Assembly: GCA_002705575.1 (NCBI GenBank)
Contig: PAHI01000023.1
Location: 1-64,000 of the forward strand
Direction: 5' to 3'
Source of the DNA: Fidelibacterota bacterium
Lineage (GTDB): Bacteria; Marinisomatota; Marinisomatia; SCGC-AAA003-L08; GCA-002719095
DNA: 64,000 nt
A program made the translations under genes and the position numbers. The notes beneath the pieces were generated by a model. That model was not told where the DNA came from and did not search any database. It saw only the letters and a list, made by a program, of their open reading frames with translations. Of this stretch, positions 1-64,000 are shown one piece after another (the first letter of the stretch is position 1; each line of letters begins with the position of its first letter).

Positions 1-39
1 CTTCTTTGAAATGGCCTCTATCTTTTCGCTTATTGTCAT
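1..39 (-). CDS. 5' end of an unidentified gene (runs off left edge)
   Basis: Only the first 13 codons are inside the window (MTISEKIEAISKK). The ATG at 37-39 is preceded, on the minus strand, by a good Shine-Dalgarno (AAGGAG at about 46-51, six bases from the ATG), which is the main reason to call it. Nothing in 13 residues identifies a family. It is read away from the MFS gene at 260-1504 and is separated from it by a terminator, so it probably has its own promoter between 40 and 150, though I see no clear -35/-10 pair. Confidence 0.5.
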   Translation of the reverse strand, partial: MTISEKIEAISKK

Positions 40-151
40 GATATTCTCCTTTATATGGAGATTGATGGATAGCAGTGAGCAAAAGAGGTTTTAGCACATC
101 TTTTACGTGGTTGCAATCCTTTCAAATTTCCACAGTTCTAAGTTTTTTCAA

Positions 152-184
152 CCCAAAACAAAAATAGCTCCCAGGGGAGCTATT
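152..184 (-). terminator. Intrinsic terminator after the MFS gene
   Basis: A perfect 9-bp stem (163-171 with 176-184, arms AATAGCTCC and GGAGCTATT) with a four-base loop is followed on the minus strand by a T-rich tail (TTTGTTTT after the stem). It lies about 75 bases past the stop of the minus-strand MFS gene. The plus-strand side lacks a T run, so it is best read as terminating minus-strand transcription. It is the clearest intrinsic terminator in the window. Confidence 0.75.
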
Positions 185-259
185 ATCATCCCGGTTTAGT
201 AGTTATTTAAAGTCGCTACAAGTTGAGTTAAATGACGACTTCATATATTACAGATACTA
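185..259. other. Short gene-free stretch with a weak inverted repeat
   Basis: Between the terminator and the MFS stop. A 6-bp inverted repeat, AAGTCG (210-215) and CGACTT (236-241), encloses 20 bases. It would form a weak 3' stem in the MFS transcript. No gene or known element recognised. Confidence 0.3.
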
Positions 260-1504
260 TCAGTTTTTTTCAAGAAAATTATCTTGCTTAAAATCTATTT
301 TAGATAAAATAAAAAATGATAAGAATCTAAGTATTGTCGATAGCAGCATTGAGAATTGAATCGATGTAAAATTATAATTAGAAGTAAAATCTATAATAGC
401 CTGTGAGTCAACGATCGACCCTGCAATAACAGACCCCACAAAAATACCTACCCCTTTCAAGCAGTTTATTAATGAAGATAGCTTTACAACCTCTTTTTTA
501 TCTGAAATTTCAAAGACAATATTAAATGAAGATAGACCGAAACCTGCAAATGTAATCCCTGCTAATACGTTTATAATCAACGAAACAATAACTCTACCCA
601 AATCATTAAAATAATACACACTTATCCATAATAACGGCAAAATCACCATTAAGATAGTCGTAAGCTTTAAAAGGTACATATTCCCCTTTTTTTTGCCCAT
701 TCTTCCCCAAAATTTTGAACTTGAGATATTCCCTATCCACCATGCTGCCATACATAATGTTAAGATGAAATAGCTAAGCTCCATTGTTCGAAGGATGTAA
801 ATAGTAAAAAGTGGGCCTAAAAACATGACTGAAAAATGAATTGAAGTATTATAGGCAATAAATAGCATTTTCATTCTGCTTTGTAAAATATTTTTGTAGC
901 TATAAGCATCTCCATCATCTGTGCTACCCGCATCATCTTTCTTATCCAGATAGTAGGCAGATAGAAGTCTTCCAATAGCTGCAATCCCAAACATAATACT
1001 AAAAGCTAAGATCATATTGCTTTCAAAGACCTTTAAAATCACTCCTCCAATTAGGATTGATACAAATATCAAAGAGTTTATGATTCTGTTTCTGTTTGCA
1101 TGATAGGTGGAGCGTATTTTTTCTGGTACAAGATACCCAATCCATGATATCCAGACAGGACCCATAACAGACGCTATGCAATAATAGCCTACAGCCCATA
1201 AAAGCATAACTAAATAATTATCAGTATTAAAAATGAGAAAAATTAATAAAACCCACATCACTGATTGGCTTAGAGAAAGCAGAACCACCAGGCGTTTCAT
1301 AGACTTAAATATCTTTGCAAGATTGTTAGATGCAAGCTGTATTAATGCGCCAAACAACTGCGGAAGAGAATTTAACACACTTATTTGAAGGGCAGAATAC
1401 CCCAGAAAAACACCTAGTGCAGATAAATAGTTCTCTCCAAGACCAAACATGAAAGCAAAAAAAGAGCCTTCGATAATCGAGTATTTTAAATTGTTTTTAT
1501 GCAT
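260..1504 (-). CDS. MFS transporter, substrate unknown
   Basis: A 414-residue polytopic membrane protein with about a dozen hydrophobic segments and a charged central loop (around residues 190-205, KKDDAGSTDDGD), which is the usual two-times-six helix layout of the Major Facilitator Superfamily. The length is typical. No substrate-specific motif is recognised, so efflux or uptake cannot be told apart. The start is ATG at 1504. It follows rmuC on the same strand after a 100-bp gap with a possible promoter, and is closed by the terminator at 152-184, so it may be a single-gene unit. The family is fairly certain; the substrate is unknown. Confidence 0.8.
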   Translation of the reverse strand: MHKNNLKYSIIEGSFFAFMFGLGENYLSALGVFLGYSALQISVLNSLPQLFGALIQLASNNLAKIFKSMKRLVVLLSLSQSVMWVLLIFLIFNTDNYLVMLLWAVGYYCIASVMGPVWISWIGYLVPEKIRSTYHANRNRIINSLIFVSILIGGVILKVFESNMILAFSIMFGIAAIGRLLSAYYLDKKDDAGSTDDGDAYSYKNILQSRMKMLFIAYNTSIHFSVMFLGPLFTIYILRTMELSYFILTLCMAAWWIGNISSSKFWGRMGKKKGNMYLLKLTTILMVILPLLWISVYYFNDLGRVIVSLIINVLAGITFAGFGLSSFNIVFEISDKKEVVKLSSLINCLKGVGIFVGSVIAGSIVDSQAIIDFTSNYNFTSIQFSMLLSTILRFLSFFILSKIDFKQDNFLEKN

Positions 1505-1557
1505 TTAATTAAAGTTTGCCAGTAATACACTTTGAAAATGATACTGTTAATAAATAT

Positions 1558-1587
1558 AGTATAAAGCTGGATTTAATATATACGCAA
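1558..1587 (-). promoter_or_regulatory. Possible sigma-70-like promoter for the MFS gene
   Basis: On the minus strand TTGCGT (1582-1587) and TATACT (1558-1563) are 18 bases apart, about 55 bases upstream of the MFS start codon. In AT-rich DNA such matches arise by chance; the support is its position in one of the few gaps between co-directional genes. Confidence 0.3.
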
Positions 1588-1607
1588 CCTTTGTGCAGAG
1601 CAAAGAA

Positions 1608-2846
1608 TCACTCAGGATTATCGAAATTAATTTCTTCCTGCTCTTCTTCAAGTCCAAGAATTTTATCTGTTTTTGGAGCATCGATTAAATCAATATCTCT
1701 CATTTTTCTTTCCATTGCTCTTGATCTGGTTCCTTGAAGAGCCTCTAATGATGAAGAGGCCGTACTTAACTGAGACCTTACTTTTGATAACTGAGCGCCA
1801 AAAGTTGCAAATTCAGATTTAACTGCAGCCAATATATTCCAAACCTCACTACTTCTTTCTTGAACCAATAAAGTATTAAAACCCATTCTTAGGCTATTTA
1901 AAAGCGCAGAAAGGGTAGTTGGTCCCGTTAGAGTAATTTTATATTTTTCTCTTAATTTACCCATAATATCAGGCTCTCTAAGAGCTTCAGCGAACAACCC
2001 TTCAACAGGAAGGAACATAACCCCAAAATCTGTAGTATGCGGAGGAGCTATATACTTGGACGATATTTCTTTTGCAAATTTATCGATTGCTGAGATAAAA
2101 TTCTTTCGCGCTTTTTCTATCGCCTCTTTATCACCGGTTTCATATTCATCTAGAAGGACTTCGTAAGATTCTGTTGGAAATTTTGAATCAATAGGAAGCC
2201 AAATCGTATTTTCCTTATCTGATCCAGGCAATTTTACGGCAAACTCAATTGAACCATTATAATCTGGATTCGTTTGAACATTTTGCTCATATTGCTCAGG
2301 AGTCAATATTTGCTCTAAAATATTCCCAAGCTGATACTCTCCAAAGGTTCCTTTTGTTTTTACGTTAGACAACACTTTTTTAAGGTCACCTACTCCTGTT
2401 GCAATTGTTTGCATCTCGCCTAAACCTTTATGAACCTGTTCTAATCGTTCGCTAACCTGTTTAAAGGACTCGCTAATTCTCTTTTCTAGTGTTTTTTGAA
2501 GCTTTTCATCAACGGTATCACGCATTTTATCAAGCTGCTTAGTGCTATCCTCTTGTATGCTTTTAAGTCGATTATCAATAGATTCTTTCAGGTCTTTCAA
2601 AGATTCTTTTAATTCATCTCTGTTTTCCTTGGCAATAGAGCCCGTATCTATCCTATTTTTCTGAAGCTGCTCACCAATACCTTTTAAACTTTTATCAAGG
2701 TACCCATCAAATTTTGTTATATTTTCATTTATAGATTTAAAATCGTCTTTAACTACTTCAGAGTTATCCTTGCCTTTTATAGAAAAAAGAATATACAAAG
2801 CTATCGCTACAAGAAAGAGTATTAATATTAGCAGAATTTCAATCAT
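1608..2846 (-). CDS. rmuC: DNA recombination protein RmuC homologue
   Basis: A 412-residue protein: one N-terminal membrane helix (about residues 2-23), a long charged coiled-coil stretch (about 35-150), then the conserved RmuC domain. Recognisable blocks are the [18 protein letters not shown] segment, the WLPIDSKFP segment and [16 protein letters not shown]. RmuC proteins are membrane-anchored PD-(D/E)XK-superfamily nuclease relatives that limit inversions and recombination; the exact biochemical role is not settled. The ATG overlaps the stop of the ABC-F gene by four bases (ATGA), so the two are probably translationally coupled. It ends about 100 bases before the MFS gene. Confidence 0.9.
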
Positions 2847-4432
2847 AGATTGGTCGTTGTTTCGGCTAAGCTGCTTTGAATGTTGCTATGCTCAAGCATC
2901 TTGCCAGACTTTATCTCTAGTATTCTGGATGCAAGCGAAGAAATAAATTCTCTATCGTGACTCGTAAAAATAATTGTCCCATCATAAAGCTCTAAAGCAG
3001 AATTAAGAGATTCAATTGATTCCATATCCAGATGATTTGTAGGCTCATCCATAATAATAACATTAGGATGTTCAAGCATCATTTTGCCAAATAATAACCT
3101 TCTCTTCTCTCCGCCTGAAAGAACGTTCACTGATTTATATATATTATCTTTCGAAAATAAAAGACGACCTAAAACCGATCTAATTTTCTGTTCGTCAGAA
3201 TCTTTAGACCACTGCCCCATCCAATCAATGAGCGAAAGCTCAGAGTCTATTTTTTCATCTGAATCTTGTGCAAAATAACCAATATCGGCATTCATAGACC
3301 ACTTAACACTGCCAGAGTCCTTAAAGGAGTCTTCCATTAAACATTTAAGTAACGTTGTTTTGCCTATACCACTATCTCCTAAAATTGCAATTTTATCTCC
3401 TACATCTATAGATATATTTACCTTATTAAGAACGGTTAGATTGTCATATTTTTTTGTAAGGCTCTTTACATCAAGAACATTGCTATATATTTTTTTATCT
3501 TGCTCAAAACGTATAAAAGGATAAACTCTACTCGACTTTGCTATATCGTTTAATTTTATCTTCTCTATCTGATTAGCCCTTGATGTTGCCTGTTTTGCCT
3601 TAGAAGCATTAGCTGAAAAGCGGCTGACAAAGTTTTTTAATTCTTTTATTTTTTCACTTTTCTTTTTGTTTTCATCTATCAATCTCTGCCTAGCTTGAGT
3701 TGATGCTATCATAAAGTCATCATAATTTCCTGGATAAACCCTAATCTCACCATAATCTAAATCAGCAATATTAGAGCATACATTGTTTAGGAATTTTCTA
3801 TCATGAGATATAACGATTAAAGTACTCTTACTCTTTCTTAAAATATTTTCAAGCCATTCAATGGTTCCAAGATCAAGGTTATTTGTTGGCTCATCAAGCA
3901 ATAAAATATCGGGATTCCCGAACAAAGCCTGAGCTAATAAAACCCTTAGTTTTAAGCCCGGCTCAATAGAACTCATTTTCTTATTATGAGACTCTGCAGG
4001 TATACCCAGGCCTAAGAGTAGCTTGTTCGCATCAGCTTCGGCGGTATATCCATCGAGGTCAGCGAATTCCACCTCTAGCTCTGTTACCTTTAAGCTTTCT
4101 TGTTCGGACATTTCAGGTAAAGCATAAATTCGTTCACGCTCGACTTTTATATCCCAAAGTTTTTTATGACCTAGTATCACGCAATCAATCACGTTCATAT
4201 CTTCATATTCAAACTGATTTTGCTTAAGCGTGGAAATCCTCTTTTTCGAATCAACCTTAACTATACCAGAGGAAGGCTCAATTTCTCCAGATAAAATTTT
4301 CATAAATGTTGATTTTCCTGACCCATTTGCACCTATAAGACCATAAGTCTCTCCAGGATTGAAGCTGATATTAATTCCCTCAAAAAGAAAATCAGGGCCA
4401 AATTGTTTTGATATATTTTCTGTTGCAATCAA
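2843..4432 (-). CDS. ybiT: ABC-F family ATPase, YbiT type
   Basis: A 529-residue soluble protein with two ABC ATPase domains and a linker, as in ABC-F translation factors, which act on ribosomes rather than in transport. Domain 1 has Walker A GANGSGKS (about 36-43) and DEPTNNLDL; domain 2 has [17 protein letters not shown] and [11 protein letters not shown]. The phrases [23 protein letters not shown] and [15 protein letters not shown] closely match the YbiT subgroup. The first-domain signature is degenerate (IEPGLKLR), as in YbiT. The start is TTG at 4432, supported by GAAAGG eight bases upstream and by the family N-terminus; no in-frame ATG fits better. It heads a two-gene unit with rmuC. 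Confidence 0.92.
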
Positions 4433-4560
4433 ATCTAAACCTTTCGATAGTTTTAATAATGCTCAAAATTAATAACCTAACTTAAGGAAGATGGTTAAGA
4501 TTATTTTATAAAAAATTGACTTAATAATAATTATTACACAAATACCTCTAGGGCTTAAGA

Positions 4561-4585
4561 ATATATAAAGCAATGCTTTATATAT
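4561..4585. terminator. AT-rich perfect hairpin downstream of MFS gene
   Basis: An 11-bp perfect inverted repeat (4561-4571 with 4575-4585, ATATATAAAGC and its complement) with a three-base AAT loop, 21 bases past the stop of the minus-strand MFS gene. It has no T run on the minus side, so it may be a processing or stability stem rather than a classical terminator. The rest of 4433-4605 is AT-rich leader for the ABC-F gene with no other recognisable element. Confidence 0.4.
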
Positions 4586-4605
4586 ATGTATTTAATAATT
4601 ATAAA

Positions 4606-5829
4606 TTACTGATTATTTTCTAGGTATATATATGAATCAACCCAAATTCTTCTAACTATCAAAACACCAAATAACGCTAGTGCATAATGCAAGCATGCAA
4701 AGATTACAGCGGTATCAATATTAATATTTTCGATTGCATATCCAGTCACCAAAGAACTTAGCACAACCATAAAACGAGTATATATTCCAAGTAAAGTTTG
4801 AACTCTTCCCATAATTACATTATCAACATTTTCCATAATAATAGTTCTAGTTATAATTCTTCCTGAATTAATACTTGTACCAAGTATAAAAAAGAAGCAA
4901 GAGGCTAAGTAGATAGTTGGCATCAATGAAGATAAGAAAAGAGAGGTAAAACCTAGAAAATAGCAGATTATGAGTATATTTTTTCTCGTTAATAAATTAG
5001 ATATATATCCTATAACTACAACGGAGAGCAATGCGCCGATACCATAAAAACCATCTAACAGCCCATATCCCCATGCCCCTTTATCAAAAATATCAATAGA
5101 TATAGATATAGTAAGCACAGACAAGGATCCCCAAATCGCTACATCTGCTAATATAGTAGTCATAGACAGAGTAGCTATATCTTTCCTTTCTTTTAAATAC
5201 GTATACCCTCTTAAAAGCGATTTTATAAGATTTTTACTAGATGATTTCCTAGGGGTATGCTTAAATGGAGCTAAAGCTATTAGAATCCCAGAAATGATAT
5301 AGGTGCCAACGTTTATCCAAAGAGCGACAAAAGGGCTGTATATATGGACAATTACCCCTCCTATTCCTGCTCCTATTATTGAACCTATTTGAAAACTAGC
5401 AGATAATAATTTGTTGGCGTTAAAATAATCCTCTTTCGATACAATCTCTTGCGTAAAAGCATGAGATGTAGACCAGAAAAGAGAGTTTCCAATTCCCATA
5501 AAAAAGGTTACGAGAAAAAGATATGTAAGACTAAAATCATCAAATCTTAAAATTATCAGAAACACAGTAATAACAATTACTCTAAAGATATCTAGGAATA
5601 CCATAAGCCACTTTCTATTCGTTTTATCTATTATATAGCCAGTAAAAAACGAAATCAGTAAGCCTGGGATTGTTGCAGCTGCTATTATTTTGCCAAGTGT
5701 AAATTCTGACCCAGTTTGCTCTAGGACAATCCAACTAACAGCAATAAGGTTAAAGCCAAAACCAATCAGTGATATAATATTTCCTAAAAAAAACAATAAA
5801 AAAGTTGGCCGACTAAGAACAGAAAGCAT
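4606..5829 (-). CDS. MFS transporter, MFS_3/EntS-like
   Basis: A 407-residue polytopic protein with about twelve hydrophobic segments. The N-terminus (FLLFFLGNIISLIGFGFNLIAVSWIVLEQTGS) and the motif GYIIDKTNRKWLMVFLD after helix 2 (MFS motif A variant) resemble the MFS_3 group of exporters, whose characterised members include the enterobactin exporter EntS and some macrolide efflux proteins. Substrate not determinable. The ATG is eight bases past the stop of the RetSat-like oxidoreductase, so the two are likely cotranscribed. A hairpin follows the stop. Confidence 0.82.
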   Translation of the reverse strand: MLSVLSRPTFLLFFLGNIISLIGFGFNLIAVSWIVLEQTGSEFTLGKIIAAATIPGLLISFFTGYIIDKTNRKWLMVFLDIFRVIVITVFLIILRFDDFSLTYLFLVTFFMGIGNSLFWSTSHAFTQEIVSKEDYFNANKLLSASFQIGSIIGAGIGGVIVHIYSPFVALWINVGTYIISGILIALAPFKHTPRKSSSKNLIKSLLRGYTYLKERKDIATLSMTTILADVAIWGSLSVLTISISIDIFDKGAWGYGLLDGFYGIGALLSVVVIGYISNLLTRKNILIICYFLGFTSLFLSSLMPTIYLASCFFFILGTSINSGRIITRTIIMENVDNVIMGRVQTLLGIYTRFMVVLSSLVTGYAIENINIDTAVIFACLHYALALFGVLIVRRIWVDSYIYLENNQ

Positions 5830-5837
5830 ATTTTATT

Positions 5838-7415
5838 TTAAATCTTTTTTAAAATGTTTTTTCTTAATAATACCGAAGCTGTTAGTGCTCCAGAAGCTAA
5901 AGCGCTTGGAACACCAACAGTAGTTATATCTTGACCTGTCATAAATAAGTTTTTTAAAGGAGTTTTTGGTTTAAGCCACTTTTCCCTAAAGCGTTGAGGG
6001 GTATGGTCTATTCCATACAATTCTCCAAACTCATAATGCGCCATACTTTTTGTTGATAAAGGGGTAGATAGTTCATAGAAAGATATTTTATCTTTTAAGT
6101 GAGGATTATGTTTATAAATTTGACTAATTATTCTATGTGATAAATTTTCTTTAAAATCTTTGTATTCATCGCCTCTTTTTTTCCATTTACTATCAAACCA
6201 TTTAGAGTATGCATTAAAATTTGTAGGAATTATCGCTTCTAATGTGGCCGTTTTACCATAGTTTGACTCCCAATCAGGGTCCTTAGCAGATGGAAAAGAA
6301 ATATACAGCAATGGAAAATCTTTAGACTCATCATTTAGATATTCACGAGTATTGAAATCATGGTCATACGAAGGATATATCCATAAATTTGTATCCTTTA
6401 TATTTAACTCTTCTGCAGATTTATCGAACCCAACATACAAACAAGCGTGTCCACTTGATGGTTGTACATTTTTTAAATTTGATTGATACGATTTAATTTT
6501 AGCATAATCTTTAAGAAGCTTTCCTAAAGTATTTTGTACACCAGCACTGCTTATAACATAGCGAGACTTTATCACATCTCCATTTTCCATAACTACGCCT
6601 TGCGCTCTACCGTTATTAATTAATACTTTTTCAACGCCAGCACTCATAAAAATATCGCCACCATTATCTAAAATTTGAGGAGCAATAGATTCAGGAATAC
6701 TTCTTGAACCTCCGACGGGATAATTAGCGCCATCAAAATAGTGTCCTGCGATAGCACAATGCATAAAAAAACTGCTATCTTTAGGTGGAAGCCCATAATC
6801 TCCCCATTGCCCTGTTAAAACCCCAATAAGCTCTTTGCTGCTTATAATATTACTTAAAGCTTCATGTGTTGTTTTATCAGCATATTTAAAAAATTCTTTT
6901 GTAAGGTATCTATACAAAAGTAGCTCGCTAACACCAGATAAACTTTTTGCTCCAAAAAACTTAAACATAGATCTGTTAACCTTTCCAACTAAATCAACGT
7001 AAGACTCTATTTCAGAAGAATTTCCTGGAAAATAAGAACTCATAGTTTCAATAAATTTTGATTTAGGAGCAACTAAGTCATATGATTTATCAGGAAATAT
7101 TATTCGATCATAATTGTCTGACATTTTATTCCATTTAAGATTATTTCCTGATATTTTATCAAACAAACGTCTGGAAAAAGAATTTTTTTTATGCACGGAG
7201 CCTATATAATGAAGACCTACATCCCATTCATAATTTTGACGATTAAAAGTATGGGTATACCCGCCAATCTTAAAGTGCTTTTCAAGAACAAGGACTCTCT
7301 TCCCCTCTAAGGACAAAAGCGCTGCGCTGCAAAGCCCAGAAATTCCTGAACCTATAACAATAACATCGTATGTATCTTTAAGCTTATTAATTGAATATTT
7401 TTCAAATCTAATCAC
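5838..7415 (-). CDS. FAD-dependent phytoene desaturase/retinol saturase-like oxidoreductase
   Basis: A 525-residue flavoprotein of the CrtI/RetSat superfamily. The N-terminal Rossmann motif is VIGSGISGLCSAALL (about 20-34), followed by VLVLEKH with the ribose-binding Glu, then GGYTHTF; the C-terminal FAD motif is GQDITTVGVPSALASGA. The YEWDVGLHYIG segment is typical of RetSat-like proteins rather than of carotenoid desaturases. Known relatives saturate or desaturate polyenes; the substrate here is not known. The start is GTG at 7415: AAGGAG lies eight bases upstream and no in-frame ATG precedes the FAD motif. Neighbours are a MenH-like hydrolase, a CrtC-like lipoprotein and an MFS exporter. 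Confidence 0.85.
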   Translation of the reverse strand: MIRFEKYSINKLKDTYDVIVIGSGISGLCSAALLSLEGKRVLVLEKHFKIGGYTHTFNRQNYEWDVGLHYIGSVHKKNSFSRRLFDKISGNNLKWNKMSDNYDRIIFPDKSYDLVAPKSKFIETMSSYFPGNSSEIESYVDLVGKVNRSMFKFFGAKSLSGVSELLLYRYLTKEFFKYADKTTHEALSNIISSKELIGVLTGQWGDYGLPPKDSSFFMHCAIAGHYFDGANYPVGGSRSIPESIAPQILDNGGDIFMSAGVEKVLINNGRAQGVVMENGDVIKSRYVISSAGVQNTLGKLLKDYAKIKSYQSNLKNVQPSSGHACLYVGFDKSAEELNIKDTNLWIYPSYDHDFNTREYLNDESKDFPLLYISFPSAKDPDWESNYGKTATLEAIIPTNFNAYSKWFDSKWKKRGDEYKDFKENLSHRIISQIYKHNPHLKDKISFYELSTPLSTKSMAHYEFGELYGIDHTPQRFREKWLKPKTPLKNLFMTGQDITTVGVPSALASGALTASVLLRKNILKKI

Positions 7416-7501
7416 ACGTACTGCTCCTTACTTATATAAATACTGTAAATCTAATTTAACTAAAATAATTAATCCATAATCTTAAAAGATTGCTTAGAAA
7501 A

Positions 7502-8308
7502 TTATTTAACTTCTAAAGCATTTATAAATTTTTCTAAAGACTCTAAATGGATATTATGGCCTGTTTTTTTAATAACTATATGGTTAAATAAATTTTTATT
7601 GAGAGATAACATATCTTTACCAATCTTAGTAAATTTACTGTCTTCTTGACCGGTAATAATAGATACTGGAAATTTAAATTCTGAAATTTGATTTCTATAA
7701 AAATTCATCTTGCCTTGGCTAAAAGATCTTAAAGACTTACTTAATTGCTCAGGATTATGAGATAAGCGAACTTTTCTCTGCTTAAAAAAACCATCACTAT
7801 TTATGCCCTTCTGGTTAGCAAATAAGGGGTTGTTTTCCCAAATCCTAATAAATTCTTGATAATTATTTTCAATTATAGCTGTAAGCTTTAAATCTTCTTT
7901 AAATCGATGATTTCTATCTTTTTTTTCTTGAATGCCGTATGAAACACTTTCTAAAAATAATTTATTTATTTTTTCTGGATATTTAGAAGCAAAAGCAATG
8001 GCTAGCCTTCCCCCCATAGAATATCCACATAAATCAATATTTTTAATGTTAAAATTTTTCAAAATATTATTAAAATCTTTGCACCAATCATCAACAGTAT
8101 ATTTAGCTTTTAAATTATTAAATACACTTTTTCCATGGCCTGGAAGATCTATTGATAAAGTAGATCTTTTTAATAGACTGATGACTTTGTCCCAACAAGA
8201 GTGCGCTCCTGTAAATCCGTGAATAAATATAAAAGGAGTTAGAGAATCTCTTTTATTAAAAGAAATAAAATTTGTTGTTTTTTCTGTCTTGACGTATATT
8301 TTTTTCAA
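7502..8308 (-). CDS. menH: Alpha/beta hydrolase, MenH-like (SHCHC synthase candidate)
   Basis: A 268-residue alpha/beta hydrolase. The nucleophile elbow GYSMGGRLA puts Ser at about residue 97, the oxyanion segment is HGFTGAHSCW, and the C-terminal GHNIHLE supplies the His. These, with LFLESVS, the F-x3-W-x3-PLF block and GQEDSKF, match MenH, which makes 2-succinyl-6-hydroxy-2,4-cyclohexadiene-1-carboxylate in menaquinone synthesis. No other men genes are in the window, so the function is inferred from motifs alone; another small-molecule C-C hydrolase is possible. The start is TTG at 8308 with little Shine-Dalgarno signal; the first in-frame ATG is inside the catalytic motif, so TTG is preferred. 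Confidence 0.7.
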   Translation of the reverse strand: MKKIYVKTEKTTNFISFNKRDSLTPFIFIHGFTGAHSCWDKVISLLKRSTLSIDLPGHGKSVFNNLKAKYTVDDWCKDFNNILKNFNIKNIDLCGYSMGGRLAIAFASKYPEKINKLFLESVSYGIQEKKDRNHRFKEDLKLTAIIENNYQEFIRIWENNPLFANQKGINSDGFFKQRKVRLSHNPEQLSKSLRSFSQGKMNFYRNQISEFKFPVSIITGQEDSKFTKIGKDMLSLNKNLFNHIVIKKTGHNIHLESLEKFINALEVK

Positions 8309-8330
8309 TAGAATCTGCTAGATGTAAAAA

Positions 8331-9461
8331 TTACTTCAAATCCATTATTTCAAGAACTCCATCTCCTCTGTAAATATTGCCATTAGGGAGTTTTATAGTA
8401 ACATCACTTTTGAATCGAGTATAATAAGGATCTATATTTGACAACTTAAAGAAGAATGGAGCTAGAGGAACCCTAGCTATCTCAAATAACTTTAAGTTCT
8501 CGATAACCTCCTTTCCTTCAATTTCAACATAAAAATTATCTTTTGTTAAAATTTTTAGTTTAGAATATAAGGGTTCATTCTTCTTATTATAAAGATCAAG
8601 TATCAAGTTTTCCTTTGCGGTAAAGATTCCATTCTGTCCATAATTTTCATAAATGATTCCTGTACTATCAGCAATAAATATGCCTGGAATAGAAAAACCT
8701 CCTCTTTTATCAACTGTATTTAGTTCATAACCGATAATAGTATACTGATCAACAGTTCCTCTAAACCATAGCCAATTATCGAAAAGTTTTTGCAAAGGAA
8801 CATTTCCCCAGTTATGATCATGATAACCTTTTCCTGATATACTGAACTCCTCACCTTTAAATTCTAGAGTTCCACTTACTTCTCCGTTTGGAACGGCCGC
8901 TAACCATGCAAAATAATCATCACCAGCATTAATTATTCCATCTTGAGGTCTATATGAAGGAATTGTAGATTTTAAGATTATATCAAAGCCAAATCCATCA
9001 AAATCTTTTGAGTCTATTCTGATTCTATAATTTTCTAAATCTCCTTTGAAGATATTATTTGCAAACTTAACATCTGGAGATTTTTTAGAAATTTTTATAT
9101 CATCTTTAAAAGGGCCTTTTTCATTGAAAAATTTTATTTTTTTATATTCTGTGCCATCTGAATTATTGTAATTAACGCCTATGTAGTAAATATCACCAAA
9201 GGGATTAGCTGGATTTGTTATTTTCCAAAAATAAGCAACAATAACGCTTCCATCATTTAATTTTGAGTCAAAGTACCACCATTCATACTCTCCAAACTTA
9301 TCATTTGTTCTCATTGCATCTTCATAAAGCTGAACATCTTTACCATACTCATTACTTTGAAGCTCAGGATCGAAATTGCTCATATTGTAGCCACCAAAAT
9401 ACAGCTTACCACAACTAGTTGCTAAAAACGTAAATGATATTAAAAGTATATTTAAAATCAT
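8331..9461 (-). CDS. CrtC-like (carotenoid 1,2-hydratase family) lipoprotein
   Basis: A 376-residue predicted lipoprotein: hydrophobic N-terminus ending in the lipobox LATSC (Cys17). The body resembles the CrtC family, a double lipocalin-like fold, with EYEWWYFDSKLNDGS near residue 57, GYHDHNWGN in the middle and WLWFRGT just after. CrtC adds water to acyclic carotenoids, but most lipoprotein family members are uncharacterised. Exported location plus a RetSat-like enzyme and a MenH-like hydrolase next door suggests lipid or isoprenoid modification in the envelope. ATG start at 9461, three bases after the protease stop, so cotranscription is likely. Family call fairly good, reaction unknown. 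Confidence 0.72.
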   Translation of the reverse strand: MILNILLISFTFLATSCGKLYFGGYNMSNFDPELQSNEYGKDVQLYEDAMRTNDKFGEYEWWYFDSKLNDGSVIVAYFWKITNPANPFGDIYYIGVNYNNSDGTEYKKIKFFNEKGPFKDDIKISKKSPDVKFANNIFKGDLENYRIRIDSKDFDGFGFDIILKSTIPSYRPQDGIINAGDDYFAWLAAVPNGEVSGTLEFKGEEFSISGKGYHDHNWGNVPLQKLFDNWLWFRGTVDQYTIIGYELNTVDKRGGFSIPGIFIADSTGIIYENYGQNGIFTAKENLILDLYNKKNEPLYSKLKILTKDNFYVEIEGKEVIENLKLFEIARVPLAPFFFKLSNIDPYYTRFKSDVTIKLPNGNIYRGDGVLEIMDLK

Positions 9462-9464
9462 CGC

Positions 9465-10697
9465 CTAACTATCTTTTAAGCGTTTTATTCTTTTTATTAC
9501 AGGAGGGTGAGAATAATTAAGAAAAATATTAAGCCAGTGAGGCGTTAAATTACTAAGATTTTCTTTAGATAGTTTTTTTAAGCCTGATATTAAAGCTGTA
9601 GGATTATTAGCTGTATCAGATGAATATTTATCTGCAGAAAATTCATTTCTACGAGAAATAAACATTGAAAGCACTCCCGATAAAATAGATATAGGAGAAT
9701 AAAGCATTGAGAAAAATAAAAGACTGGCATATATAGAAAGATTTTCCATTTGAAACACTGCAAACAAATCAGGATTATTTATAAATAAGGATAAAATAAA
9801 AAGCATTAGCCCTGTCTGCAGAACTCCAGACACAATCCCCATTTGTATATGTTTAAGCTTATAATGACCGACTTCATGTGCAACAATTGCTAGAATCTCG
9901 TCATCGTCCATCTGTTCTAGAAGAGTGTCGAAAAGGGCTATTCTTTTGTTTTTGCCAAAACCACTGAAATAAGCATTTGAATGCGCTGAACGCCTAGACC
10001 CATCAACCACCTCTAACTTTTTTACTGGAAAATCTACTTTATTCAAATACGTCTTTATTTTTTCAAGCAAACGTCCATCTTCTAATGGGGTAAATTTATT
10101 AAACATTGGAGCTATATAATTGTTAAATAACGGTTGCATTATAATCATAAAAAGAGTCATAAATAGCCAAACAAGTAACCATGCAAAATCATTGAAATAG
10201 CCAAAAAATATAAGAATCGTATAAATAACAGGAGCACCAATAAGCAACATCAAAAAATACTGTTTTATTTTATCTTTAATAAATGTGCTTAAAGTAGTTT
10301 TATTAAACCCATACCCTTGCTCAATTACAAAAGTATAATAAAATGAGAACGGAAGGCTAAGTAAATCGCTAAATATGGCTAAAAAACCAAAAAATAGAAG
10401 TCCTGTAATTTCTTCAGAAAAACCTAAAGACCTGGCAAATAAATCTATTGTATTATAGAAGCCAGAAAAAATAAACACTAAGCTCACAATTAAAGAAAAG
10501 GTAGATGTTACATAAGAAAATTTTGAATTAGTTTTAGCATATTCTTGAGACTTCATATATTTACTTTCATCGTAAATATCAGAAAATTCTTTTGGAAGAT
10601 TTGGATTTAAGGCTCTTATATTTAAAAATCTTACAATTGAGGATAAAATATATTCAAATAAAATAAACCCAATAATTATAATAAAGAAAAAATTCAT
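9465..10697 (-). CDS. M48 zinc metalloprotease, Ste24/CAAX prenyl protease type
   Basis: A 410-residue multi-pass membrane protease. The zinc motif is AIVAHEVGHYKLKH (HExxH at about 275), with the downstream NEFSADKYS carrying the third ligand Glu. The N-terminal CAAX-protease region has several helices and the characteristic LPFSFYYTFVIEQGYGFN segment, which separates Ste24 proteins from HtpX. In bacteria these enzymes act in membrane protein quality control; there is no CAAX prenylation. The ATG at 10697 is used. It leads the run protease, CrtC-like, MenH-like with gaps of 3 and 22 bases. Confidence 0.88.
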   Translation of the reverse strand: MNFFFIIIIGFILFEYILSSIVRFLNIRALNPNLPKEFSDIYDESKYMKSQEYAKTNSKFSYVTSTFSLIVSLVFIFSGFYNTIDLFARSLGFSEEITGLLFFGFLAIFSDLLSLPFSFYYTFVIEQGYGFNKTTLSTFIKDKIKQYFLMLLIGAPVIYTILIFFGYFNDFAWLLVWLFMTLFMIIMQPLFNNYIAPMFNKFTPLEDGRLLEKIKTYLNKVDFPVKKLEVVDGSRRSAHSNAYFSGFGKNKRIALFDTLLEQMDDDEILAIVAHEVGHYKLKHIQMGIVSGVLQTGLMLFILSLFINNPDLFAVFQMENLSIYASLLFFSMLYSPISILSGVLSMFISRRNEFSADKYSSDTANNPTALISGLKKLSKENLSNLTPHWLNIFLNYSHPPVIKRIKRLKDS

Positions 10698-10745
10698 CAG
10701 ATAATTTAATCAAAAAAACTGACTAAAATTGATGAAAAGTTATAT

Positions 10746-11351
10746 TCATTTTACATATTTGAGCTTTTTAGGTGTTTTTAAACTATAGTATGTGTCAACA
10801 CCAGAAATTCCTTGAATTTTAGAATTATCTAAATCTATATGACCTGAAGGAAGAATAAATTCATCCTCAACAGATAAGAGAACTACATCACCTACAACTA
10901 AAATACATTTATTTGGCAGAATGTAATCTTTACTAAACTTTAAGCCTATTTTGATTATACTTGATTTAACAAATGGTGCATAAAAATCCTTCAAATAAAC
11001 TTGATCTATTTTAAGCTCTTTAAACTCAGACTGGCCAAATGACAGTTTTGATGATGTAGAATGAGCTTTTTCAACAAAACTCTCTGAAACACTATTTATT
11101 GTTAAAAAAGATGTATTAAGAATATTCTTATAAGTATCTGTTTTTTTATTATTTTGAGGCCTTAGAACAAACCCTACAATTGGAGGTTTTGAACCTAGGT
11201 GGATTACAGAACTGAATATTGCAACATTTTCATGATTTTCTTTTGATTTGGTTGCGATCAAATTTGCAGACTTTATTCCTGTGATAGAATTAATTAAGTT
11301 TATTCTTTTAACTTTATCCAAATTTAATATGTCATCTGATCTGTAAATCAC
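10746..11351 (-). CDS. Flavin-reductase-fold (FMN-binding split barrel) protein
   Basis: A 201-residue protein of the flavin reductase-like FMN-binding family. The N-terminal half carries the fold's flavin-binding pattern (ANLIATKSKENHENVAIFSSVIHLGSKPPIVGFVLRP), and a later FGQSEFKE matches the segment where such proteins have SG.SKF-type contacts. Members include NAD(P)H:flavin oxidoreductases and proteins of unknown role common in marine Bacteroidota. The start is GTG at 11351, four bases past the mutM stop, with AAGAGA upstream. It probably rides with mutM in one transcript. Function beyond flavin binding is unknown. Confidence 0.75.
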   Translation of the reverse strand: MIYRSDDILNLDKVKRINLINSITGIKSANLIATKSKENHENVAIFSSVIHLGSKPPIVGFVLRPQNNKKTDTYKNILNTSFLTINSVSESFVEKAHSTSSKLSFGQSEFKELKIDQVYLKDFYAPFVKSSIIKIGLKFSKDYILPNKCILVVGDVVLLSVEDEFILPSGHIDLDNSKIQGISGVDTYYSLKTPKKLKYVK

Positions 11352-11355
11352 TTGG

Positions 11356-12168
11356 CTATCTCTTTATTTGGCACCTAGGGCAATAATGCGTTCCTCTTTG
11401 CGCAACTTTTGTTTTTATGATAACTGAAAAGCATCTAGGACATTTTTTACCCTCTTTTCCAAACACATTAAGCTTCAATGCATAATTACCAACATATGAA
11501 AAATCATAAGTATAATCACGAATTGTGGTTCCCCCTCTTTTTATAGACTCTTTTAGCACTTTGATGATACCTTTACGGAGATTTAATATCTTTTTTTTTG
11601 AAATGCTACTAGAGTTTGATAAAGGATGGATTTTGGCATACCAAAGAGCTTCATCTGCGTAAATATTTCCAATACCACATATAAAAGACTGATCTAGCAG
11701 CAATGATTTCATTTGCCTTTTCCTTTCTTTTATTTGATTCAAAATCCAATTTTCCGAAAAACCTTCGCTTAAAGGTTCAATTCCAAGTTTATTATCTAGA
11801 AAATCTAAATTATCAAACATATAAAAACGACCAAATTTTCGTACATCTTCGAAAACTAAATACTTATCACCTATAGTTAAAAATAATGATATATGCTTTT
11901 TATCTTTTTCAATTGAATTTGCTGCATAAAGCTTGCCAGTCATCCTTAGATGTACGCATAAGAACACACTTTTAAAGACAATTACAATATATTTTCCTTT
12001 TCTATAAACATTTTCGATATTCCTTCCTTTGATTTTATTATTAAAATCTGAGATTTTGAAGTTATGCAGAGTTTTTTTCCAATTCACTTGAATTGAATCA
12101 AAATTATTACCTAGCAGATGTTTTTTTACAGACTGAGTAACGGTTTCAACTTCAGGAAGTTCTGGCAT
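11356..12168 (-). CDS. mutM: Formamidopyrimidine-DNA glycosylase
   Basis: A 270-residue bifunctional glycosylase/AP lyase that removes 8-oxoguanine and formamidopyrimidines. The mature N-terminus PELPEVET gives the catalytic Pro and Glu; the conserved Lys is in the GRNIENVYRKGKYI segment; the helix-two-turn-helix includes QSFICGIGNIYADEALW; the C-terminus has a four-Cys zinc finger (CPRC at about 244 and CPRC at about 264) and QRGTHYC. Full length for the family. ATG start at 12168. Together with Ung and MutL nearby it gives the window a base-excision and mismatch repair content. Confidence 0.95.
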   Translation of the reverse strand: MPELPEVETVTQSVKKHLLGNNFDSIQVNWKKTLHNFKISDFNNKIKGRNIENVYRKGKYIVIVFKSVFLCVHLRMTGKLYAANSIEKDKKHISLFLTIGDKYLVFEDVRKFGRFYMFDNLDFLDNKLGIEPLSEGFSENWILNQIKERKRQMKSLLLDQSFICGIGNIYADEALWYAKIHPLSNSSSISKKKILNLRKGIIKVLKESIKRGGTTIRDYTYDFSYVGNYALKLNVFGKEGKKCPRCFSVIIKTKVAQRGTHYCPRCQIKR

Positions 12169-12249
12169 ACTATTTTTTTTTAAATATCATTCAAATGCAC
12201 TGTGGCAACAAAAAAGAGCTAATGAAATCAGCATAGGAAAAAATAAAAA

Positions 12250-13122
12250 TCAAATAATTTTATATTTATCGTACATCGGTATATCTATTACTTCGCCTTT
12301 GAAGTAACCATTATAGATGTTTTCCTTAAGCCATTCTAATTCTTGGTCTAATAATTCTTTGTCATTGAATAGACCTCTCCAACTTTTATCTTTTGCATTA
12401 TAGCGATATTTCCTTCTTTCTTTAATTTTTTTAATAAGAACCTGATTATATGAAAATCTATTAATTATAAGAAACTGAGGCTTTTCTGCGTTTAACACAA
12501 GTTCTTCTAATGGTGGAAATTTTTCATACGATGGATGAAGTAACAGATGGGCCGTCGCATTAACATCATTCATTGCGCGATGAGAGTCATAGAAAAAACC
12601 GTGCCATATTGATAAAAGTTCCAACTTGGTATTTAAAAACCCTCTATTCATCCAATTTATATCAGCTTTTGAGCAAGCCCATATATTTTTAAAGTCAATA
12701 TTTTTCTCTAAAAAGTGTCTGTCAAATGATGCATTATGAGCAACGACAACATCTGAAGCCAAAAGAACTTTTTTAACTTCTTCCCAATCTATAGACACGC
12801 CATCAATCATTGATTTTGTAATACCTGTAAGTAAAGTCACCTCATCATCAATCTCAAGATCTGTATCATTGTAAGACTCATACTCTTTAACTGTAGCATA
12901 ATCTTTATAATCTGATTTATTTACAGCTATAACTCTTGCGCCAATTTCTATAATTTCATCCTTATCATAATTCAACCCTGTAGTTTCAAGATCTAGAAAG
13001 CATACCTTAACGTAATTGGAGTCATCTATAAGGTTTGTTTTTATATTTTCAATAAGACCTTCGCCACTATATTTATACAGAGTAATTGAATTTTCTTTTT
13101 TTAATTCTTTAATAAATGCCAT
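12250..13122 (-). CDS. DEDDh 3'-5' exonuclease (DnaQ/epsilon-like) with C-terminal extension
   Basis: A 290-residue protein with a DnaQ-type exonuclease domain: motif I FLDLETTGL (about 43-51), motif II VVAHNASFDRHFL and motif III HRAMNDVNAT, which supply the D-E-D-D residues and the His of DEDDh enzymes. It could be a repair exonuclease rather than the polymerase III proofreading subunit. The last about 85 residues form an extension with a basic stretch (KKIKERRKYRYNAKDKSWR) and an acidic helix (ELLDQELEWLKENIY) that I cannot assign. The ATG at 13122 overlaps the deformylase stop by one base (TAATG), so coupling is likely. Confidence 0.85.
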   Translation of the reverse strand: MAFIKELKKENSITLYKYSGEGLIENIKTNLIDDSNYVKVCFLDLETTGLNYDKDEIIEIGARVIAVNKSDYKDYATVKEYESYNDTDLEIDDEVTLLTGITKSMIDGVSIDWEEVKKVLLASDVVVAHNASFDRHFLEKNIDFKNIWACSKADINWMNRGFLNTKLELLSIWHGFFYDSHRAMNDVNATAHLLLHPSYEKFPPLEELVLNAEKPQFLIINRFSYNQVLIKKIKERRKYRYNAKDKSWRGLFNDKELLDQELEWLKENIYNGYFKGEVIDIPMYDKYKII

Positions 13123-13781
13123 TATTTTTTATTTATGTATCGATTCTGAAAATCTTGCAAAAATGATACTATCCTTTTTAAATCTTCTTTAGTTTCAAAC
13201 CCAGACCTATCCATTTCAGCTATTCTGCTAAAATCATCTACCATTAATATACCATTTAAATGGTCTAATTCATGCTGAAAAAGTTTTGACATAAACCCTC
13301 TTAATGGTTTTTTGATAACATTGCCTTCTGGCGTATAATATCTTACTTTTATTTTATCATATCTATTTATAAATAACCCTAAGGAAGGAACACTTAAACA
13401 GCCCTCAATATCACATTGCTTAGAGCTCTCATCAAAAATGTCTATCTTGGGATTGATATAAATTTCACAGTTATCTGCAATATCATTACCAGATAAAGAT
13501 GATTTTTCATATTCAGACTCTTTTTTTTCAATCTCTTTACCTTGGTCTTCATCATCGCAATGATGCATACCAATAAAAATAGATACATTGTACCCTATTT
13601 GATTGGCAGCTATACCTGCACAAGGTATTTCTTTGTATGAATCTGTCAAATCTTGAATTATACTTTTTACTTCATCAGAAATCGGAAATTCTACTTTTTT
13701 TGTTTTTTGATGTAAAAAATCTATACTTTCATTAAGCAGTTGTTCTTCATTCCATATCTTAACTATTTCTCTAACTGGCAT
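13122..13781 (-). CDS. def: Peptide deformylase with an acidic insertion
   Basis: Removes the N-formyl group from nascent proteins. Motif 1 is CAGIAANQIG (first Gly of the usual GxGxAAxQ replaced), motif 2 EGCLS with metal ligand Cys128, motif 3 QHELDH with His170, Glu171 and His174. The start is placed at the ATG at 13781 (MPVREIVKIW), which matches where deformylases begin; a TTG 14 codons upstream also exists but is not needed. Between residues about 75 and 105 there is an acidic, serine-rich insert (HHCDDEDQGKEIEKK) unlike typical type I enzymes. It overlaps the cupin gene by 11 bases. Its functional partner fmt is at 24909. Confidence 0.9.
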   Translation of the reverse strand: MPVREIVKIWNEEQLLNESIDFLHQKTKKVEFPISDEVKSIIQDLTDSYKEIPCAGIAANQIGYNVSIFIGMHHCDDEDQGKEIEKKESEYEKSSLSGNDIADNCEIYINPKIDIFDESSKQCDIEGCLSVPSLGLFINRYDKIKVRYYTPEGNVIKKPLRGFMSKLFQHELDHLNGILMVDDFSRIAEMDRSGFETKEDLKRIVSFLQDFQNRYINKK

Positions 13782-14040
13782 TTTTTTTAATAAATTTATA
13801 ATGTTTTTTAATTGGCTCTTCAACTTTCCAAGTACAATTCAAGCCTTTAGGAAATACAACATAATCTCCAGAACCTATATTTACAGAATTTATAGGACCT
13901 TTTACAAGAACTTTTCCACTAATAATATAGCAGTGTTCTTCTTGCTCATAACTCCAATCAAAGACACTTACATCGCATGACCATAAGGGCCAATCTTTAA
14001 AATCTTCTAACTTTTTATTTTTAATAACTTTAATTTTCAT
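13771..14040 (-). CDS. Small cupin domain protein (DUF861/Cupin_3 type)
   Basis: An 89-residue single-cupin protein. The sequence WPLWSCDVSVFDWSYEQEEHCYIISGKV and GDYVVFPKGLNCTWKV follows the DUF861 pattern, which is related to ureidoglycine aminohydrolase cupins but mostly uncharacterised. I use the ATG at 14040, with GAGG about ten bases upstream; a GTG four codons earlier is possible. It overlaps the YbdK-type gene by 11 bases and the deformylase gene by 11 bases, so it sits in a tightly coupled unit. The metal-binding His set is incomplete relative to classical cupins. The role is unknown. Confidence 0.75.
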   Translation of the reverse strand: MKIKVIKNKKLEDFKDWPLWSCDVSVFDWSYEQEEHCYIISGKVLVKGPINSVNIGSGDYVVFPKGLNCTWKVEEPIKKHYKFIKKNAS

Positions 14041-15154
14041 AAACCGGAACACCTCTAACTGTTTCTTTAATTAAAAAATCCACAACATCTTCTATTTTTT
14101 GATTTTTTTTAAATATCTTCAACTGCATATCTGCGCTAGTTCCTTTTTCAACTATATTTTCAATGTTTTCAATATATTTGTTAGTTCCAAGGTCATCCAC
14201 AACATCTTTAATAAAATCGAGCATCTCATAAACCAAACTTTTAAACAAAACCTCCTTATCTGCACCTAAATCTATAAGCTTTGCATTTACACCATATTGA
14301 CAAGCTCTCCATTTATTTTCATGAATCAAAGAACTCCTATAATCTCTCCATGTCTGATTAGACTTCCTAAGAACAATAAACTTTGCTACAAGAGCTTGAA
14401 TTAAAGCCACAATAGACAATGCATCTTTTAAGTTTGTAACACAGTCACACATTCTGAATTCAAGAGTAGGATACGATTTATGAGGCCTTATATCCCACCA
14501 TATTTTTGTTGCATCGTCGATACTATTGCTCTTAATTAGAGTCTTAACGTAAAGCTCATACTCCTGGTAAGATGAAAAAATTTCTGGGACTCCCGTTCTT
14601 GGTAAATCCTCAAAAATAATACTCCTAAAAGACTTAAATCCTGTTTCACTACCTTGCCAGAATGGAGAAGAAGAAGACAATCCCATTATATGGGGAATAA
14701 AATACCTCATCTGATTCATGATATCCATCTTTAAATCAAGGTCTTTTATTCCAATATGTACATGCATTCCAAAAATAAGCATTCTCTTACCAACATACTG
14801 AGTAGAGTCCATAAAACCATGATATCTAGAATTATCTGTAACTATTTGATTTTTCCAGTGAGAAAAAGGATGAGTGCCTGCCGCAATAATATCGAGATTG
14901 TTTTTATTGGCATATTGTTTTACGATTGCCCTTAAATGCTTTAAATCTTTTTCTAAATCAAAGAGATTGTTGCAAACCTGACTCCCTATCTCTATTTGTG
15001 ACTGCAAAAGCTCAGGCTTAATATCATGCTTAGAAACTAAAGACCCTTCTTTTAAAATTTCTGTAACATAAGATGTCAACTCTCTTGTTTTAGGGTTTAT
15101 TAGTTGGTACTCCTCTTCAACCCCTAAATTAAGCTCAGATATTTCTTTAATCAT
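14030..15154 (-). CDS. ybdK: Carboxylate-amine ligase, YbdK/GCS2 family (copy 1)
   Basis: A 374-residue member of the glutamate-cysteine ligase type 2 family. Hallmarks are NLGVEEEYQLINP (N-terminal, metal-binding Glu residues), GTHPFSHW, FGMHVHIGI, a WWDIRPH segment and EFRMCDCVTN. YbdK itself has only weak glutamate-cysteine ligase activity in vitro and its natural substrate is unknown, so glutathione or a related dipeptide is only a possibility. A diverged paralogue lies at 55620. The ATG overlaps the stop of the upstream hydrolase (ATGA) and its end overlaps the cupin gene, making hydrolase, ligase, cupin, deformylase and exonuclease one run of coupled genes. Confidence 0.85.
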   Translation of the reverse strand: MIKEISELNLGVEEEYQLINPKTRELTSYVTEILKEGSLVSKHDIKPELLQSQIEIGSQVCNNLFDLEKDLKHLRAIVKQYANKNNLDIIAAGTHPFSHWKNQIVTDNSRYHGFMDSTQYVGKRMLIFGMHVHIGIKDLDLKMDIMNQMRYFIPHIMGLSSSSPFWQGSETGFKSFRSIIFEDLPRTGVPEIFSSYQEYELYVKTLIKSNSIDDATKIWWDIRPHKSYPTLEFRMCDCVTNLKDALSIVALIQALVAKFIVLRKSNQTWRDYRSSLIHENKWRACQYGVNAKLIDLGADKEVLFKSLVYEMLDFIKDVVDDLGTNKYIENIENIVEKGTSADMQLKIFKKNQKIEDVVDFLIKETVRGVPVYEN

Positions 15155-15906
15155 ATAGAGTCTACAAAGCTCCTAATTTTTTTAAAATAATTAATTCCAG
15201 CACGATACATAATATCATTATGATTAGCACCTTCTACAATAAAAATATTTTTATTAGCAGATTTTGAAGAATCATGCATTAAAACACCTTGCTCCAATGG
15301 CACGATATGATCCTGCCTTGCATGAATAATTAGTAAAGGAGATTTATAATTTTCAATTTTCCTTAAGCTCTCAAAACCATCTTCCAGCTCAAAGCCAACC
15401 TTCTTATAATCCAATCCAACCAATTTGAACAAATCGTATTCTGTCGCGAAACCACTTTCTATTATGCATCCATCTATACAATCTTCTTTTTTTGAAATAA
15501 TTTGAGCTGCAGAAGCACTTCCAAGAGACCTACCCATAATGACTACTTTTTTATTATATCCTTTATTTTTAAGTATCTTTAAAAAGCAATCAAAAGACTC
15601 AACTGCGTCAGATAAAAGATTTTCTTTTGTAGGGACACCTTTAGATAAACCATACCCCCTGTAATCAATAACTATTAAATTGAAATTATGTTGGTTGTAA
15701 ATTTTAGCTATATCATCGTACTCACAAGCGATTTCACCATTTCCATGAAAAAAAATAATATTATCAAATTCACTATTCACTAGAAACAATCTAGCTCCTA
15801 TAGATACTCCATCTGACAACAAAACAAAAGTATCTAAAGAGTCCTGAGGCTTAACTGAATTTCGAGGAAAAAATATTGAATTGATAATATTTTCTTTATC
15901 GTTCAT
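15151..15906 (-). CDS. Alpha/beta hydrolase (BEM46/FrsA-like)
   Basis: A 251-residue serine hydrolase. The oxyanion turn is FFHGNGEI, followed by VIDYRGYGLSKG; the nucleophile elbow is GRSLGSASA (Ser about 125); the acid is in HARQDHIVPLEQG and the His in EGANHNDI. This set is typical of the ABHD/BEM46-like single-domain hydrolases. Substrate unknown. There is no signal peptide, so it is probably cytosolic. ATG start at 15906. AAAGG (15926-15930) is 18 bases upstream with a short perfect hairpin in between, which could bring the ribosome site close to the start. Confidence 0.82.
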   Translation of the reverse strand: MNDKENIINSIFFPRNSVKPQDSLDTFVLLSDGVSIGARLFLVNSEFDNIIFFHGNGEIACEYDDIAKIYNQHNFNLIVIDYRGYGLSKGVPTKENLLSDAVESFDCFLKILKNKGYNKKVVIMGRSLGSASAAQIISKKEDCIDGCIIESGFATEYDLFKLVGLDYKKVGFELEDGFESLRKIENYKSPLLIIHARQDHIVPLEQGVLMHDSSKSANKNIFIVEGANHNDIMYRAGINYFKKIRSFVDSI

Positions 15907-15908
15907 AT

Positions 15909-15925
15909 ATAAAGTAATACTTTAT
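15909..15925 (-). promoter_or_regulatory. Hairpin between Shine-Dalgarno and start codon
   Basis: ATAAAGT (15909-15915) and ACTTTAT (15919-15925) form a perfect 7-bp stem with an AAT-type loop, directly between AAAGG and the hydrolase ATG on the minus strand. Folding would shorten the effective spacing to about that of a normal ribosome-binding site. It resembles the core of the hairpin at 4561-4585. Weak, AT-only evidence. Confidence 0.3.
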
Positions 15926-15967
15926 CCTTTACATTTAAATCCCATATAAATAATAAAATTAAATCTT

Positions 15968-16651
15968 TCACTTATCTGCAAAAATCCAATTTACTGGAGC
16001 CTTCCCATTTTTAATTAAATAATTGTTAGTCTTGGAGAAATGCCTGCATCCAAAAAATCCACTATATGCAGAAAACGGTGACGGATGAGCTGCCTTTAAA
16101 ATGTAATGCCTGTTGACATCTATTAAGTCAGCCTTATTTTGAGCATTTTTACCCCATAACAAAAATACAATTTTGGAACAATTTCTGCTAATATTTTGAA
16201 TTACCTTTCCAGTAAATCTTTCCCAGCCTATATTTTTGTGCGAATTTGGCTTACCTGATTGCACCGTTAAAACGTTATTTAGCATTAAAACCCCTTGGTC
16301 TGCCCAATTCTGAAGAAATCCTGATTTAGGAATGCCTAAGCCTAAATCAACACTTATTTCTTTAAATATATTAACCAATGATGGCGGAGGTTTAACGTCT
16401 TTACATACACTAAAACATAGTCCATGAGCCTGCCCTTTGCCGTGATAAGGGTCTTGACCTATTATAACTACTTTAATACTTTCTACAGGTGTGGAATTAA
16501 AAGCATTAAATATATTCTTCGCTCTTGGATAGACCTTCTTCGAATTGTATTCTGATTTTAAAAAAGCACTCATCTCTTTAAAGTAAGACTTGTCAAACTC
16601 TTCTTTCAACAATTTATACCATGATGCCTCAATATTAACTTCTCTACACAT
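15968..16651 (-). CDS. ung: Uracil-DNA glycosylase, family 1
   Basis: A 227-residue enzyme that removes uracil from DNA. The water-activating motif GQDPYHG is at 65-71 with catalytic Asp67, followed by GLCFSV; LLWGKNAQ carries the Asn-type pocket region, and the Leu-intercalation loop HPSPFSAYSGFFGC carries the catalytic His. All key residues are present and the length is typical. ATG at 16651, six bases past the stop of the LON-domain gene. It ends about 60 bases before the hydrolase gene. Confidence 0.96.
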   Translation of the reverse strand: MCREVNIEASWYKLLKEEFDKSYFKEMSAFLKSEYNSKKVYPRAKNIFNAFNSTPVESIKVVIIGQDPYHGKGQAHGLCFSVCKDVKPPPSLVNIFKEISVDLGLGIPKSGFLQNWADQGVLMLNNVLTVQSGKPNSHKNIGWERFTGKVIQNISRNCSKIVFLLWGKNAQNKADLIDVNRHYILKAAHPSPFSAYSGFFGCRHFSKTNNYLIKNGKAPVNWIFADK

Positions 16652-16657
16652 ATTCTA

Positions 16658-17266
16658 TCAATCAAAATGCTTTGGAGGTTTTTTAGAAGATAATATTTTA
16701 TTTACTTTTAAAACTCTATCAAAAACTGAATTTAAGAACAACAACCTTTCTTTCTCATTCCTCATCTCAATAAAACTCTGTTTTAATGATATGTTTAGAT
16801 TTATAAATTGACAGAAATCAAAAGATATGTTCTTAGAAATCTCAGTCTCAACATTATTCATTAATTTATTAGCAATCAATACTTTTAAATACTTATCACG
16901 AGTTTTATTTAAAAGACTCCTATTTTTATTGGAAGGCGTCTCATTTTCTATTAAAACAACATCACCAAACCATAAGCCTAATTCATTATATTTATCTTTT
17001 ATTTCAAATCTTTCAAAACCTTTAACAATCACATCGTACGATCCATTATCGTAACGACTTATGATTTCTTCTACCTTAGCAGTACAACCAAAAACAGCAG
17101 TTTTGTTTTTATTTTTATTTACTATACCAAATTTTTTTTTGCCAGCAATGCAATCTTTAATCATTTTTTTATATCTATCTTCAAAAATATGCAAAGGAAT
17201 TACTTCTCCAGGGATTAGTACTATATTTAATGGGAAAAGAGGGATTCTTAAAAAGGAAGATTTCAC
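16658..17266 (-). CDS. LON N-terminal (substrate-binding) domain protein
   Basis: A 202-residue protein that is only the LON substrate-binding domain: RIPLFPLNIVLIPGEVIPLHIFEDRYKKMI is the hallmark N-terminal strand and helix, and the later FGIVNKN and ISRYDNGSYDVIVKGFERFEI follow the family. There is no ATPase or protease part, so it is not Lon protease. Single-domain relatives are widespread and uncharacterised. The start is GTG at 17266, overlapping the sixA stop by four bases (GTGA), which supports coupled translation. Confidence 0.85.
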   Translation of the reverse strand: MKSSFLRIPLFPLNIVLIPGEVIPLHIFEDRYKKMIKDCIAGKKKFGIVNKNKNKTAVFGCTAKVEEIISRYDNGSYDVIVKGFERFEIKDKYNELGLWFGDVVLIENETPSNKNRSLLNKTRDKYLKVLIANKLMNNVETEISKNISFDFCQFINLNISLKQSFIEMRNEKERLLFLNSVFDRVLKVNKILSSKKPPKHFD

Positions 17267-17763
17267 TCGGACCTCACAATTCCAGGATCAAGATAGAAAA
17301 CTTCCCTTCTTGAATTTGTAAATAAATTAGACCATCTAATTGCATCAAACTCAACAAACAGCATTGCACATACTGGGAATCTTGAGATTCCAGAATCTGA
17401 CAGTTCATCAGCTAATTCATGGAATGTTGGATTATGTCCAAAAATAGCTACAGAATTAACATTATTATCGATTTTAGAAATTATCGATTTTAGAATATTT
17501 TTATCAGACTGATAAATCTCAGCCTCAAGCTTAATTTTTTCAATTGGATAGCCTACCTCGGAAGCTATAAGCTCACATGTTGTAAGTGCCCTTTTAGCTG
17601 TACTTGTAATCATTGTATCAAACAAAATACCTTTTCTATGCAATTTTTTACCCATAATCACACTATCATCAACGCCTCTGCTATCTAACTCTCTATCATG
17701 ATCAGATATTTTTAAACCGCCCCAAGGTGATTTAGCGTGTCTATTTAAAAGAAGATACTTCAT
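17263..17763 (-). CDS. sixA: SixA-like histidine phosphatase
   Basis: A 166-residue histidine-phosphatase-superfamily protein. The catalytic RHG-type motif is NRHAKSPWG (phosphorylated His9), the DHDRELDSRG segment follows as in SixA, and a second catalytic His is in IFGHNPTFHEL. SixA dephosphorylates phosphohistidine on HPt domains or on PTS proteins; the partner here is unknown. ATG at 17763 with TAAGG about ten bases upstream. The 117-bp gap before it is very AT-rich and probably holds its promoter. It is followed by the LON-domain gene with a GTGA overlap. Confidence 0.85.
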   Translation of the reverse strand: MKYLLLNRHAKSPWGGLKISDHDRELDSRGVDDSVIMGKKLHRKGILFDTMITSTAKRALTTCELIASEVGYPIEKIKLEAEIYQSDKNILKSIISKIDNNVNSVAIFGHNPTFHELADELSDSGISRFPVCAMLFVEFDAIRWSNLFTNSRREVFYLDPGIVRSE

Positions 17764-17880
17764 TTTACATGCCTTACAGTTTAGATATAAAATATTTTAA
17801 ATATATAATCAATTTAAAATTTTACAAAAAAATATATCATGGATTTAATTTAATAAAAATTAATTTAAAAATCTACCTAC

Positions 17881-18189
17881 CTAAGAATTTCTGTCAAACC
17901 AATTTCTATAAGATTTACTAATGATGTCAAAGTCAATTGATATAATTTCTGGAGTTTTATAATTGTGCTTGCTTGCTATAGTACTATTTACTTTTTTAAT
18001 GTTTTTTGATTTACATTTAACAATAAGCATATACTCTATATCATTTCTGACTCTTTCATTCCATACATAGGCAGAATTAACTCTATCTATAATTTGAACA
18101 CACGGAGAAACCCCATTGAGCAACAAAGCGTCTCTTATTTTATAGGCGCTACCTTTATCATTGGTGGTAGTTATTACAGCTTTATACAT
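17881..18189 (-). CDS. cutA: CutA1-type periplasmic/cytosolic trimeric protein
   Basis: A 102-residue CutA1 family protein. Matching segments are ITTTNDKGSAYKIRDALL, LNGVSPCVQIIDRVNSAYVWNERV and YMLIVKCKS, with TPEIISIDFD near the C-terminus. The family forms trimers related to PII and was linked to divalent cation tolerance, although its role is unclear. I take the ATG at 18189; a GTG 12 codons upstream would add an unrelated Asn/Phe-rich tail. The gene is preceded by the 200-bp stretch holding the structured element at 18238-18421. Confidence 0.88.
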   Translation of the reverse strand: MYKAVITTTNDKGSAYKIRDALLLNGVSPCVQIIDRVNSAYVWNERVRNDIEYMLIVKCKSKNIKKVNSTIASKHNYKTPEIISIDFDIISKSYRNWFDRNS

Positions 18190-18237
18190 TATATTAAAAT
18201 TATTACTAAAATAATAAAAATTCACTAAATTTAAGCT

Positions 18238-18421
18238 GAGCTTTAAAGTATTCGGAATGTTATTTTTAGACCTTTCAAATTACTTATAGGGAGATTTACT
18301 CCTTATTTCAAAAACAGGCCTTTCATTTAGTGATCAAGGAAGTTTGCGATTCAAGGGAAATCACCCACTCATTTTCTAAAGAAAAGGAGTACTAAAAATG
18401 CACTCCGAATGCTAGAAGCTC
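18238..18421 (-). ncRNA. Putative structured RNA, 6S-like rod with central bubble
   Basis: A 184-base imperfect inverted repeat fills the gap between hflX and cutA. The closing helix pairs 18238-18243 with 18416-18421, then 18247-18256 with 18404-18413, and 18258-18269 with 18392-18402; there is one A-C mismatch and one bulged base. Next comes a one-sided 27-base bubble (18270-18296), then TACTCC (18297-18302) with GGAGTA (18386-18391), CTTT with AAAG, and an apical GTGAT/ATCAC stem. Long closing stem, asymmetric bubble and apical hairpin, and the total length, recall 6S RNA. No open frame covers it. The strand is not certain; minus is chosen because both flanking genes read that way and T-rich sequence follows. 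A cutA leader or a palindromic mobile remnant are alternatives. Confidence 0.45.
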
Positions 18422-18426
18422 TTCAT

Positions 18427-19695
18427 TTAGGTTTCAATAAGCTTATCGATAAAGTTGAAATCCTCTTTTCTTCCTCTTACTTTGATTCGTATAAATTTAT
18501 AGCCATCATCTCTTGAATCTACCTGAAACATTCTATATATATTCTTCAAAAGGCTTGATTTATCATGCTTAAGAACTATTGTCCTTGATATAAAATCTTT
18601 ATTAATAAAATTTAAAATCTGTTTTTTCAAATAGTCTACCATTATATGTTCTTTAGCTGAAACAAAAATAGCATCTGAATACTTTTTCTTAAGAAAGCTC
18701 ATCTTTTCTTTATTTTTAATTTGATCTATTTTATTAAAAACCAATATAAAGTTCTTTAATTTAATGCTCATGTCATCAAGTGTAAATTTCACAGTGCTTA
18801 TATGCTCTGAAATAACTTTTCTAGACTCACTCCCATCCACTATAATTAAAATCAAATCAGATTTATCAACCTCCTCAAAAGTCGATCTAAATGAAGCAAC
18901 TAAACTATGAGGTAATTTTTTTATAAATCCAACCGTATCTGTTATTAATGCATTTGTATTTTTGTCAATTGAAAAGGCTCTAGTTGTTGTATCTAGTGTA
19001 GCAAAAAGCTTATTTTCGACATATGTTGAGTCTGGTTTGCATATAGCATTCAACAATGAAGATTTTCCTGCATTTGTATATCCAACGATAGACGCTCTAA
19101 ATGAATTATCTCTACCAGCAGACTGCACTTCTCTATTTTTTTTAATTACTACAAGCTCTTTTCTTAGCTTTGTAATCTTATTTCTAATAAGCCTTCTATC
19201 TATCTCTATTTGCTTCTCTCCAGGCCCTCCTCTTGTACCAACTCCTCCCATTTGACGCTCAAGGTGAGTCCATTGCCTTGTTAATCTAGGAAGCATATAT
19301 TGAAGTGAAGCAAGCTCTACCTGATACTTAGATTCTTTAGTTTTTGCATTATTTTTAAATATTTCTAAAATAATACCCGTTCTATCAAAAATGACTATTT
19401 TTTTGGTTAAAAGTTTTTGAATATTTTTAAATTGAGAAGGAGATATTTCCTCGTTAAAAAAAACATATCGACAATTTAATAAGCTTGCTTTTCTCTTAAT
19501 AGATTCTAGCTGACCTTTACCATAATAAGTAGATGGATTGATTTTTTTTAAATTAAATATCTGCTGACCCAGTACATTGAAACCCAATGTAGAAGCTAAA
19601 GACGCATACTCTGTTAAACCATCTTTCAGTTCTTCTTCACTGTAAAACTGAGAACCTGTAACTAAAAAACATTCCAACTTATAGCCTTTTTTCAA
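18427..19695 (-). CDS. hflX: Ribosome-associated GTPase HflX
   Basis: A 422-residue GTPase that splits stalled or hibernating ribosomes. The N-terminal HflX domain includes NPSTYYGKGQLESIK and FFNEEISPSQFKNIQ; a glycine-rich linker GGVGTRGGPGEKQIEIDRR follows; the G domain has G1 GYTNAGKSSLLN, G3 DTVGF and G4 NKID. The start is TTG at 19695, inside the end of the BatA-type gene (17-base overlap); no in-frame ATG exists before the conserved region. A second TTG six codons in is also possible. It is immediately followed by the structured element at 18238-18421. Confidence 0.93.
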   Translation of the reverse strand: MKKGYKLECFLVTGSQFYSEEELKDGLTEYASLASTLGFNVLGQQIFNLKKINPSTYYGKGQLESIKRKASLLNCRYVFFNEEISPSQFKNIQKLLTKKIVIFDRTGIILEIFKNNAKTKESKYQVELASLQYMLPRLTRQWTHLERQMGGVGTRGGPGEKQIEIDRRLIRNKITKLRKELVVIKKNREVQSAGRDNSFRASIVGYTNAGKSSLLNAICKPDSTYVENKLFATLDTTTRAFSIDKNTNALITDTVGFIKKLPHSLVASFRSTFEEVDKSDLILIIVDGSESRKVISEHISTVKFTLDDMSIKLKNFILVFNKIDQIKNKEKMSFLKKKYSDAIFVSAKEHIMVDYLKKQILNFINKDFISRTIVLKHDKSSLLKNIYRMFQVDSRDDGYKFIRIKVRGRKEDFNFIDKLIET

Positions 19696-21640
19696 AAAAA
19701 CCTGCTAAAAATGATTCTAGGATCAGAAGCAAAATTGAAATCAACATAAAAACTCTCCACACTTCAGTTCCTCTAATTCTGTTTTTTACGGTTTCATAAA
19801 AACTATCTGTATAATCAAAAATCGCCACATTCTTGAAGTTTTGGATTATAACATCATCAGGCAATTTATCAAATACAGTCTCCGTAGAATCTGTATTTAC
19901 TACAAGCTGTTTTAAAAGCATATCTTGATATTTTATCACATAGTTACCTGGATTCTTTATATTGCCTAAATATACCTTATTAGAATTATTTCTAACTTTT
20001 TCTTTATAGCCCGATTCACCAATAATCATGATAGGACTTTTGTAATCTTTTAGATATGTGGCGTTGAGAGGATTTTCAGATATAGATGTAAATTCAGAAT
20101 CTCTCTTATCTTTTGAGGTTAGCACATAGTAAACAAATGGAATGAATGAAGCCTTTACAGGAAAATCGCTATCAGAAAGATTTAAGCTTACCCCGACAAC
20201 ATCAATTAATCCTTCATTGTAAAACCGCCTATTCCATAAAGAGTTTAGCCTTGATGTTTCAATCATCGAAGATTCATCTAAAGGAAGACCTAGAAATCGA
20301 TTTACCTTAAATAAATCGCTTTCTTTTGCACCAGAAAAGACCTCCTTGAATAAATTTTTATTAAGAATATCGTTTTTTGTTACGACAATTGAATTTTCTG
20401 AAAAATTTAATCTGTTATCAAAAAAACTAAAGTCTATCAAGGCTTGATTTTTATCTGTATTCGGAAACCAAATTAAATGCCCTCCAGCTTCAACATATCT
20501 TTCAAAATCATACAGACCAGAATCATTGTTTGGAATTTCAGAAAACACTACGTCATATTTCATTAAATTACTATAATTAGAATTACAATTTTGCAAAGAA
20601 ACAACCTTATCTTCAGATATGGAATTGACAGCTAATGTTAGAAAATTTCTTAACCCTGCATCATAAATATCACACAAACATGCTTTTATTTCTGGCAATA
20701 TTTTTAGTCTTGAATAATATTTATCACTAATAATAGATTCTTCAATTTCTAATTCTGCAACTATATTGAAATCACCCCTACTTTCAAATAGCCCATTAAA
20801 CTCAATTGAATTCATACCTTTGTATAAGCTTACATTTTTAACCAACTTCATATCGTCTAAATATAGATATGCATTAATAGATTCATAAGGATTACTACTA
20901 TAAACATCAACCTTAACTGTAAATGGCTCATTTGGCAATATCACTCTATTATCAGTAGTAATTGATTTGATTACGGGTCTCTTTTTTTCATTAAAAGTAT
21001 TAAAGAAAGTTGTATTCCACCATTCAATCTGATCTATTCCTTTAAAAAAATCAGCATCTAAATCACTAAATATATACAGATCTCCATTTTCATAAATCTG
21101 CTTAGATTCATCAAAGTATTCCTCTATCAAATCCACTAAATACGAGGCTTGATAATTATGAATTAATTGCAAGTCATTAATGTTAAACTTTTCAATTAAG
21201 CCATCATAAACAAGGTTTTTATTGGCTGAAACAATTCTTAAATTTGTGGAAGGGCTATACTCCTTAATTATTGAAGCAAGTAAATTATTAAAACGTTTTG
21301 CCTGTTCATCATGAATATCTTTGCTGAAATTAGAATACGTATCATCTATTAAAACTCCAACTATGCTAGAGGTTGGATCATAAAAAGCACTATTAAGACT
21401 TGATTTTAAAGTAGGTCTTGATATAGCTAAAATTAAAAACAGAATTATAAGCATTCTTATTAAGAGAAGAAAAATATTTATAAGATTAATATTTTTAACT
21501 GAATCACTTTTTAAAACATTTACAAATCTGATTGCTCCAAATTCAATAGTTTTAAATTTTCTATTATTTATAATATGAAAAATGAGAGGAATAAAAGTGA
21601 CCGGCAAAAGCCATAAAACTGAGCTGAAAATAAACTCCAT
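19679..21640 (-). CDS. BatA-type (aerotolerance regulator N-terminal domain) membrane protein
   Basis: A 653-residue protein. The N-terminus (MEFIFSSVLWLLPVTFIPLIFHIINNRK) is the BatA N-terminal domain with a helix, a short basic loop, and a second helix at about residues 55-76. A long extracytoplasmic region follows with a ThuA/VWA-like part (VGVLIDDTYSN early, VFSEIPNND and GGHLIWFPNTD later), and a final C-terminal helix near residues 630-648. No full VWA MIDAS motif is apparent. Such proteins are typical of Bacteroidota and relatives, usually near MoxR and DUF58 genes, which are absent here. Strong TAGGAGG ribosome site; ATGA overlap with the kinase-like gene. Function unknown. Confidence 0.78.
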   Translation of the reverse strand: MEFIFSSVLWLLPVTFIPLIFHIINNRKFKTIEFGAIRFVNVLKSDSVKNINLINIFLLLIRMLIILFLILAISRPTLKSSLNSAFYDPTSSIVGVLIDDTYSNFSKDIHDEQAKRFNNLLASIIKEYSPSTNLRIVSANKNLVYDGLIEKFNINDLQLIHNYQASYLVDLIEEYFDESKQIYENGDLYIFSDLDADFFKGIDQIEWWNTTFFNTFNEKKRPVIKSITTDNRVILPNEPFTVKVDVYSSNPYESINAYLYLDDMKLVKNVSLYKGMNSIEFNGLFESRGDFNIVAELEIEESIISDKYYSRLKILPEIKACLCDIYDAGLRNFLTLAVNSISEDKVVSLQNCNSNYSNLMKYDVVFSEIPNNDSGLYDFERYVEAGGHLIWFPNTDKNQALIDFSFFDNRLNFSENSIVVTKNDILNKNLFKEVFSGAKESDLFKVNRFLGLPLDESSMIETSRLNSLWNRRFYNEGLIDVVGVSLNLSDSDFPVKASFIPFVYYVLTSKDKRDSEFTSISENPLNATYLKDYKSPIMIIGESGYKEKVRNNSNKVYLGNIKNPGNYVIKYQDMLLKQLVVNTDSTETVFDKLPDDVIIQNFKNVAIFDYTDSFYETVKNRIRGTEVWRVFMLISILLLILESFLAGFFEKRL

Positions 21641-22224
21641 CAGCCTCCTAAAGATATAATTATAGCAGCTACAACAGGAACAGACAAATTATCATCAATT
21701 TTAAATAATGAAAATAACTCTACAAGGGTTGCAACAATAATTGCGATGAATGAAAAAAGGAAATCTATTTCTGGGTATAGCAATAAAATTATTAGAAACG
21801 AAACTGTAAAAAAAGCAAAACTACCTTCTAAAGTTTTATCAAAAATTTGTGTTTTTCCATACAATCTTCCAATAAGCGCGGCGGCAGTATCAGAATAACT
21901 CATAATCAAAAGTGCAGCTATGCAAGTATACTTATCAAAAAACAAAAGAACAATCAATGACGCTAGCATAACATAGCTAGCACCTGTCAGCCTGTTTTTT
22001 TCAAATTCTCTAGTAATTCCTCCTAAAAAACTGTGATAAATTTTATTAATATTGCTATTATATATTCTTACAAGATCCAAACCTATCATTAACATCGTAA
22101 CAATAAAAACAAAAGCCAAAACAGATTCTTGCTTCCAGAAAAATAACAAAAAAGCTATTCCTGAATTACTCAGATGTATGCTTTTTCGCAAAAACTCGTC
22201 TTTGATAGATATATTATTTTTCAT
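21640..22224 (-). CDS. Dolichol/phytol kinase-like CTP-dependent membrane kinase homologue
   Basis: A 194-residue protein with about six membrane segments. The pattern DEFLRKSIHLSNSGI at the N-terminus, EFEKNRLTGASYVMLASL, SYSDTAAALIGRLYGK and KTLEGSFAFF matches the SEC59/DGK1/VTE5 group, which phosphorylate dolichol, diacylglycerol or phytol with CTP. Bacterial members are often uncharacterised; a polyprenol or lipid substrate is likely. ATG at 22224, overlapping the rpe stop by 11 bases; its own stop overlaps the BatA-type ATG. It may belong with the lipid and isoprenoid genes in the window. Confidence 0.8.
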   Translation of the reverse strand: MKNNISIKDEFLRKSIHLSNSGIAFLLFFWKQESVLAFVFIVTMLMIGLDLVRIYNSNINKIYHSFLGGITREFEKNRLTGASYVMLASLIVLLFFDKYTCIAALLIMSYSDTAAALIGRLYGKTQIFDKTLEGSFAFFTVSFLIILLLYPEIDFLFSFIAIIVATLVELFSLFKIDDNLSVPVVAAIIISLGG

Positions 22225-22858
22225 ACATCAGCTCATTATAACGCTCTTCTATATTTTGAGCTTTGTAGAGCCCACTACCTACAACAGTTATATCTACCCC
22301 TGTTTCATATACAGAATCAATAGTTTTAATATTCACTCCGCCATCAACACCTACAAGTATCTCTCGATCTTTGACCATTTCTACAATATTCTTCATTTTA
22401 GGAAGCATATCAGGCATAAAATCCTGCCCTCCAAAGCCAGGCTCAACAGACATTACAAGGATATAGTCAATAATATCAATATATTTCTCTAAAATAGATT
22501 CATCTGTTCTTGGCTTTAAAGCTAATCCGCAATTAACTCCTTTATCTTTTATACTAACCAAGTCTCTCACTATATTTTTTGATGATTCGGTATGAATTAT
22601 CAATGTATCTGCACCCGCATCAATAAATTCATCGATATAATTCTCAGGTGAATTCATCATTAAATGTGTTTCAAGATGAGAATTTGTAAGCTTTCTAATT
22701 GCTTTTAATATAAAAGGACCAAATGTGAAATTGGGAACAAAATGACCATCCATAACATCTATATGCAACCTATTTATTCCTAAATCTTCAACTAATTTAA
22801 TCTGCTGGCTAAGGATTGAAAAATCTGCTGAAAGCAGCGAAGGTGAAATAACTCTCAT
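22214..22858 (-). CDS. rpe: Ribulose-phosphate 3-epimerase
   Basis: A 214-residue TIM-barrel enzyme interconverting ribulose 5-phosphate and xylulose 5-phosphate in the pentose phosphate pathway. Seen are SPSLLSADFS, LHIDVMDGHFVPNFTFGP (metal His and catalytic Asp), THLMMNSPENYI, VMSVEPGFGGQDFMPDMLPK and VGVDGGVN, with VVGSGLYKA near the end. All key residues are present and the length is normal. ATG at 22858, one base after the PASTA gene stop, so likely cotranscribed. Confidence 0.95.
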   Translation of the reverse strand: MRVISPSLLSADFSILSQQIKLVEDLGINRLHIDVMDGHFVPNFTFGPFILKAIRKLTNSHLETHLMMNSPENYIDEFIDAGADTLIIHTESSKNIVRDLVSIKDKGVNCGLALKPRTDESILEKYIDIIDYILVMSVEPGFGGQDFMPDMLPKMKNIVEMVKDREILVGVDGGVNIKTIDSVYETGVDITVVGSGLYKAQNIEERYNELMYEK

Positions 22859-22859
22859 A

Positions 22860-23621
22860 TTATTCTCCGTATTTAGTTACTGTTATATCTATTTTGATTG
22901 GTGCTGTATACTTAATACCTTCTATAACTTCTATATTATAGCCATTAGCAGATATATAAGAAAGTTCATAAACTGTATCTTCTAAAAAATTATTATTATC
23001 TATTTTTTTTATTTCTCCAACTAGAAATCCTCTCTTTTTCAATTCCCCTATTGCATACTTAAGGCTTTTTCCAACAACATCAGGAATAACATATTCGTTT
23101 GGAGGTCTTCCATTGCAAACCCATAAAGAAACTGAATCGCCTTCAATTACATGTTCTCCTTTTTCTGGTAACTGCCTAGAAACATGACCAATGCTATCTT
23201 GCTCATCAAAATAATAAAATATATTTCTTTCATCAATAGATAGTCTGTCCAGCCTAATGCTATTCTTAGCTTCTCTTATATCAAGCCCTATATAGCTTGG
23301 CATTTTTATTTTTCTCCTATCACTAAAAACTACCAACTCTACATTTCGACCTTTTTTTACTTTTGTATAAGGCTTAGGATATATATCATGAACAGTAAAA
23401 GGAATACAACCATTACTATAGTCTATCATCTTAACAGAAACATTGAATTTATTTTTATTTAATAATTTAAGTGCATCACTCTTATATTCGCCTAATACAT
23501 CAGGCATATAAACTTCTTCAATGTTAACTAAAGTTGACAAGATTGGATTAAACATAAACAGCCACAATAAAAAGCAAACAAAACAATTTATCATAAAAAT
23601 TATAATTTTATAAAATTTCAT
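22860..23621 (-). CDS. Membrane-anchored PASTA-domain protein
   Basis: About 253 residues from the ATG at 23621: a single N-terminal membrane helix (IIIFMINCFVCFLLWLFMF) followed by three PASTA repeats, recognisable at VYMPDVLGEYKSDALKLL, KMPSYIGLDIREAKNSI and VIPDVVGKSLKYAIGEL. There is no kinase domain, unlike PknB-type proteins. PASTA domains bind peptidoglycan or lipid II in some families. A TTG start 34 codons upstream would overlap rsmB by 70 bases and add a hydrophilic tail before the helix, so the internal ATG is preferred. It lies between rsmB and rpe. Its role, perhaps in cell wall sensing, is inferred. Confidence 0.82.
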   Translation of the reverse strand: MKFYKIIIFMINCFVCFLLWLFMFNPILSTLVNIEEVYMPDVLGEYKSDALKLLNKNKFNVSVKMIDYSNGCIPFTVHDIYPKPYTKVKKGRNVELVVFSDRRKIKMPSYIGLDIREAKNSIRLDRLSIDERNIFYYFDEQDSIGHVSRQLPEKGEHVIEGDSVSLWVCNGRPPNEYVIPDVVGKSLKYAIGELKKRGFLVGEIKKIDNNNFLEDTVYELSYISANGYNIEVIEGIKYTAPIKIDITVTKYGE

Positions 23622-23653
23622 TTTTTTATTTTTGTTATAAATATCATCAAAAG

Positions 23654-24922
23654 TTATACCCTTATCAACCTTGCTCCAAACACTCCTTCCATTTCTCCAT
23701 TCAAGGGTGAAACTGATAAACAACCATTAGAATCTACATAACAAGAATCTATATATTGAGATGCGTCGTCTAATAAAAAATCACTGTTTAATTTTAAAAA
23801 TTTATCAATAATTTGCCAATTTTCATTGCTATATATGCTACATGTAGAATAAACTATCGCACCTCCAATTCTAATAGCATGTGATAACTTTTCAAGTAAT
23901 GCATACTGACTTTCTACAAGCTTCTTTATATTGATATTTTTCCATCGAATATCTGGATTTTTCTGAATAGTTCCACTGCAACTACAAGGTGTATCAATTA
24001 ATATTTTATCCATAATAGAAAACGTACCTAACGTAGCGTCTTTAGATGTTATATTAACTTTTTTATCTTTAAATGAATTTTTAAGCAATTTGCAACGACT
24101 ATGACTTTTATCATTTAACCATAAATTACCCTTACCTTTCATGATTTCATAAATATACTTAGATTTACCCCCTGGTGCAGCACAAGCATCTAATACTTTA
24201 TCATTTTTTGCTATATTTAATAACTTTACCACTAAACCTGCCCCAGGAGATTGAACCTCTAATAAATTCTTTTTTTTTACATATTCATTTATTGCATATT
24301 GCGAATTTTCTAAAGCAATATAATTGTTCAAAAACCTGTGTACCTTACTTATTTTAATATCTATTAATTTATCTACCTTTTTAGCAACATCTTCTTTAAT
24401 TCTAAACCAAACTTCCCCTGATTTATCATCCCAGTTGCAGATTTTTAAAATATCCTTTTTAGAAAAATTTTCTATCAAAATATTTTCAATAGATTTTGAA
24501 TAGTTTAAAAGACCTTTTATCTGTTTTATCTTTCCACCATCTCTTATAAAGGACATCAAAATTGCATTAACCATTCTCGAAAACTTCAGACTCTCTTTTT
24601 TAGCTATTTCAACAGTAGAATTCACACTTGCATAATCTGGTATAGAATTCATACATGAAATCTGATAAAAACCTAATCTAAAATAATTTTTATATATCTC
24701 ACTTGTTTTTGAATAATCGCCATTATAATAATCACAGATATTTCTATCAAGTGTCTTTTTTTTCCTTATGACACCATAAGTTAGAAACTTTATAAAAGAA
24801 GTATCTTTTAAGCTTAAGCCAGAAACATACTTATTAAATTCATATTTTAAATTTTTTTTATCTATTAAGACATTGTTCAATACTTGAAGAGATCTAAACC
24901 GAGAATCTTTATTTAAATTCAT
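23654..24922 (-). CDS. rsmB: 16S rRNA (cytosine-C5) methyltransferase RsmB-like
   Basis: About 422 residues. The N-terminal NusB-like domain (about 1-140) is followed by a RsmB-type SAM methyltransferase with VLDACAAPGGKSKYI (motif I), the nucleophile-pair motifs DTPCSCSGTIQKNPDIRW and YSTCSIYSNEN, and the C-terminal EGVFGARL in place of the usual DGFF.A. RsmB methylates C967 of 16S rRNA. I use the ATG at 24922, which overlaps fmt by 14 bases; a GTG seven codons earlier is an alternative. The fmt-rsmB gene order is common in bacteria and supports the assignment. Confidence 0.92.
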   Translation of the reverse strand: MNLNKDSRFRSLQVLNNVLIDKKNLKYEFNKYVSGLSLKDTSFIKFLTYGVIRKKKTLDRNICDYYNGDYSKTSEIYKNYFRLGFYQISCMNSIPDYASVNSTVEIAKKESLKFSRMVNAILMSFIRDGGKIKQIKGLLNYSKSIENILIENFSKKDILKICNWDDKSGEVWFRIKEDVAKKVDKLIDIKISKVHRFLNNYIALENSQYAINEYVKKKNLLEVQSPGAGLVVKLLNIAKNDKVLDACAAPGGKSKYIYEIMKGKGNLWLNDKSHSRCKLLKNSFKDKKVNITSKDATLGTFSIMDKILIDTPCSCSGTIQKNPDIRWKNINIKKLVESQYALLEKLSHAIRIGGAIVYSTCSIYSNENWQIIDKFLKLNSDFLLDDASQYIDSCYVDSNGCLSVSPLNGEMEGVFGARLIRV

Positions 24923-25865
24923 ACTTATGTTTAGGATTGCCACCTAGATAGCCATTAATAAACTCAATACTCGATATATTTTTTTTTGATTCTAGCTTCA
25001 AAGAAATAATTCTGATTACCCCTGAACCACAAAAAACAAATAATTTTTTTTCATGAACATATAGTTGACCAGGATTTCTTTTATAGGCATCAGAGAATCC
25101 GCTGCTGGAGAGGCCTTCAATTGAACTTTTTATTATTTTTACTCGAACAGCTTTAAAGTACGTATGCATACAGGGATATGGAGAGAAAGCTCTAATTTTA
25201 TTATGGATTAAAAGCGATTGTTCTTCCCAATTTATTTTTAACTCATTTTTACTTATTTTAGGAGCAAAAGATTCCACTGAGGATGAAAATTCTATTAGAT
25301 TGTTCTTTCCTGCAAGAACTAATTCTAATGTTTCTAACATAAAAAGACCACTTTTTAAAAAAAGCTTAGTCCAAAGATCTCCAAAACTATCATTTTTATT
25401 TACATCTACTTTTTTTTGATTGATTAATTCACCACTATCAACTCTCTCATTTATAAAAAAACTTGATAAACCAGATGAACTTTCATTATTTATAATAGCT
25501 CTTTGAATAGGTGCCGCTCCTTTATATGAAGGTAAAATAGAAGCGTGAATATTAACAGCTCCGTAATCAGGGATAGAGTAAATCTTTTTTGGTAATATTT
25601 TATACGCAACAACCACATAAATATCTGCTTTAATTTTCTTGAGCTTATTTATAAAAAAATTATCATTAATTTTATCTTTCTCTATTAGTCTCAAATTTCT
25701 TTTTATAGCAAAATCTTTTATTGGTGTAGATTTCAAATTCTGACGCCTACCATACTTTTTATCTTCATTTGTCACTACTGCTAATACTTCATGCTCTTTA
25801 GATTCACAAATAGCCTCTAAAGCCTTTATACCAAAATCAGCATTACCAAAAAAAACAACTTTCAT
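24909..25865 (-). CDS. fmt: Methionyl-tRNA formyltransferase
   Basis: A 318-residue enzyme that formylates initiator Met-tRNA with 10-formyl-THF. The catalytic block NIHASILPSYKGAAPIQRAI carries the Asn and His, and RVDSGELI supplies the Asp. N-terminus VVFFGNADFGIKALEAI is typical, and the C-terminal tRNA-binding barrel includes AFSPYPCMHTYF. Length normal. Start ATG at 25865, three bases after yajC. The deformylase that reverses its action after translation is at 13122. Confidence 0.95.
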   Translation of the reverse strand: MKVVFFGNADFGIKALEAICESKEHEVLAVVTNEDKKYGRRQNLKSTPIKDFAIKRNLRLIEKDKINDNFFINKLKKIKADIYVVVAYKILPKKIYSIPDYGAVNIHASILPSYKGAAPIQRAIINNESSSGLSSFFINERVDSGELINQKKVDVNKNDSFGDLWTKLFLKSGLFMLETLELVLAGKNNLIEFSSSVESFAPKISKNELKINWEEQSLLIHNKIRAFSPYPCMHTYFKAVRVKIIKSSIEGLSSSGFSDAYKRNPGQLYVHEKKLFVFCGSGVIRIISLKLESKKNISSIEFINGYLGGNPKHKYEFK

Positions 25866-25868
25866 TTT

Positions 25869-26198
25869 CTATGAATTATTCTTCTTATTTTCTTTTTCTA
25901 CTAACATTGCAACATATGACTTTGCTATATGTAGTTTTACATTATTTCCAGCGTCTATTAAGAGTTTTTGCTTTTCTGTTCCAACAAAATCAACAATAAC
26001 ACCATAAATGCCACCTCTAGTAAGTATGCGATCTCCTTTTTTGAGATTTTTGATCATTAAATCAAATTCTTTCTGTTTTTTTGTTTGCGGTCTTATTACT
26101 ATAAAGTACATAATCAAAAACATTAACAAAAAAGGGATTATTGTTCCAAAAAAACCACCAGCCGCTGACATACTTTGATTTGCAAATAAAATATCCAT
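25869..26198 (-). CDS. yajC: Sec translocon accessory protein YajC
   Basis: A 109-residue single-pass membrane protein. The helix (about 17-36, IIPFLLMFLIMYFIVIRPQTKKQKE) with the RPQxKxxK signature and the following GDRILTRGGIYGVIV define YajC, which associates with SecDF-YidC. secD and secF are not adjacent on this side. AAGGAAA lies upstream of the ATG at 26198. It is the first gene of the minus-strand run yajC-fmt-rsmB and is divergent from the plus-strand rlmL-like gene. Confidence 0.94.
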   Translation of the reverse strand: MDILFANQSMSAAGGFFGTIIPFLLMFLIMYFIVIRPQTKKQKEFDLMIKNLKKGDRILTRGGIYGVIVDFVGTEKQKLLIDAGNNVKLHIAKSYVAMLVEKENKKNNS

Positions 26199-26246
26199 AT
26201 AATAATTTCCTTATTATTAATTAATTTCTTTATATAAAATAGATTC
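26199..26246. promoter_or_regulatory. Divergent intergenic region, probable back-to-back promoters
   Basis: Forty-eight AT-rich bases separate the starts of yajC (minus) and the rlmL-like gene (plus). It holds the yajC ribosome site and, on the plus strand, TATAAAAT at about 26231-26238 close to the ATG at 26247. As the only divergent gene pair in the window it must serve at least one promoter, possibly reaching into the coding sequences. Confidence 0.45.
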
Positions 26247-27368
26247 ATGAAAATCTACGAATTATTTTTAACTTGTCCTAAAGGCTTAGAGGAAGTTTGC
26301 AAACAAGATTTGGCTGGTCTTAATCTTGAAAACCTAAATATATTAGATGGAGGCCTATCTTTTAATGGCTCTATTAATACTATCTGTCAGGTCAATTTAT
26401 TATCGAGAATAGGCATGCAATTACTAATCAAAGTAAAAAGTTTCTCCCTAAGCTCAATTAAAGATTTCTACAAAAGCATATATGACTATTATTGGATAAA
26501 AATACTAAATCCGCGTATGACATTCTCTATATCTAGCAACATTTACAATAAAAATAAACTATTTGATAATTCTCAATTTGTATCCTTAAAAGCAAAGGAT
26601 GCTATAGTAGATAGGCTAATCAAAGAAAAAGGTAAAAGACCTAATGTTGATAAAATTAATCCAGATTTAATTATAAAAATCACAATACAAGATAATATGT
26701 GTAATATTTATTTAAACTCATCAGGATCTCCTTTATATATAAGAAATTACAAACAATTATCAAACCACAAAGCTCCTATAAATGAAAGTATCGCATCCGC
26801 CTTAGTATATTTATCTAATTGGGATAAACAAATAACACTAGCAGATCCTCTTTGCGGTTCAGGAACAATCTGCACAGAAGCATCAATGATTAAACAAAAA
26901 ATTCCTCCTGGTATAAATAGAAATTTCAGTTTTCAAAGATGGCTAAACTACGATAAAGACCTATTTAAAGTGATTCGTAAAAAATTACTAAATAATATAG
27001 ACGAATCATCTAAAATAAATATATTTGGCTCTGATATAAACTCAGCCTATATTAACGAATGTAAAAATATATTAAGATTGTTCAGATATAATCTTGGGAT
27101 AAATTTTAAAATGAATAACATATCCTCTACTAATTATGAAAATTCTACAATTATAACAAACCCTCCATATGGTATACGACTCAGTGATTCAAATAATGAT
27201 AATTTTATAAAAAATGGACTAGACAGATTACTTGACCATGGAAATGATATTTATGTTATATACCCTGAAGAAAACAGTTTCATTAAAGATAATTATGATT
27301 ATACTATTTTAGCAAATCTTTACAATGGTTCAATTAAATGTCAATTCTATAAATTACATAATGTTTAA
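26247..27368 (+). CDS. rlmL: 23S rRNA N2-guanine methyltransferase, RlmL N-half-like (THUMP + MTase)
   Basis: A 373-residue protein with an N-terminal THUMP RNA-binding domain (YELFLTCPKGLEEVCKQDL start) and a SAM methyltransferase of the UPF0020 type. Seen are YIRNYKQLSNHKAPINESIASAL, LADPLCGSGTICTEASM (motif I) and the catalytic TNPPYGIR motif. This is the architecture of the RlmL (m2G2445) half without the RlmK half. The start ATG at 26247 fits the family N-terminus. Plus strand, with the dus gene overlapping its last 8 bases, so the two RNA modification genes are cotranscribed. Confidence 0.85.
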   Translation: MKIYELFLTCPKGLEEVCKQDLAGLNLENLNILDGGLSFNGSINTICQVNLLSRIGMQLLIKVKSFSLSSIKDFYKSIYDYYWIKILNPRMTFSISSNIYNKNKLFDNSQFVSLKAKDAIVDRLIKEKGKRPNVDKINPDLIIKITIQDNMCNIYLNSSGSPLYIRNYKQLSNHKAPINESIASALVYLSNWDKQITLADPLCGSGTICTEASMIKQKIPPGINRNFSFQRWLNYDKDLFKVIRKKLLNNIDESSKINIFGSDINSAYINECKNILRLFRYNLGINFKMNNISSTNYENSTIITNPPYGIRLSDSNNDNFIKNGLDRLLDHGNDIYVIYPEENSFIKDNYDYTILANLYNGSIKCQFYKLHNV

Positions 27369-28341
27369 AATTGGCAACATAAAAGTAAAGACTCCTCTTT
27401 TTTTAGCTCCCATGGCTGGAATAACAGATACGACTTTTAGGTCTCTATGTAAGAAAATGGGCGCAGAAATAGTTTATACAGAGTTTGTAAGCGCCAATGG
27501 AATAATTCGAGAAAATAAAAAAACATTAGATATGATGAAATTTTCAGAAGAAGAACGACCTATTGGAGTTCAAATATTCGGAGATGACGCTGAAATACTA
27601 GGTCATTCAGCAAAAATTATAAAAGATAGATTTTCTCCGGACTTAATAGATATAAATTTTGGATGTCCTGTGCCTAAAATAACAAACAAAGGTGCAGGTT
27701 CTGGTGCAATGAAAAACATGACTCTAATGATTAAGATGGCTGAAAATGTTATCAAGAACGCAGAAAACATACCGGTGACTGTCAAAATGAGAGCTGGTTG
27801 GTCACAAGATAAAATAATTTCAAAAAAAGCAGGTATAGAGTTAGAAAAAATAGGAATCAAAGCAATAACATTGCACCCAAGAACATCAAACCAAAAATTT
27901 ACTGGAAGAGCAGATTGGAGCCTTATTAGAGAGTTGAAAGATTCAGTCCAAATTCCAATTATAGGTAATGGAGATATCCAAAAGCCAGAGGACTATCAAA
28001 AAATGATACATGAAACAAATTGTGATGCGGTAATGATAGCTAGGTCTGCTCTTGGGAATCCTTGGATATTTAAACAAATTAAAAGCATCATATATAAAAA
28101 CAAATATGATGAAATTAGCTTAGAAAATAGAGTTCGTCTTTGCAATGAACACTATATGTTATTAAAAAAAGATAAAAGTGAGCAACATTGCTTAAACCTT
28201 ACAAAAAAACACTACAGCTGGTATTTAAAGAATTTTCCAAATGCTTCTTTCTGGAGAATAAAATTCATGAAATCACACAGCCTTGATGAAATTGAAGAGA
28301 ACTTAAAAGATTTAAACGCAGAGTATGGGATCAATATCTGA
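27361..28341 (+). CDS. dusB: tRNA-dihydrouridine synthase, DusB-like
   Basis: About 326 residues, an FMN-dependent TIM-barrel enzyme reducing uridine in tRNA. LFLAPMAGITDTTFR opens the barrel, DINFGCPVPKITNKGAGSGAM holds the catalytic Cys, and VKMRAGW, ITLHPRTSNQKFTGRADW, IIGNGDI and VMIARSALGNPWIF are typical. The ATG at 27361 gives the usual DusB start; an ATG 12 codons earlier lies within the preceding gene. Its stop is two bases from the convergent DUF502 stop with no terminator visible, so read-through or overlapping transcript ends are possible. Confidence 0.93.
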   Translation: MFKIGNIKVKTPLFLAPMAGITDTTFRSLCKKMGAEIVYTEFVSANGIIRENKKTLDMMKFSEEERPIGVQIFGDDAEILGHSAKIIKDRFSPDLIDINFGCPVPKITNKGAGSGAMKNMTLMIKMAENVIKNAENIPVTVKMRAGWSQDKIISKKAGIELEKIGIKAITLHPRTSNQKFTGRADWSLIRELKDSVQIPIIGNGDIQKPEDYQKMIHETNCDAVMIARSALGNPWIFKQIKSIIYKNKYDEISLENRVRLCNEHYMLLKKDKSEQHCLNLTKKHYSWYLKNFPNASFWRIKFMKSHSLDEIEENLKDLNAEYGINI

Positions 28342-28343
28342 AA

Positions 28344-28982
28344 TTATGGAATATGATTTAAATCTGAAGTTAAAACACCTCCTGATATAATAGCTTTAAA
28401 ACCCTCATCAACGCTAATGCCGGTATCCTGAACTTCTATTTTAGGTACAAACAGCAAATATGCTGATGTAGGGTTTGGAGTTGTAGGTACAATAACATGA
28501 TAGAAATCATCACCTTTCCTGCTTTTTGATTCACCGGTTACAAAACCTATAGTCCAAACTCCCTTACGAGGGAACTCAACCATTACAACTTTTTTGAAAG
28601 ACTCACTATCTGAATTAGATATAGTTTCTGTAATCTGTTTTATTGTTTTGTAAATAGTGTTAAAAAAAGGGATATTATAAAAAACATAACTTTCAATTTT
28701 TTGATAATATTTTTTACCAAAAATGGATACAAAAAAACCTAAAATATAGAGTAGAACTAAAGTAAATAAAAAGCCAATGATAATATAAAAATAATCGATA
28801 TAAACCTTTGGTATTTCAAACCTAATAAAGATTTCATATATCCATTTATAAGGCATAACTGAAGAGATTAAAAAGATTATTTTATAGACAATCCAGAATG
28901 TCAGAGTTGCAGGCAGTATAAACAAAAAGCCCTTTACTATATATTTCTTTTTTTTCTTATTATTTTCTTTCAAATCTTTCAT
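28344..28982 (-). CDS. DUF502 family membrane protein
   Basis: A 212-residue protein with a basic N-terminus (KENNKKKKKY), two membrane helices at about 17-40 and 60-88, and the DUF502 hallmarks GKKYYQKIESYVFYNIPFFNTIYKTIKQI, VVMVEFPRKGVWTIGFVTG and HVIVPTTPNPTSAYLLFVP. These proteins are widespread and uncharacterised. ATG at 28982, overlapping the mutL stop by 23 bases. Convergent with dusB. Confidence 0.88.
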   Translation of the reverse strand: MKDLKENNKKKKKYIVKGFLFILPATLTFWIVYKIIFLISSVMPYKWIYEIFIRFEIPKVYIDYFYIIIGFLFTLVLLYILGFFVSIFGKKYYQKIESYVFYNIPFFNTIYKTIKQITETISNSDSESFKKVVMVEFPRKGVWTIGFVTGESKSRKGDDFYHVIVPTTPNPTSAYLLFVPKIEVQDTGISVDEGFKAIISGGVLTSDLNHIP

Positions 28983-30717
28983 CTAGCTCATCTTCAGTTA
29001 AATTTATAATTATTGGTCTACCATGTGGGCAATAATATGGATTTTTTGTAAAGAACAATCTATTAACTAAATGCTTCATTTCTTGACTTTCTAATTTCTC
29101 TCCTGCTTTAATAGCTGCTTTACATGCATATGTTGCACACATGTTATCAATGAAAGAACTTGAAATCTCATTATGTTTAATATATAAATCTAATATTTCT
29201 CTAATTATTTCAAGCTCTTTACCAAAAGGAGTTTCAATTGGAGATGATTCTACTATAATTGTATTATTTCCAAACTCTCTTATTCTAAAACCTAATTTAT
29301 TTAAATAAGGATAAAGCTCTACTATATGGCTATACTCTTCATCCTCAAATTCTAAATATTGTGGAAATAATAAAGTTTGTGATTCAAGGCCATTCTTGTC
29401 AACTCTATCTTTAGCCATTTCATATAAAATTCTCTCATGAGCAACGTGCTGATCTATTATTAAAAGACCTCCGTTTATTTCTGTTAGTAAATATTTTAAA
29501 TGAATTTGCCATATATCGTTAATATCATAATAAGTCTGAGAAAGCTCATTTTCAACAATTTCATCCATAGATTCTGGCTTTATTTTTTCATCTTCAAACT
29601 TTTGATAATTAACAAAATGTTTCTGAATATCATCGGGGATTTCCTTTAATAGCTGATCTCTAAAATCTAAATTATTTTGAATCTGGCTTTCATCTACTCT
29701 ATCAAATTGGCTATAAAAGGAGGGAGATGCAACAACAATGTGTTTTATAGATTCAGAAATACTTCTTTTTATTATATGGTATATATGTTGTTGATTCTTA
29801 AATCTAACCTCATTCTTATTAGGGTGGACATTAACATCTACAGAATCATAAGGCATAGAAATATTCAAAACACAAAAAGGATACTCATTCCTTTTAATAG
29901 CAGATAAGTAAGGATTACGAATAGCTTTAGCGATAGAAGAATCTTTAATTAATCTTTTGTTTAAAAAAATAAATTGATTAACATTTCTTTTTCTTAGCAA
30001 ATCCATGTTGCCTGTAAATCCTTCTATTTTATAATCCTCTTTAAGATAATCTACTTTAATTATAGAATTGCTATATCTTTTCCCAAAAATATCAATAATT
30101 CTATTTTTAAGATTTGAAGCAGGAAGATTATATATTTCTCGATTATTATGAATATATTTAAATTGAATTGAAGGATAACAAAGAGCGTATGCCTTAACAA
30201 CTCCTGTTATTTTATTTAATTCTTTACTTTCATTCTTAAGAAATTTCTTTCTTGCGGGCAAATTATAAAAAAGATTTTCTACTTTTACAGAAGTACCTTC
30301 AACTGAAGAGGCTTTTTTAAAAGACTTTATTTCTCCTCCATTGATTTTAATTTCAATAGCGCTCTTAGCAGATGTTTTTGATACAGCAGAAAGCATAGAA
30401 ACTGATGCAATACTTGGCAAAGCCTCACCTCTAAAGCCTAATGTCTTTATTCCATTTAAGTCTTTTTTTTCAAATATTTTACTTGTAGCATGCCTACTAA
30501 ATGCTAACTTTAAATCATCTTTTAATATACCTAAACCGTCATCTTTTACAGTAATATTCTTTAATCCATAATCTTTTATAAAAACATTAATTTTTCTTGA
30601 TTTTGCATCAATAGAATTCTCTATTAACTCTTTTACTACAGAAGAAGGGCTCTCTATGATTTCTCCTGCTGCAATATTATTAACTATATTAGATTTTAAT
30701 TTTTTTATGTTCCCCAT
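28960..30717 (-). CDS. mutL: DNA mismatch repair protein MutL, endonuclease type
   Basis: About 585 residues. The N-terminal GHKL ATPase shows NSIDAKSR, DDGLGI, HATSKI and TLGFRGEALPSI, then the GTSVKVENLFYNLPARKKFL segment. The C-terminal domain has DQHVAHERILYE, matching the DQHAxxERxxYE metal motif of nicking MutL proteins, plus ACKAAIKAGE and PHGRP. This argues for endonuclease activity and a MutH-independent pathway. The ATG at 30717 gives the normal MGNIKKL start; a GTG five codons upstream is less likely. It starts right after the FTCD stop. Confidence 0.95.
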   Translation of the reverse strand: MGNIKKLKSNIVNNIAAGEIIESPSSVVKELIENSIDAKSRKINVFIKDYGLKNITVKDDGLGILKDDLKLAFSRHATSKIFEKKDLNGIKTLGFRGEALPSIASVSMLSAVSKTSAKSAIEIKINGGEIKSFKKASSVEGTSVKVENLFYNLPARKKFLKNESKELNKITGVVKAYALCYPSIQFKYIHNNREIYNLPASNLKNRIIDIFGKRYSNSIIKVDYLKEDYKIEGFTGNMDLLRKRNVNQFIFLNKRLIKDSSIAKAIRNPYLSAIKRNEYPFCVLNISMPYDSVDVNVHPNKNEVRFKNQQHIYHIIKRSISESIKHIVVASPSFYSQFDRVDESQIQNNLDFRDQLLKEIPDDIQKHFVNYQKFEDEKIKPESMDEIVENELSQTYYDINDIWQIHLKYLLTEINGGLLIIDQHVAHERILYEMAKDRVDKNGLESQTLLFPQYLEFEDEEYSHIVELYPYLNKLGFRIREFGNNTIIVESSPIETPFGKELEIIREILDLYIKHNEISSSFIDNMCATYACKAAIKAGEKLESQEMKHLVNRLFFTKNPYYCPHGRPIIINLTEDELDERFERK

Positions 30718-30718
30718 A

Positions 30719-32365
30719 TTATATAATAACACCCTTATCTAACTTGTAGAATAATTTTTTATTACTTTTTTTGATAGAATCTATTTTTTTCTCTATTAAT
30801 TTAACATATTCTTGATCATCAGATATTTCTTTTAAATTAATATTGATATTCATTAAAGCTCCATTTATAGATGAGCGAATCATTTCTATACCTACTCCAA
30901 AATCACTTATACAGCTCATATTTATATCCTTAAAAACTTTTGACATTATTTTTAAAAGAGCATTACCTGCTATAAGCATACTCAAAGGAGGTTCAATAGC
31001 AACCTTATACGATTCCTGGATTCTTATTATCCTTTTATTTTTTTGCTCTTCATTTTTTCTAGGCAAAGAAAAAGCCTTCATTACAAATGAAAAAGCATCT
31101 GCATCTTTTTGCACTAGATCTATAAAATCATTCCTTAGAAACTGAACCTTGTCTCCATTCTTTTGTAAGGCACTGCTATATTTTGAAAAATTAATAGCCA
31201 TCGCAACTAAAGAGCAACTAAGCGCACCACTCAATGCACTAACACAGCCTCCTCCAGGAGTTGATTTTTTACGAGATAATTCATCTAAAAAAAACCTCAT
31301 TTTTTTATTAATAAAATTATCGCTTTCAATAACAGCATCTTCAATGATCATTTTACTACTATCAAATAAAGAAATGTCATTCAATCCTAGAGAGTTTACA
31401 GCAGCTTGAATAATGTCTGACTCAGGAACAGCTATACTCTCATTTTGCTTTTTTAGAAAATATTTTCCAGAAGAAACTATGGCTTCTTTAGGTATAAGGC
31501 CAACAATTTCACTGCCTGTGACTCTTAGTCCTCTTTTATTAGCCTGCATTCTGATTTCCTCAAAAACCTCATGCATAGAAGTTGTTCTATAATTTGTTAA
31601 ATTAACTGACACCTGAGCTCTTCCATACTCTTCTATATACCAACCTACAGCTTTTACATTTTTAAATTTGCCAGGCACTTTTATTATATTATTATTTGAA
31701 TCTCTTATAATTTTTCCATCAGAGTCTCTCTTTGCCCTTCCTTGCTCTCTTATGTCTAAAGCTATATCACTTGCTTTCTTTTTATCTTTAGTGTTAAGGT
31801 TTACATTGTATGCAATTAAAAACTCTCTAGCTCCAACAGCTGTAACTCCTGCGCTTTTATTGATTTCAGATTCTCCAAAATCTGGACACCATCCCACTTC
31901 TTTTATTTTTTGACTCATTCCCTCATATTCTCCAGACCTTATATTAGCCAAATTTATTCTACTTTTGTTTGATGCAGATTTTTCATATAAAAAAACAGGA
32001 ATACTAAGTTCTTTCGCAATTTTTTTGCCTAATTTCTTTGATAATTCGATACATTCTTCCATAGATATGTTTGATACAGGAATTATAGGACATACATCTG
32101 TAGCACCCATCCTAAGATGCTCTCCTTTATGTTTGCTCATATCAATAAGCTCTGAAGCTCTTTTAATAGCATTAAAGGCTGCAAGAACTACTTCATTAGG
32201 TGTACCTGCAAAAGTAATAACAGTTCTATTTGTGTCATAACCCATATCTACATCTAATAATTTAACACCATCTATCAAATCTATCTGTTTAGAGATTTTA
32301 GCAATGATACTTTGACGTCTTCCCTCGCTAAAATTAGGAACACACTCTACTATTTTTTTTGCCAT
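30719..32365 (-). CDS. ftcD: Bifunctional glutamate formimidoyltransferase/formimidoyl-THF cyclodeaminase
   Basis: A 548-residue fusion. The formiminotransferase half (about 1-300) starts VECVPNFSEGRR and has GEHLRMGATDVCPIIP with the catalytic His at about residue 83. The cyclodeaminase half (about 335-540) has STPGGGCVSALSGALSCSLVAMAINFSK. It links histidine breakdown to one-carbon folates. No other hut genes are present here. AAGGA lies upstream of the ATG at 32365. The fused order is as in mammalian FTCD and many Bacteroidota. In a window with gcv, fmt and folP it adds to a one-carbon theme. Confidence 0.92.
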   Translation of the reverse strand: MAKKIVECVPNFSEGRRQSIIAKISKQIDLIDGVKLLDVDMGYDTNRTVITFAGTPNEVVLAAFNAIKRASELIDMSKHKGEHLRMGATDVCPIIPVSNISMEECIELSKKLGKKIAKELSIPVFLYEKSASNKSRINLANIRSGEYEGMSQKIKEVGWCPDFGESEINKSAGVTAVGAREFLIAYNVNLNTKDKKKASDIALDIREQGRAKRDSDGKIIRDSNNNIIKVPGKFKNVKAVGWYIEEYGRAQVSVNLTNYRTTSMHEVFEEIRMQANKRGLRVTGSEIVGLIPKEAIVSSGKYFLKKQNESIAVPESDIIQAAVNSLGLNDISLFDSSKMIIEDAVIESDNFINKKMRFFLDELSRKKSTPGGGCVSALSGALSCSLVAMAINFSKYSSALQKNGDKVQFLRNDFIDLVQKDADAFSFVMKAFSLPRKNEEQKNKRIIRIQESYKVAIEPPLSMLIAGNALLKIMSKVFKDINMSCISDFGVGIEMIRSSINGALMNININLKEISDDQEYVKLIEKKIDSIKKSNKKLFYKLDKGVII

Positions 32366-32383
32366 TCAAAAATCCTTAATCTT

Positions 32384-32506
32384 TTAATCAAAAATTGTAT
32401 TTAACTTGTAATAAATAAAACAAACTAAAATTAATAACAATATATTTATTATTATAGGCAACAATGTAACTTTTGTTTTTTTTCTATTTTTAAAAATTTG
32501 CATCAT
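32384..32506 (-). CDS. Forty-residue single-pass membrane peptide
   Basis: A short frame between the xer recombinase and FTCD. Its ATG overlaps the xer TGA (ATGA, with two Met codons in a row) and its TAA is 18 bases before the FTCD start. The product begins with a basic stretch (KNRKKTK), then has one hydrophobic helix (about residues 15-33, VTLLPIIINILLLILV...), and ends KLNTIFD, giving a typical N-in orientation. No homologue is recognised. Positional coupling and the clean positive-inside profile are the support; AT-rich sequence can produce such frames by chance. Confidence 0.5.
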   Translation of the reverse strand: MMQIFKNRKKTKVTLLPIIINILLLILVCFIYYKLNTIFD

Positions 32507-33423
32507 GAGCGAGGATGGTATTTGCTATGAACTTTTTTTAGACTTTTTCTATCTAGATGAGTATAAATTTGAGTAGATGAAATATCTGAGTGTCCTAACA
32601 TTTCTTGAACAACTCTTAGGCTAGCTCCACCTTCTATTAGATGGGTTGCAAAACTATGCCTAAATATATGAGGTGTGACATCCTTGTTTATTTGAGCTAA
32701 TTTAGAATATTTTTTAACTATCTTCCAAAGTGACATTCTTGATATCTTGGTACCTCTATTATTTAAAAATAAAAAACCTAGACTATCTCCTTTTTTTAAG
32801 AGCTTGGGCCGTACATCATTAAGATAATCTTTCAAACTTTGAAGCGCAACTTCACCAATTGGTACATATCTTTCTTTTTCACCTTTTCCTATAAATCTAA
32901 GAAACTCTTCATCTAGCATTAAATTTATAAGCTTTAAATTTATTAATTCACTTACTCTTAATCCGCAAGAATATAAAAGGTACAACATAGCTCTATCTCT
33001 AAAACCTTGCTTTTTATCTAATTTTACGGATTCAATAATTTTGATTATTTCAATATAACTTAAGATAGATGGTATCTTTTTAGATGTTTTTGGTTTATCC
33101 AAATAAATGGAGGGATCCCTGTTCGACATTCCTTGATCTAGAAGATACTGATGCAAGCCTCTAATAGAAGAAAAGTAGCGACTCAAGGTATTGCTTTTGT
33201 AATCTCTGTTTTTTCCATCACGACTTATATACTCATGCATAGATAATGACAAAAAAGACTTAATATGTTTCATAAATATTCTATCTGGTGAATCTATCTT
33301 AAACCTTTGGTATAGATAATCAGAATATTTTTTTAAATCATAGTAGTACGAATTTACAGTATTTTCACTTAAGTTTCTTTCATACTTTAAAAAAAGTAGA
33401 TATTTTTTTATAATTTGGTCCAT
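32503..33423 (-). CDS. xerD: Tyrosine recombinase XerC/XerD
   Basis: A 306-residue recombinase that resolves chromosome dimers at dif. The catalytic set is complete: Arg156 (CGLRVSEL), Lys180 (GKGEKERYVP), His252 and Arg255 (HIFRHSFATHLIEGG), His278 (LGHSDISS) and Tyr287 (IYTH). These fall at a constant offset of 8 from E. coli XerD. The N-terminal SAM-like domain (about 1-105) is present. Overall closer to XerD in wording, but C and D are hard to separate by eye. It lies among housekeeping genes, so it is not a phage integrase. ATG at 33423. Confidence 0.9.
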   Translation of the reverse strand: MDQIIKKYLLFLKYERNLSENTVNSYYYDLKKYSDYLYQRFKIDSPDRIFMKHIKSFLSLSMHEYISRDGKNRDYKSNTLSRYFSSIRGLHQYLLDQGMSNRDPSIYLDKPKTSKKIPSILSYIEIIKIIESVKLDKKQGFRDRAMLYLLYSCGLRVSELINLKLINLMLDEEFLRFIGKGEKERYVPIGEVALQSLKDYLNDVRPKLLKKGDSLGFLFLNNRGTKISRMSLWKIVKKYSKLAQINKDVTPHIFRHSFATHLIEGGASLRVVQEMLGHSDISSTQIYTHLDRKSLKKVHSKYHPRS

Positions 33424-33437
33424 AATTAGTAATTAAG

Positions 33438-34145
33438 CTAACAACTATTTTCAATCATTGTTCCCGTGACAACAAAATCTGCGCCAGACTTTAAAAGCTG
33501 TTTAACATCTGATTTATTTTTAATTCCTCCACCCACAATTAATGGGATTTCAATATATTTTTTTAAACAAGATATTAGCTTAGAATCTACAATTTTACTT
33601 GAATTACTGCCAGACTCTATATATATAAATTTATGCCCCAAATACTGAGATGCTAACGCATGCGCAATAATTATATCATGATTATCCATAGGCAAAGGAT
33701 TCGTATTAGAGATAATTTCAACAGATGTTTTTTTTCCTCCATCTATTAAGATATAGCCTACAGGAATAACCTCAATATCCATATCGTTTATTATTGGAGA
33801 AGCTATAACATGCTCTCCTATAAGATAATGAGGATTTCTACCACTAACAAGAGACAGAAACAGTATCGCATCAAAATTCTTATTTATTTGACTTGAAGAT
33901 GATATAAAACCAATGACAGGTAAATCAGTATTTTTTTTTATTAAATTCACCTTTTCATTACATTTAGAGTCCATAATTAGGCTACCTCCAATAAAAACAC
34001 AACAATAATCATTACTATTTATATATTCTATTTGCTTAATTATAGATGACTTAGGATTCTTTTTATCTGGGTCTATCAATCCAATCTTGCCAGACTTTTT
34101 ATTATTTAATATTTTTGATAATTGATTGTATACTTTTGATTTCAT
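33438..34145 (-). CDS. Geranylgeranylglyceryl phosphate synthase/PcrB family protein
   Basis: A 235-residue TIM-barrel protein. IGLIDPDKKNP opens the barrel with the Mg-binding Asp; FIGGSLIMD, SLVSGRNPHYLIGEH, VIPVGYILIDGG, YIESGSN and PLIVGGGIKNKSDVKQLLKSGADFVVTGT form the phosphate-binding parts. Such proteins join an all-trans polyprenyl diphosphate to sn-glycerol-1-phosphate. This wording fits group II bacterial/archaeal GGGPS, found in FCB bacteria. Its product would be the first step of archaeal-type ether lipids, though no other such gene is visible here. ATGA overlap with gcvPA, suggesting cotranscription. Confidence 0.85.
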   Translation of the reverse strand: MKSKVYNQLSKILNNKKSGKIGLIDPDKKNPKSSIIKQIEYINSNDYCCVFIGGSLIMDSKCNEKVNLIKKNTDLPVIGFISSSSQINKNFDAILFLSLVSGRNPHYLIGEHVIASPIINDMDIEVIPVGYILIDGGKKTSVEIISNTNPLPMDNHDIIIAHALASQYLGHKFIYIESGSNSSKIVDSKLISCLKKYIEIPLIVGGGIKNKSDVKQLLKSGADFVVTGTMIENSC

Positions 34146-35452
34146 TGTTTTTTTAAAAAAGAAACAAGTTGATCAATTTCATTTCTTGTCCTTTTTTCTG
34201 TAACGGCAATCAAAAACCTGTTTTTATTAGTATTTTTCAACTTAGAAAGAGAAATATTTTCATTTTTTGCATTTTCTATTATCTCGTCTACACTTCTTTT
34301 TGAATCAACTACAAACTCCTTAATAAAGTTATTTCCATATGGTATACTATATCCATTAATTTCACTAATAGCATTTGCTAAATACTGAGATTTACTAAAT
34401 GAGATTTTTGCAATTTTTTGCAAACCCGCTTTGCCCAATAAAGACATATATATAGCCGCTCTCAAAGCTAGAAGGCTTTGATTGGTGCAAATGTTTGAAC
34501 TAGCTTTATTTCTCCTTATATGCTGCTCTCTCGCTTGCAATGTTAACACGTAAGCATCTTTGCCATCTATATCATTTGTTTTACCAACAATACGTCCAGG
34601 CATTTTCCTAACATAATCTTTTTTTGATGAAAGCAATCCCAAAAAAGGTCCTCCCATGCTCATATAAACTCCTAAAGACTGTCCTTCTCCGCAATATATA
34701 TCGGCTCCACAACTTCCAGGAGAAGCTAAAACAGATAAAGAAAGTGGATCAGAGACTGCAATAAAAATCATTTTTTTAGGCACTTTTTTAGACCATTTTT
34801 TCCAGTTTTCAATTAAACCATAATAATTAGGAGACTGAATAGCAATGCAAGCCACTTCTTCTAAATCATGTCTATTTTTAAAACTATCTATATCGGTATA
34901 ACCTTTGACAGATCCCAAAACATCTACATCTATAGATCTGTTTGACAAATATGTTTTAACAACCTCTAAGTAAGCTGGATTAATTGCTGAGCTTAGCAAA
35001 ACTTTTTTTCTTTGATTAATATTTAAAGCCATAGAGCAAGCTTCTGCTAAAGAAGAAGCTCCATCATACAAGGAGGCGTTCGATACGCCTAGTCCTGACA
35101 ATGCAGATATCATAGACTGAAATTCATATAAATACTGAAGAGTACCCTGGCTAACCTCTGCCTGATAAGGAGTATAAGATGTATAAAACTCAGATCTCGA
35201 AGCTAAAAAATCTACAACGCTTGGTATGTAGTGGTCATAAACTCCTCCACCATTGAAACAAATCATATTTTTATTTTTAAGCCCAGAAACCTCAGATAAA
35301 AGCTCTTGTTCAGACAAAGGCCTGCCAATACCAATATCATCTTTAAATCTAACATCATAAGGTATTGCTTTTATTAATTCTTCGAATGATTGAACGCCAA
35401 TAACATCTAGCATTTCTTTAATATCTTTATCAGTATTATATATATACTTCAT
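34142..35452 (-). CDS. gcvPA: Glycine dehydrogenase (decarboxylating) subunit 1
   Basis: A 436-residue PLP-fold subunit of the glycine cleavage P protein. It starts YIYNTDKDIKEMLDVIGVQSFEELIKAIP and has FNGGGVYDHYIPSVV, TPYQAEVSQGTLQYLYEFQ, SLYDGASSLAEA and GQSLGVYMSMGGPFLG, all typical of GcvPA. The catalytic Lys lies in the partner GcvPB, which is not in the window, nor is gcvT. ATG is directly after the gcvH stop. The GGGPS gene overlaps its end. Confidence 0.94.
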   Translation of the reverse strand: MKYIYNTDKDIKEMLDVIGVQSFEELIKAIPYDVRFKDDIGIGRPLSEQELLSEVSGLKNKNMICFNGGGVYDHYIPSVVDFLASRSEFYTSYTPYQAEVSQGTLQYLYEFQSMISALSGLGVSNASLYDGASSLAEACSMALNINQRKKVLLSSAINPAYLEVVKTYLSNRSIDVDVLGSVKGYTDIDSFKNRHDLEEVACIAIQSPNYYGLIENWKKWSKKVPKKMIFIAVSDPLSLSVLASPGSCGADIYCGEGQSLGVYMSMGGPFLGLLSSKKDYVRKMPGRIVGKTNDIDGKDAYVLTLQAREQHIRRNKASSNICTNQSLLALRAAIYMSLLGKAGLQKIAKISFSKSQYLANAISEINGYSIPYGNNFIKEFVVDSKRSVDEIIENAKNENISLSKLKNTNKNRFLIAVTEKRTRNEIDQLVSFLKKQ

Positions 35453-35827
35453 CTATGATATTACCTCCAAGTACTGTTCCTTATTTAGAAGCTTATTTAT
35501 ACTTTCCTTATCTTTAATTTCCATCTTTATTATCCATCCATTATTATAAGGGTCGGAATTAATCAAGTCAGGCTCATTTTCAAGACTAGAATTAACCTCA
35601 ATGACTAATCCATCAGCAGGACAGTATATATCCGCCACAGTTTTAACAGCTTCAATAGTGCCAACAGATTCACCCCGTTTAAAACTGGTTCCTTTATCTG
35701 GAAATTCAATAAATATAATATCTCCTAATTCTGATTGAGCATAATCCGTTATACCTACAGTAATTTGATTGCCATCTAATAAAACCCATTCATGATCTTT
35801 TGTATATTTAATATTATCAGGTAACAT
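35453..35827 (-). CDS. gcvH: Glycine cleavage system H protein
   Basis: A 124-residue lipoyl carrier. Lys62 in GTIEAVKTVADIY is the lipoylation site, and YTKDHEW and GITDYAQSELGDIIFIEFPDKG are the family core. It moves the aminomethyl group between the P, T and L proteins. The ATG at 35827 overlaps accC by 11 bases, so biotin carboxylase and glycine cleavage genes are in one transcript. gcvPA follows immediately. Confidence 0.96.
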   Translation of the reverse strand: MLPDNIKYTKDHEWVLLDGNQITVGITDYAQSELGDIIFIEFPDKGTSFKRGESVGTIEAVKTVADIYCPADGLVIEVNSSLENEPDLINSDPYNNGWIIKMEIKDKESINKLLNKEQYLEVIS

Positions 35828-37178
35828 AAGTATCCTCCTCTTTTTTTAAATGTTCTAAAAACTTTGTGCTGATTTTTCCACCTTTAAATTGATCATTATC
35901 TAATATTTTTAAGTGGTAAGGAATAATAGTTTTTATTCCTTCAATAACACATTCGGAAAGTGCTGATTTCATTTTCAATATAGCCTCTTTTCTATCTCTA
36001 GCATATACGATAATTTTAGCAATCATTGAGTCATAATTAGGAGGGATCACATATCCAGCATATATATGTGAATCTATTCTGACCCCTAATCCTCCAGGGA
36101 AATGAAGACTTTTAATTTTACCGGGAGATGGCATAAAATTATTATCAGAATCTTCTGCAGTAATCCTGCATTCAATAGCATGACCTTTTGATTTAGAACT
36201 AATTAAATCATCAGATATTTTCTCTCCTGAGTGTATAAGAATCTGCCCCTTTATTAAATCATAGGAATAAATCATCTCTGTCACTGTATGCTCAACCTGT
36301 ATTCTTGTATTCATTTCTATGAAGTAATATTCATTACCTGATACAAGAAACTCAACAGTACCAACACCTAAATAGCTACATTTTTTAGCTATTTTGATTG
36401 AATCTTCAAGCAATCTAACCTCTAGATTAGGATTAATAGAAACTGAAGGGGCTTCTTCAATTATTTTCTGATGATTCCTTTGAACACTACAATCTCTTGT
36501 GCCTAAAGTACAAATGTTACCAAATTTATCAGCTAAAACCTGAACCTCAATATGTTTAGGAGAATTTAAAAATTTCTCCATATAAATTCTATCATCCTTA
36601 AAAGAATTCAGTGCTTCTGTTTTAGCTATTTCAAAATTCTTCAATAAATCTGCTTGATGCTCTACAACTCTCATCCCCTTGCCTCCACCTCCAGAAACTG
36701 CTTTTAAGATAATAGGATACCCTATACTATCTGCTATATTTATAGCTTCATCAACATTAGCAATCGGGTTTTCAGTTCCAGGAATAACTGGAACATTCAA
36801 TGAGCTAGTCATTTTACGAGCCATAGATTTATTACCCATAAATTCAATTGTGTCAGGCTTTGGACCAATAAAACGAATACTATGTTCTTCACATATCCTG
36901 CAAAACTCAGGATTTTCAGATAAAAAACCATAACCAGGGTGAATAGCGTCTGAATTAGTAAGCTCTGCTGCAGAAATAATTGCACCAATATTTAAATAAC
37001 TTTTTTTAGGCACTGCTGGACCTATACAAATTGCTTCATCGGCAAATCTGGTATGCAAAGATAATTCATCTGCTTCTGAATACACGGCTACAGTTTTTAT
37101 TCCTAGCTCCTTGCAGGCCCTGATAACTCTTAAAGCAATCTCACCTCTATTGGCAATTAGAATTTTATCAAACATCAT
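35817..37178 (-). CDS. accC: Acetyl-CoA carboxylase biotin carboxylase subunit
   Basis: A 453-residue ATP-grasp enzyme that carboxylates biotin on AccB. FDKILIANRGEIALRVIRACKELG opens the protein; GGGGKGMR is the ATP loop; RDCSVQRNHQKIIEEAP and YFIEMNTRIQVEHTVTE carry the metal-binding Glu residues and the catalytic Arg. Two adjacent ATG codons begin the gene (37178 or 37175). It overlaps accB by 11 bases and gcvH by 11 bases. The order efp-accB-accC is common; the carboxyltransferase subunits are elsewhere. Confidence 0.97.
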   Translation of the reverse strand: MMFDKILIANRGEIALRVIRACKELGIKTVAVYSEADELSLHTRFADEAICIGPAVPKKSYLNIGAIISAAELTNSDAIHPGYGFLSENPEFCRICEEHSIRFIGPKPDTIEFMGNKSMARKMTSSLNVPVIPGTENPIANVDEAINIADSIGYPIILKAVSGGGGKGMRVVEHQADLLKNFEIAKTEALNSFKDDRIYMEKFLNSPKHIEVQVLADKFGNICTLGTRDCSVQRNHQKIIEEAPSVSINPNLEVRLLEDSIKIAKKCSYLGVGTVEFLVSGNEYYFIEMNTRIQVEHTVTEMIYSYDLIKGQILIHSGEKISDDLISSKSKGHAIECRITAEDSDNNFMPSPGKIKSLHFPGGLGVRIDSHIYAGYVIPPNYDSMIAKIIVYARDRKEAILKMKSALSECVIEGIKTIIPYHLKILDNDQFKGGKISTKFLEHLKKEEDTYVT

Positions 37179-37680
37179 CTAATGTAATGTCAATTATAGG
37201 TTGACCAAACTCTACAGGACTTTCGTTATCAACTAAGATTTTTGTAACCAAGCCATCTTTATCAGCTTCTATTTCATTAAAAATTTTCATAGCTTCAATA
37301 ATACAAATTATTTGACCCTTTTTAATTTTATCACCCTCTTTGATGAAATTGGCCTCATCTGGCTTTGGAGATAAATAAACTGTCCCAACCAATGGGGCCT
37401 TTTGAATATACCCTTCTTTTTTCTCTTCTGAAATATTAATATTTTTTGAGATATCACTACTTTTAAGATTTAACTCTTCTTGTTTTTTTAAATCTAAATC
37501 AGATTGATCAAGAATACCTGAATCGGAATTACTCAAATCAGTTCTTCTATCTGAAAACTGTTCTTCTTTTTTAGTTAATTTTATTTTATTAAAACCCCAG
37601 AAGGAAGAGACTTCTAAAGAGTTAATTTTAGAGGACTCTAGAATATTGATTAAAGATTTAATTTTATTTTTTATTTTCAT
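37168..37680 (-). CDS. accB: Biotin carboxyl carrier protein
   Basis: A 170-residue carrier of acetyl-CoA carboxylase. The C-terminal biotinyl domain has the EAMKIFNEI motif, with biotinylated Lys132, and the preceding APLVGTVYLSPKPDEANFIKEGDKIKKG. The N-terminal part has the AccB dimerisation-like helix (KIKSLINILESSKINSLEV) and a charged linker (about 40-92). The ATG at 37680 overlaps the efp stop by four bases. Confidence 0.96.
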   Translation of the reverse strand: MKIKNKIKSLINILESSKINSLEVSSFWGFNKIKLTKKEEQFSDRRTDLSNSDSGILDQSDLDLKKQEELNLKSSDISKNINISEEKKEGYIQKAPLVGTVYLSPKPDEANFIKEGDKIKKGQIICIIEAMKIFNEIEADKDGLVTKILVDNESPVEFGQPIIDITLDDV

Positions 37681-38240
37681 AATTTAGATCTTTCTATATA
37701 TTTCCTTTCCTTTGTATCAACTTTTATGGTTTCTCCAATCTGAACGAATAATGGAACTTGAATAGAAATACCTGTCTCAAGCTTTGCAGGCTTATTTCCT
37801 CCTTGTGCGGTATTGCCTTTTTCTCCAGGGTCTGTATCAATAACTTTTAAGTTCATATGTACAGGAATCCTTATTTCAATAGGCTCTTCCTCATGAAAAA
37901 CTATCGTAGTTTTAGTATTCTCAATTAAAAAATTTGAAGCCTCACCTACTTTAGAAGATTCCATTGATATCTGCTCAAATGTTTCATTATTCATAAAATA
38001 ATATAAATCTGAGTCTTTGTAGAGATAATTGAAATCATATGCTTCCAATCTTACAGTAATCACTTTTTCTCCAGATCTAAAAGTTTCATCAATAACTTGT
38101 CCTGTTTTAATATTCTTCAGTTTAGTTCTAACAAACGCCCCTCCCTTTCCAGGCTTTACGTGCAAAAACTCAATAATTTTAAATAAATTATTTTTATAAT
38201 CGATTACTAAACCATTTTTAAAATCTGAAGTATCTGACAT
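37677..38240 (-). CDS. efp: Elongation factor P
   Basis: A 187-residue three-domain factor that rescues ribosomes at polyproline stretches. The tip of domain I reads VKPGKGGAFVRTKLKN, with Lys32 at the position modified in E. coli (Lys34); no epmA/epmB genes are in the window. Further EF-P segments are TFRSGEKV, YLYKDSDLYYFMNNETFEQI and TDPGEKGNTAQGG. ATG at 38240. It leads the efp-accB-accC-gcvH-gcvPA-GGGPS-xer run, about 25 bases after the TPR-like gene. Confidence 0.96.
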   Translation of the reverse strand: MSDTSDFKNGLVIDYKNNLFKIIEFLHVKPGKGGAFVRTKLKNIKTGQVIDETFRSGEKVITVRLEAYDFNYLYKDSDLYYFMNNETFEQISMESSKVGEASNFLIENTKTTIVFHEEEPIEIRIPVHMNLKVIDTDPGEKGNTAQGGNKPAKLETGISIQVPLFVQIGETIKVDTKERKYIERSKL

Positions 38241-38265
38241 ATTTATACCTTTTTTAAATTAAACG

Positions 38266-38739
38266 TTATTTTTTAAGTAGATTATTTTTTGATTGCTCAA
38301 AAGAATTCAAAATTTCTAACTCATACTTTGCTGACTCAGACAGCTCATCATTTGGAAATTGCTCTAAAAATGAGTTGTATCCATTAAAGCCTTTTGTATA
38401 CATGCCTAAATAATTGGAACATATATACGAGCTCATAAATAATGATTTCTTATATAGCTCTAAATTTTCATTTTTATTTTCACTGACTCTATCTAAGGAA
38501 TCTAAAATAATCGAAAAATAGTCTAATGCTATAGTATAATTAGAATATTCATTTAAATATATTTCAGCAATATTGTAATTAGCTACTAATGTATCATTTT
38601 TAATCTTAAACAACATTTTTAAACTCTCGTCATAATCTTCTATTGCTCTGAAATTCTTAAATTGATTATAATCAGATGAAATATTTGATCCAATTAAAAA
38701 TGATAAGCCCGCTAATAATATATAAATATATTTTTTCAT
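38266..38739 (-). CDS. Exported TPR-like protein of unknown function
   Basis: A 157-residue protein with an N-terminal signal sequence (KKYIYILLAGLSFLIGSNIS, cleavage about residue 18-20). The mature part is helical with degenerate tetratricopeptide-like pairs (NYNIAEIYLNEYSNYTIALDYFSIIL and YNSFLEQFPNDELSESAKYEL), which recall the C-terminal TPRs of YbgF/BamD-type periplasmic proteins. No specific family is recognised. ATG at 38739; it lies between an AsmA-like gene and efp. Confidence 0.6.
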   Translation of the reverse strand: MKKYIYILLAGLSFLIGSNISSDYNQFKNFRAIEDYDESLKMLFKIKNDTLVANYNIAEIYLNEYSNYTIALDYFSIILDSLDRVSENKNENLELYKKSLFMSSYICSNYLGMYTKGFNGYNSFLEQFPNDELSESAKYELEILNSFEQSKNNLLKK

Positions 38740-38818
38740 AATTTAAAATTTATACAAAAATGTAGATTACATCCACAATTTATTTAAACCTCTGCTTAAT
38801 TTAAAGAACTTAAAACAA

Positions 38819-40138
38819 CTAAAGCTTAATTTTTAAATTTAAGTTGCTTATAATTTTATTATAAAAGTTATCTAAAGATGAAAAGGAGCCTGAAACATCT
38901 AAAAAACCAATTTGCTTAGATATCTTTAAATCTGATAACTCTAACTCATTATCTTTTATGGCGCCTTCTATATTTACCTTATCAAATGAAAATTTCTTAT
39001 ATGAAAAATTCTCTATTTTTGCATCAGAAAAAACAGCAGAGTTATTGCTACTATCAGATCTGATAGTAAGATTTCCACTTAAATATCCGTTCGCTTTTAA
39101 ACCTTTAAATAGATTAATATCTAACTTATCAAAAATCATATCTGCAGAATATTCAGATAAGTCTTTTATTTTAAAATTATTAAAAAAAACTTTTCCTTTT
39201 TTATAGCTCAAATTAAAGTTTTCACCCTCCCAATAATCTGAATTTACAAACAACTCCTGATTTTTAATCACTACTGGATTAAAATCATTCATATATAGCT
39301 CAAAATTCTCAATGTTCAACAAACTATCCTTGATTTTTAAATTTCCGGCTACCAAATAATCTTTTTTAAGAATTTTATCTGCTTTAAATGGAACATCTAT
39401 GATAAATTCGTTGTTTAACCTCTTTATTTCACCATGAAAATTTTTAAATGATTTTCCAGAAATCGTAATACCAGAAGCATCAAACATACCTTGAAAATCA
39501 AAAATATTTTCACCACGACCTATAAAACTTGCATGCTTGAAGCTGAAAAAAGCATTAAGTGGAGATACGGTGCTTACCTTAAAAGAATAATTAAAGAAGT
39601 TATTTCCAAAATCTATATTTAAATCTTCAGATTTAAATTTATAACCTAAATAATTAAAAACAAGACTTCCCTTAACTGAACGCTTATTATTAGAAGTACT
39701 TTCTAAGACTAAATCATTAATAAAAAAACTATTACCAAAATATTTTATTGATGAGTCTAATATTTCAATTTTATGGTAGAGAAAAGAACTTCCATGCTTT
39801 TCAATTTCATAGATATAAGCATCTGCATTTTTTATTTTTACTATACCGATAGATCTTTTCAAGCTAATAACAGATAAAATATCAGGCTTTATATATACCT
39901 CACCCAAAAAAGCCTCATAATTATCTGACTTTACTAATACATCATATAATTTAATCCCACTGAAAAAATTACCTTCTGATTCAGAAAAAATAAACTCATT
40001 TAAATCTAGAGAATGTTTTACAACATACTGGACAGGATTTCTTAATGTATTTATAAATAAATCACTATAGAAATACAAACCAACAATTATGATAAAAGAA
40101 ACCAGTAATAAAAACTTAAAAAGCTTATTTATAAACAT
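38819..40138 (-). CDS. AsmA/TamB-like membrane-anchored protein
   Basis: A 439-residue protein with one N-terminal helix (about residues 5-28) and a long periplasmic region rich in short alternating beta segments such as VKIKNADAYIYEIEKHGS and NIENFELYMNDFNPVVIKN. This repeated pattern suggests the AsmA-like/TamB N-terminal repeating beta-groove fold that carries lipids across the periplasm. No TamB C-terminal domain is seen, so the assignment is a fold-level guess. ATG at 40138, about 90 bases past the dnaK stop. Confidence 0.5.
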   Translation of the reverse strand: MFINKLFKFLLLVSFIIIVGLYFYSDLFINTLRNPVQYVVKHSLDLNEFIFSESEGNFFSGIKLYDVLVKSDNYEAFLGEVYIKPDILSVISLKRSIGIVKIKNADAYIYEIEKHGSSFLYHKIEILDSSIKYFGNSFFINDLVLESTSNNKRSVKGSLVFNYLGYKFKSEDLNIDFGNNFFNYSFKVSTVSPLNAFFSFKHASFIGRGENIFDFQGMFDASGITISGKSFKNFHGEIKRLNNEFIIDVPFKADKILKKDYLVAGNLKIKDSLLNIENFELYMNDFNPVVIKNQELFVNSDYWEGENFNLSYKKGKVFFNNFKIKDLSEYSADMIFDKLDINLFKGLKANGYLSGNLTIRSDSSNNSAVFSDAKIENFSYKKFSFDKVNIEGAIKDNELELSDLKISKQIGFLDVSGSFSSLDNFYNKIISNLNLKIKL

Positions 40139-40227
40139 AATCAGTGTTATTTATATTGTCATATAGCACACATATTAAAAGCAATTGCTTAGAATTTGCA
40201 TGAAGATCTACCGATATTCAAAAACCT

Positions 40228-42150
40228 CTATTTAACTTCTTCAAAATCAGCTTCTTCCACTTGATCATTTTGAGATTTCTGAGAAGTTTCTTTTTTATCA
40301 TTCGGTTTAGTAGATGTACCTGCTGTAGCCTCATCATTATTTTTAGTTTGCTGATAAAGCTTTTCAGAAAGACTTTGAAATAAACTACTCAATTCATCCA
40401 TACGGCTCTTAATAACATCAGGATCATCGCTTTTATTAGCCTCTTTTAATGAAGAAATAGCATTTTCTACTTTTTCTTTATCTTCTTTAGACAGCTTATC
40501 TCCTAAATCTTTAACCTGTTTTTCAGTTTGATAGATTGTTTGCTCAGCATTATTATGCAAATCAATAAGCTCTCTTTTTTCTTTATCTTCTTTTTCGTGA
40601 ATTTTAGCATCTTCTTTCATTTTTTCAATTTCTGAATCTGATAAACCACTAGAAGCCTCTATTCTAATAGACTGCTCTTTATTTGTCGCTTTATCTTTAG
40701 CAGAAACACTAAGAATACCATTAGCATCGATGTCAAAAGAAACCTCTATTTGAGGAATCCCTCTAGGTGCAGGAGGAATTCCATCTAAATGGAATCTACC
40801 TAAGGATTTATTATCAATAGCCATCTCTCTTTCACCTTGTAAAACATGGACTTCTACTGAAGGCTGACTATCTTGAGCGGTAGAGAATATTTGTGATTTT
40901 TTAGTAGGAATAGTAGTATTAGCTTCGATTAATTTTGTCATAACACTACCATAAGTTTCTATACCTAGAGATAAAGGAGTTACATCAAGCAAGACCACAT
41001 CTTTAACATCCCCTCCTAAAACTCCACCTTGAATAGCAGCACCCAATGCTACAACCTCATCGGGATTAACGCTTTTATTAGGCTCTTTACCAAAAACCTC
41101 TTTAACTAATTGCTCTACTTTGGGAATTCTAGTTGATCCACCAACTAAAATAACCTCAGCAATATCACTAGGTTTTAATTTCGCATCCTGCAAAGCTTTT
41201 ATACATGGCGCTTTTGTTCTATCAACTAATTTTTCAATAAGTTTTTCAAAAACAGTTCTTGTAATATTTAAATTTAAATGTTTTGGACCGGAGCTATCAG
41301 CAGTAATATATGGCAGATTTATATCTGTTTGAGTTTTAGATGAAAGTTCTTTTTTAGCCTGTTCTGCAGCCTCTTTTATTCTACCAAGAGCTTGAGGGTC
41401 TTTTGTTAAATCAATACCATTTTTATCTTTAAAATCATCTGCTATATAAGACACCAGAGCAGAATCAAAATCATCTCCCCCTAAATGTCCATCTCCATTA
41501 GTAGAGTTAACTTCAATTGATTTTTCACCATCAACATCCATGATATCTAAAATAGATATATCAAAAGTGCCCCCACCTAGATCATAAACAGCAACTTTTT
41601 GATCATTTTTCTTGTCAATTCCATATGCTAATGCTGCAGCAGTAGGCTCATTAATAATTCTTTTAACATCTAAACCTGCTATTTTTCCAGCATCTTTAGT
41701 GGCTTTACGCTGACTATCATTAAAATACGCAGGAACAGTAATAACTGCATCCGTAACCTTATCATTAAGATAGCTTTCTGCAGTTTGCTTAATAGATTGT
41801 AAAATCATAGCACTTATCTCAGGTGCAGAATACTTTTTATCCATTGCTTTAAAATTAACCTCACCTTTGGAACCTTTTTCTATTTTGTAAGGAAGATCTT
41901 TTTTCTCACTTGAGACTTCGGAAAATTTTCTACCTATAAACCTCTTTGCAGAAAATATTGTATTTTCAGGGTTTGTAGCTGCTTGACGCTTAGCTGTAGC
42001 TCCAGTAAGCCTTTCATCTTTAGTGAATGCAACAATCGATGGCATCGTACGGCTTCCTTCAGAGGTAGCAATTACCTCAGGGCTTGACCCATCCATTACC
42101 GCGACACAAGAATTTGTTGTACCTAAATCTATTCCAATAATTTTTGACAT
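40228..42150 (-). CDS. dnaK: Chaperone DnaK (Hsp70)
   Basis: About 640 residues. [15 protein letters not shown], the [22 protein letters not shown] segment, [20 protein letters not shown] and [10 protein letters not shown] are Hsp70 ATPase signatures, followed by the substrate domain with [13 protein letters not shown] and a helical lid ending [11 protein letters not shown]. The start is ATG at 42150, preceded by AGGAG (42158-42162); an upstream TTG extension would add 14 unrelated residues. grpE and dnaJ are not adjacent. clpC lies just upstream, so two protein-quality genes adjoin. Confidence 0.97.
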
Positions 42151-42194
42151 TATATATCTCCTAAATATTATAAAAACATGAACAATATGCAATT

Positions 42195-42227
42195 ATTATA
42201 CCTTTTAAAAAAACAAGACAAAATGTC
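42195..42227 (-). promoter_or_regulatory. dnaK: Probable dnaK promoter with a small palindrome
   Basis: In the 109-base gap before dnaK the minus strand shows TATAAT (42195-42200), with TTGTCT (42216-42221) 15 bases upstream. The -35 overlaps an 11-base palindrome, GACA-three bases-TGTC (42217-42227). The CIRCE operator is not present. The palindrome could be a regulator site or chance. Confidence 0.45.
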
Positions 42228-42259
42228 AGCTTTTAATGGCAGAATGACGCCCCTTAAGG

Positions 42260-44236
42260 CTATTTTTTAGAAAATTGACTGAAAATCAACTTATTGTTTT
42301 TAGATTTCACAGTTATAAGCTTGTTATCTTTAAATACACCCTTTATAAATTTATTTGAAATTACATTCTCAATTTCATTTTGGATCAATCTCCTTAAAGG
42401 ACGAGCGCCCCACTCCCTGTGAGAACCATCTTTAAGCAAGTACTCTTTCGCCGTTTTAGAAAACCTTAAGACATTATTTCTTTCTAATAGGTTATTTTTT
42501 AAATCCGACAACTGCAAGTCAATTATTTTAAACAAATCATCTTTATTTAAAGAATTAAACATAATAATCTCATCAATTCTATTCAGAAACTCTGGCAAAA
42601 AATACTTTTTGATTTCATTAAAAATATCATTTTTTTCATTTCTTTTATTTTTCTTGTTTGAAGAAAAGCCAATAGATGAAGACTCTACAGATTTAGTCCC
42701 AATATTTGAAGTCATTATTATTATACAATTATTAAAGTCCACTCTTCTTCCGTAACTATCTGTTAGCGTTCCTTCATCTAGAATCTGAAGTAATAAATTA
42801 AAGACATCTTTGTGAGCCTTTTCAATTTCATCAAATAAAACAACAGAGTATGGATTCCTTCTAACTTTCTCTGTCAATTGCCCTCCTTCTTCGTAGCCCA
42901 CATAACCCGGAGGCGCACCTATAAGCCTAGAAACATTATATCTTTCCATATATTCAGACATGTCAATTTTTATAAATGACTGTGAGTTAGTAAACAGATA
43001 TTTCGATAAAACTTTTGCCAACTCAGTTTTACCAATACCTGTTGGACCAAGAAACATAAAGGACCCAATAGGATGGTTTGGATTTTTCATTCCAGCTCGC
43101 GCTCTAATTATTGCCTGAGAGATTTTATCAATAGCTAAATCCTGACCTATAATCTTACATTTAAGTTCTTTAGGCATATTTAAAAGTCTTGTAGTTTCAG
43201 ATTCAGCGACTTTAGAAAGAGGAATGCCTGTCATAGCAGAAACAACATCTTCAATATCTTCTTCAGATACAATAGGGTTAGAGTAATCATCATTAGGACG
43301 AGCATTATTATGTTCGTACTCTAATTTTAACTTCAATTTTCTTTCTTTATCTCTAACAGTAGCAGCTTTTTCAAATTTCTGATCGCCAATAGCTTTAGTT
43401 TTTTCTTGAGCAAGTTGAATTAACTTCTTTTCAAGCTTTATAATGCTAGCAGGAATATTTACATTACCCATGTGAATCTTAGATCCAGCCTCATCTAAGA
43501 TATCTATTGCTTTATCAGGCAAAAATCGATCACTGATATATCTCTCACTAAGCTGAACACAAGCATTTATAGACTCTTCTGAATACTTAACATTATGATG
43601 AGACTCATATCTAGAAGATATACCCTTTAAAATATCTACAGCATCCTTAATTGATGGAGGGTTTATCAATATTTTCTGAAACCTACGCTCAAGAGCTCCA
43701 TCTTTTTCAATATACTTTCTATATTCGTTTAAAGTTGTTGCACCAACTATCTGAATATCCCCTCTAGCTAAAGCAGGCTTAAACAAATTAGCTGCATCCA
43801 TTGAACCTGCTGCACCCCCTGCACCAACTATAGTATGCAATTCATCTATAAAAACTATAATATCATTACTGTTCTCCAATTCTTGAATCATACCTTTTAT
43901 TCTCTCTTCAAACTGCCCTCTATACTTAGTTCCAGCGACAAGACCAGGCATATCCAAAGCAACAACTCTTTGATCCCAAAGTAAACGGGGGACTTTTTTC
44001 TGTATAATTCTAAGTGCAAGTCCCTCAATGACAGCCGTCTTTCCAACACCCGGCTCTCCAATTAATACAGGATTATTTTTTTTTCTTCTTATTAATATTT
44101 GAGAAACTCTTTCAATTTCTGTATCTCTACCAATAATAGGATCTAACTTGCTTTCAAACGCAAGCTTAGATATATCTCTGCTAAATGAATCTAGCATTGG
44201 AGTTTTTGTTTTATTTTCTTTTGGTTGAATTGTCAT
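42260..44236 (-). CDS. clpC: ClpC-type AAA+ unfoldase lacking the N-domain
   Basis: A 658-residue Clp ATPase with two AAA+ modules: D1 [15 protein letters not shown] and D2 [18 protein letters not shown]-like short middle domain ([17 protein letters not shown]) between the modules marks ClpC rather than ClpA or ClpB, and an IGF tripeptide at about 522-524 is the ClpP contact. It begins directly with [15 protein letters not shown] at the edge of D1, so the usual about 150-residue N-domain (two Clp_N repeats) is missing. The upstream 50 bases hold no remnant. ATG at 44236. Substrates or adaptors that bind the N-domain could not act here. Confidence 0.88.
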
Positions 44237-44286
44237 TTTATTAAAATTTGATTCATTCGAATTTAATAAGATTTATTTAAAAAAAA

Positions 44287-44958
44287 TCAAATATTTTTTA
44301 TCAACATATTATTATGCTTGATTTCATATACTGAATCTGCAATTTTTTCAAACCTTCTATCGTGTGTTGCTATTATAAACTTTACATTTCTTGCTCTACT
44401 TATTTCTTTTATCTGCTTAAGAAGCATCTCACTGTTGTCGTCATCTAAATTACCGGTAGGTTCATCTGCCAAAACCATAAACGGGTCATTAATAATAGCC
44501 CTAGATATTGCAACCCTTTGCTTTTCTCCTCCAGAAAGCTCGCTAGGGTATGAATTTATTTTATTTTCAATATTAAAAGAATTCAGAAGCTTTTTAATTT
44601 TTTTACGTATATTTTTTTTACCCACACCCTTGATTAATAATGCTAATTCAATATTTTCGCATACAGTAAATTCTGGCAGCAAATAATCAAATTGAAAAAT
44701 ATAGCCAATCATCTCTTTTCTTAGCTTTAAATAATTAGTTTTACAATACTTCATTCCCTCTAAAAAAATATCTCCTTCATCAGGCACATCCAGTGTACCT
44801 AGCATATTTAAAAAAGTAGATTTACCAATGCCTGAAGGACCATATATAGCAACAATTTTTTCGCTAGATAATGAAAAATTCATATTCTCAAAAACAAGAG
44901 TTTCGTTTTTAGAACCCTGATTGTATTTTTTAGTAATATTGTTAGCCTTTAATTGCAT
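44287..44958 (-). CDS. lolD: Lipoprotein-releasing ABC transporter ATPase LolD
   Basis: A 223-residue ABC ATPase: Walker A GPSGIGKST, signature LSGGEKQRVAISRAI, Walker B VLADEPTGNLDDDNS. It powers extraction of outer-membrane lipoproteins from the inner membrane. The two permease genes directly upstream support LolD over MacB or FtsE. It overlaps the adjacent permease gene by 17 bases. Indicates a Gram-negative envelope. Confidence 0.9.
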   Translation of the reverse strand: MQLKANNITKKYNQGSKNETLVFENMNFSLSSEKIVAIYGPSGIGKSTFLNMLGTLDVPDEGDIFLEGMKYCKTNYLKLRKEMIGYIFQFDYLLPEFTVCENIELALLIKGVGKKNIRKKIKKLLNSFNIENKINSYPSELSGGEKQRVAISRAIINDPFMVLADEPTGNLDDDNSEMLLKQIKEISRARNVKFIIATHDRRFEKIADSVYEIKHNNMLIKNI

Positions 44959-46123
44959 TTAACTTTAGAACCTCAATATTGCATATATTGTTAGAAAAAG
45001 CTCTTTCAATTGAAAGATACAAAACAACGAAATTAAAGACTAGCGAAAAAACTACCACAGAATAAGATATATCAATACTATTTAAAATAGGTACAAATAA
45101 ATTTATAATATCTAATTGAGCCATCAAATATGACAAAAACACTCCAAAAAGCATTCCCGTGAAACTTAACGAAAGCAAGGTAAGGATAAAAAGAACCTTT
45201 ATTTTATTCGAATCCATACCTAAATAGCTAAGCATGGTAATTTGCTTCCTCTTTCTATGAAGTAATAAATTCACAAGTCCGTAAAAGTTGATACAAATGA
45301 TAAAAATAATGATAAAACCAAACCCAGTATACAAGTATTTTTCAAACTTAATTGCTCTAAAAAAAAGAGGATAAAGATTTTCCCAAGACCTATAATCAAT
45401 ATCTGCTATATTGTTTCTTATATATTCTAAATCTGATCTAGAAAGATTCACAGGCAAAGACAAGTAACTTTTAGCGCTATGAAACAAATCTAAAGCCTTG
45501 GCATAGTCAATAAACACAAACTCATTTTCAAAATGGTCGATAGAGTTAATCTTTTCAAACACAAAGTTCTGATCAAGGTATCTGAAAGAATTTGATGAAG
45601 GAAATAGAACACCATCTAATGGAGATATTATACTTATAATGCTGCCTTTTTCAGGAAAGCCTAACTGATATGCTAAATCATCTCCAATAAAAATGCCTGA
45701 ATCAATAAAGAATTCATCTTTATATAATCTTATTTTATTTTTTTCGATAAAAATATCAAAATCACTAATACCTAAGACCGTAACAACCTTATTATACTTT
45801 TTCCCACTAGGGTCATTGTAAACAAGCAATGCTTTTCTTTTAATTGTAAGACTCGATTTTTTGTTTAAATCTTTTAAATATTTTTTAATATTTAACAACT
45901 TATTATCTTCTTCATAATAAGAGCTACTCAAATATATTTGAGATTTTCCATAAATAGAGCTAATCTGATTAGAAACTTCATTTTCTATTGATTCAACAAC
46001 GCTATAAGTCACAATTGGCACCATGGTTGAAATAACTGTTGCAAATAAAGGAAACAAAAGAGATGAATTAATCTTATTGTTAGAATTATTCTTAAAGATT
46101 ATTCTTAAAAAATACTTAAACAT
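44942..46123 (-). CDS. FtsX-fold permease, LolC/LolE-like (second)
   Basis: A 393-residue protein: one N-terminal membrane helix, a large periplasmic domain (about 45-265) and three C-terminal helices, which is the type VII ABC permease layout. GLVNLLLHRKRKQITMLSYLGMDSNKIKVLFILT near the C-terminus is the FtsX-domain coupling stretch. It is clearly diverged from the neighbouring permease, so the pair is probably a heterodimer with LolD. C and E cannot be told apart. It overlaps that permease gene by 8 bases. Confidence 0.8.
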   Translation of the reverse strand: MFKYFLRIIFKNNSNNKINSSLLFPLFATVISTMVPIVTYSVVESIENEVSNQISSIYGKSQIYLSSSYYEEDNKLLNIKKYLKDLNKKSSLTIKRKALLVYNDPSGKKYNKVVTVLGISDFDIFIEKNKIRLYKDEFFIDSGIFIGDDLAYQLGFPEKGSIISIISPLDGVLFPSSNSFRYLDQNFVFEKINSIDHFENEFVFIDYAKALDLFHSAKSYLSLPVNLSRSDLEYIRNNIADIDYRSWENLYPLFFRAIKFEKYLYTGFGFIIIFIICINFYGLVNLLLHRKRKQITMLSYLGMDSNKIKVLFILTLLSLSFTGMLFGVFLSYLMAQLDIINLFVPILNSIDISYSVVVFSLVFNFVVLYLSIERAFSNNICNIEVLKLNAIKG

Positions 46124-47330
46124 TTAATCTCAATCTTCGCCCTAAAGAAGAAGCAATAAAAAAAAGGGAACAGCTTAGAAAAGTCGATAAAATTAAAAGC
46201 CCAAATAAATGTAAGGCATAATAAAAGTCTATACTACCTGTTAAATTAGAAATCAAATAAACATCTGATGTAATCTGGAAAAATTGATATTTATTTTGAA
46301 TCAAAACAACAAAAATAGCTAACAAGAATCCAATAAAAAAAGATATCAAAGATGACATCATAGCAATCATTAAAAATATTAAAAATATATTCGAAAAACT
46401 CATTCCCATTAACATTAAAAGCTTTATCTGGTTTTTTTTAGACTCTACAATCAGAGAAGAAGAAGAGACAATATTCAGCAAACATATTAGTATTAAAAAA
46501 AATACTATTAGAAAAATTGAATCAAATATATCATCTAAAGACTTATAAAGACCGGCGTACCTATCGTCGGAGGTTATGATTTGAAAATCATCACCAAACT
46601 CATTTAACAGCTTTTTTTTAACTAAAATTTGATTACTTCTATCTATTAAATTAAATTTAATTAAACTAACATTCAAATGGCCGAAAAGGTGCTTGTAAGA
46701 AACAGTATCTAGCTGGATAAAATGATTATCTAAGTCATTTATGCCAAAAGAAAAGGTATTTATAATTTTAGGATTTATGATTTTTCCAATAACTGGCCTT
46801 GAAGGATTAAAAGAATCAATATTAAATAAAAACACAGAATCTCCTATTGAAACATTTAAATTCTGACCAATATTCTTACCTAGAATAATTTGATTAGACG
46901 AGCTTAAAAACACATCCCGTAAACTAAAAAAATTTTCAAATGAATTCTTTTCACCTTTTATTATAGAAGAGGCAATAACTCCTTCAGCATAATCTCCAGC
47001 TCTTGCAACTGCATAACTTCTAGATTGAAATTGATAATCATAGGATAAATTCTGAGACTTTAAAAATCTTGCAATATTATTTGATACATCTAATTCTATA
47101 GGTGAATTATTTTTTTTTGAAATTTCTATATGTCCGTCTAACTCAACAAACTTTGACTTTAAATTTTTTTTATAGCCATTACCTAAAGATTCTATTATGA
47201 TTATAGAAAAAATACTCGAAGCCAATCCAAATACTGCTAAAAAAAAAGTCTTTCTTACAAAACCTAAAGTAGCATTAGAATCTTTATGAAATATAAATCT
47301 AATAACAATCTTTAAAAGCAGCTTAATCAA
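46116..47330 (-). CDS. FtsX-fold permease, LolC/LolE-like (first)
   Basis: A 404-residue type VII permease: N-terminal helix (KTFFLAVFGLASSIFSIIIIESLGNGYKKNL), a periplasmic part and three further helices, with NIVSSSSLIVESKKNQIKLLMLMGMSFSNIFLIFLMIA as the FtsX coupling region typical of LolC/E. The start is TTG at 47330, two bases past the lysS stop and without a good ribosome site, so translation is probably coupled to lysS. It leads the two permeases and lolD. Confidence 0.8.
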   Translation of the reverse strand: MIKLLLKIVIRFIFHKDSNATLGFVRKTFFLAVFGLASSIFSIIIIESLGNGYKKNLKSKFVELDGHIEISKKNNSPIELDVSNNIARFLKSQNLSYDYQFQSRSYAVARAGDYAEGVIASSIIKGEKNSFENFFSLRDVFLSSSNQIILGKNIGQNLNVSIGDSVFLFNIDSFNPSRPVIGKIINPKIINTFSFGINDLDNHFIQLDTVSYKHLFGHLNVSLIKFNLIDRSNQILVKKKLLNEFGDDFQIITSDDRYAGLYKSLDDIFDSIFLIVFFLILICLLNIVSSSSLIVESKKNQIKLLMLMGMSFSNIFLIFLMIAMMSSLISFFIGFLLAIFVVLIQNKYQFFQITSDVYLISNLTGSIDFYYALHLFGLLILSTFLSCSLFFIASSLGRRLRLNV

Positions 47331-47332
47331 TT

Positions 47333-48823
47333 TTATATATTTCGCATCGATGGAAAAAATATTACATCTTTTATACTAGATTGCTCTAAAAAAAACATAA
47401 CAAGCCTATCAATCCCGATTCCTACACCACCAGTAGGTGGCATTCCTGCCTCTAAAGCCTCGATAAAATCTTGATCTAAAACTTGAGCTTCATCATCTCC
47501 TTTATTTGATAGATCTTGTTGAGAGATGAGTCTTGATTTCTGCTCAAAAGGATCGTTTAACTCTGAAAATGAATTTGCTATTTCAACACCAGATATAAAT
47601 AGTTCAAATCTTTCTACATAATTCTGACTTTCATCATTCCTTTTAAATCTGGCTAAAGGAGAAATTTCTACAGGATAATCAATAACAAAAGTAGGATGAA
47701 TTAATTCTGGCTCAACAATTTGAGAAAACACCTTTTCGATAATTTTACCTCTACTCTTGTGTTTATCAATATCAATATTATTTTTACTTGCAATCTCGAT
47801 TAGTTTTTTAAGATCTAATTCGATAATATTTACTCCTAAGAATTCAACAAACAAATCTTTCATAGAAATAACATTAAATTTTTTAGATATATCGATCTCA
47901 TATCCATTGAATGAAAATTTATTTTTATTAAGATTAGATGATATTTTTTTAAACATAGACTCAGTTATCTCTATCATGTCATTTAAATCAGAATACGCTT
48001 GATAAAATTCAAGCATCGTAAATTCAGGATTATGATTTCTATCCATACCTTCGTTTCTGAAATTCTTACCAATTTCATAAACTTTATCTATACCTCCAAT
48101 AATCAAACGCTTTAAATATAACTCACTGGCAATTCTAAGATATAATTTCTGATCTAACGTATTATGAAAAGTCGTAAAAGGTCTCGCATTAGCGCCTCCG
48201 TAAATTGGCTGAAGAACAGGAGTATCAACTTCTAAAAAATTTCTAGAATCAAGAAATTTTCTAATAGAAGCAATTATGCTAGACCTTAGCCTGAAAACTT
48301 CTTTTATGCTTGGGTTTGTAATTAAGTCTAAATGTCTTTTTCTATACCTTTGCTCTTTGTCTTCAAATGAAAAAAATGTCTTACCATCTTTTTCTTTCAA
48401 GTTTGGCAATGGTCGTATATTTTTAGCTAAAATAAATAAATCTTCAGCATTTACTGATATCTCTTTAGTCTTAGTATAAAAAACAATACCTGAGATTCCA
48501 ACAATATCTCCAATATCTAAATTCCTTACTATAGAATCATATACATTTTCAGGCAATCTATCTGACTTAGTGTAAATCTGTATTTTATTTTTAGAACCCT
48601 GTATATGAACAAATGAAGCTTTTCCCATTTTTCTTAATGAAACTATCCTACCTGCAATTTTAATATCTTTACCAAGATACTTATTTTGCTGTTCTAAAAT
48701 TTGGCCGATATTACATGTCTGTTTAAAATTATAAGGAAACGTTTCAATCTTAGATTTTTTTATTTTACCAAGCTTATCTAACCTTGCATTAATTAAATCA
48801 TTTAAATTTTTATTATCACTCAC
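47333..48823 (-). CDS. lysS: Lysyl-tRNA synthetase, class II
   Basis: A 496-residue enzyme. An OB-fold anticodon domain (about 60-165) precedes the class II catalytic core: motif 2 FRNEGMDRNHNPEFTMLEFY and motif 3 GVGIGIDRLVMFFLEQ; the RYRKRHLDLI and GGANARPFTT segments are typical of LysS. The GTG start at 48823 overlaps the prfB stop (GTGAGTGA) with GGAG seven bases upstream. The prfB-lysS order is the same as in E. coli. Confidence 0.96.
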   Translation of the reverse strand: MSDNKNLNDLINARLDKLGKIKKSKIETFPYNFKQTCNIGQILEQQNKYLGKDIKIAGRIVSLRKMGKASFVHIQGSKNKIQIYTKSDRLPENVYDSIVRNLDIGDIVGISGIVFYTKTKEISVNAEDLFILAKNIRPLPNLKEKDGKTFFSFEDKEQRYRKRHLDLITNPSIKEVFRLRSSIIASIRKFLDSRNFLEVDTPVLQPIYGGANARPFTTFHNTLDQKLYLRIASELYLKRLIIGGIDKVYEIGKNFRNEGMDRNHNPEFTMLEFYQAYSDLNDMIEITESMFKKISSNLNKNKFSFNGYEIDISKKFNVISMKDLFVEFLGVNIIELDLKKLIEIASKNNIDIDKHKSRGKIIEKVFSQIVEPELIHPTFVIDYPVEISPLARFKRNDESQNYVERFELFISGVEIANSFSELNDPFEQKSRLISQQDLSNKGDDEAQVLDQDFIEALEAGMPPTGGVGIGIDRLVMFFLEQSSIKDVIFFPSMRNI

Positions 48824-49920
48824 TATTTTTCTCCATATTATTAATTAAATAATCTTTAATAAAGTCATCTATATCTCCATCCATTACATTTCCAGTATTT
48901 GAAGTTTGAATATTTGTCCTATGATCTTTGACTAAATTATAAGGATGAAAAATATAAGACCTAATTTGACTACCCCATGCAATTTCTTTTTTATTATCTT
49001 TTAAGTCTTTAATTGTTGAATTTTGTTCTTCTAATGACTTTTGATATAATTTTGATTTAAGCATTTTTATTGCTGTATTTTTATTTTTAAGTTGACTTCT
49101 TTGACTTTGACATTGAACTGTAATTCCAGTAGGTATATGTTTAATTCTAACTGCAGAATCTGTTTTATTTACATGCTGGCCTCCTGCACCGCTTGCTCTA
49201 TATGTATCTATTCTTATATCTTTATCACTTATTTCTATATTATGCTCATCTTCAATTACAGGGCACACAAAAACAGATGCAAATGAAGTGTGTCTTTTTC
49301 CGTTACTGTCAAAAGGAGATATTCTGACAAGCCTATGAACACCTGTTTCAGACTTTAAATAGCCATAAGCAAAGTCTCCTTTAACTTCAATGCTAACATC
49401 CTTTATTCCCGCATCCTCGCATTGCTGATAATCTAAAATCTCATATTTAAAACTCTTTCGCTCAATCCACCTAAAATACATTCTAAATAGCATTTCTGCC
49501 CAATCTTGTGATTCTGTTCCTCCAGCTCCTGGATGTATAGATATTATAGCATTACTACTATCGTCTTTATTATTAAGAATACTTCTTATTTCAAAATTAT
49601 CTACCATTAAACAAAATTCACTTAAAATATCTAAATAATCTTGATCAATGATATCATCTTCAATAAGCTCAATACATATATTAAGCTCTTGATGTTTATA
49701 ATCTAATGCGATTAATAAGTCTGACTTTTGCCTTAATTGACTTATTTTTTTTAAAGTTTTTTTAGCTTCTGAAGAATTGTCCCAAAATCCTTGACAGGAA
49801 GTTTTTAATTCTAGTTCATCTATTTGTCTTTTTATGGAAGCAGAGTCAAAGATGCCCCCTTATAGATAAATATCTATTAATAACATTCTTAGAATTTTCT
49901 TTATATTGATTACAGTCCAT
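48816..49920 (-). CDS. prfB: Peptide chain release factor 2 with programmed +1 frameshift
   Basis: The full gene spans two frames. Frame 0 starts at ATG 49918-49920 and reads 24 codons (MDCNQYKENSK... to RGHL) to an in-frame TGA (49846-49848). A +1 shift there continues as DSASIKRQIDELELK through the rest, giving about 367 residues, close to E. coli RF2. The release domain has SPF (UGA/UAA recognition) in VRISPFDSNG and GGQ in SGAGGQHVNKTDS. Without the shift only the last 263 residues would look like an open frame. FolP lies 26 bases upstream and lysS overlaps the end. Confidence 0.97.
49845..49860 (-). promoter_or_regulatory. prfB: RF2 autoregulatory +1 frameshift site
   Basis: On the minus strand the sequence is AGGGGG-CAT-CTT-TGA-C: an internal Shine-Dalgarno (49855-49860), three bases, then the slippery CTT (49849-49851) and TGA followed by C (49845). 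The same arrangement controls E. coli prfB: when RF2 is scarce, the slow TGA lets the ribosome shift +1 and make more RF2. Codon 25 here, 26 in E. coli. Confidence 0.97.
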
Positions 49921-49946
49921 ATAAAACACATTTACTATACATTAAA

Positions 49947-50747
49947 TTAACTCTTAATATAGTTACGTAAAACATTAATTCCTCTACGGGTTTCCAAAAC
50001 ATCATGAACTCTTAGAATATCTGCCCCGTTAAGATAAGATATACTGTTCATAACAACCGACTCTAAGAGCCTATTATTTGCAGAAATTGTATTTTCGATA
50101 CTTAAAAATGATTTTCTAGATAGACCTATTAGAACTTTGTAACCTAATTTTTTTATTCTATGAATATTTTTAATTATCAAATAATTATCAAGTGCTCCCT
50201 TAGCAAATCCTATCCCTGGATCAAGAATAATATTTTTGTCTAAAATACCAAACTTTTTAGCCTCAGCTACTCTTTCGTCAAAGAAAGAAAGGATATTATC
50301 AATCAAAGAATCATACTTAATATATTTCTGCATGTCAACAGGGGTTCCTCTCATATGCATTAAAACAATTGGAATATTATAATTAGATACTAATTCAAAC
50401 ATTCCCTTTTTATATCTTCCTGCAAAAATATCATTAACCATTTTATACCCATTTTCAATCGCATATTCAGCAACCTTTGGCTTATATGTATCAATGGAAA
50501 ATATTTTAGAATTACAATTTTTTTTAACTATATCATCAATAGTGGCAATTCTATCAATTTCCTGTTCAAAAGAAATAGGCTTAGATGCTGGTCTTGAAGA
50601 TTCGCCTCCAACATCAATTATATCTGAATCAGATATATGATCGAATGATTTTTTTACTAATTCATAATTTCGGAGCCTATCAATATCTCCATCATAAAAG
50701 GAGTCCGGGGTAAGATTCAGGATTCCCATTATTTGAACCTTTTTCAT
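49947..50747 (-). CDS. folP: Dihydropteroate synthase
   Basis: A 266-residue TIM-barrel enzyme joining p-aminobenzoate to the pterin diphosphate in folate synthesis. IMGILNLTPDSFYDGD is the first signature, IDVGGESSRPASKPI the second, followed by ISIDTYKP-type and MHMRGTP motifs, DPGIGFAKG and GLSRKSF. ATG at 50747, 20 bases past the ftsH stop. tilS-hpt-ftsH-folP is a widely conserved order. Confidence 0.95.
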   Translation of the reverse strand: MKKVQIMGILNLTPDSFYDGDIDRLRNYELVKKSFDHISDSDIIDVGGESSRPASKPISFEQEIDRIATIDDIVKKNCNSKIFSIDTYKPKVAEYAIENGYKMVNDIFAGRYKKGMFELVSNYNIPIVLMHMRGTPVDMQKYIKYDSLIDNILSFFDERVAEAKKFGILDKNIILDPGIGFAKGALDNYLIIKNIHRIKKLGYKVLIGLSRKSFLSIENTISANNRLLESVVMNSISYLNGADILRVHDVLETRRGINVLRNYIKS

Positions 50748-50767
50748 ATCTTTTACAAAATTATAAT

Positions 50768-52657
50768 CTATTTTTGCTCTGACGACCTTCTTTTACGCTT
50801 AGTCGATTTCAGAGAATCTGATTCTGCTGTGGTTGAAAAATCACCTTGTTCAATAATTTGTTTCATTTCATCACCTGTTATCGTCTCTTTTTCAAGTAAT
50901 GCTTTAGCGATATTATGAAGATCTTTTAAATTTTCTTTTAAAATACAATCAGCATTTTTTTCTGCTTTCTTTATAAAATTTGTAACCTCTTTATCAATTA
51001 AAGATGAAAGGTCATCGCTATAATCTCGACCGTAAGATATCTCTCTACCTAAAAAAACATCATCTGAACCTGTTTTGAAATACATAGGGCCTATACTATC
51101 GCTCATTCCCCATTGAGTAACCATATTTTTAGCCAAATTTGTTGCAACAGATATATCATTGCTAGCACCAGTAGTAGTATCATTAAAAATTAACTTTTCA
51201 GCAGACCTTCCACCCATGAGAATATCAAGCCTTCCCATCAAATAGCCTTTAGAGTAGTTGTGCTTATCTTCACTTGGAAGCTGAGCTGTTAAACCTAAGG
51301 CTCTTCCTCTTGGTATAATAGTGACTTTATGAACTGGGTCAGAATTTTTAGTATATTCCGCAACTAAAGCATGCCCCGCCTCATGATATGCTGTAATTTT
51401 TCTTTCATGCTCAGGCATTATCATACTTTTTCTTTCAACCCCCATCATTATTTTATCTTTAGCTTCGTCGAAATCAATCATTGATACTTTCTTTCTATTT
51501 TTTCTAGCAGCGTGTAAAGCTGCCTCATTTACTAAATTCTCTAAATCTGCACCAACTAAACCAGGGGTACTTTTAGCGACAACCCCTAAATCAACAGTTT
51601 TATCAATAGGAATTTTTTTTGAATGAATCTTTAAAATACCTTCGCGACCTTTCATATCAGGTACATCTACAATAATTTGACGATCAAATCTACCAGGTCT
51701 AAGCAAAGCTTTATCTAAAACATCTGGTCGATTAGTTGCTGCAAGCAATATAACATTTTCATCAGTACCAAACCCATCCATTTCAACTAATATTTGATTT
51801 AAAGTTTGTTCTCTCTCATCATGCCCCCCTCCTAAGCCTGCACCTCTATGTCTTCCAACAGCATCTATTTCATCTATAAAAATAATACTTGGAGAATTTC
51901 TCTTTGCCTGAGAAAACAAATCTCTAACCCTGCTAGCGCCTATACCTACAAACATTTCCACAAATTCAGCGCCACTTATACTAAAAAATGGCACACCGGC
52001 TTCACCAGAAACAGCTTTAGCAAGAAGTGTTTTACCAGTGCCTGGAGAACCAAGCAATAAAGCACCTTTGGGAATTTTGGCTCCAATCTTATTATACTTT
52101 CGTGGATTTTTTAAAAAACCTACAATCTCTTGAAGCTCAAACTTAGCCTCATCACATCCTGCGACATTATCAAAAGTTGTAATAGGCTTATCAGCAGAAA
52201 CTATTCGAGCCTTACTCTTTGCAAAATTAAATATACCTGATTGACCACCTCCCCCTTGCATTCTTCTCATTATAAAAAACCAGAAGAATATTATTAAAAG
52301 CCAAGGAGCAAAACTCATAAAATAATCAAAAAATCCTGGAGTTCTAGGCTTAAAAGTAAGTATGTTAACCATCCTATCTTCATACTTAGTTATATCAGGC
52401 AATGTTATGGAAAACCTTTGTCCATCTTTAGTCTCTCCTAGACAATCAGACTCTTCTGTACCTGTGCAAACTATTTCTTTAATATTATTGCTTTCTAGCT
52501 GAGAATTGAACTGCCTAAAATCATATTTTTTAACTGAACTTTCATTTACAAATACGTTCATAATTGAAACTATAACGACAACCAATAACATCCAAAGAAG
52601 AAAATTATTTTTATTATTAAAATCAATACCTTTTATCTTTTTTTTATTTTTTTTCAT
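50768..52657 (-). CDS. ftsH: ATP-dependent zinc metalloprotease FtsH
   Basis: A 629-residue membrane protease. Two N-terminal helices (about 17-35 and 113-130) flank a periplasmic domain; the AAA+ module has Walker A GSPGTGKT (203-210), Walker [13 protein letters not shown] and the second region of homology [20 protein letters not shown]; the protease has HEAGH at 425-429 and a downstream Asp ligand in the [10 protein letters not shown] region. It degrades membrane and some soluble proteins. The C-terminus is basic ([12 protein letters not shown]). ATG at 52657. Confidence 0.97.
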
Positions 52658-52674
52658 AAGCTTCTCTAATAAAA

Positions 52675-53190
52675 TTAAACGACCTCGAAAACATCTTTTA
52701 AATTTCTATATCTTTCATCGTAATCTAAGCCGTATCCAACCACAAATTCATTTCTTAATTTATACCCATACCACAACAATTTATATTTTTTTTTATTTTC
52801 ATTTCTTAAAAAAAGTGTAGCCACTTTAATTGTTTTAGGGTTTCTTTTTTTAAAATCATCAATAACTTTTTTTATAGTCTTACCTGTATCAACTATATCT
52901 TCTAATATTAAAACATCTTTATTGAATAAATCTACTTTAGTGTCGTATTTATAATTGACTTTTCCACTAGATTTCTTCTTACCCATATAAGAAGAACATG
53001 ATATCGTGTCAAGTATAAAATCAAATGATATTCCATTAATAATATCCATCATAAAAAGCAAAGCACCGTTCATAATGCCTACCAAAACCAAATCTTTATC
53101 TTTATATTCACTATTAATTAAATCTACTAATTCTTTGTTTTTCTTAATTATATCGTTATGGTCTAAAAGTTTTTTCATATTAACTTTCAT
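52675..53190 (-). CDS. hpt: Hypoxanthine phosphoribosyltransferase
   Basis: A 171-residue purine salvage enzyme making IMP/GMP from hypoxanthine or guanine. The PRPP-binding motif is VLILEDIVDTGKT, the flexible loop region DTISCSSYMGKKKSSG, and FVVGYGLDYDERYRNL is the C-terminal base pocket. Full length. ATG at 53190; a second Met four codons in is possible. It lies between tilS and ftsH as in many bacteria. Confidence 0.95.
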   Translation of the reverse strand: MKVNMKKLLDHNDIIKKNKELVDLINSEYKDKDLVLVGIMNGALLFMMDIINGISFDFILDTISCSSYMGKKKSSGKVNYKYDTKVDLFNKDVLILEDIVDTGKTIKKVIDDFKKRNPKTIKVATLFLRNENKKKYKLLWYGYKLRNEFVVGYGLDYDERYRNLKDVFEVV

Positions 53191-53193
53191 TAA

Positions 53194-54537
53194 TTATTCA
53201 CTCCAATCAATTAGAATACTTCTATTTTCCCCAAGCAATAAATTATTTATAAACAATCCAGGAATCCAAAGAATAGATCCTTCTGAATTTTCTATAATAG
53301 GATAAGTATTTTTTTTAAACAACGGAATTTTATTATCAATAAAAATATCACTTACTTTCTTATGAAAGCCGTCACTTAATTCAACCTTATCTCCATAAAT
53401 CCATGAACGTAAATATACACCATTATCTATTATTTTTTTATCAATAAAACATTTTGATTTATCCATAGGGATATAATCTTCTTTATAAGTCAAAAAAATT
53501 CTGCCAATGCCCCATTTTACACTACAATCCTTTATTTGAATACGCTTACTATTCAAATTATCAATATCAACAGGATTATATAAAATAATAACACCTCTAT
53601 CTTTTTGAACATAATATTTATTTAGCAATTTAAATTTAGATCCAGCCTTTGATTTTAAAATAAAATTACGAAGCTGATTCCAAAATTTTTTATTTGCCTT
53701 ATAATTTTTTATACCTGTTATTTTTTTTAACAATGACTGAAAAAACAACTTAAAATACAAATTGTCATAAATATTAAACCATTCACAATCAACAACAGTA
53801 TATAAACTATTTTTTTCAACAATATATCTATCGATACTTATATCAATATCTTTCTTCGCTTGTTTAAACATCGCAATACTTTTTTTATGTATATTTTTAA
53901 TCTTATTAAATAAAAACTGATCTTTTTTTAAAAAGGGAATGATGCATTTTCTTACTTTGTTTCTTTTGAAAACATAATCATTGTTTGAGGGGTCACTAAA
54001 ATAGCTTACAGAGTTGTTTTTGACATATGCTTTGATGCTATTTTTATCAAATTTCAACAAAGGTCTTCTAATTTTCCCCAATTCAAATCTAATGCCAAGC
54101 ATTGATACAAAATCACTTCCATTAATAAAATTCATAGCAATAGTTTCTATTTGATCATCATAATGATGTGCAGTAAAAGTCAAATCTATATCATTCTCTT
54201 TTTCAATCAAAGATAGAAAATCGTACCTAATTAATCTAGCTTTTGACTCAAAATTTTCATGAGCATCAACATTTACGCTCTTAATATTTTTAAAAATAGT
54301 CTCTGGCAACGACATCATGTGAGCTTGGACATTATTGGAATAAGGGCTAGTGTTATAATTAACGTATGTCAAATATATATCGAGATTCAACTCAGATTTA
54401 AGTTTTAAAATTAAATTTAAAAGACAAGAACTATCCATTCCTCCTGAGTAGGATATCTGAATTTTAATTCTATCACTTGTTTCGAGATTTGATTCTATTC
54501 GGTATTTAGATACGACTTCTCTAACAGTATCTAACAT
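53194..54537 (-). CDS. tilS: tRNA(Ile)-lysidine synthase
   Basis: A 447-residue enzyme that converts C34 of tRNA-Ile2 to lysidine. The PP-loop is ISYSGGMDSSCLL (SGGMDS at 31-36). FTAHHYDDQIETIAMNFINGSD, ISMLGIR-like LGIRFEL and RRPLLKF follow the TilS core, with NKVRKCIIPFL as the family NxxR motif. A basic C-terminal domain completes it. ATG at 54537 directly follows the GAPDH-like gene stop region. Confidence 0.94.
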   Translation of the reverse strand: MLDTVREVVSKYRIESNLETSDRIKIQISYSGGMDSSCLLNLILKLKSELNLDIYLTYVNYNTSPYSNNVQAHMMSLPETIFKNIKSVNVDAHENFESKARLIRYDFLSLIEKENDIDLTFTAHHYDDQIETIAMNFINGSDFVSMLGIRFELGKIRRPLLKFDKNSIKAYVKNNSVSYFSDPSNNDYVFKRNKVRKCIIPFLKKDQFLFNKIKNIHKKSIAMFKQAKKDIDISIDRYIVEKNSLYTVVDCEWFNIYDNLYFKLFFQSLLKKITGIKNYKANKKFWNQLRNFILKSKAGSKFKLLNKYYVQKDRGVIILYNPVDIDNLNSKRIQIKDCSVKWGIGRIFLTYKEDYIPMDKSKCFIDKKIIDNGVYLRSWIYGDKVELSDGFHKKVSDIFIDNKIPLFKKNTYPIIENSEGSILWIPGLFINNLLLGENRSILIDWSE

Positions 54538-55605
54538 TTACACTTCGTCAAAAAAATATGGCCTCAAGCATTGAATTTTATCTTCATAGGAATTAGGATA
54601 AAGAAACCATTCAGTAATAGAAATAGAACTTAATAGCGAATTTCCATCCTGAGGGGTAAAACAAAATCCTGTGATTTCAGTTCCATTTTTAACATTTAAC
54701 GTAGGACGAGATATAACAGCCTGGTTCAAAATTCTACCAAAATGGCCATGATCTCTACCAAAAGAAAAAACTTCATTAGAAGTAATTTTATCTGTTATAG
54801 ACATTCTATCGTTAGCATTTATTTTATCTATTATTTTATTTAATGAAGTCGGCTCTTTAACCTTCAAATAAAACTGCAATATATGCATATACTGAGAATT
54901 GACCTTCATAGCTGATGAAAATAAATTCAATTTTTGACCTATAGTTTTAAAAAGTAAATGAGCATCTCTAGCATGATGAGTTCCAAATTCAGAATCCCCG
55001 TGAGAACCAACTGATGGACTTGGAATAAAGCCTTTTGTCTGACTGACGTCATTGGCTCTTCTTATCAAATTAAATCTACCTTCAACAAGATTGTCTGGGC
55101 TATCGTAAGTAGCCAAAGTTTGAACTATAGATGAAAGATTATGAGTATTGCATGAAACCACCTGAACAAACTTATCTTCTCCATAAGTTAAGGCTGAATC
55201 ATTAATGCCACGAGCATACATTTTTCCAAAACCAAATTCACTGCCCTGAGCAACAAAACCTAAAGTTTCATTAACAAATTTTTGGTAATACTTCTTTTTA
55301 TTTTCATGCCCAAATCCTTTAGGAGTGCAATCAATGACTACAGAAGCCCTTTTTATTGCTTCTTCTGTATCAAAAGAAGGCTTCATATCTAAATCAATAA
55401 AACCTTTAAATTTTTCTGCATGCGTAGTTAGCTTCGCGCCCCTAGAAAGAAGACTTTTAACCTTAGATCTGTCTGTTGTTAATGGTGTATTCTTATGGAA
55501 ACTAACTCCATCAATACCTAATTCTTCTTTCAAATTACAAAATAAACCAATAAGCGGCTCTCCAATTGTTCCTGTGCCAACAATATGAACTATTTTTTTA
55601 GACAT
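54538..55605 (-). CDS. Type II (archaeal-type) glyceraldehyde-3-phosphate dehydrogenase homologue
   Basis: A 355-residue Rossmann-fold dehydrogenase. HIVGTGTIGEPLIGLF is the NAD(P) loop; ASVVIDCTPKGFGHENKK and VVSCNTHNL, with the nucleophile Cys152, match archaeal GAPDH (VVSCNTTGL), and GTHHARDAHLLF (His210/His211) aligns with its PSHHGPD segment. IRRANDVSQTKGFIPSPSV fits too. It is unlike the type I GAPDH of most bacteria. Strong AAAGGAG site before ATG 55605. It may be a true GAPDH or a related phosphoester dehydrogenase. Its neighbour is a YbdK-type ligase. Confidence 0.78.
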   Translation of the reverse strand: MSKKIVHIVGTGTIGEPLIGLFCNLKEELGIDGVSFHKNTPLTTDRSKVKSLLSRGAKLTTHAEKFKGFIDLDMKPSFDTEEAIKRASVVIDCTPKGFGHENKKKYYQKFVNETLGFVAQGSEFGFGKMYARGINDSALTYGEDKFVQVVSCNTHNLSSIVQTLATYDSPDNLVEGRFNLIRRANDVSQTKGFIPSPSVGSHGDSEFGTHHARDAHLLFKTIGQKLNLFSSAMKVNSQYMHILQFYLKVKEPTSLNKIIDKINANDRMSITDKITSNEVFSFGRDHGHFGRILNQAVISRPTLNVKNGTEITGFCFTPQDGNSLLSSISITEWFLYPNSYEDKIQCLRPYFFDEV

Positions 55606-55619
55606 TCAATCTCCTTTAA

Positions 55620-56747
55620 TTAGTAATTATAATCAACATTATCCATTAGGAACTTTGATAAATTATCAATACCATGAGCTTTTTCAAAAGATAATTGCTC
55701 ATCAGCCTCTGTACCATTCGTTAAAATGTCCTCAACACTAGAAATAACATCTAGATTCCCAAACTCTTCTAAAGATGAGCGTATACTCTCTAGCATCTTG
55801 TATACATAATCTTTTAATAACAGAATTTGACCATCATAGCAATCCGTTAATTTTGAATTAAATCCAAATCTGGTGGACTTCCAAAAAGCATCATTTAAAA
55901 TCTCATAGTTCATATCTTCAATATTTTTATTTATTCTAACTTTTTGATCATACGAATGAACAAGAGCCTGAGTTAACGCAACAATCATTTTAGTTTTTTT
56001 CAATGATCTCTGCACGTCACATATTCTATATTCTATAGTTCCATAATCTAAATGTGGTCTAATTTTCCACCATATCTGCCTACTTTTTTCTATGGACTTT
56101 GTCTTAATTAATTGATTCACTAAACTAATATAACTTTCAAAAGAATCAATCTTAACAGGAATATTCGTTCTTGGAAAAGCACCAAACTGCATACTTCTAG
56201 ATGATTTAAAACCTGTATTTACTCCTTCAAAGAAAGGAGAGTTTGTGCTAATTGCCAACAAAGCAGGTATCCACCTTCTTGTTGCATTTGTTATTTTAAT
56301 TGCTCTATCAGGATTATCAACTGAAACATGTACATGCGTAGAAAAAGTTATATTACGCTTTGCATAATATCTAAGTTGATCTGAAACCCAATTATATGAG
56401 TCATTAGATACAAACTTTTGATCTAAAGACATAGCTTTTGGATGAGTTCCACTAATGCCTATTTTAAAACCTTCTTTTAATCCTATCTTCCTTAATTCAT
56501 TCCTTTGATTTGATAAAAAAACAATAGCTTCACTTGCATCTCTACAAACCGGGGTATTTGTCTCAATTTCAGATAATAGTAATTCATAAGAATATCTTTC
56601 TCTATCAGGAACTGATTCCATTATCTCATTAGCTTTATTTATAAGTGATCCAGTATTAGGAGAACAAATCATTAATTCTTCTTCTACTCCAACACTGTAA
56701 TTTCTTTTTTGACTATATATTTTTCTATATTTATCTAAATCTATCAT
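55620..56747 (-). CDS. Carboxylate-amine ligase, YbdK/GCS2 family (copy 2)
   Basis: A 375-residue GCS2-fold ligase, related to the copy at 14030 but diverged. It has YSVGVEEELMICSP, GISGTHPKAMS, FSTHVHVSVDNP, WWKIRPHLDYGTIEYRICDVQRS, so metal and substrate pockets are retained. Two copies in one window suggest different amine or carboxylate partners. The ATG at 56747 overlaps the mutase stop by four bases, and the GAPDH-like gene follows after 14 bases, so these three may form a unit. Substrate unknown. Confidence 0.83.
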   Translation of the reverse strand: MIDLDKYRKIYSQKRNYSVGVEEELMICSPNTGSLINKANEIMESVPDRERYSYELLLSEIETNTPVCRDASEAIVFLSNQRNELRKIGLKEGFKIGISGTHPKAMSLDQKFVSNDSYNWVSDQLRYYAKRNITFSTHVHVSVDNPDRAIKITNATRRWIPALLAISTNSPFFEGVNTGFKSSRSMQFGAFPRTNIPVKIDSFESYISLVNQLIKTKSIEKSRQIWWKIRPHLDYGTIEYRICDVQRSLKKTKMIVALTQALVHSYDQKVRINKNIEDMNYEILNDAFWKSTRFGFNSKLTDCYDGQILLLKDYVYKMLESIRSSLEEFGNLDVISSVEDILTNGTEADEQLSFEKAHGIDNLSKFLMDNVDYNY

Positions 56748-58387
56748 ATCACAGAAGTCTCACTCCATTCACCAAAAACTTTTTTCATAGATTCAACAAT
56801 CTCTCCTAATGTTGCGCCTAGCTTAGAAGCCTCTATTATAATAGGTATTAAATTAATATCTTTATCACAACACAAAGATATTTCTTTCAATTTTTGCTCT
56901 ACTAATTGAGAATTTCTTGAATTACGTAAATTATTTATTCTTGAAATCTGTTCATCTTCAACCTCTTTTCTTATTTTTAATATTGGAATGTCAATAGATT
57001 CATCATCATTAATAAATTCATTAACACCTACTATAATTCTATCTTTTGAATCTACATTTTTTTGGTATGTCATAGATGATGCTGCAATCTCTTTTTGAAA
57101 ATATCCAGATTCAATACAATCTACAACACCACCCAATTCATCAACCTCATTAAAATAATCATATGCCTCTCTCTCTATTCTCTTAGTTAGATTTTCAATA
57201 TACCATGAACCTCCAAGAGGATCGACAACATTTGCTACACCACTTTCATAAGCTATTACCTGCTGAGTCCTCAATGCTATTTCTGCTGCTTTTTGTGACG
57301 GTAAAGCTAATGTCTCATCCATAGAATTAGTATGTAAAGATTGAGTACCGCCCAAAACACCCGCTAATGCCTGTAAAGAAGTTCTAACTATATTATTTTC
57401 AGGCTGCTGAGCTGTCAAGGAAAACCCTGCTGTCTGAGTATGAAAACGAAGCTTTAAAGATCTCTCATTCTTTGCATTATATTTTTCTTTTAAAGTTTTA
57501 GCCCAGATTTTTCTTGCAGCCCTAAACTTAGCAATTTCTTCAAAAAAGTCTAAATGCGAATTAAAAAAAAATGAAATTTTTGGAGCTATATCGTCTACAT
57601 CTATACCTTTTTTAATAGCATAATCAAGATATGTAAACCCATTCTTTAGAGTGAACGCTAACTCTTGTATTGCAGAAGAACCTGCTTCCCTTATGTGGTA
57701 ACCGCTAACTGAAACTGGATTATATTTTGGCATATATTTATTACAATACTCAAATAAATCTACAATAAGTCTTATTGATGGTTCAGGAGGATAAATCCAC
57801 TCTTTCTGAGCAATATATTCTTTTAATATATCATTTTGAAGAGTTCCGCGCAATATTGATAAATCGATATTTTTTTTCTCAGCTAATGCAACATAAAAAG
57901 CAAACAAAATTACTGCAGGGCCATTTATTGTCATAGAAACACTTGTCTTAGATAAATCAATATCTTTAAATAAAATTTCAAAATCTTCTAGAGTAGATAC
58001 AGAAACGCCACAATGACCAATCTCACCTTTTGATAATTTATGATCACAATCATATCCCATTAAAGTAGGCATATCAAAAGCAACTGATAGACCTGTTTGT
58101 CCCTGCTTTAATAGATACTTAAATCTTTTATTAGTCTCAGATGGAGAACCAAACCCTGAAAACTGCCTCATAGTCCACAACTTAGACCTATATAAATTTG
58201 AATGAATGCTTCTAGTGTACGGGTATTGCCCTGGGAAGCCTAAATCTTTTTTGTAGCTATCATCAATATTTTCTGGAAAATAAGATAAATCTACTTCTTC
58301 ATTAGATGCGCTTTTAAAGCTATAATTTCTTTTTTCTTTTTTTGACTCCTTGCTAAGCCATTCCTTGATTTCTTTATTTTTTTTCAT
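56744..58387 (-). CDS. Acyl-CoA mutase large subunit, isobutyryl-CoA-mutase-like
   Basis: A 547-residue catalytic subunit of a B12-dependent acyl-CoA mutase: YPYTRSIHSNLYRSKLWTMRQFSGFG, LKQGQTGLSVAFDMPTLMGYD, HTQTAGFSLTAQQPENNIVRT and LPSQKAAEIALRTQQVI. There is no B12-binding domain, so a separate small subunit is needed; none is here. Methylmalonyl-CoA mutase has Tyr and Arg at two substrate-contact sites 118 residues apart (Tyr89, Arg207 in Propionibacterium); here they are Phe76 and Gln194, also 118 apart, as in isobutyryl-CoA mutase (Phe80, Gln198). So an isobutyryl/butyryl-type reaction is more likely than methylmalonyl. Overlaps dxs by 14 bases. Confidence 0.82.
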   Translation of the reverse strand: MKKNKEIKEWLSKESKKEKRNYSFKSASNEEVDLSYFPENIDDSYKKDLGFPGQYPYTRSIHSNLYRSKLWTMRQFSGFGSPSETNKRFKYLLKQGQTGLSVAFDMPTLMGYDCDHKLSKGEIGHCGVSVSTLEDFEILFKDIDLSKTSVSMTINGPAVILFAFYVALAEKKNIDLSILRGTLQNDILKEYIAQKEWIYPPEPSIRLIVDLFEYCNKYMPKYNPVSVSGYHIREAGSSAIQELAFTLKNGFTYLDYAIKKGIDVDDIAPKISFFFNSHLDFFEEIAKFRAARKIWAKTLKEKYNAKNERSLKLRFHTQTAGFSLTAQQPENNIVRTSLQALAGVLGGTQSLHTNSMDETLALPSQKAAEIALRTQQVIAYESGVANVVDPLGGSWYIENLTKRIEREAYDYFNEVDELGGVVDCIESGYFQKEIAASSMTYQKNVDSKDRIIVGVNEFINDDESIDIPILKIRKEVEDEQISRINNLRNSRNSQLVEQKLKEISLCCDKDINLIPIIIEASKLGATLGEIVESMKKVFGEWSETSVI

Positions 58388-60245
58388 TTTTTTTCATTTT
58401 TTTAATCTTATCAGCAATATTCTCTATACATAAACCGCAATCTTCAAGCAATTCTTTACGTGAGCCCTGAGATACAAATTCATCGTCAATGCCTATAACT
58501 TCAATATTACCAGCATATTTTTTTGAATTCAAATATCCACTAACAAATGATCCAAACCCCCCAATAGAAACTCCTTCCTCAATAGTGATAACATTATCAT
58601 ACGATTCTATAATCTCATCTATCATTTCATAATCAATTGGTTTTATATATCTGCAGTTAATTATTGTTGGATTATAATCAATATAACTACACAAATAATT
58701 ATAATTACTTAAAACTAAATCGACCATACTCCCAACCGCTAAAATAACACTTTTATCACCTTTTTTCAATAATTCCCATTTACCTACCTTAATTAGTTTT
58801 TGATTATTTTTTTCATTATAAGTAATACAACTACCTTTTGGATAACGCACAACAAAACTTTTCTTAATTTTAACAGCTGTATAGAGAAGGTTTCTAAGCT
58901 CATCACCATCTTTAGGAGCCGCAATAATCACTCCTGGCATAGATATAAACATATTGATGTCATACAAACCATGATGAGTAGGACCATCTTCACCAACAAT
59001 ACCTGAACGATCGAGACATAGAATAAAAGGCAGCTCCTGCAACAATAAATCATGAATAATATTATCATATGCTCTTTGAGAGAAAGTTGAATAAAGAGCT
59101 ATTATTGGAAGCGTATTAGCTGCAGATAATCCAGATGCATATGCCAAAGCATGACCTTCAGCAATACCTACATCTATAATTCTATGAGAAAATTTTTCTG
59201 AAAATTCCCTTAAGCCTGTACCAATCTCCATAGCAGCAGTAATGCATATAAAGTCATTATCTTTCGCTAGACTAAGAACACTTTTTCCGAAGACATCAGA
59301 ATAATTTAAAGATTTTAATTTTTTATTACTCTGTTTTCCTGAAAGGCTATAATATTTTATTGAATCTGATTCAGCATTTTTACTACTTTTACCCTTTTTT
59401 GTTAAAACATGAATCAATACTGGTGAATCAATTTTTTTTACATTTTCAAAAATCTTAATCATAGACTTAATATCATGACCATCTATGGGCCCTATATACC
59501 TTAGCCCAAGTTCTTCAAAGAGCCCTCCAGGGGTTAAAAAACTCTTCAAACTTTCTTCTGATTTTTTTAAAATTGTTTTTACTCTATTTTTTAAAAAAGG
59601 TATTTTGCCAACAATGTTCCAAATCTTGTTTCTAAGTAAATTATACGAAGGATTTGTTATAATTTTACTTAAATATCTTGACAATGCACCAACACTATCT
59701 GATATTGACTTACTGTTGTCGTTTAAAATAATACATAATTGAGTCTTATGATATCCAAGATTATTTATTGCCTCATAAGATAATCCTCCCGTCATCGCAC
59801 CATCTCCTATAATCGCAACAACTTTATGATCAAGGAAGTTCTTATCTCTTGAATGAGCAAAACCTAATGCTGCTGATATAGAGGTGCTAGAATGACCTGC
59901 TCCATAACAATCATATTCACTCTCAGATATTTTCAAAAAACCACTAATTCCATCCTTTTTCCTAATGGTATTAAAAACATCTTTTCTTCCTGTTAAAATT
60001 TTATGAGAATATGCTTGATGACCTACGTCCCAAATCAATTTATCTTTTGGCGTATCATATACATAATGAAGAGCTATAGTTAAGTCAACAACACCCAATG
60101 GAGATGAATAGTGTCCTCCATTTTCTTTTACAGTCTTCTTTATCAAATCAGATATTTCTAATGACAGCTTTCCTAAATCATCTATTGAAACATCTTTTAA
60201 ATCTTTAGGAGAGTTTATTAAGTCTAAAATATTATCTTTTTTCAT
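58374..60245 (-). CDS. dxs: 1-Deoxy-D-xylulose-5-phosphate synthase
   Basis: A 623-residue TPP enzyme at the entry of the MEP isoprenoid pathway. Seen are HYVYDTPKDKLIWDVGHQAYSHKILTGR, SGHSSTS-like YGAGHSSTSISAALG, IGDGAMTGGLSYEAINN (TPP/Mg motif GDG-N), GPIDGHD, and DRSGIVGEDGPTHHGLYDI. All motifs intact. ATG at 60245 overlaps pdxT by 14 bases. With ispH at 61685 it puts two MEP steps in one gene run. Confidence 0.97.
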   Translation of the reverse strand: MKKDNILDLINSPKDLKDVSIDDLGKLSLEISDLIKKTVKENGGHYSSPLGVVDLTIALHYVYDTPKDKLIWDVGHQAYSHKILTGRKDVFNTIRKKDGISGFLKISESEYDCYGAGHSSTSISAALGFAHSRDKNFLDHKVVAIIGDGAMTGGLSYEAINNLGYHKTQLCIILNDNSKSISDSVGALSRYLSKIITNPSYNLLRNKIWNIVGKIPFLKNRVKTILKKSEESLKSFLTPGGLFEELGLRYIGPIDGHDIKSMIKIFENVKKIDSPVLIHVLTKKGKSSKNAESDSIKYYSLSGKQSNKKLKSLNYSDVFGKSVLSLAKDNDFICITAAMEIGTGLREFSEKFSHRIIDVGIAEGHALAYASGLSAANTLPIIALYSTFSQRAYDNIIHDLLLQELPFILCLDRSGIVGEDGPTHHGLYDINMFISMPGVIIAAPKDGDELRNLLYTAVKIKKSFVVRYPKGSCITYNEKNNQKLIKVGKWELLKKGDKSVILAVGSMVDLVLSNYNYLCSYIDYNPTIINCRYIKPIDYEMIDEIIESYDNVITIEEGVSIGGFGSFVSGYLNSKKYAGNIEVIGIDDEFVSQGSRKELLEDCGLCIENIADKIKKMKKNEKK

Positions 60246-60807
60246 AATAAAATTTATCTAAAAAATATTTATGTAATCTCACATCTCCATTTAATTCAGG
60301 GTGAAATGAGCACGCCAAGTGATTATTATCCTCAATTATAACAGGCTCATTTTCATAGATATAATCTATCTTAAGATTCTTTTCAAAACTAACAACTTTT
60401 GGCGCTCTAATAAAAATAGCATCAAAATTATTAATTTTAAAATTTTTTAAATTAACATTATCATGAAATGAGGATATTTGAGACCCCCAAGAATTCCTAG
60501 AAACAGTAAAATCCATTAATGCTAAAGGATTAATATTATAGCCAAGATTTTTTGTTTTAGACAACATTATCATACCGGCGCATGTGCCAAAAATTGAATA
60601 ACGCTTAGCATATTTAAGTATCGGTTCTCTAAGTGAAAATCTATCTAAAAGCATAGATAAAACTGTCGATTCACCTCCTGGTATAATTAAGGAATTTGTT
60701 AAACGTAAATCAAAAACATTCTTGACATATGTACTTTCAACTCCAATTTTATTTAAGATACTTTTATGTTTCTGAAAATCACCTTGAAGAGCAAGAACTC
60801 CTACCAT
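60232..60807 (-). CDS. pdxT: PLP synthase glutaminase subunit
   Basis: A 191-residue class I glutaminase that feeds ammonia to Pdx[17 protein letters not shown] and LIIPGGEST open it; Cys76 in [10 protein letters not shown] is the nucleophile, and His169 and Glu171 (CSFHPEL) complete the triad. ATG at 60807 overlaps pdxS by 7 bases. The two together are the DXP-independent vitamin B6 route. Confidence 0.96.
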
Positions 60808-61682
60808 CCTCGTTCCTGAAACATTTGTTCCTTAGGAATATCTGCAATATCAAGTCCTTTCATTGCGTCTTTAAGTTTTTTAGATGCCTCCATTAAAATT
60901 TTAGGATTATCAAAATTTGTTGTAGCATCTACTACAGCTTTTGCTCTATTTTCAGGGTCTTTTGATTTAAATATACCTGAACCAACAAAAACTGATTCAG
61001 CTCCTAACTGCATCATTAAAGAAGCATCTGCAGGAGTAGCTATGCCTCCAGCACTAAAATTAGGAACAGGAAGCTTTTGGATTTTCTTTGCTTGCTCAAC
61101 CAGGCTAACAGGAACTTTGACATCTTTAGAATAATCAGACATAGCCACAGAATCCATTTCTAAAAGATTCCTTAATTCAGTCATTATTGTACGCATATGC
61201 TTTACTGCTTCTACAATATTCCCAGAACCTGCTTCACCTTTAGTTCTTATCATAGCGGCTCCCTCATTTATCCTTCGAAGAGCCTCTCCTAAATTTCTAG
61301 CTCCACATACAAAAGGAATTTTAAAATTATTTTTATCTACGTGAAAAGCATTATCTGCAGGAGTTAAAACCTCACTCTCATCAATAAAATCTACCTCTAA
61401 CTCCTCTAATATTTGAGCTTCTGCAAAATGACCAATTCTACACTTAGCCATCACCGGTATTGAAACTGTTTTTTTAATATCTATAATCATCTGAGGGTTT
61501 GACATTCTTGCTATACCTCCATCTTTCCTTATATCTGATGGAATCCGCTCTAAAGCCATTACCGCAACAGCTCCTGCATTTTCTGCTATCTTAGCTTGCT
61601 CAGGATTGGTTACATCCATTATAACTCCACCCTTAAGCATTTCAGCTAAACCAACTTTTATTTTAAAATTATTTTTTTCCAT
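60801..61682 (-). CDS. pdxS: PLP synthase subunit PdxS
   Basis: A 293-residue TIM barrel that makes pyridoxal 5'-phosphate from ribose 5-phosphate, glyceraldehyde 3-phosphate and ammonia. The N-terminal [17 protein letters not shown] and [20 protein letters not shown] are typical; the two catalytic lysines appear at Lys80 ([12 protein letters not shown]) and Lys148 ([11 protein letters not shown]). ATG at 61682, just after the ispH stop. Operon with pdxT. Confidence 0.97.
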
Positions 61683-61684
61683 AT

Positions 61685-62527
61685 TTATTCTCTTATTTTT
61701 TTTATTTTTTCTGCAACATCTTTTATCAAATAATCAGGAGTTGAAGCTCCTGCGCTTATACCAACAGAAGACACATTTCTAAACCATCCATTTTTAATTT
61801 CATCAGCACACCTTACTTGATAAGTTCTGCTATTTATAGTTTTAGATAGTTTCGCGAGTCTTTTTGAGTTAGCACTTGTAAAAGAGCCTATTATAATAAC
61901 AACATCATACTTCGTTGCAAGCTCTTTTATCTGTTCATGGTTTCTTTTAGTAGGAAAACAAATAGTATTCACAAACCTCAAATCATAAACTTTAGTCATT
62001 AATATATTTATTATCATTTGAACATTTTCAATCATTTGAGTGCTTTGAGTTACAACACCTGCTTTTTTTAATCCTGCTTTACTCAATTTTTTTGCTTCAT
62101 CTGGATTAGCAATTATAATAGCCTTATCTACCTGCGCTGCAATTCCCATAACCTCATCATGTCCATGATCACCAATAATTATAATTCTACGACCCTCATT
62201 ATCTAATTTCTTAACCTCTCTATGAATCTCATGAACAAGTGGACAAGTTGCATCTATAATATCCTTACCTTCTTTTTTTGCTTTTTCCCAAACCTTTGGC
62301 TTTGTACCATGCGCTCTAAATAATATTTTTTTATTTTTAGGAACATCTTCCAGCCTTTCAACAACTTTTGCTCCTGCCGCACTTAGGTCCTTAACCACAC
62401 TTTCATTATGAACAATATCTCCCAGCATATAAACATGGTCAAATTTTTGAGCCGTATCATAAGCAAGATTAACAGCATCTCTTACACCAAAACAGTACCC
62501 TGCGTCTTTAGCAATCACAACTTTCAT
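61685..62527 (-). CDS. ispH: 4-Hydroxy-3-methylbut-2-enyl diphosphate reductase
   Basis: A 280-residue iron-sulfur enzyme, the last MEP step, giving IPP and DMAPP. The three cluster cysteines are Cys12 (AGYCFGV), Cys95 (DATCPLVH) and Cys190 ([12 protein letters not shown]). HGHDEVMGI carries a conserved His, and ASTPDYLI is the C-terminal phosphate motif. Full length. The ATG at 62527 overlaps dcd by four bases. Confidence 0.97.
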
Positions 62528-63084
62528 AGCTTGACCTTAGGTAAAGTTATACCAATCTGTTTTTGATATTTTCCAGATCTATCTTTATAGCTAAACTCGC
62601 ATTCCTCATCAGACTCAAAAAATAAGACCTGACACAATCCTTCGTTAGAATATATTTTAGCAGGCAAAGGTGTTGTATTAGAGATTTCCAACGTGACATG
62701 ACCCTCCCATTCTGGCTCAAAAGGAGTAACATTAACTATAATTCCGCACCTTGCATATGTAGATTTACCTACACATAAAGTTAGAATATTTTTAGGGATC
62801 TTGAAATACTCAACACTTCTTGCAAGAGCAAAACTATTTGCAGGAACGATACACACATCACCTTTATATCTTACAAATGATTTTTCATCAAAATTTTTAG
62901 GATCAATAATGCTATTATTTATATTAGTGAAAATTTTATACTCATTAGAAACCCTAAGATCATAGCCATAAGAAGAAACTCCGTAAGATATAACTTTTGA
63001 AGACACTTGGTCATCTGAAAAAGGAACAATCATATCATTTTTAGTTGACATCTTTTTTATCCATCTATCGCTTTTAATTGCCAT
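62524..63084 (-). CDS. dcd: dCTP deaminase
   Basis: A 186-residue trimeric enzyme making dUTP from dCTP. Seen are [63 protein letters not shown] (catalytic Glu in the [11 protein letters not shown] region), and [14 protein letters not shown]. The middle part resembles the Dcd family rather than dUTPase. ATG at 63084. Its product dUTP raises the need for Ung, which lies at 15968. Confidence 0.92.
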
Positions 63085-64000
63085 TTAAAATCCTATTATT
63101 CAATTCATTTACAATTTTAGAAATTACTTTATCAAAATCAACGGTTTTTATTTTAGCTCCAGAAGCTAAAGGATGCCCTCCCCCTTCAAACTTCTCAGCA
63201 ATATCGTTAATTATATACTTCCCTCTAGATCTTAAGTTCATCTTATAGTAATCTGTTTTTAATTCAGTAAGAACAAAAGACACCTCAACTCCTTTAATTG
63301 ATCTCAAAAACTCACTCAATCCATCGGTGTCAGATAAATTAGCGTTGCATTGCTCTAAATATTCCTTACTAATAACAACATAACACACCTTTTTATTACA
63401 TTCATATTTTAACTTATTAATAACTAAACTTAAAAGCTTGATTTGACCATAAGTTTTATTCTCATAGACATTTTGATATATTTGGTTCGGAATTACACCG
63501 GCACTAAGCAATTGAGATGCTATTTGATGAGTTTTGGGATTTGTATTTGAATATCTAAAAGAGCCTGTATCTGTTATAATTGCAGCATATAAAGCATTTG
63601 CAACTTTTATATCATTTAAAGATGACGTATTATATTTATTCAAATATTCCCAAACCATGTAACCAGTTGCAGGTGCTTTTAAATCTATATATTCAAAACT
63701 AAAAAATGATTCATTCCGTGATTCATGGTGATCAATATTAATCTTATTTTTACATGATTTAATTAGCGGAAATATTTCCTTTAATCTTCTATAATCTCCT
63801 ATATCAAAAATTATTGCTAAATCTATAGAATTCAACCATTCATCAAATTTAGAATCATATAAATTGATAATATTTTCAGGGTCAATAAAATTATACTTAG
63901 AAGACATTCTAGAGCAATTAATTATTTTACAATCTTTACCCATACCTTTTAAATAATAATAAAAAGCTATCTCTGAACCTAGACCATCACAATCAGGATT
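63074..64000 (-). CDS. DHH-family phosphoesterase, NrnA-like (5' end beyond the window)
   Basis: The gene enters from the right edge and stops at 63074. Upstream of an internal ATG at 63943 the frame stays open to base 64000 and reads [19 protein letters not shown], the PDxDxxGS motif near the N-terminus of DHH phosphoesterases, so the true start is outside. Further motifs: [17 protein letters not shown] (DHH), [16 protein letters not shown] and, at the C-terminus, [11 protein letters not shown] (DHHA1 GGGH). NrnA degrades nanoRNA and converts pAp to AMP. It overlaps dcd by 11 bases. Length and start remain unknown. Confidence 0.9.

Follow-up and report, generated by a model that had tools for sequence, protein, structure and literature searches.

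A probable diverged 6S RNA gene beside the 3′ end of hflX in Marinimicrobia

Introduction

6S RNA determines the amount of free RNA polymerase in slow-growing cells. A 6S-like RNA, 6S-Flavo (RF01685), is known from the Bacteroidota, a neighbouring phylum within the FCB group. HflX, whose gene adjoins the element studied here, is a ribosome-rescue GTPase.

According to the accessible parts of PMC8876501 and PMC9130861, 6S RNA occupies the RNA polymerase carrying the primary sigma factor and is released from it by the synthesis of pRNA. The former source, in the text available to us, places the pRNA start of Escherichia coli 6S RNA at U44, and describes how the free 6S-1 RNA of Bacillus subtilis forms a hairpin in the 3′ strand of its bubble and has its pRNA initiated at a C with GTP. 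The actinobacterial Ms1 RNA is described in the accessible portion of PMC9130861 as about 300 nt long, with extra hairpins at its 5′ and 3′ ends, and as binding the core polymerase. A structured RNA linked to hflX, the uORFC-6-1 motif of Bacillales, precedes hflX and includes a short reading frame, as far as the available text of PMC8632094 goes.

We analysed a structured element in a 64,000-nucleotide stretch of DNA (hereafter the window) and compared it with these RNAs. The initial annotation had regarded it as a diverged 6S RNA, a new structured RNA or a cutA leader. The first of these is strongly favoured by the present analysis, with a probability of about 0.94 for a diverged member of the 6S RNA (ssrS) family.

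Results

The element had been described from the sequence as an imperfect inverted repeat filling the gap between hflX and cutA. Both neighbours were confirmed by protein family matches above the cut-off (TIGR03156 and PF03091, respectively; Table 1). The cutA product scored 73.5 bits against the NCBIfam CutA model, which is under the cut-off of 120, and its start is likely the ATG at 18189, as read from the sequence. Since both genes are on the - strand, an RNA on the + strand would be convergent with hflX and divergent from cutA. Upstream of and adjoining hflX, on the same strand, the product of 19679-21640 (-) has an N-terminal domain of the BatA aerotolerance-regulator type, and elsewhere in the window 14030-15154 (-) encodes a YbdK-type carboxylate-amine ligase (GCS2 family) that scores above the NF010039 cut-off.

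Table 1. Coordinates of the element, its parts and its neighbours in the window
Feature	Position	Strand	Basis
6S (SsrS-like) RNA gene, probable	18237..18423	+	RF00013 alignment ends, R1 match 18230-18426; true ends uncertain by some nucleotides
Closing stem, 5′ strand	18238..18269	+	MFE; arm-swap test
Closing stem, 3′ strand	18392..18421	+	MFE; arm-swap test
Central bubble, 5′ strand	18270..18285	+	Unpaired in MFE; conserved CTTTCAA-type core in relatives
Apical arm, conserved CAGGCC...AAGGAAGTTTG terminal stem-loop	18289..18366	+	Rfam pairing; invariant columns in alignments A1, A2; covariation
Hairpin, 3′ strand of central bubble	18367..18390	+	MFE; helix 6 of alignment A4
Candidate -10 box TAAATT, weak, off usual place	18226..18231	+	Sequence; nearest TAANHT in window, at -43
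hflX, convergent neighbour	18427..19695	-	TIGR03156, 386.1 bits (cut-off 216.75)
cutA, divergent neighbour	17881..18189	-	PF03091 (CutA1), 85.8 bits (cut-off 22.4)

The structured element itself is real. The + strand of 18220-18440 folded with a minimum free energy (MFE) of -58.4 kcal/mol, compared with a mean of -38.75 (sd 4.44) for shuffled sequences (z -4.43), and none of 200 shuffles reached the native stability; the fold of the - strand was weaker (z -3.28), with one of 200 shuffles equally stable. The MFE structure of the + strand contains 28 closing pairs in runs of 7, 10, 3 and 8. The runs are broken by an internal loop (2x1), a mismatch (1x1) and a bulge of 1 nt, in agreement with the initial annotation, and nine more pairs lie beyond the closing stem. 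The bubble described there as one-sided exists, with an open 5′ strand of 16 nt, but is not quite one-sided, because a hairpin occupies its 3′ strand. The apical region was split into separate local hairpins in the MFE structure of the window alone, whereas a single continuous arm is present in that of the closest relative, in the Rfam structure and in the consensus structure. The rod of closing stem, bubble and apical arm is seen in the MFE structures of relatives and in the consensus, and the stem and bubble in the window. The size and shape are those of 6S RNA, which is a rod of about 160-200 nt with a terminal loop.

No Rfam family matched the window at the gathering threshold. When the threshold was relaxed for 18180-18480, RF00013 (6S) was the top match among 4227 families. 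It was aligned over its full length (model positions 1-187 of 187) to 18237-18423 on the + strand with 20.5 bits (E 0.026), although this score falls 26 bits short of the gathering cut-off of 46.4 bits. Besides this, only two CRISPR repeats, both at chance level, matched the interval at E ≤ 10, and RF01685 gave no match there at E ≤ 10.

We collected relatives through HflX, retaining 80 of the 142 loci found. These were labelled as Neomarinimicrobiota/Marinimicrobia (66), unlabelled bacteria (11), FCB group (2) and Flavobacteriaceae (1), and the closest of them (L001) was 58% identical. Judging by these labels, the window most likely belongs to Candidatus Neomarinimicrobiota as well. Twenty-nine hflX-linked relatives, with the window excluded, were used to train a covariance model, R1; the underlying alignment (A2) consists of relatives picked for diversity, namely 27 of the 43 loci that a regular expression had retrieved, together with L061 and L067. 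The relatives have a consensus of their own in A2, with a bubble of the CAGAACUUUCAA or CAGGAUCUUCAA type and a terminal stem-loop of CAGGCC...AAGGAAGUUUGC. This held-out model detected the element in the window (18230-18426, + strand) with 109.1 bits (E 5.7e-21), while the runner-up match in the 64 kb reached 20.5 bits. Strong R1 matches of 83-160 bits were found in 65 of the 80 loci.

At the level of whole genomes, R1 matched in 73 of the 80 relatives (36/40 and 37/40 in two halves), and 71 of these 73 had a single match, as expected for a gene kept in one or few copies throughout a clade. The search for extra copies that the initial annotation had suggested revealed no dispersed copies in the relatives. 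Second matches were confined to a weak one in G009 and a strong one in G011, the genome of L014, where R1 scored 143.9 bits at C43:323-533 and 141.5 bits at C4:2958-3163; this pair reflects either a mixed bin or 6S paralogy of the kind known in Bacillus. R1 was not found in G014, G015, G030, G033, G036, G065 and G079, two of which are bins of 0.8 Mb and the others 1.6-3.4 Mb in size. In a sample of the phylum, 141 of 199 genomes were positive under stricter filters, a count that includes many genomes on which R1 was trained and for which at most 12 candidates were scored per genome. A long imperfect inverted repeat within an AT-rich gap might also be a mobile, MITE-like palindrome or a chance repeat. 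However, the single match in 71 of the 73 positive genomes, the conserved place and orientation, and a conserved core with compensatory changes (see below) make this explanation practically negligible, and for the relatives a mobile palindrome is refuted.

RF00013 was then compared with R1 in the same genomes. RF00013 matched in 10 of 32 relatives' genomes at E ≤ 1, none above the cut-off and all located at the hflX 3′ end and opposite to the gene in strand, and in 13 of the 48 others at E ≤ 0.1 with stricter filters. Only one of the 80 genomes, that of L053, passed the cut-off (46.7 bits), with a copy that aligns clearly to RF00013 across both bubble and terminal loop; the other 22 of the 23 matches fall under it. 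In each of the 23 genomes, the RF00013 match falls where R1 also matches, as judged by comparing the coordinates by eye. The homology to RF00013 is both direct, in the full-length alignment of the window, and indirect. The low score in the window notwithstanding, the relatives supply the link to 6S RNA, because the held-out R1 recognises the element and RF00013 matches lie at R1 places. It follows from the Rfam model, the relatives, the covariation and the copy search that the element is better regarded as a diverged 6S RNA than as a new structured RNA.

The recognition is one-way, in that RF00013 found E. coli ssrS with 139.8 bits while R1 gave no match at E ≤ 10 in the E. coli ssrS region (L167). 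Reciprocal recognition is a supporting test only and lies outside the definition of RF00013 by Rfam. The failure of R1 to recognise E. coli ssrS would nevertheless suit another polymerase-binding RNA of the same plan, such as an Ms1-like RNA, or a descendant of 6S RNA that has lost release by pRNA; the rod with a bubble is common to both kinds, and for the present element pRNA synthesis and sigma dependence are extrapolated from 6S biology. We consider this improbable. The element is about 185 nt long, compared with about 300 nt, and its model is devoid of end hairpins of the Ms1 type, as these are described in the accessible part of PMC9130861; the bubble and the terminal loop are homologous to RF00013 at the sequence level, and, RF00013 aside, Rfam gave nothing at E ≤ 10 beyond the two chance-level CRISPR repeats. 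On length and end hairpins, an identity with Ms1 itself was rejected.

An identity with 6S-Flavo was also rejected, since RF01685 has no match at the element and the relatives are mostly negative for it. Among 18 genomes searched, RF01685 scored above its cut-off only in the Flavobacteriaceae-labelled G033 (L007; 100.9 bits). Two weak matches below the cut-off (24.8 and 24.5 bits) were seen in the genome of L001 and none in the other 16. G033, which has 6S-Flavo and no R1 match, serves as an internal control for the two kinds of 6S RNA.

The compensatory changes proposed as a check by the initial annotation were found in three tests. In alignment A4, 91.9% of the cells were paired, double-changed cells numbered 345 compared with 108.7 after shuffling, and the covariation score was 0.436 compared with at most 0.115 for slid versions of the structure; A4 has 72 rows, including six chance matches, all of which were used for covariation, and it was fitted to the model structure. 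The hairpin in the 3′ bubble strand (helix 6) was paired in 86.8% of the cells, and all three of its pairs change on both sides. The Rfam-derived apical structure was evaluated on an alignment of 11 rows made from sequence only: 77.0% of the cells were paired compared with 66.0 after shuffling, 30 cells were double-changed compared with 10.9 (0/500 shuffles), and the covariation score was 0.355 compared with at most 0.154 for slid versions. Several pairs (5′ columns 81-82, 90-91 and 107) do not form in the majority of rows, indicating that the apical arm of the relatives differs in detail from that of Rfam.

The third test exchanged the arms of the closing stem among the first 66 rows of A4, which were also used for the counts of G-U pairs, C columns, orientation and promoter boxes. 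The arms were unaligned beyond an anchor taken from A4. Cognate arms paired with a mean of -25.5 kcal/mol compared with -12.4 kcal/mol for swapped arms. Counting as rivals only 3′ arms less than 60% identical, the cognate 3′ arm was the best partner in 45 of the 66, and some divergent foreign arm equalled or beat it in 21; two of these 21, L031 and L072, have masked bases in their arms. The 5′ arm of the window paired with its own partner at -31.7 kcal/mol compared with a mean of -11.1 kcal/mol for divergent foreign arms, none of the 65 being better. The apical and arm-swap tests are less circular than that on A4 and agree with it.

The polarity of the changes favours the + strand. G-U cells outnumbered A-C cells by 217 to 25, in a structure that was itself derived on the + strand, and the + orientation had the lower MFE in 60 of 66 sequences. 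The strand of the RF00013 match, also +, is independent of the G-U/A-C count. An RNA on the - strand is rejected on these three grounds.

In all 65 loci that have the RNA in the hflX flank, among the 80 examined, the R1 match is antisense to hflX. It lies within 150 nt of the hflX stop in 57 of the 65 and within 700 nt in 60, while eight lie 540-4732 nt away. In L074, L059, L060, L044 and L048 the RNA is about 4.5 kb past the hflX stop, which suggests an insertion or rearrangement. In eight further genomes it is outside the examined flank (73 genomes compared with 65 loci), and in one of these, L065, almost no flank was available. cutA adjoins the RNA in 7 of the 65 loci, so that the leader of cutA suggested earlier, which would be conserved upstream of cutA and on its strand, is dismissed; the RNA is on the opposite strand. 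In a wider form, this explanation would place a cutA leader or attenuator, or a terminator or stabiliser of the hflX transcript, on the - strand. The element does fill the hflX-cutA gap, a terminator-like site is found inside it on the - strand (18406-18386; one compared with a shuffled mean of 0.2), and a hairpin like an intrinsic terminator was seen by eye just past the element in some relatives. Given the rarity of cutA as a neighbour, the RNAs remote from the hflX stop or outside its flank, and the polarity, such a role is very unlikely.

Promoter boxes were located by their distance upstream of the point where the closing stem ends on its inner side. Boxes of the TAANHT type start 51 times at 46-55 nt, in 47 of 65 sequences, compared with a rotation control mean of 16.8 and maximum of 28 in 1000 runs. 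TTGA starts at 71-75 nt were found in 15 of 65 (control 3.2, maximum 9). Among 54 non-redundant sequences, the numbers were 37 and 10, respectively. This spacing in the relatives fits a sigma-70-type promoter. Another TTGA peak at -35 to -31 (22 starts) is the conserved TTTGA at the 5′ end of the RNA, and a minor one near -10 (11 starts) falls within the stem. In the window, neither the -10 nor the -35 box of the relatives is at its usual place, and the weak candidate listed in Table 1 was not picked by a promoter consensus scan of the window. The scan reported three sites in total, near the shuffled mean of 1.6; two of them, on the + strand, have their ends at 18200 and 18212 and precede the RNA by some 25 nt or more. 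In some loci, for example L046, L052, L075, L024 and L005, a CCCC...GGGG hairpin with a T run, resembling an intrinsic terminator by eye, directly follows the closing stem in the space that separates two convergent genes.

Discussion

The element shares with its relatives homology to 6S RNA, a conserved rod with a bubble, covariation, polarity and place, and it is present in 73 of 80 genomes. We propose that it is the ssrS gene of a probable member of Candidatus Neomarinimicrobiota (Marinimicrobia/SAR406), and that this gene would be read on the + strand, starting a short distance upstream of cutA and heading toward the end of hflX. By analogy with established 6S biology, an RNA of ~185 nt would accumulate as growth slows, and its bubble would mimic an open promoter and occupy the RNA polymerase with the main sigma factor. 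When nucleotides return, the polymerase would copy a short pRNA from the 5′ bubble strand, and this synthesis would rearrange the RNA and free the polymerase. Transcription of the element, polymerase binding and pRNA synthesis are all predicted here from that analogy. U18275 occupies the same RF00013 position as U44 of E. coli, and C18276 is adjacent to it; of 66 rows, 52 carry a C at the candidate start. The pRNA would thus likely start near U18275/C18276 and run to lower coordinates.

A bolder proposal is a distinct 6S subtype of the Neomarinimicrobiota. With its bubble consensus and a conserved C at the initiation site, the pRNA would begin with G and the release of the polymerase would sense GTP, and the conserved position antisense to hflX could, through antisense transcription, link the silencing of polymerase in starvation to the expression of HflX. 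We regard this as speculative and rather doubtful. Most likely, the element is a 6S RNA gene of the ordinary kind that has been overlooked in a marine phylum with largely uncultured members.

The standard Rfam cut-off misses it there. In the open-access papers searched, 6S RNA was not paired with Marinimicrobia or SAR406, nor ssrS with hflX, a scope that leaves subscription papers aside (e.g., the 2014 survey of 6S dissemination); likewise, among the matches listed for 6S RNA in uncultivated bacteria or metatranscriptomes, no title concerned a Marinimicrobia 6S RNA. With R1 and the hflX landmark the gene is easy to locate, and its abundance can be measured in existing ocean metatranscriptomes, where it is a possible index of growth state. 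With it, the FCB bacteria would also have, separate from 6S-Flavo, a 6S RNA of the general RF00013 type.

Among the described systems, the uORFC-6-1 motif is likewise a structured RNA linked to hflX, but the present element adjoins the hflX 3′ end and is on the other strand, in contrast to the position given for the motif in the accessible text. Ms1 is similarly a polymerase-binding RNA with a central bubble, and differs in the length and end hairpins considered above. 6S-Flavo is separated from the element by the RF01685-positive genome without an R1 match and by the negative result for R1 in the phylum of that genome (0 of 99 genomes, a weak null). The element resembles B. subtilis 6S-1, as partially described above, in the hairpin in its 3′ bubble strand and in the frequent C at the candidate start, whose function here is a prediction. 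Its gene is located at hflX, whereas E. coli ssrS is between zapA and fau. RF00013 is the closest match: the window scores under its cut-off and the relatives have their own consensus in the bubble and terminal loop, whereas the length, the order of closing stem, central bubble and apical arm, the alignment to the full model, and the letters in the bubble (AUAGGGAG) and in the terminal stem-loop (GCC...GGAAG) are the same.
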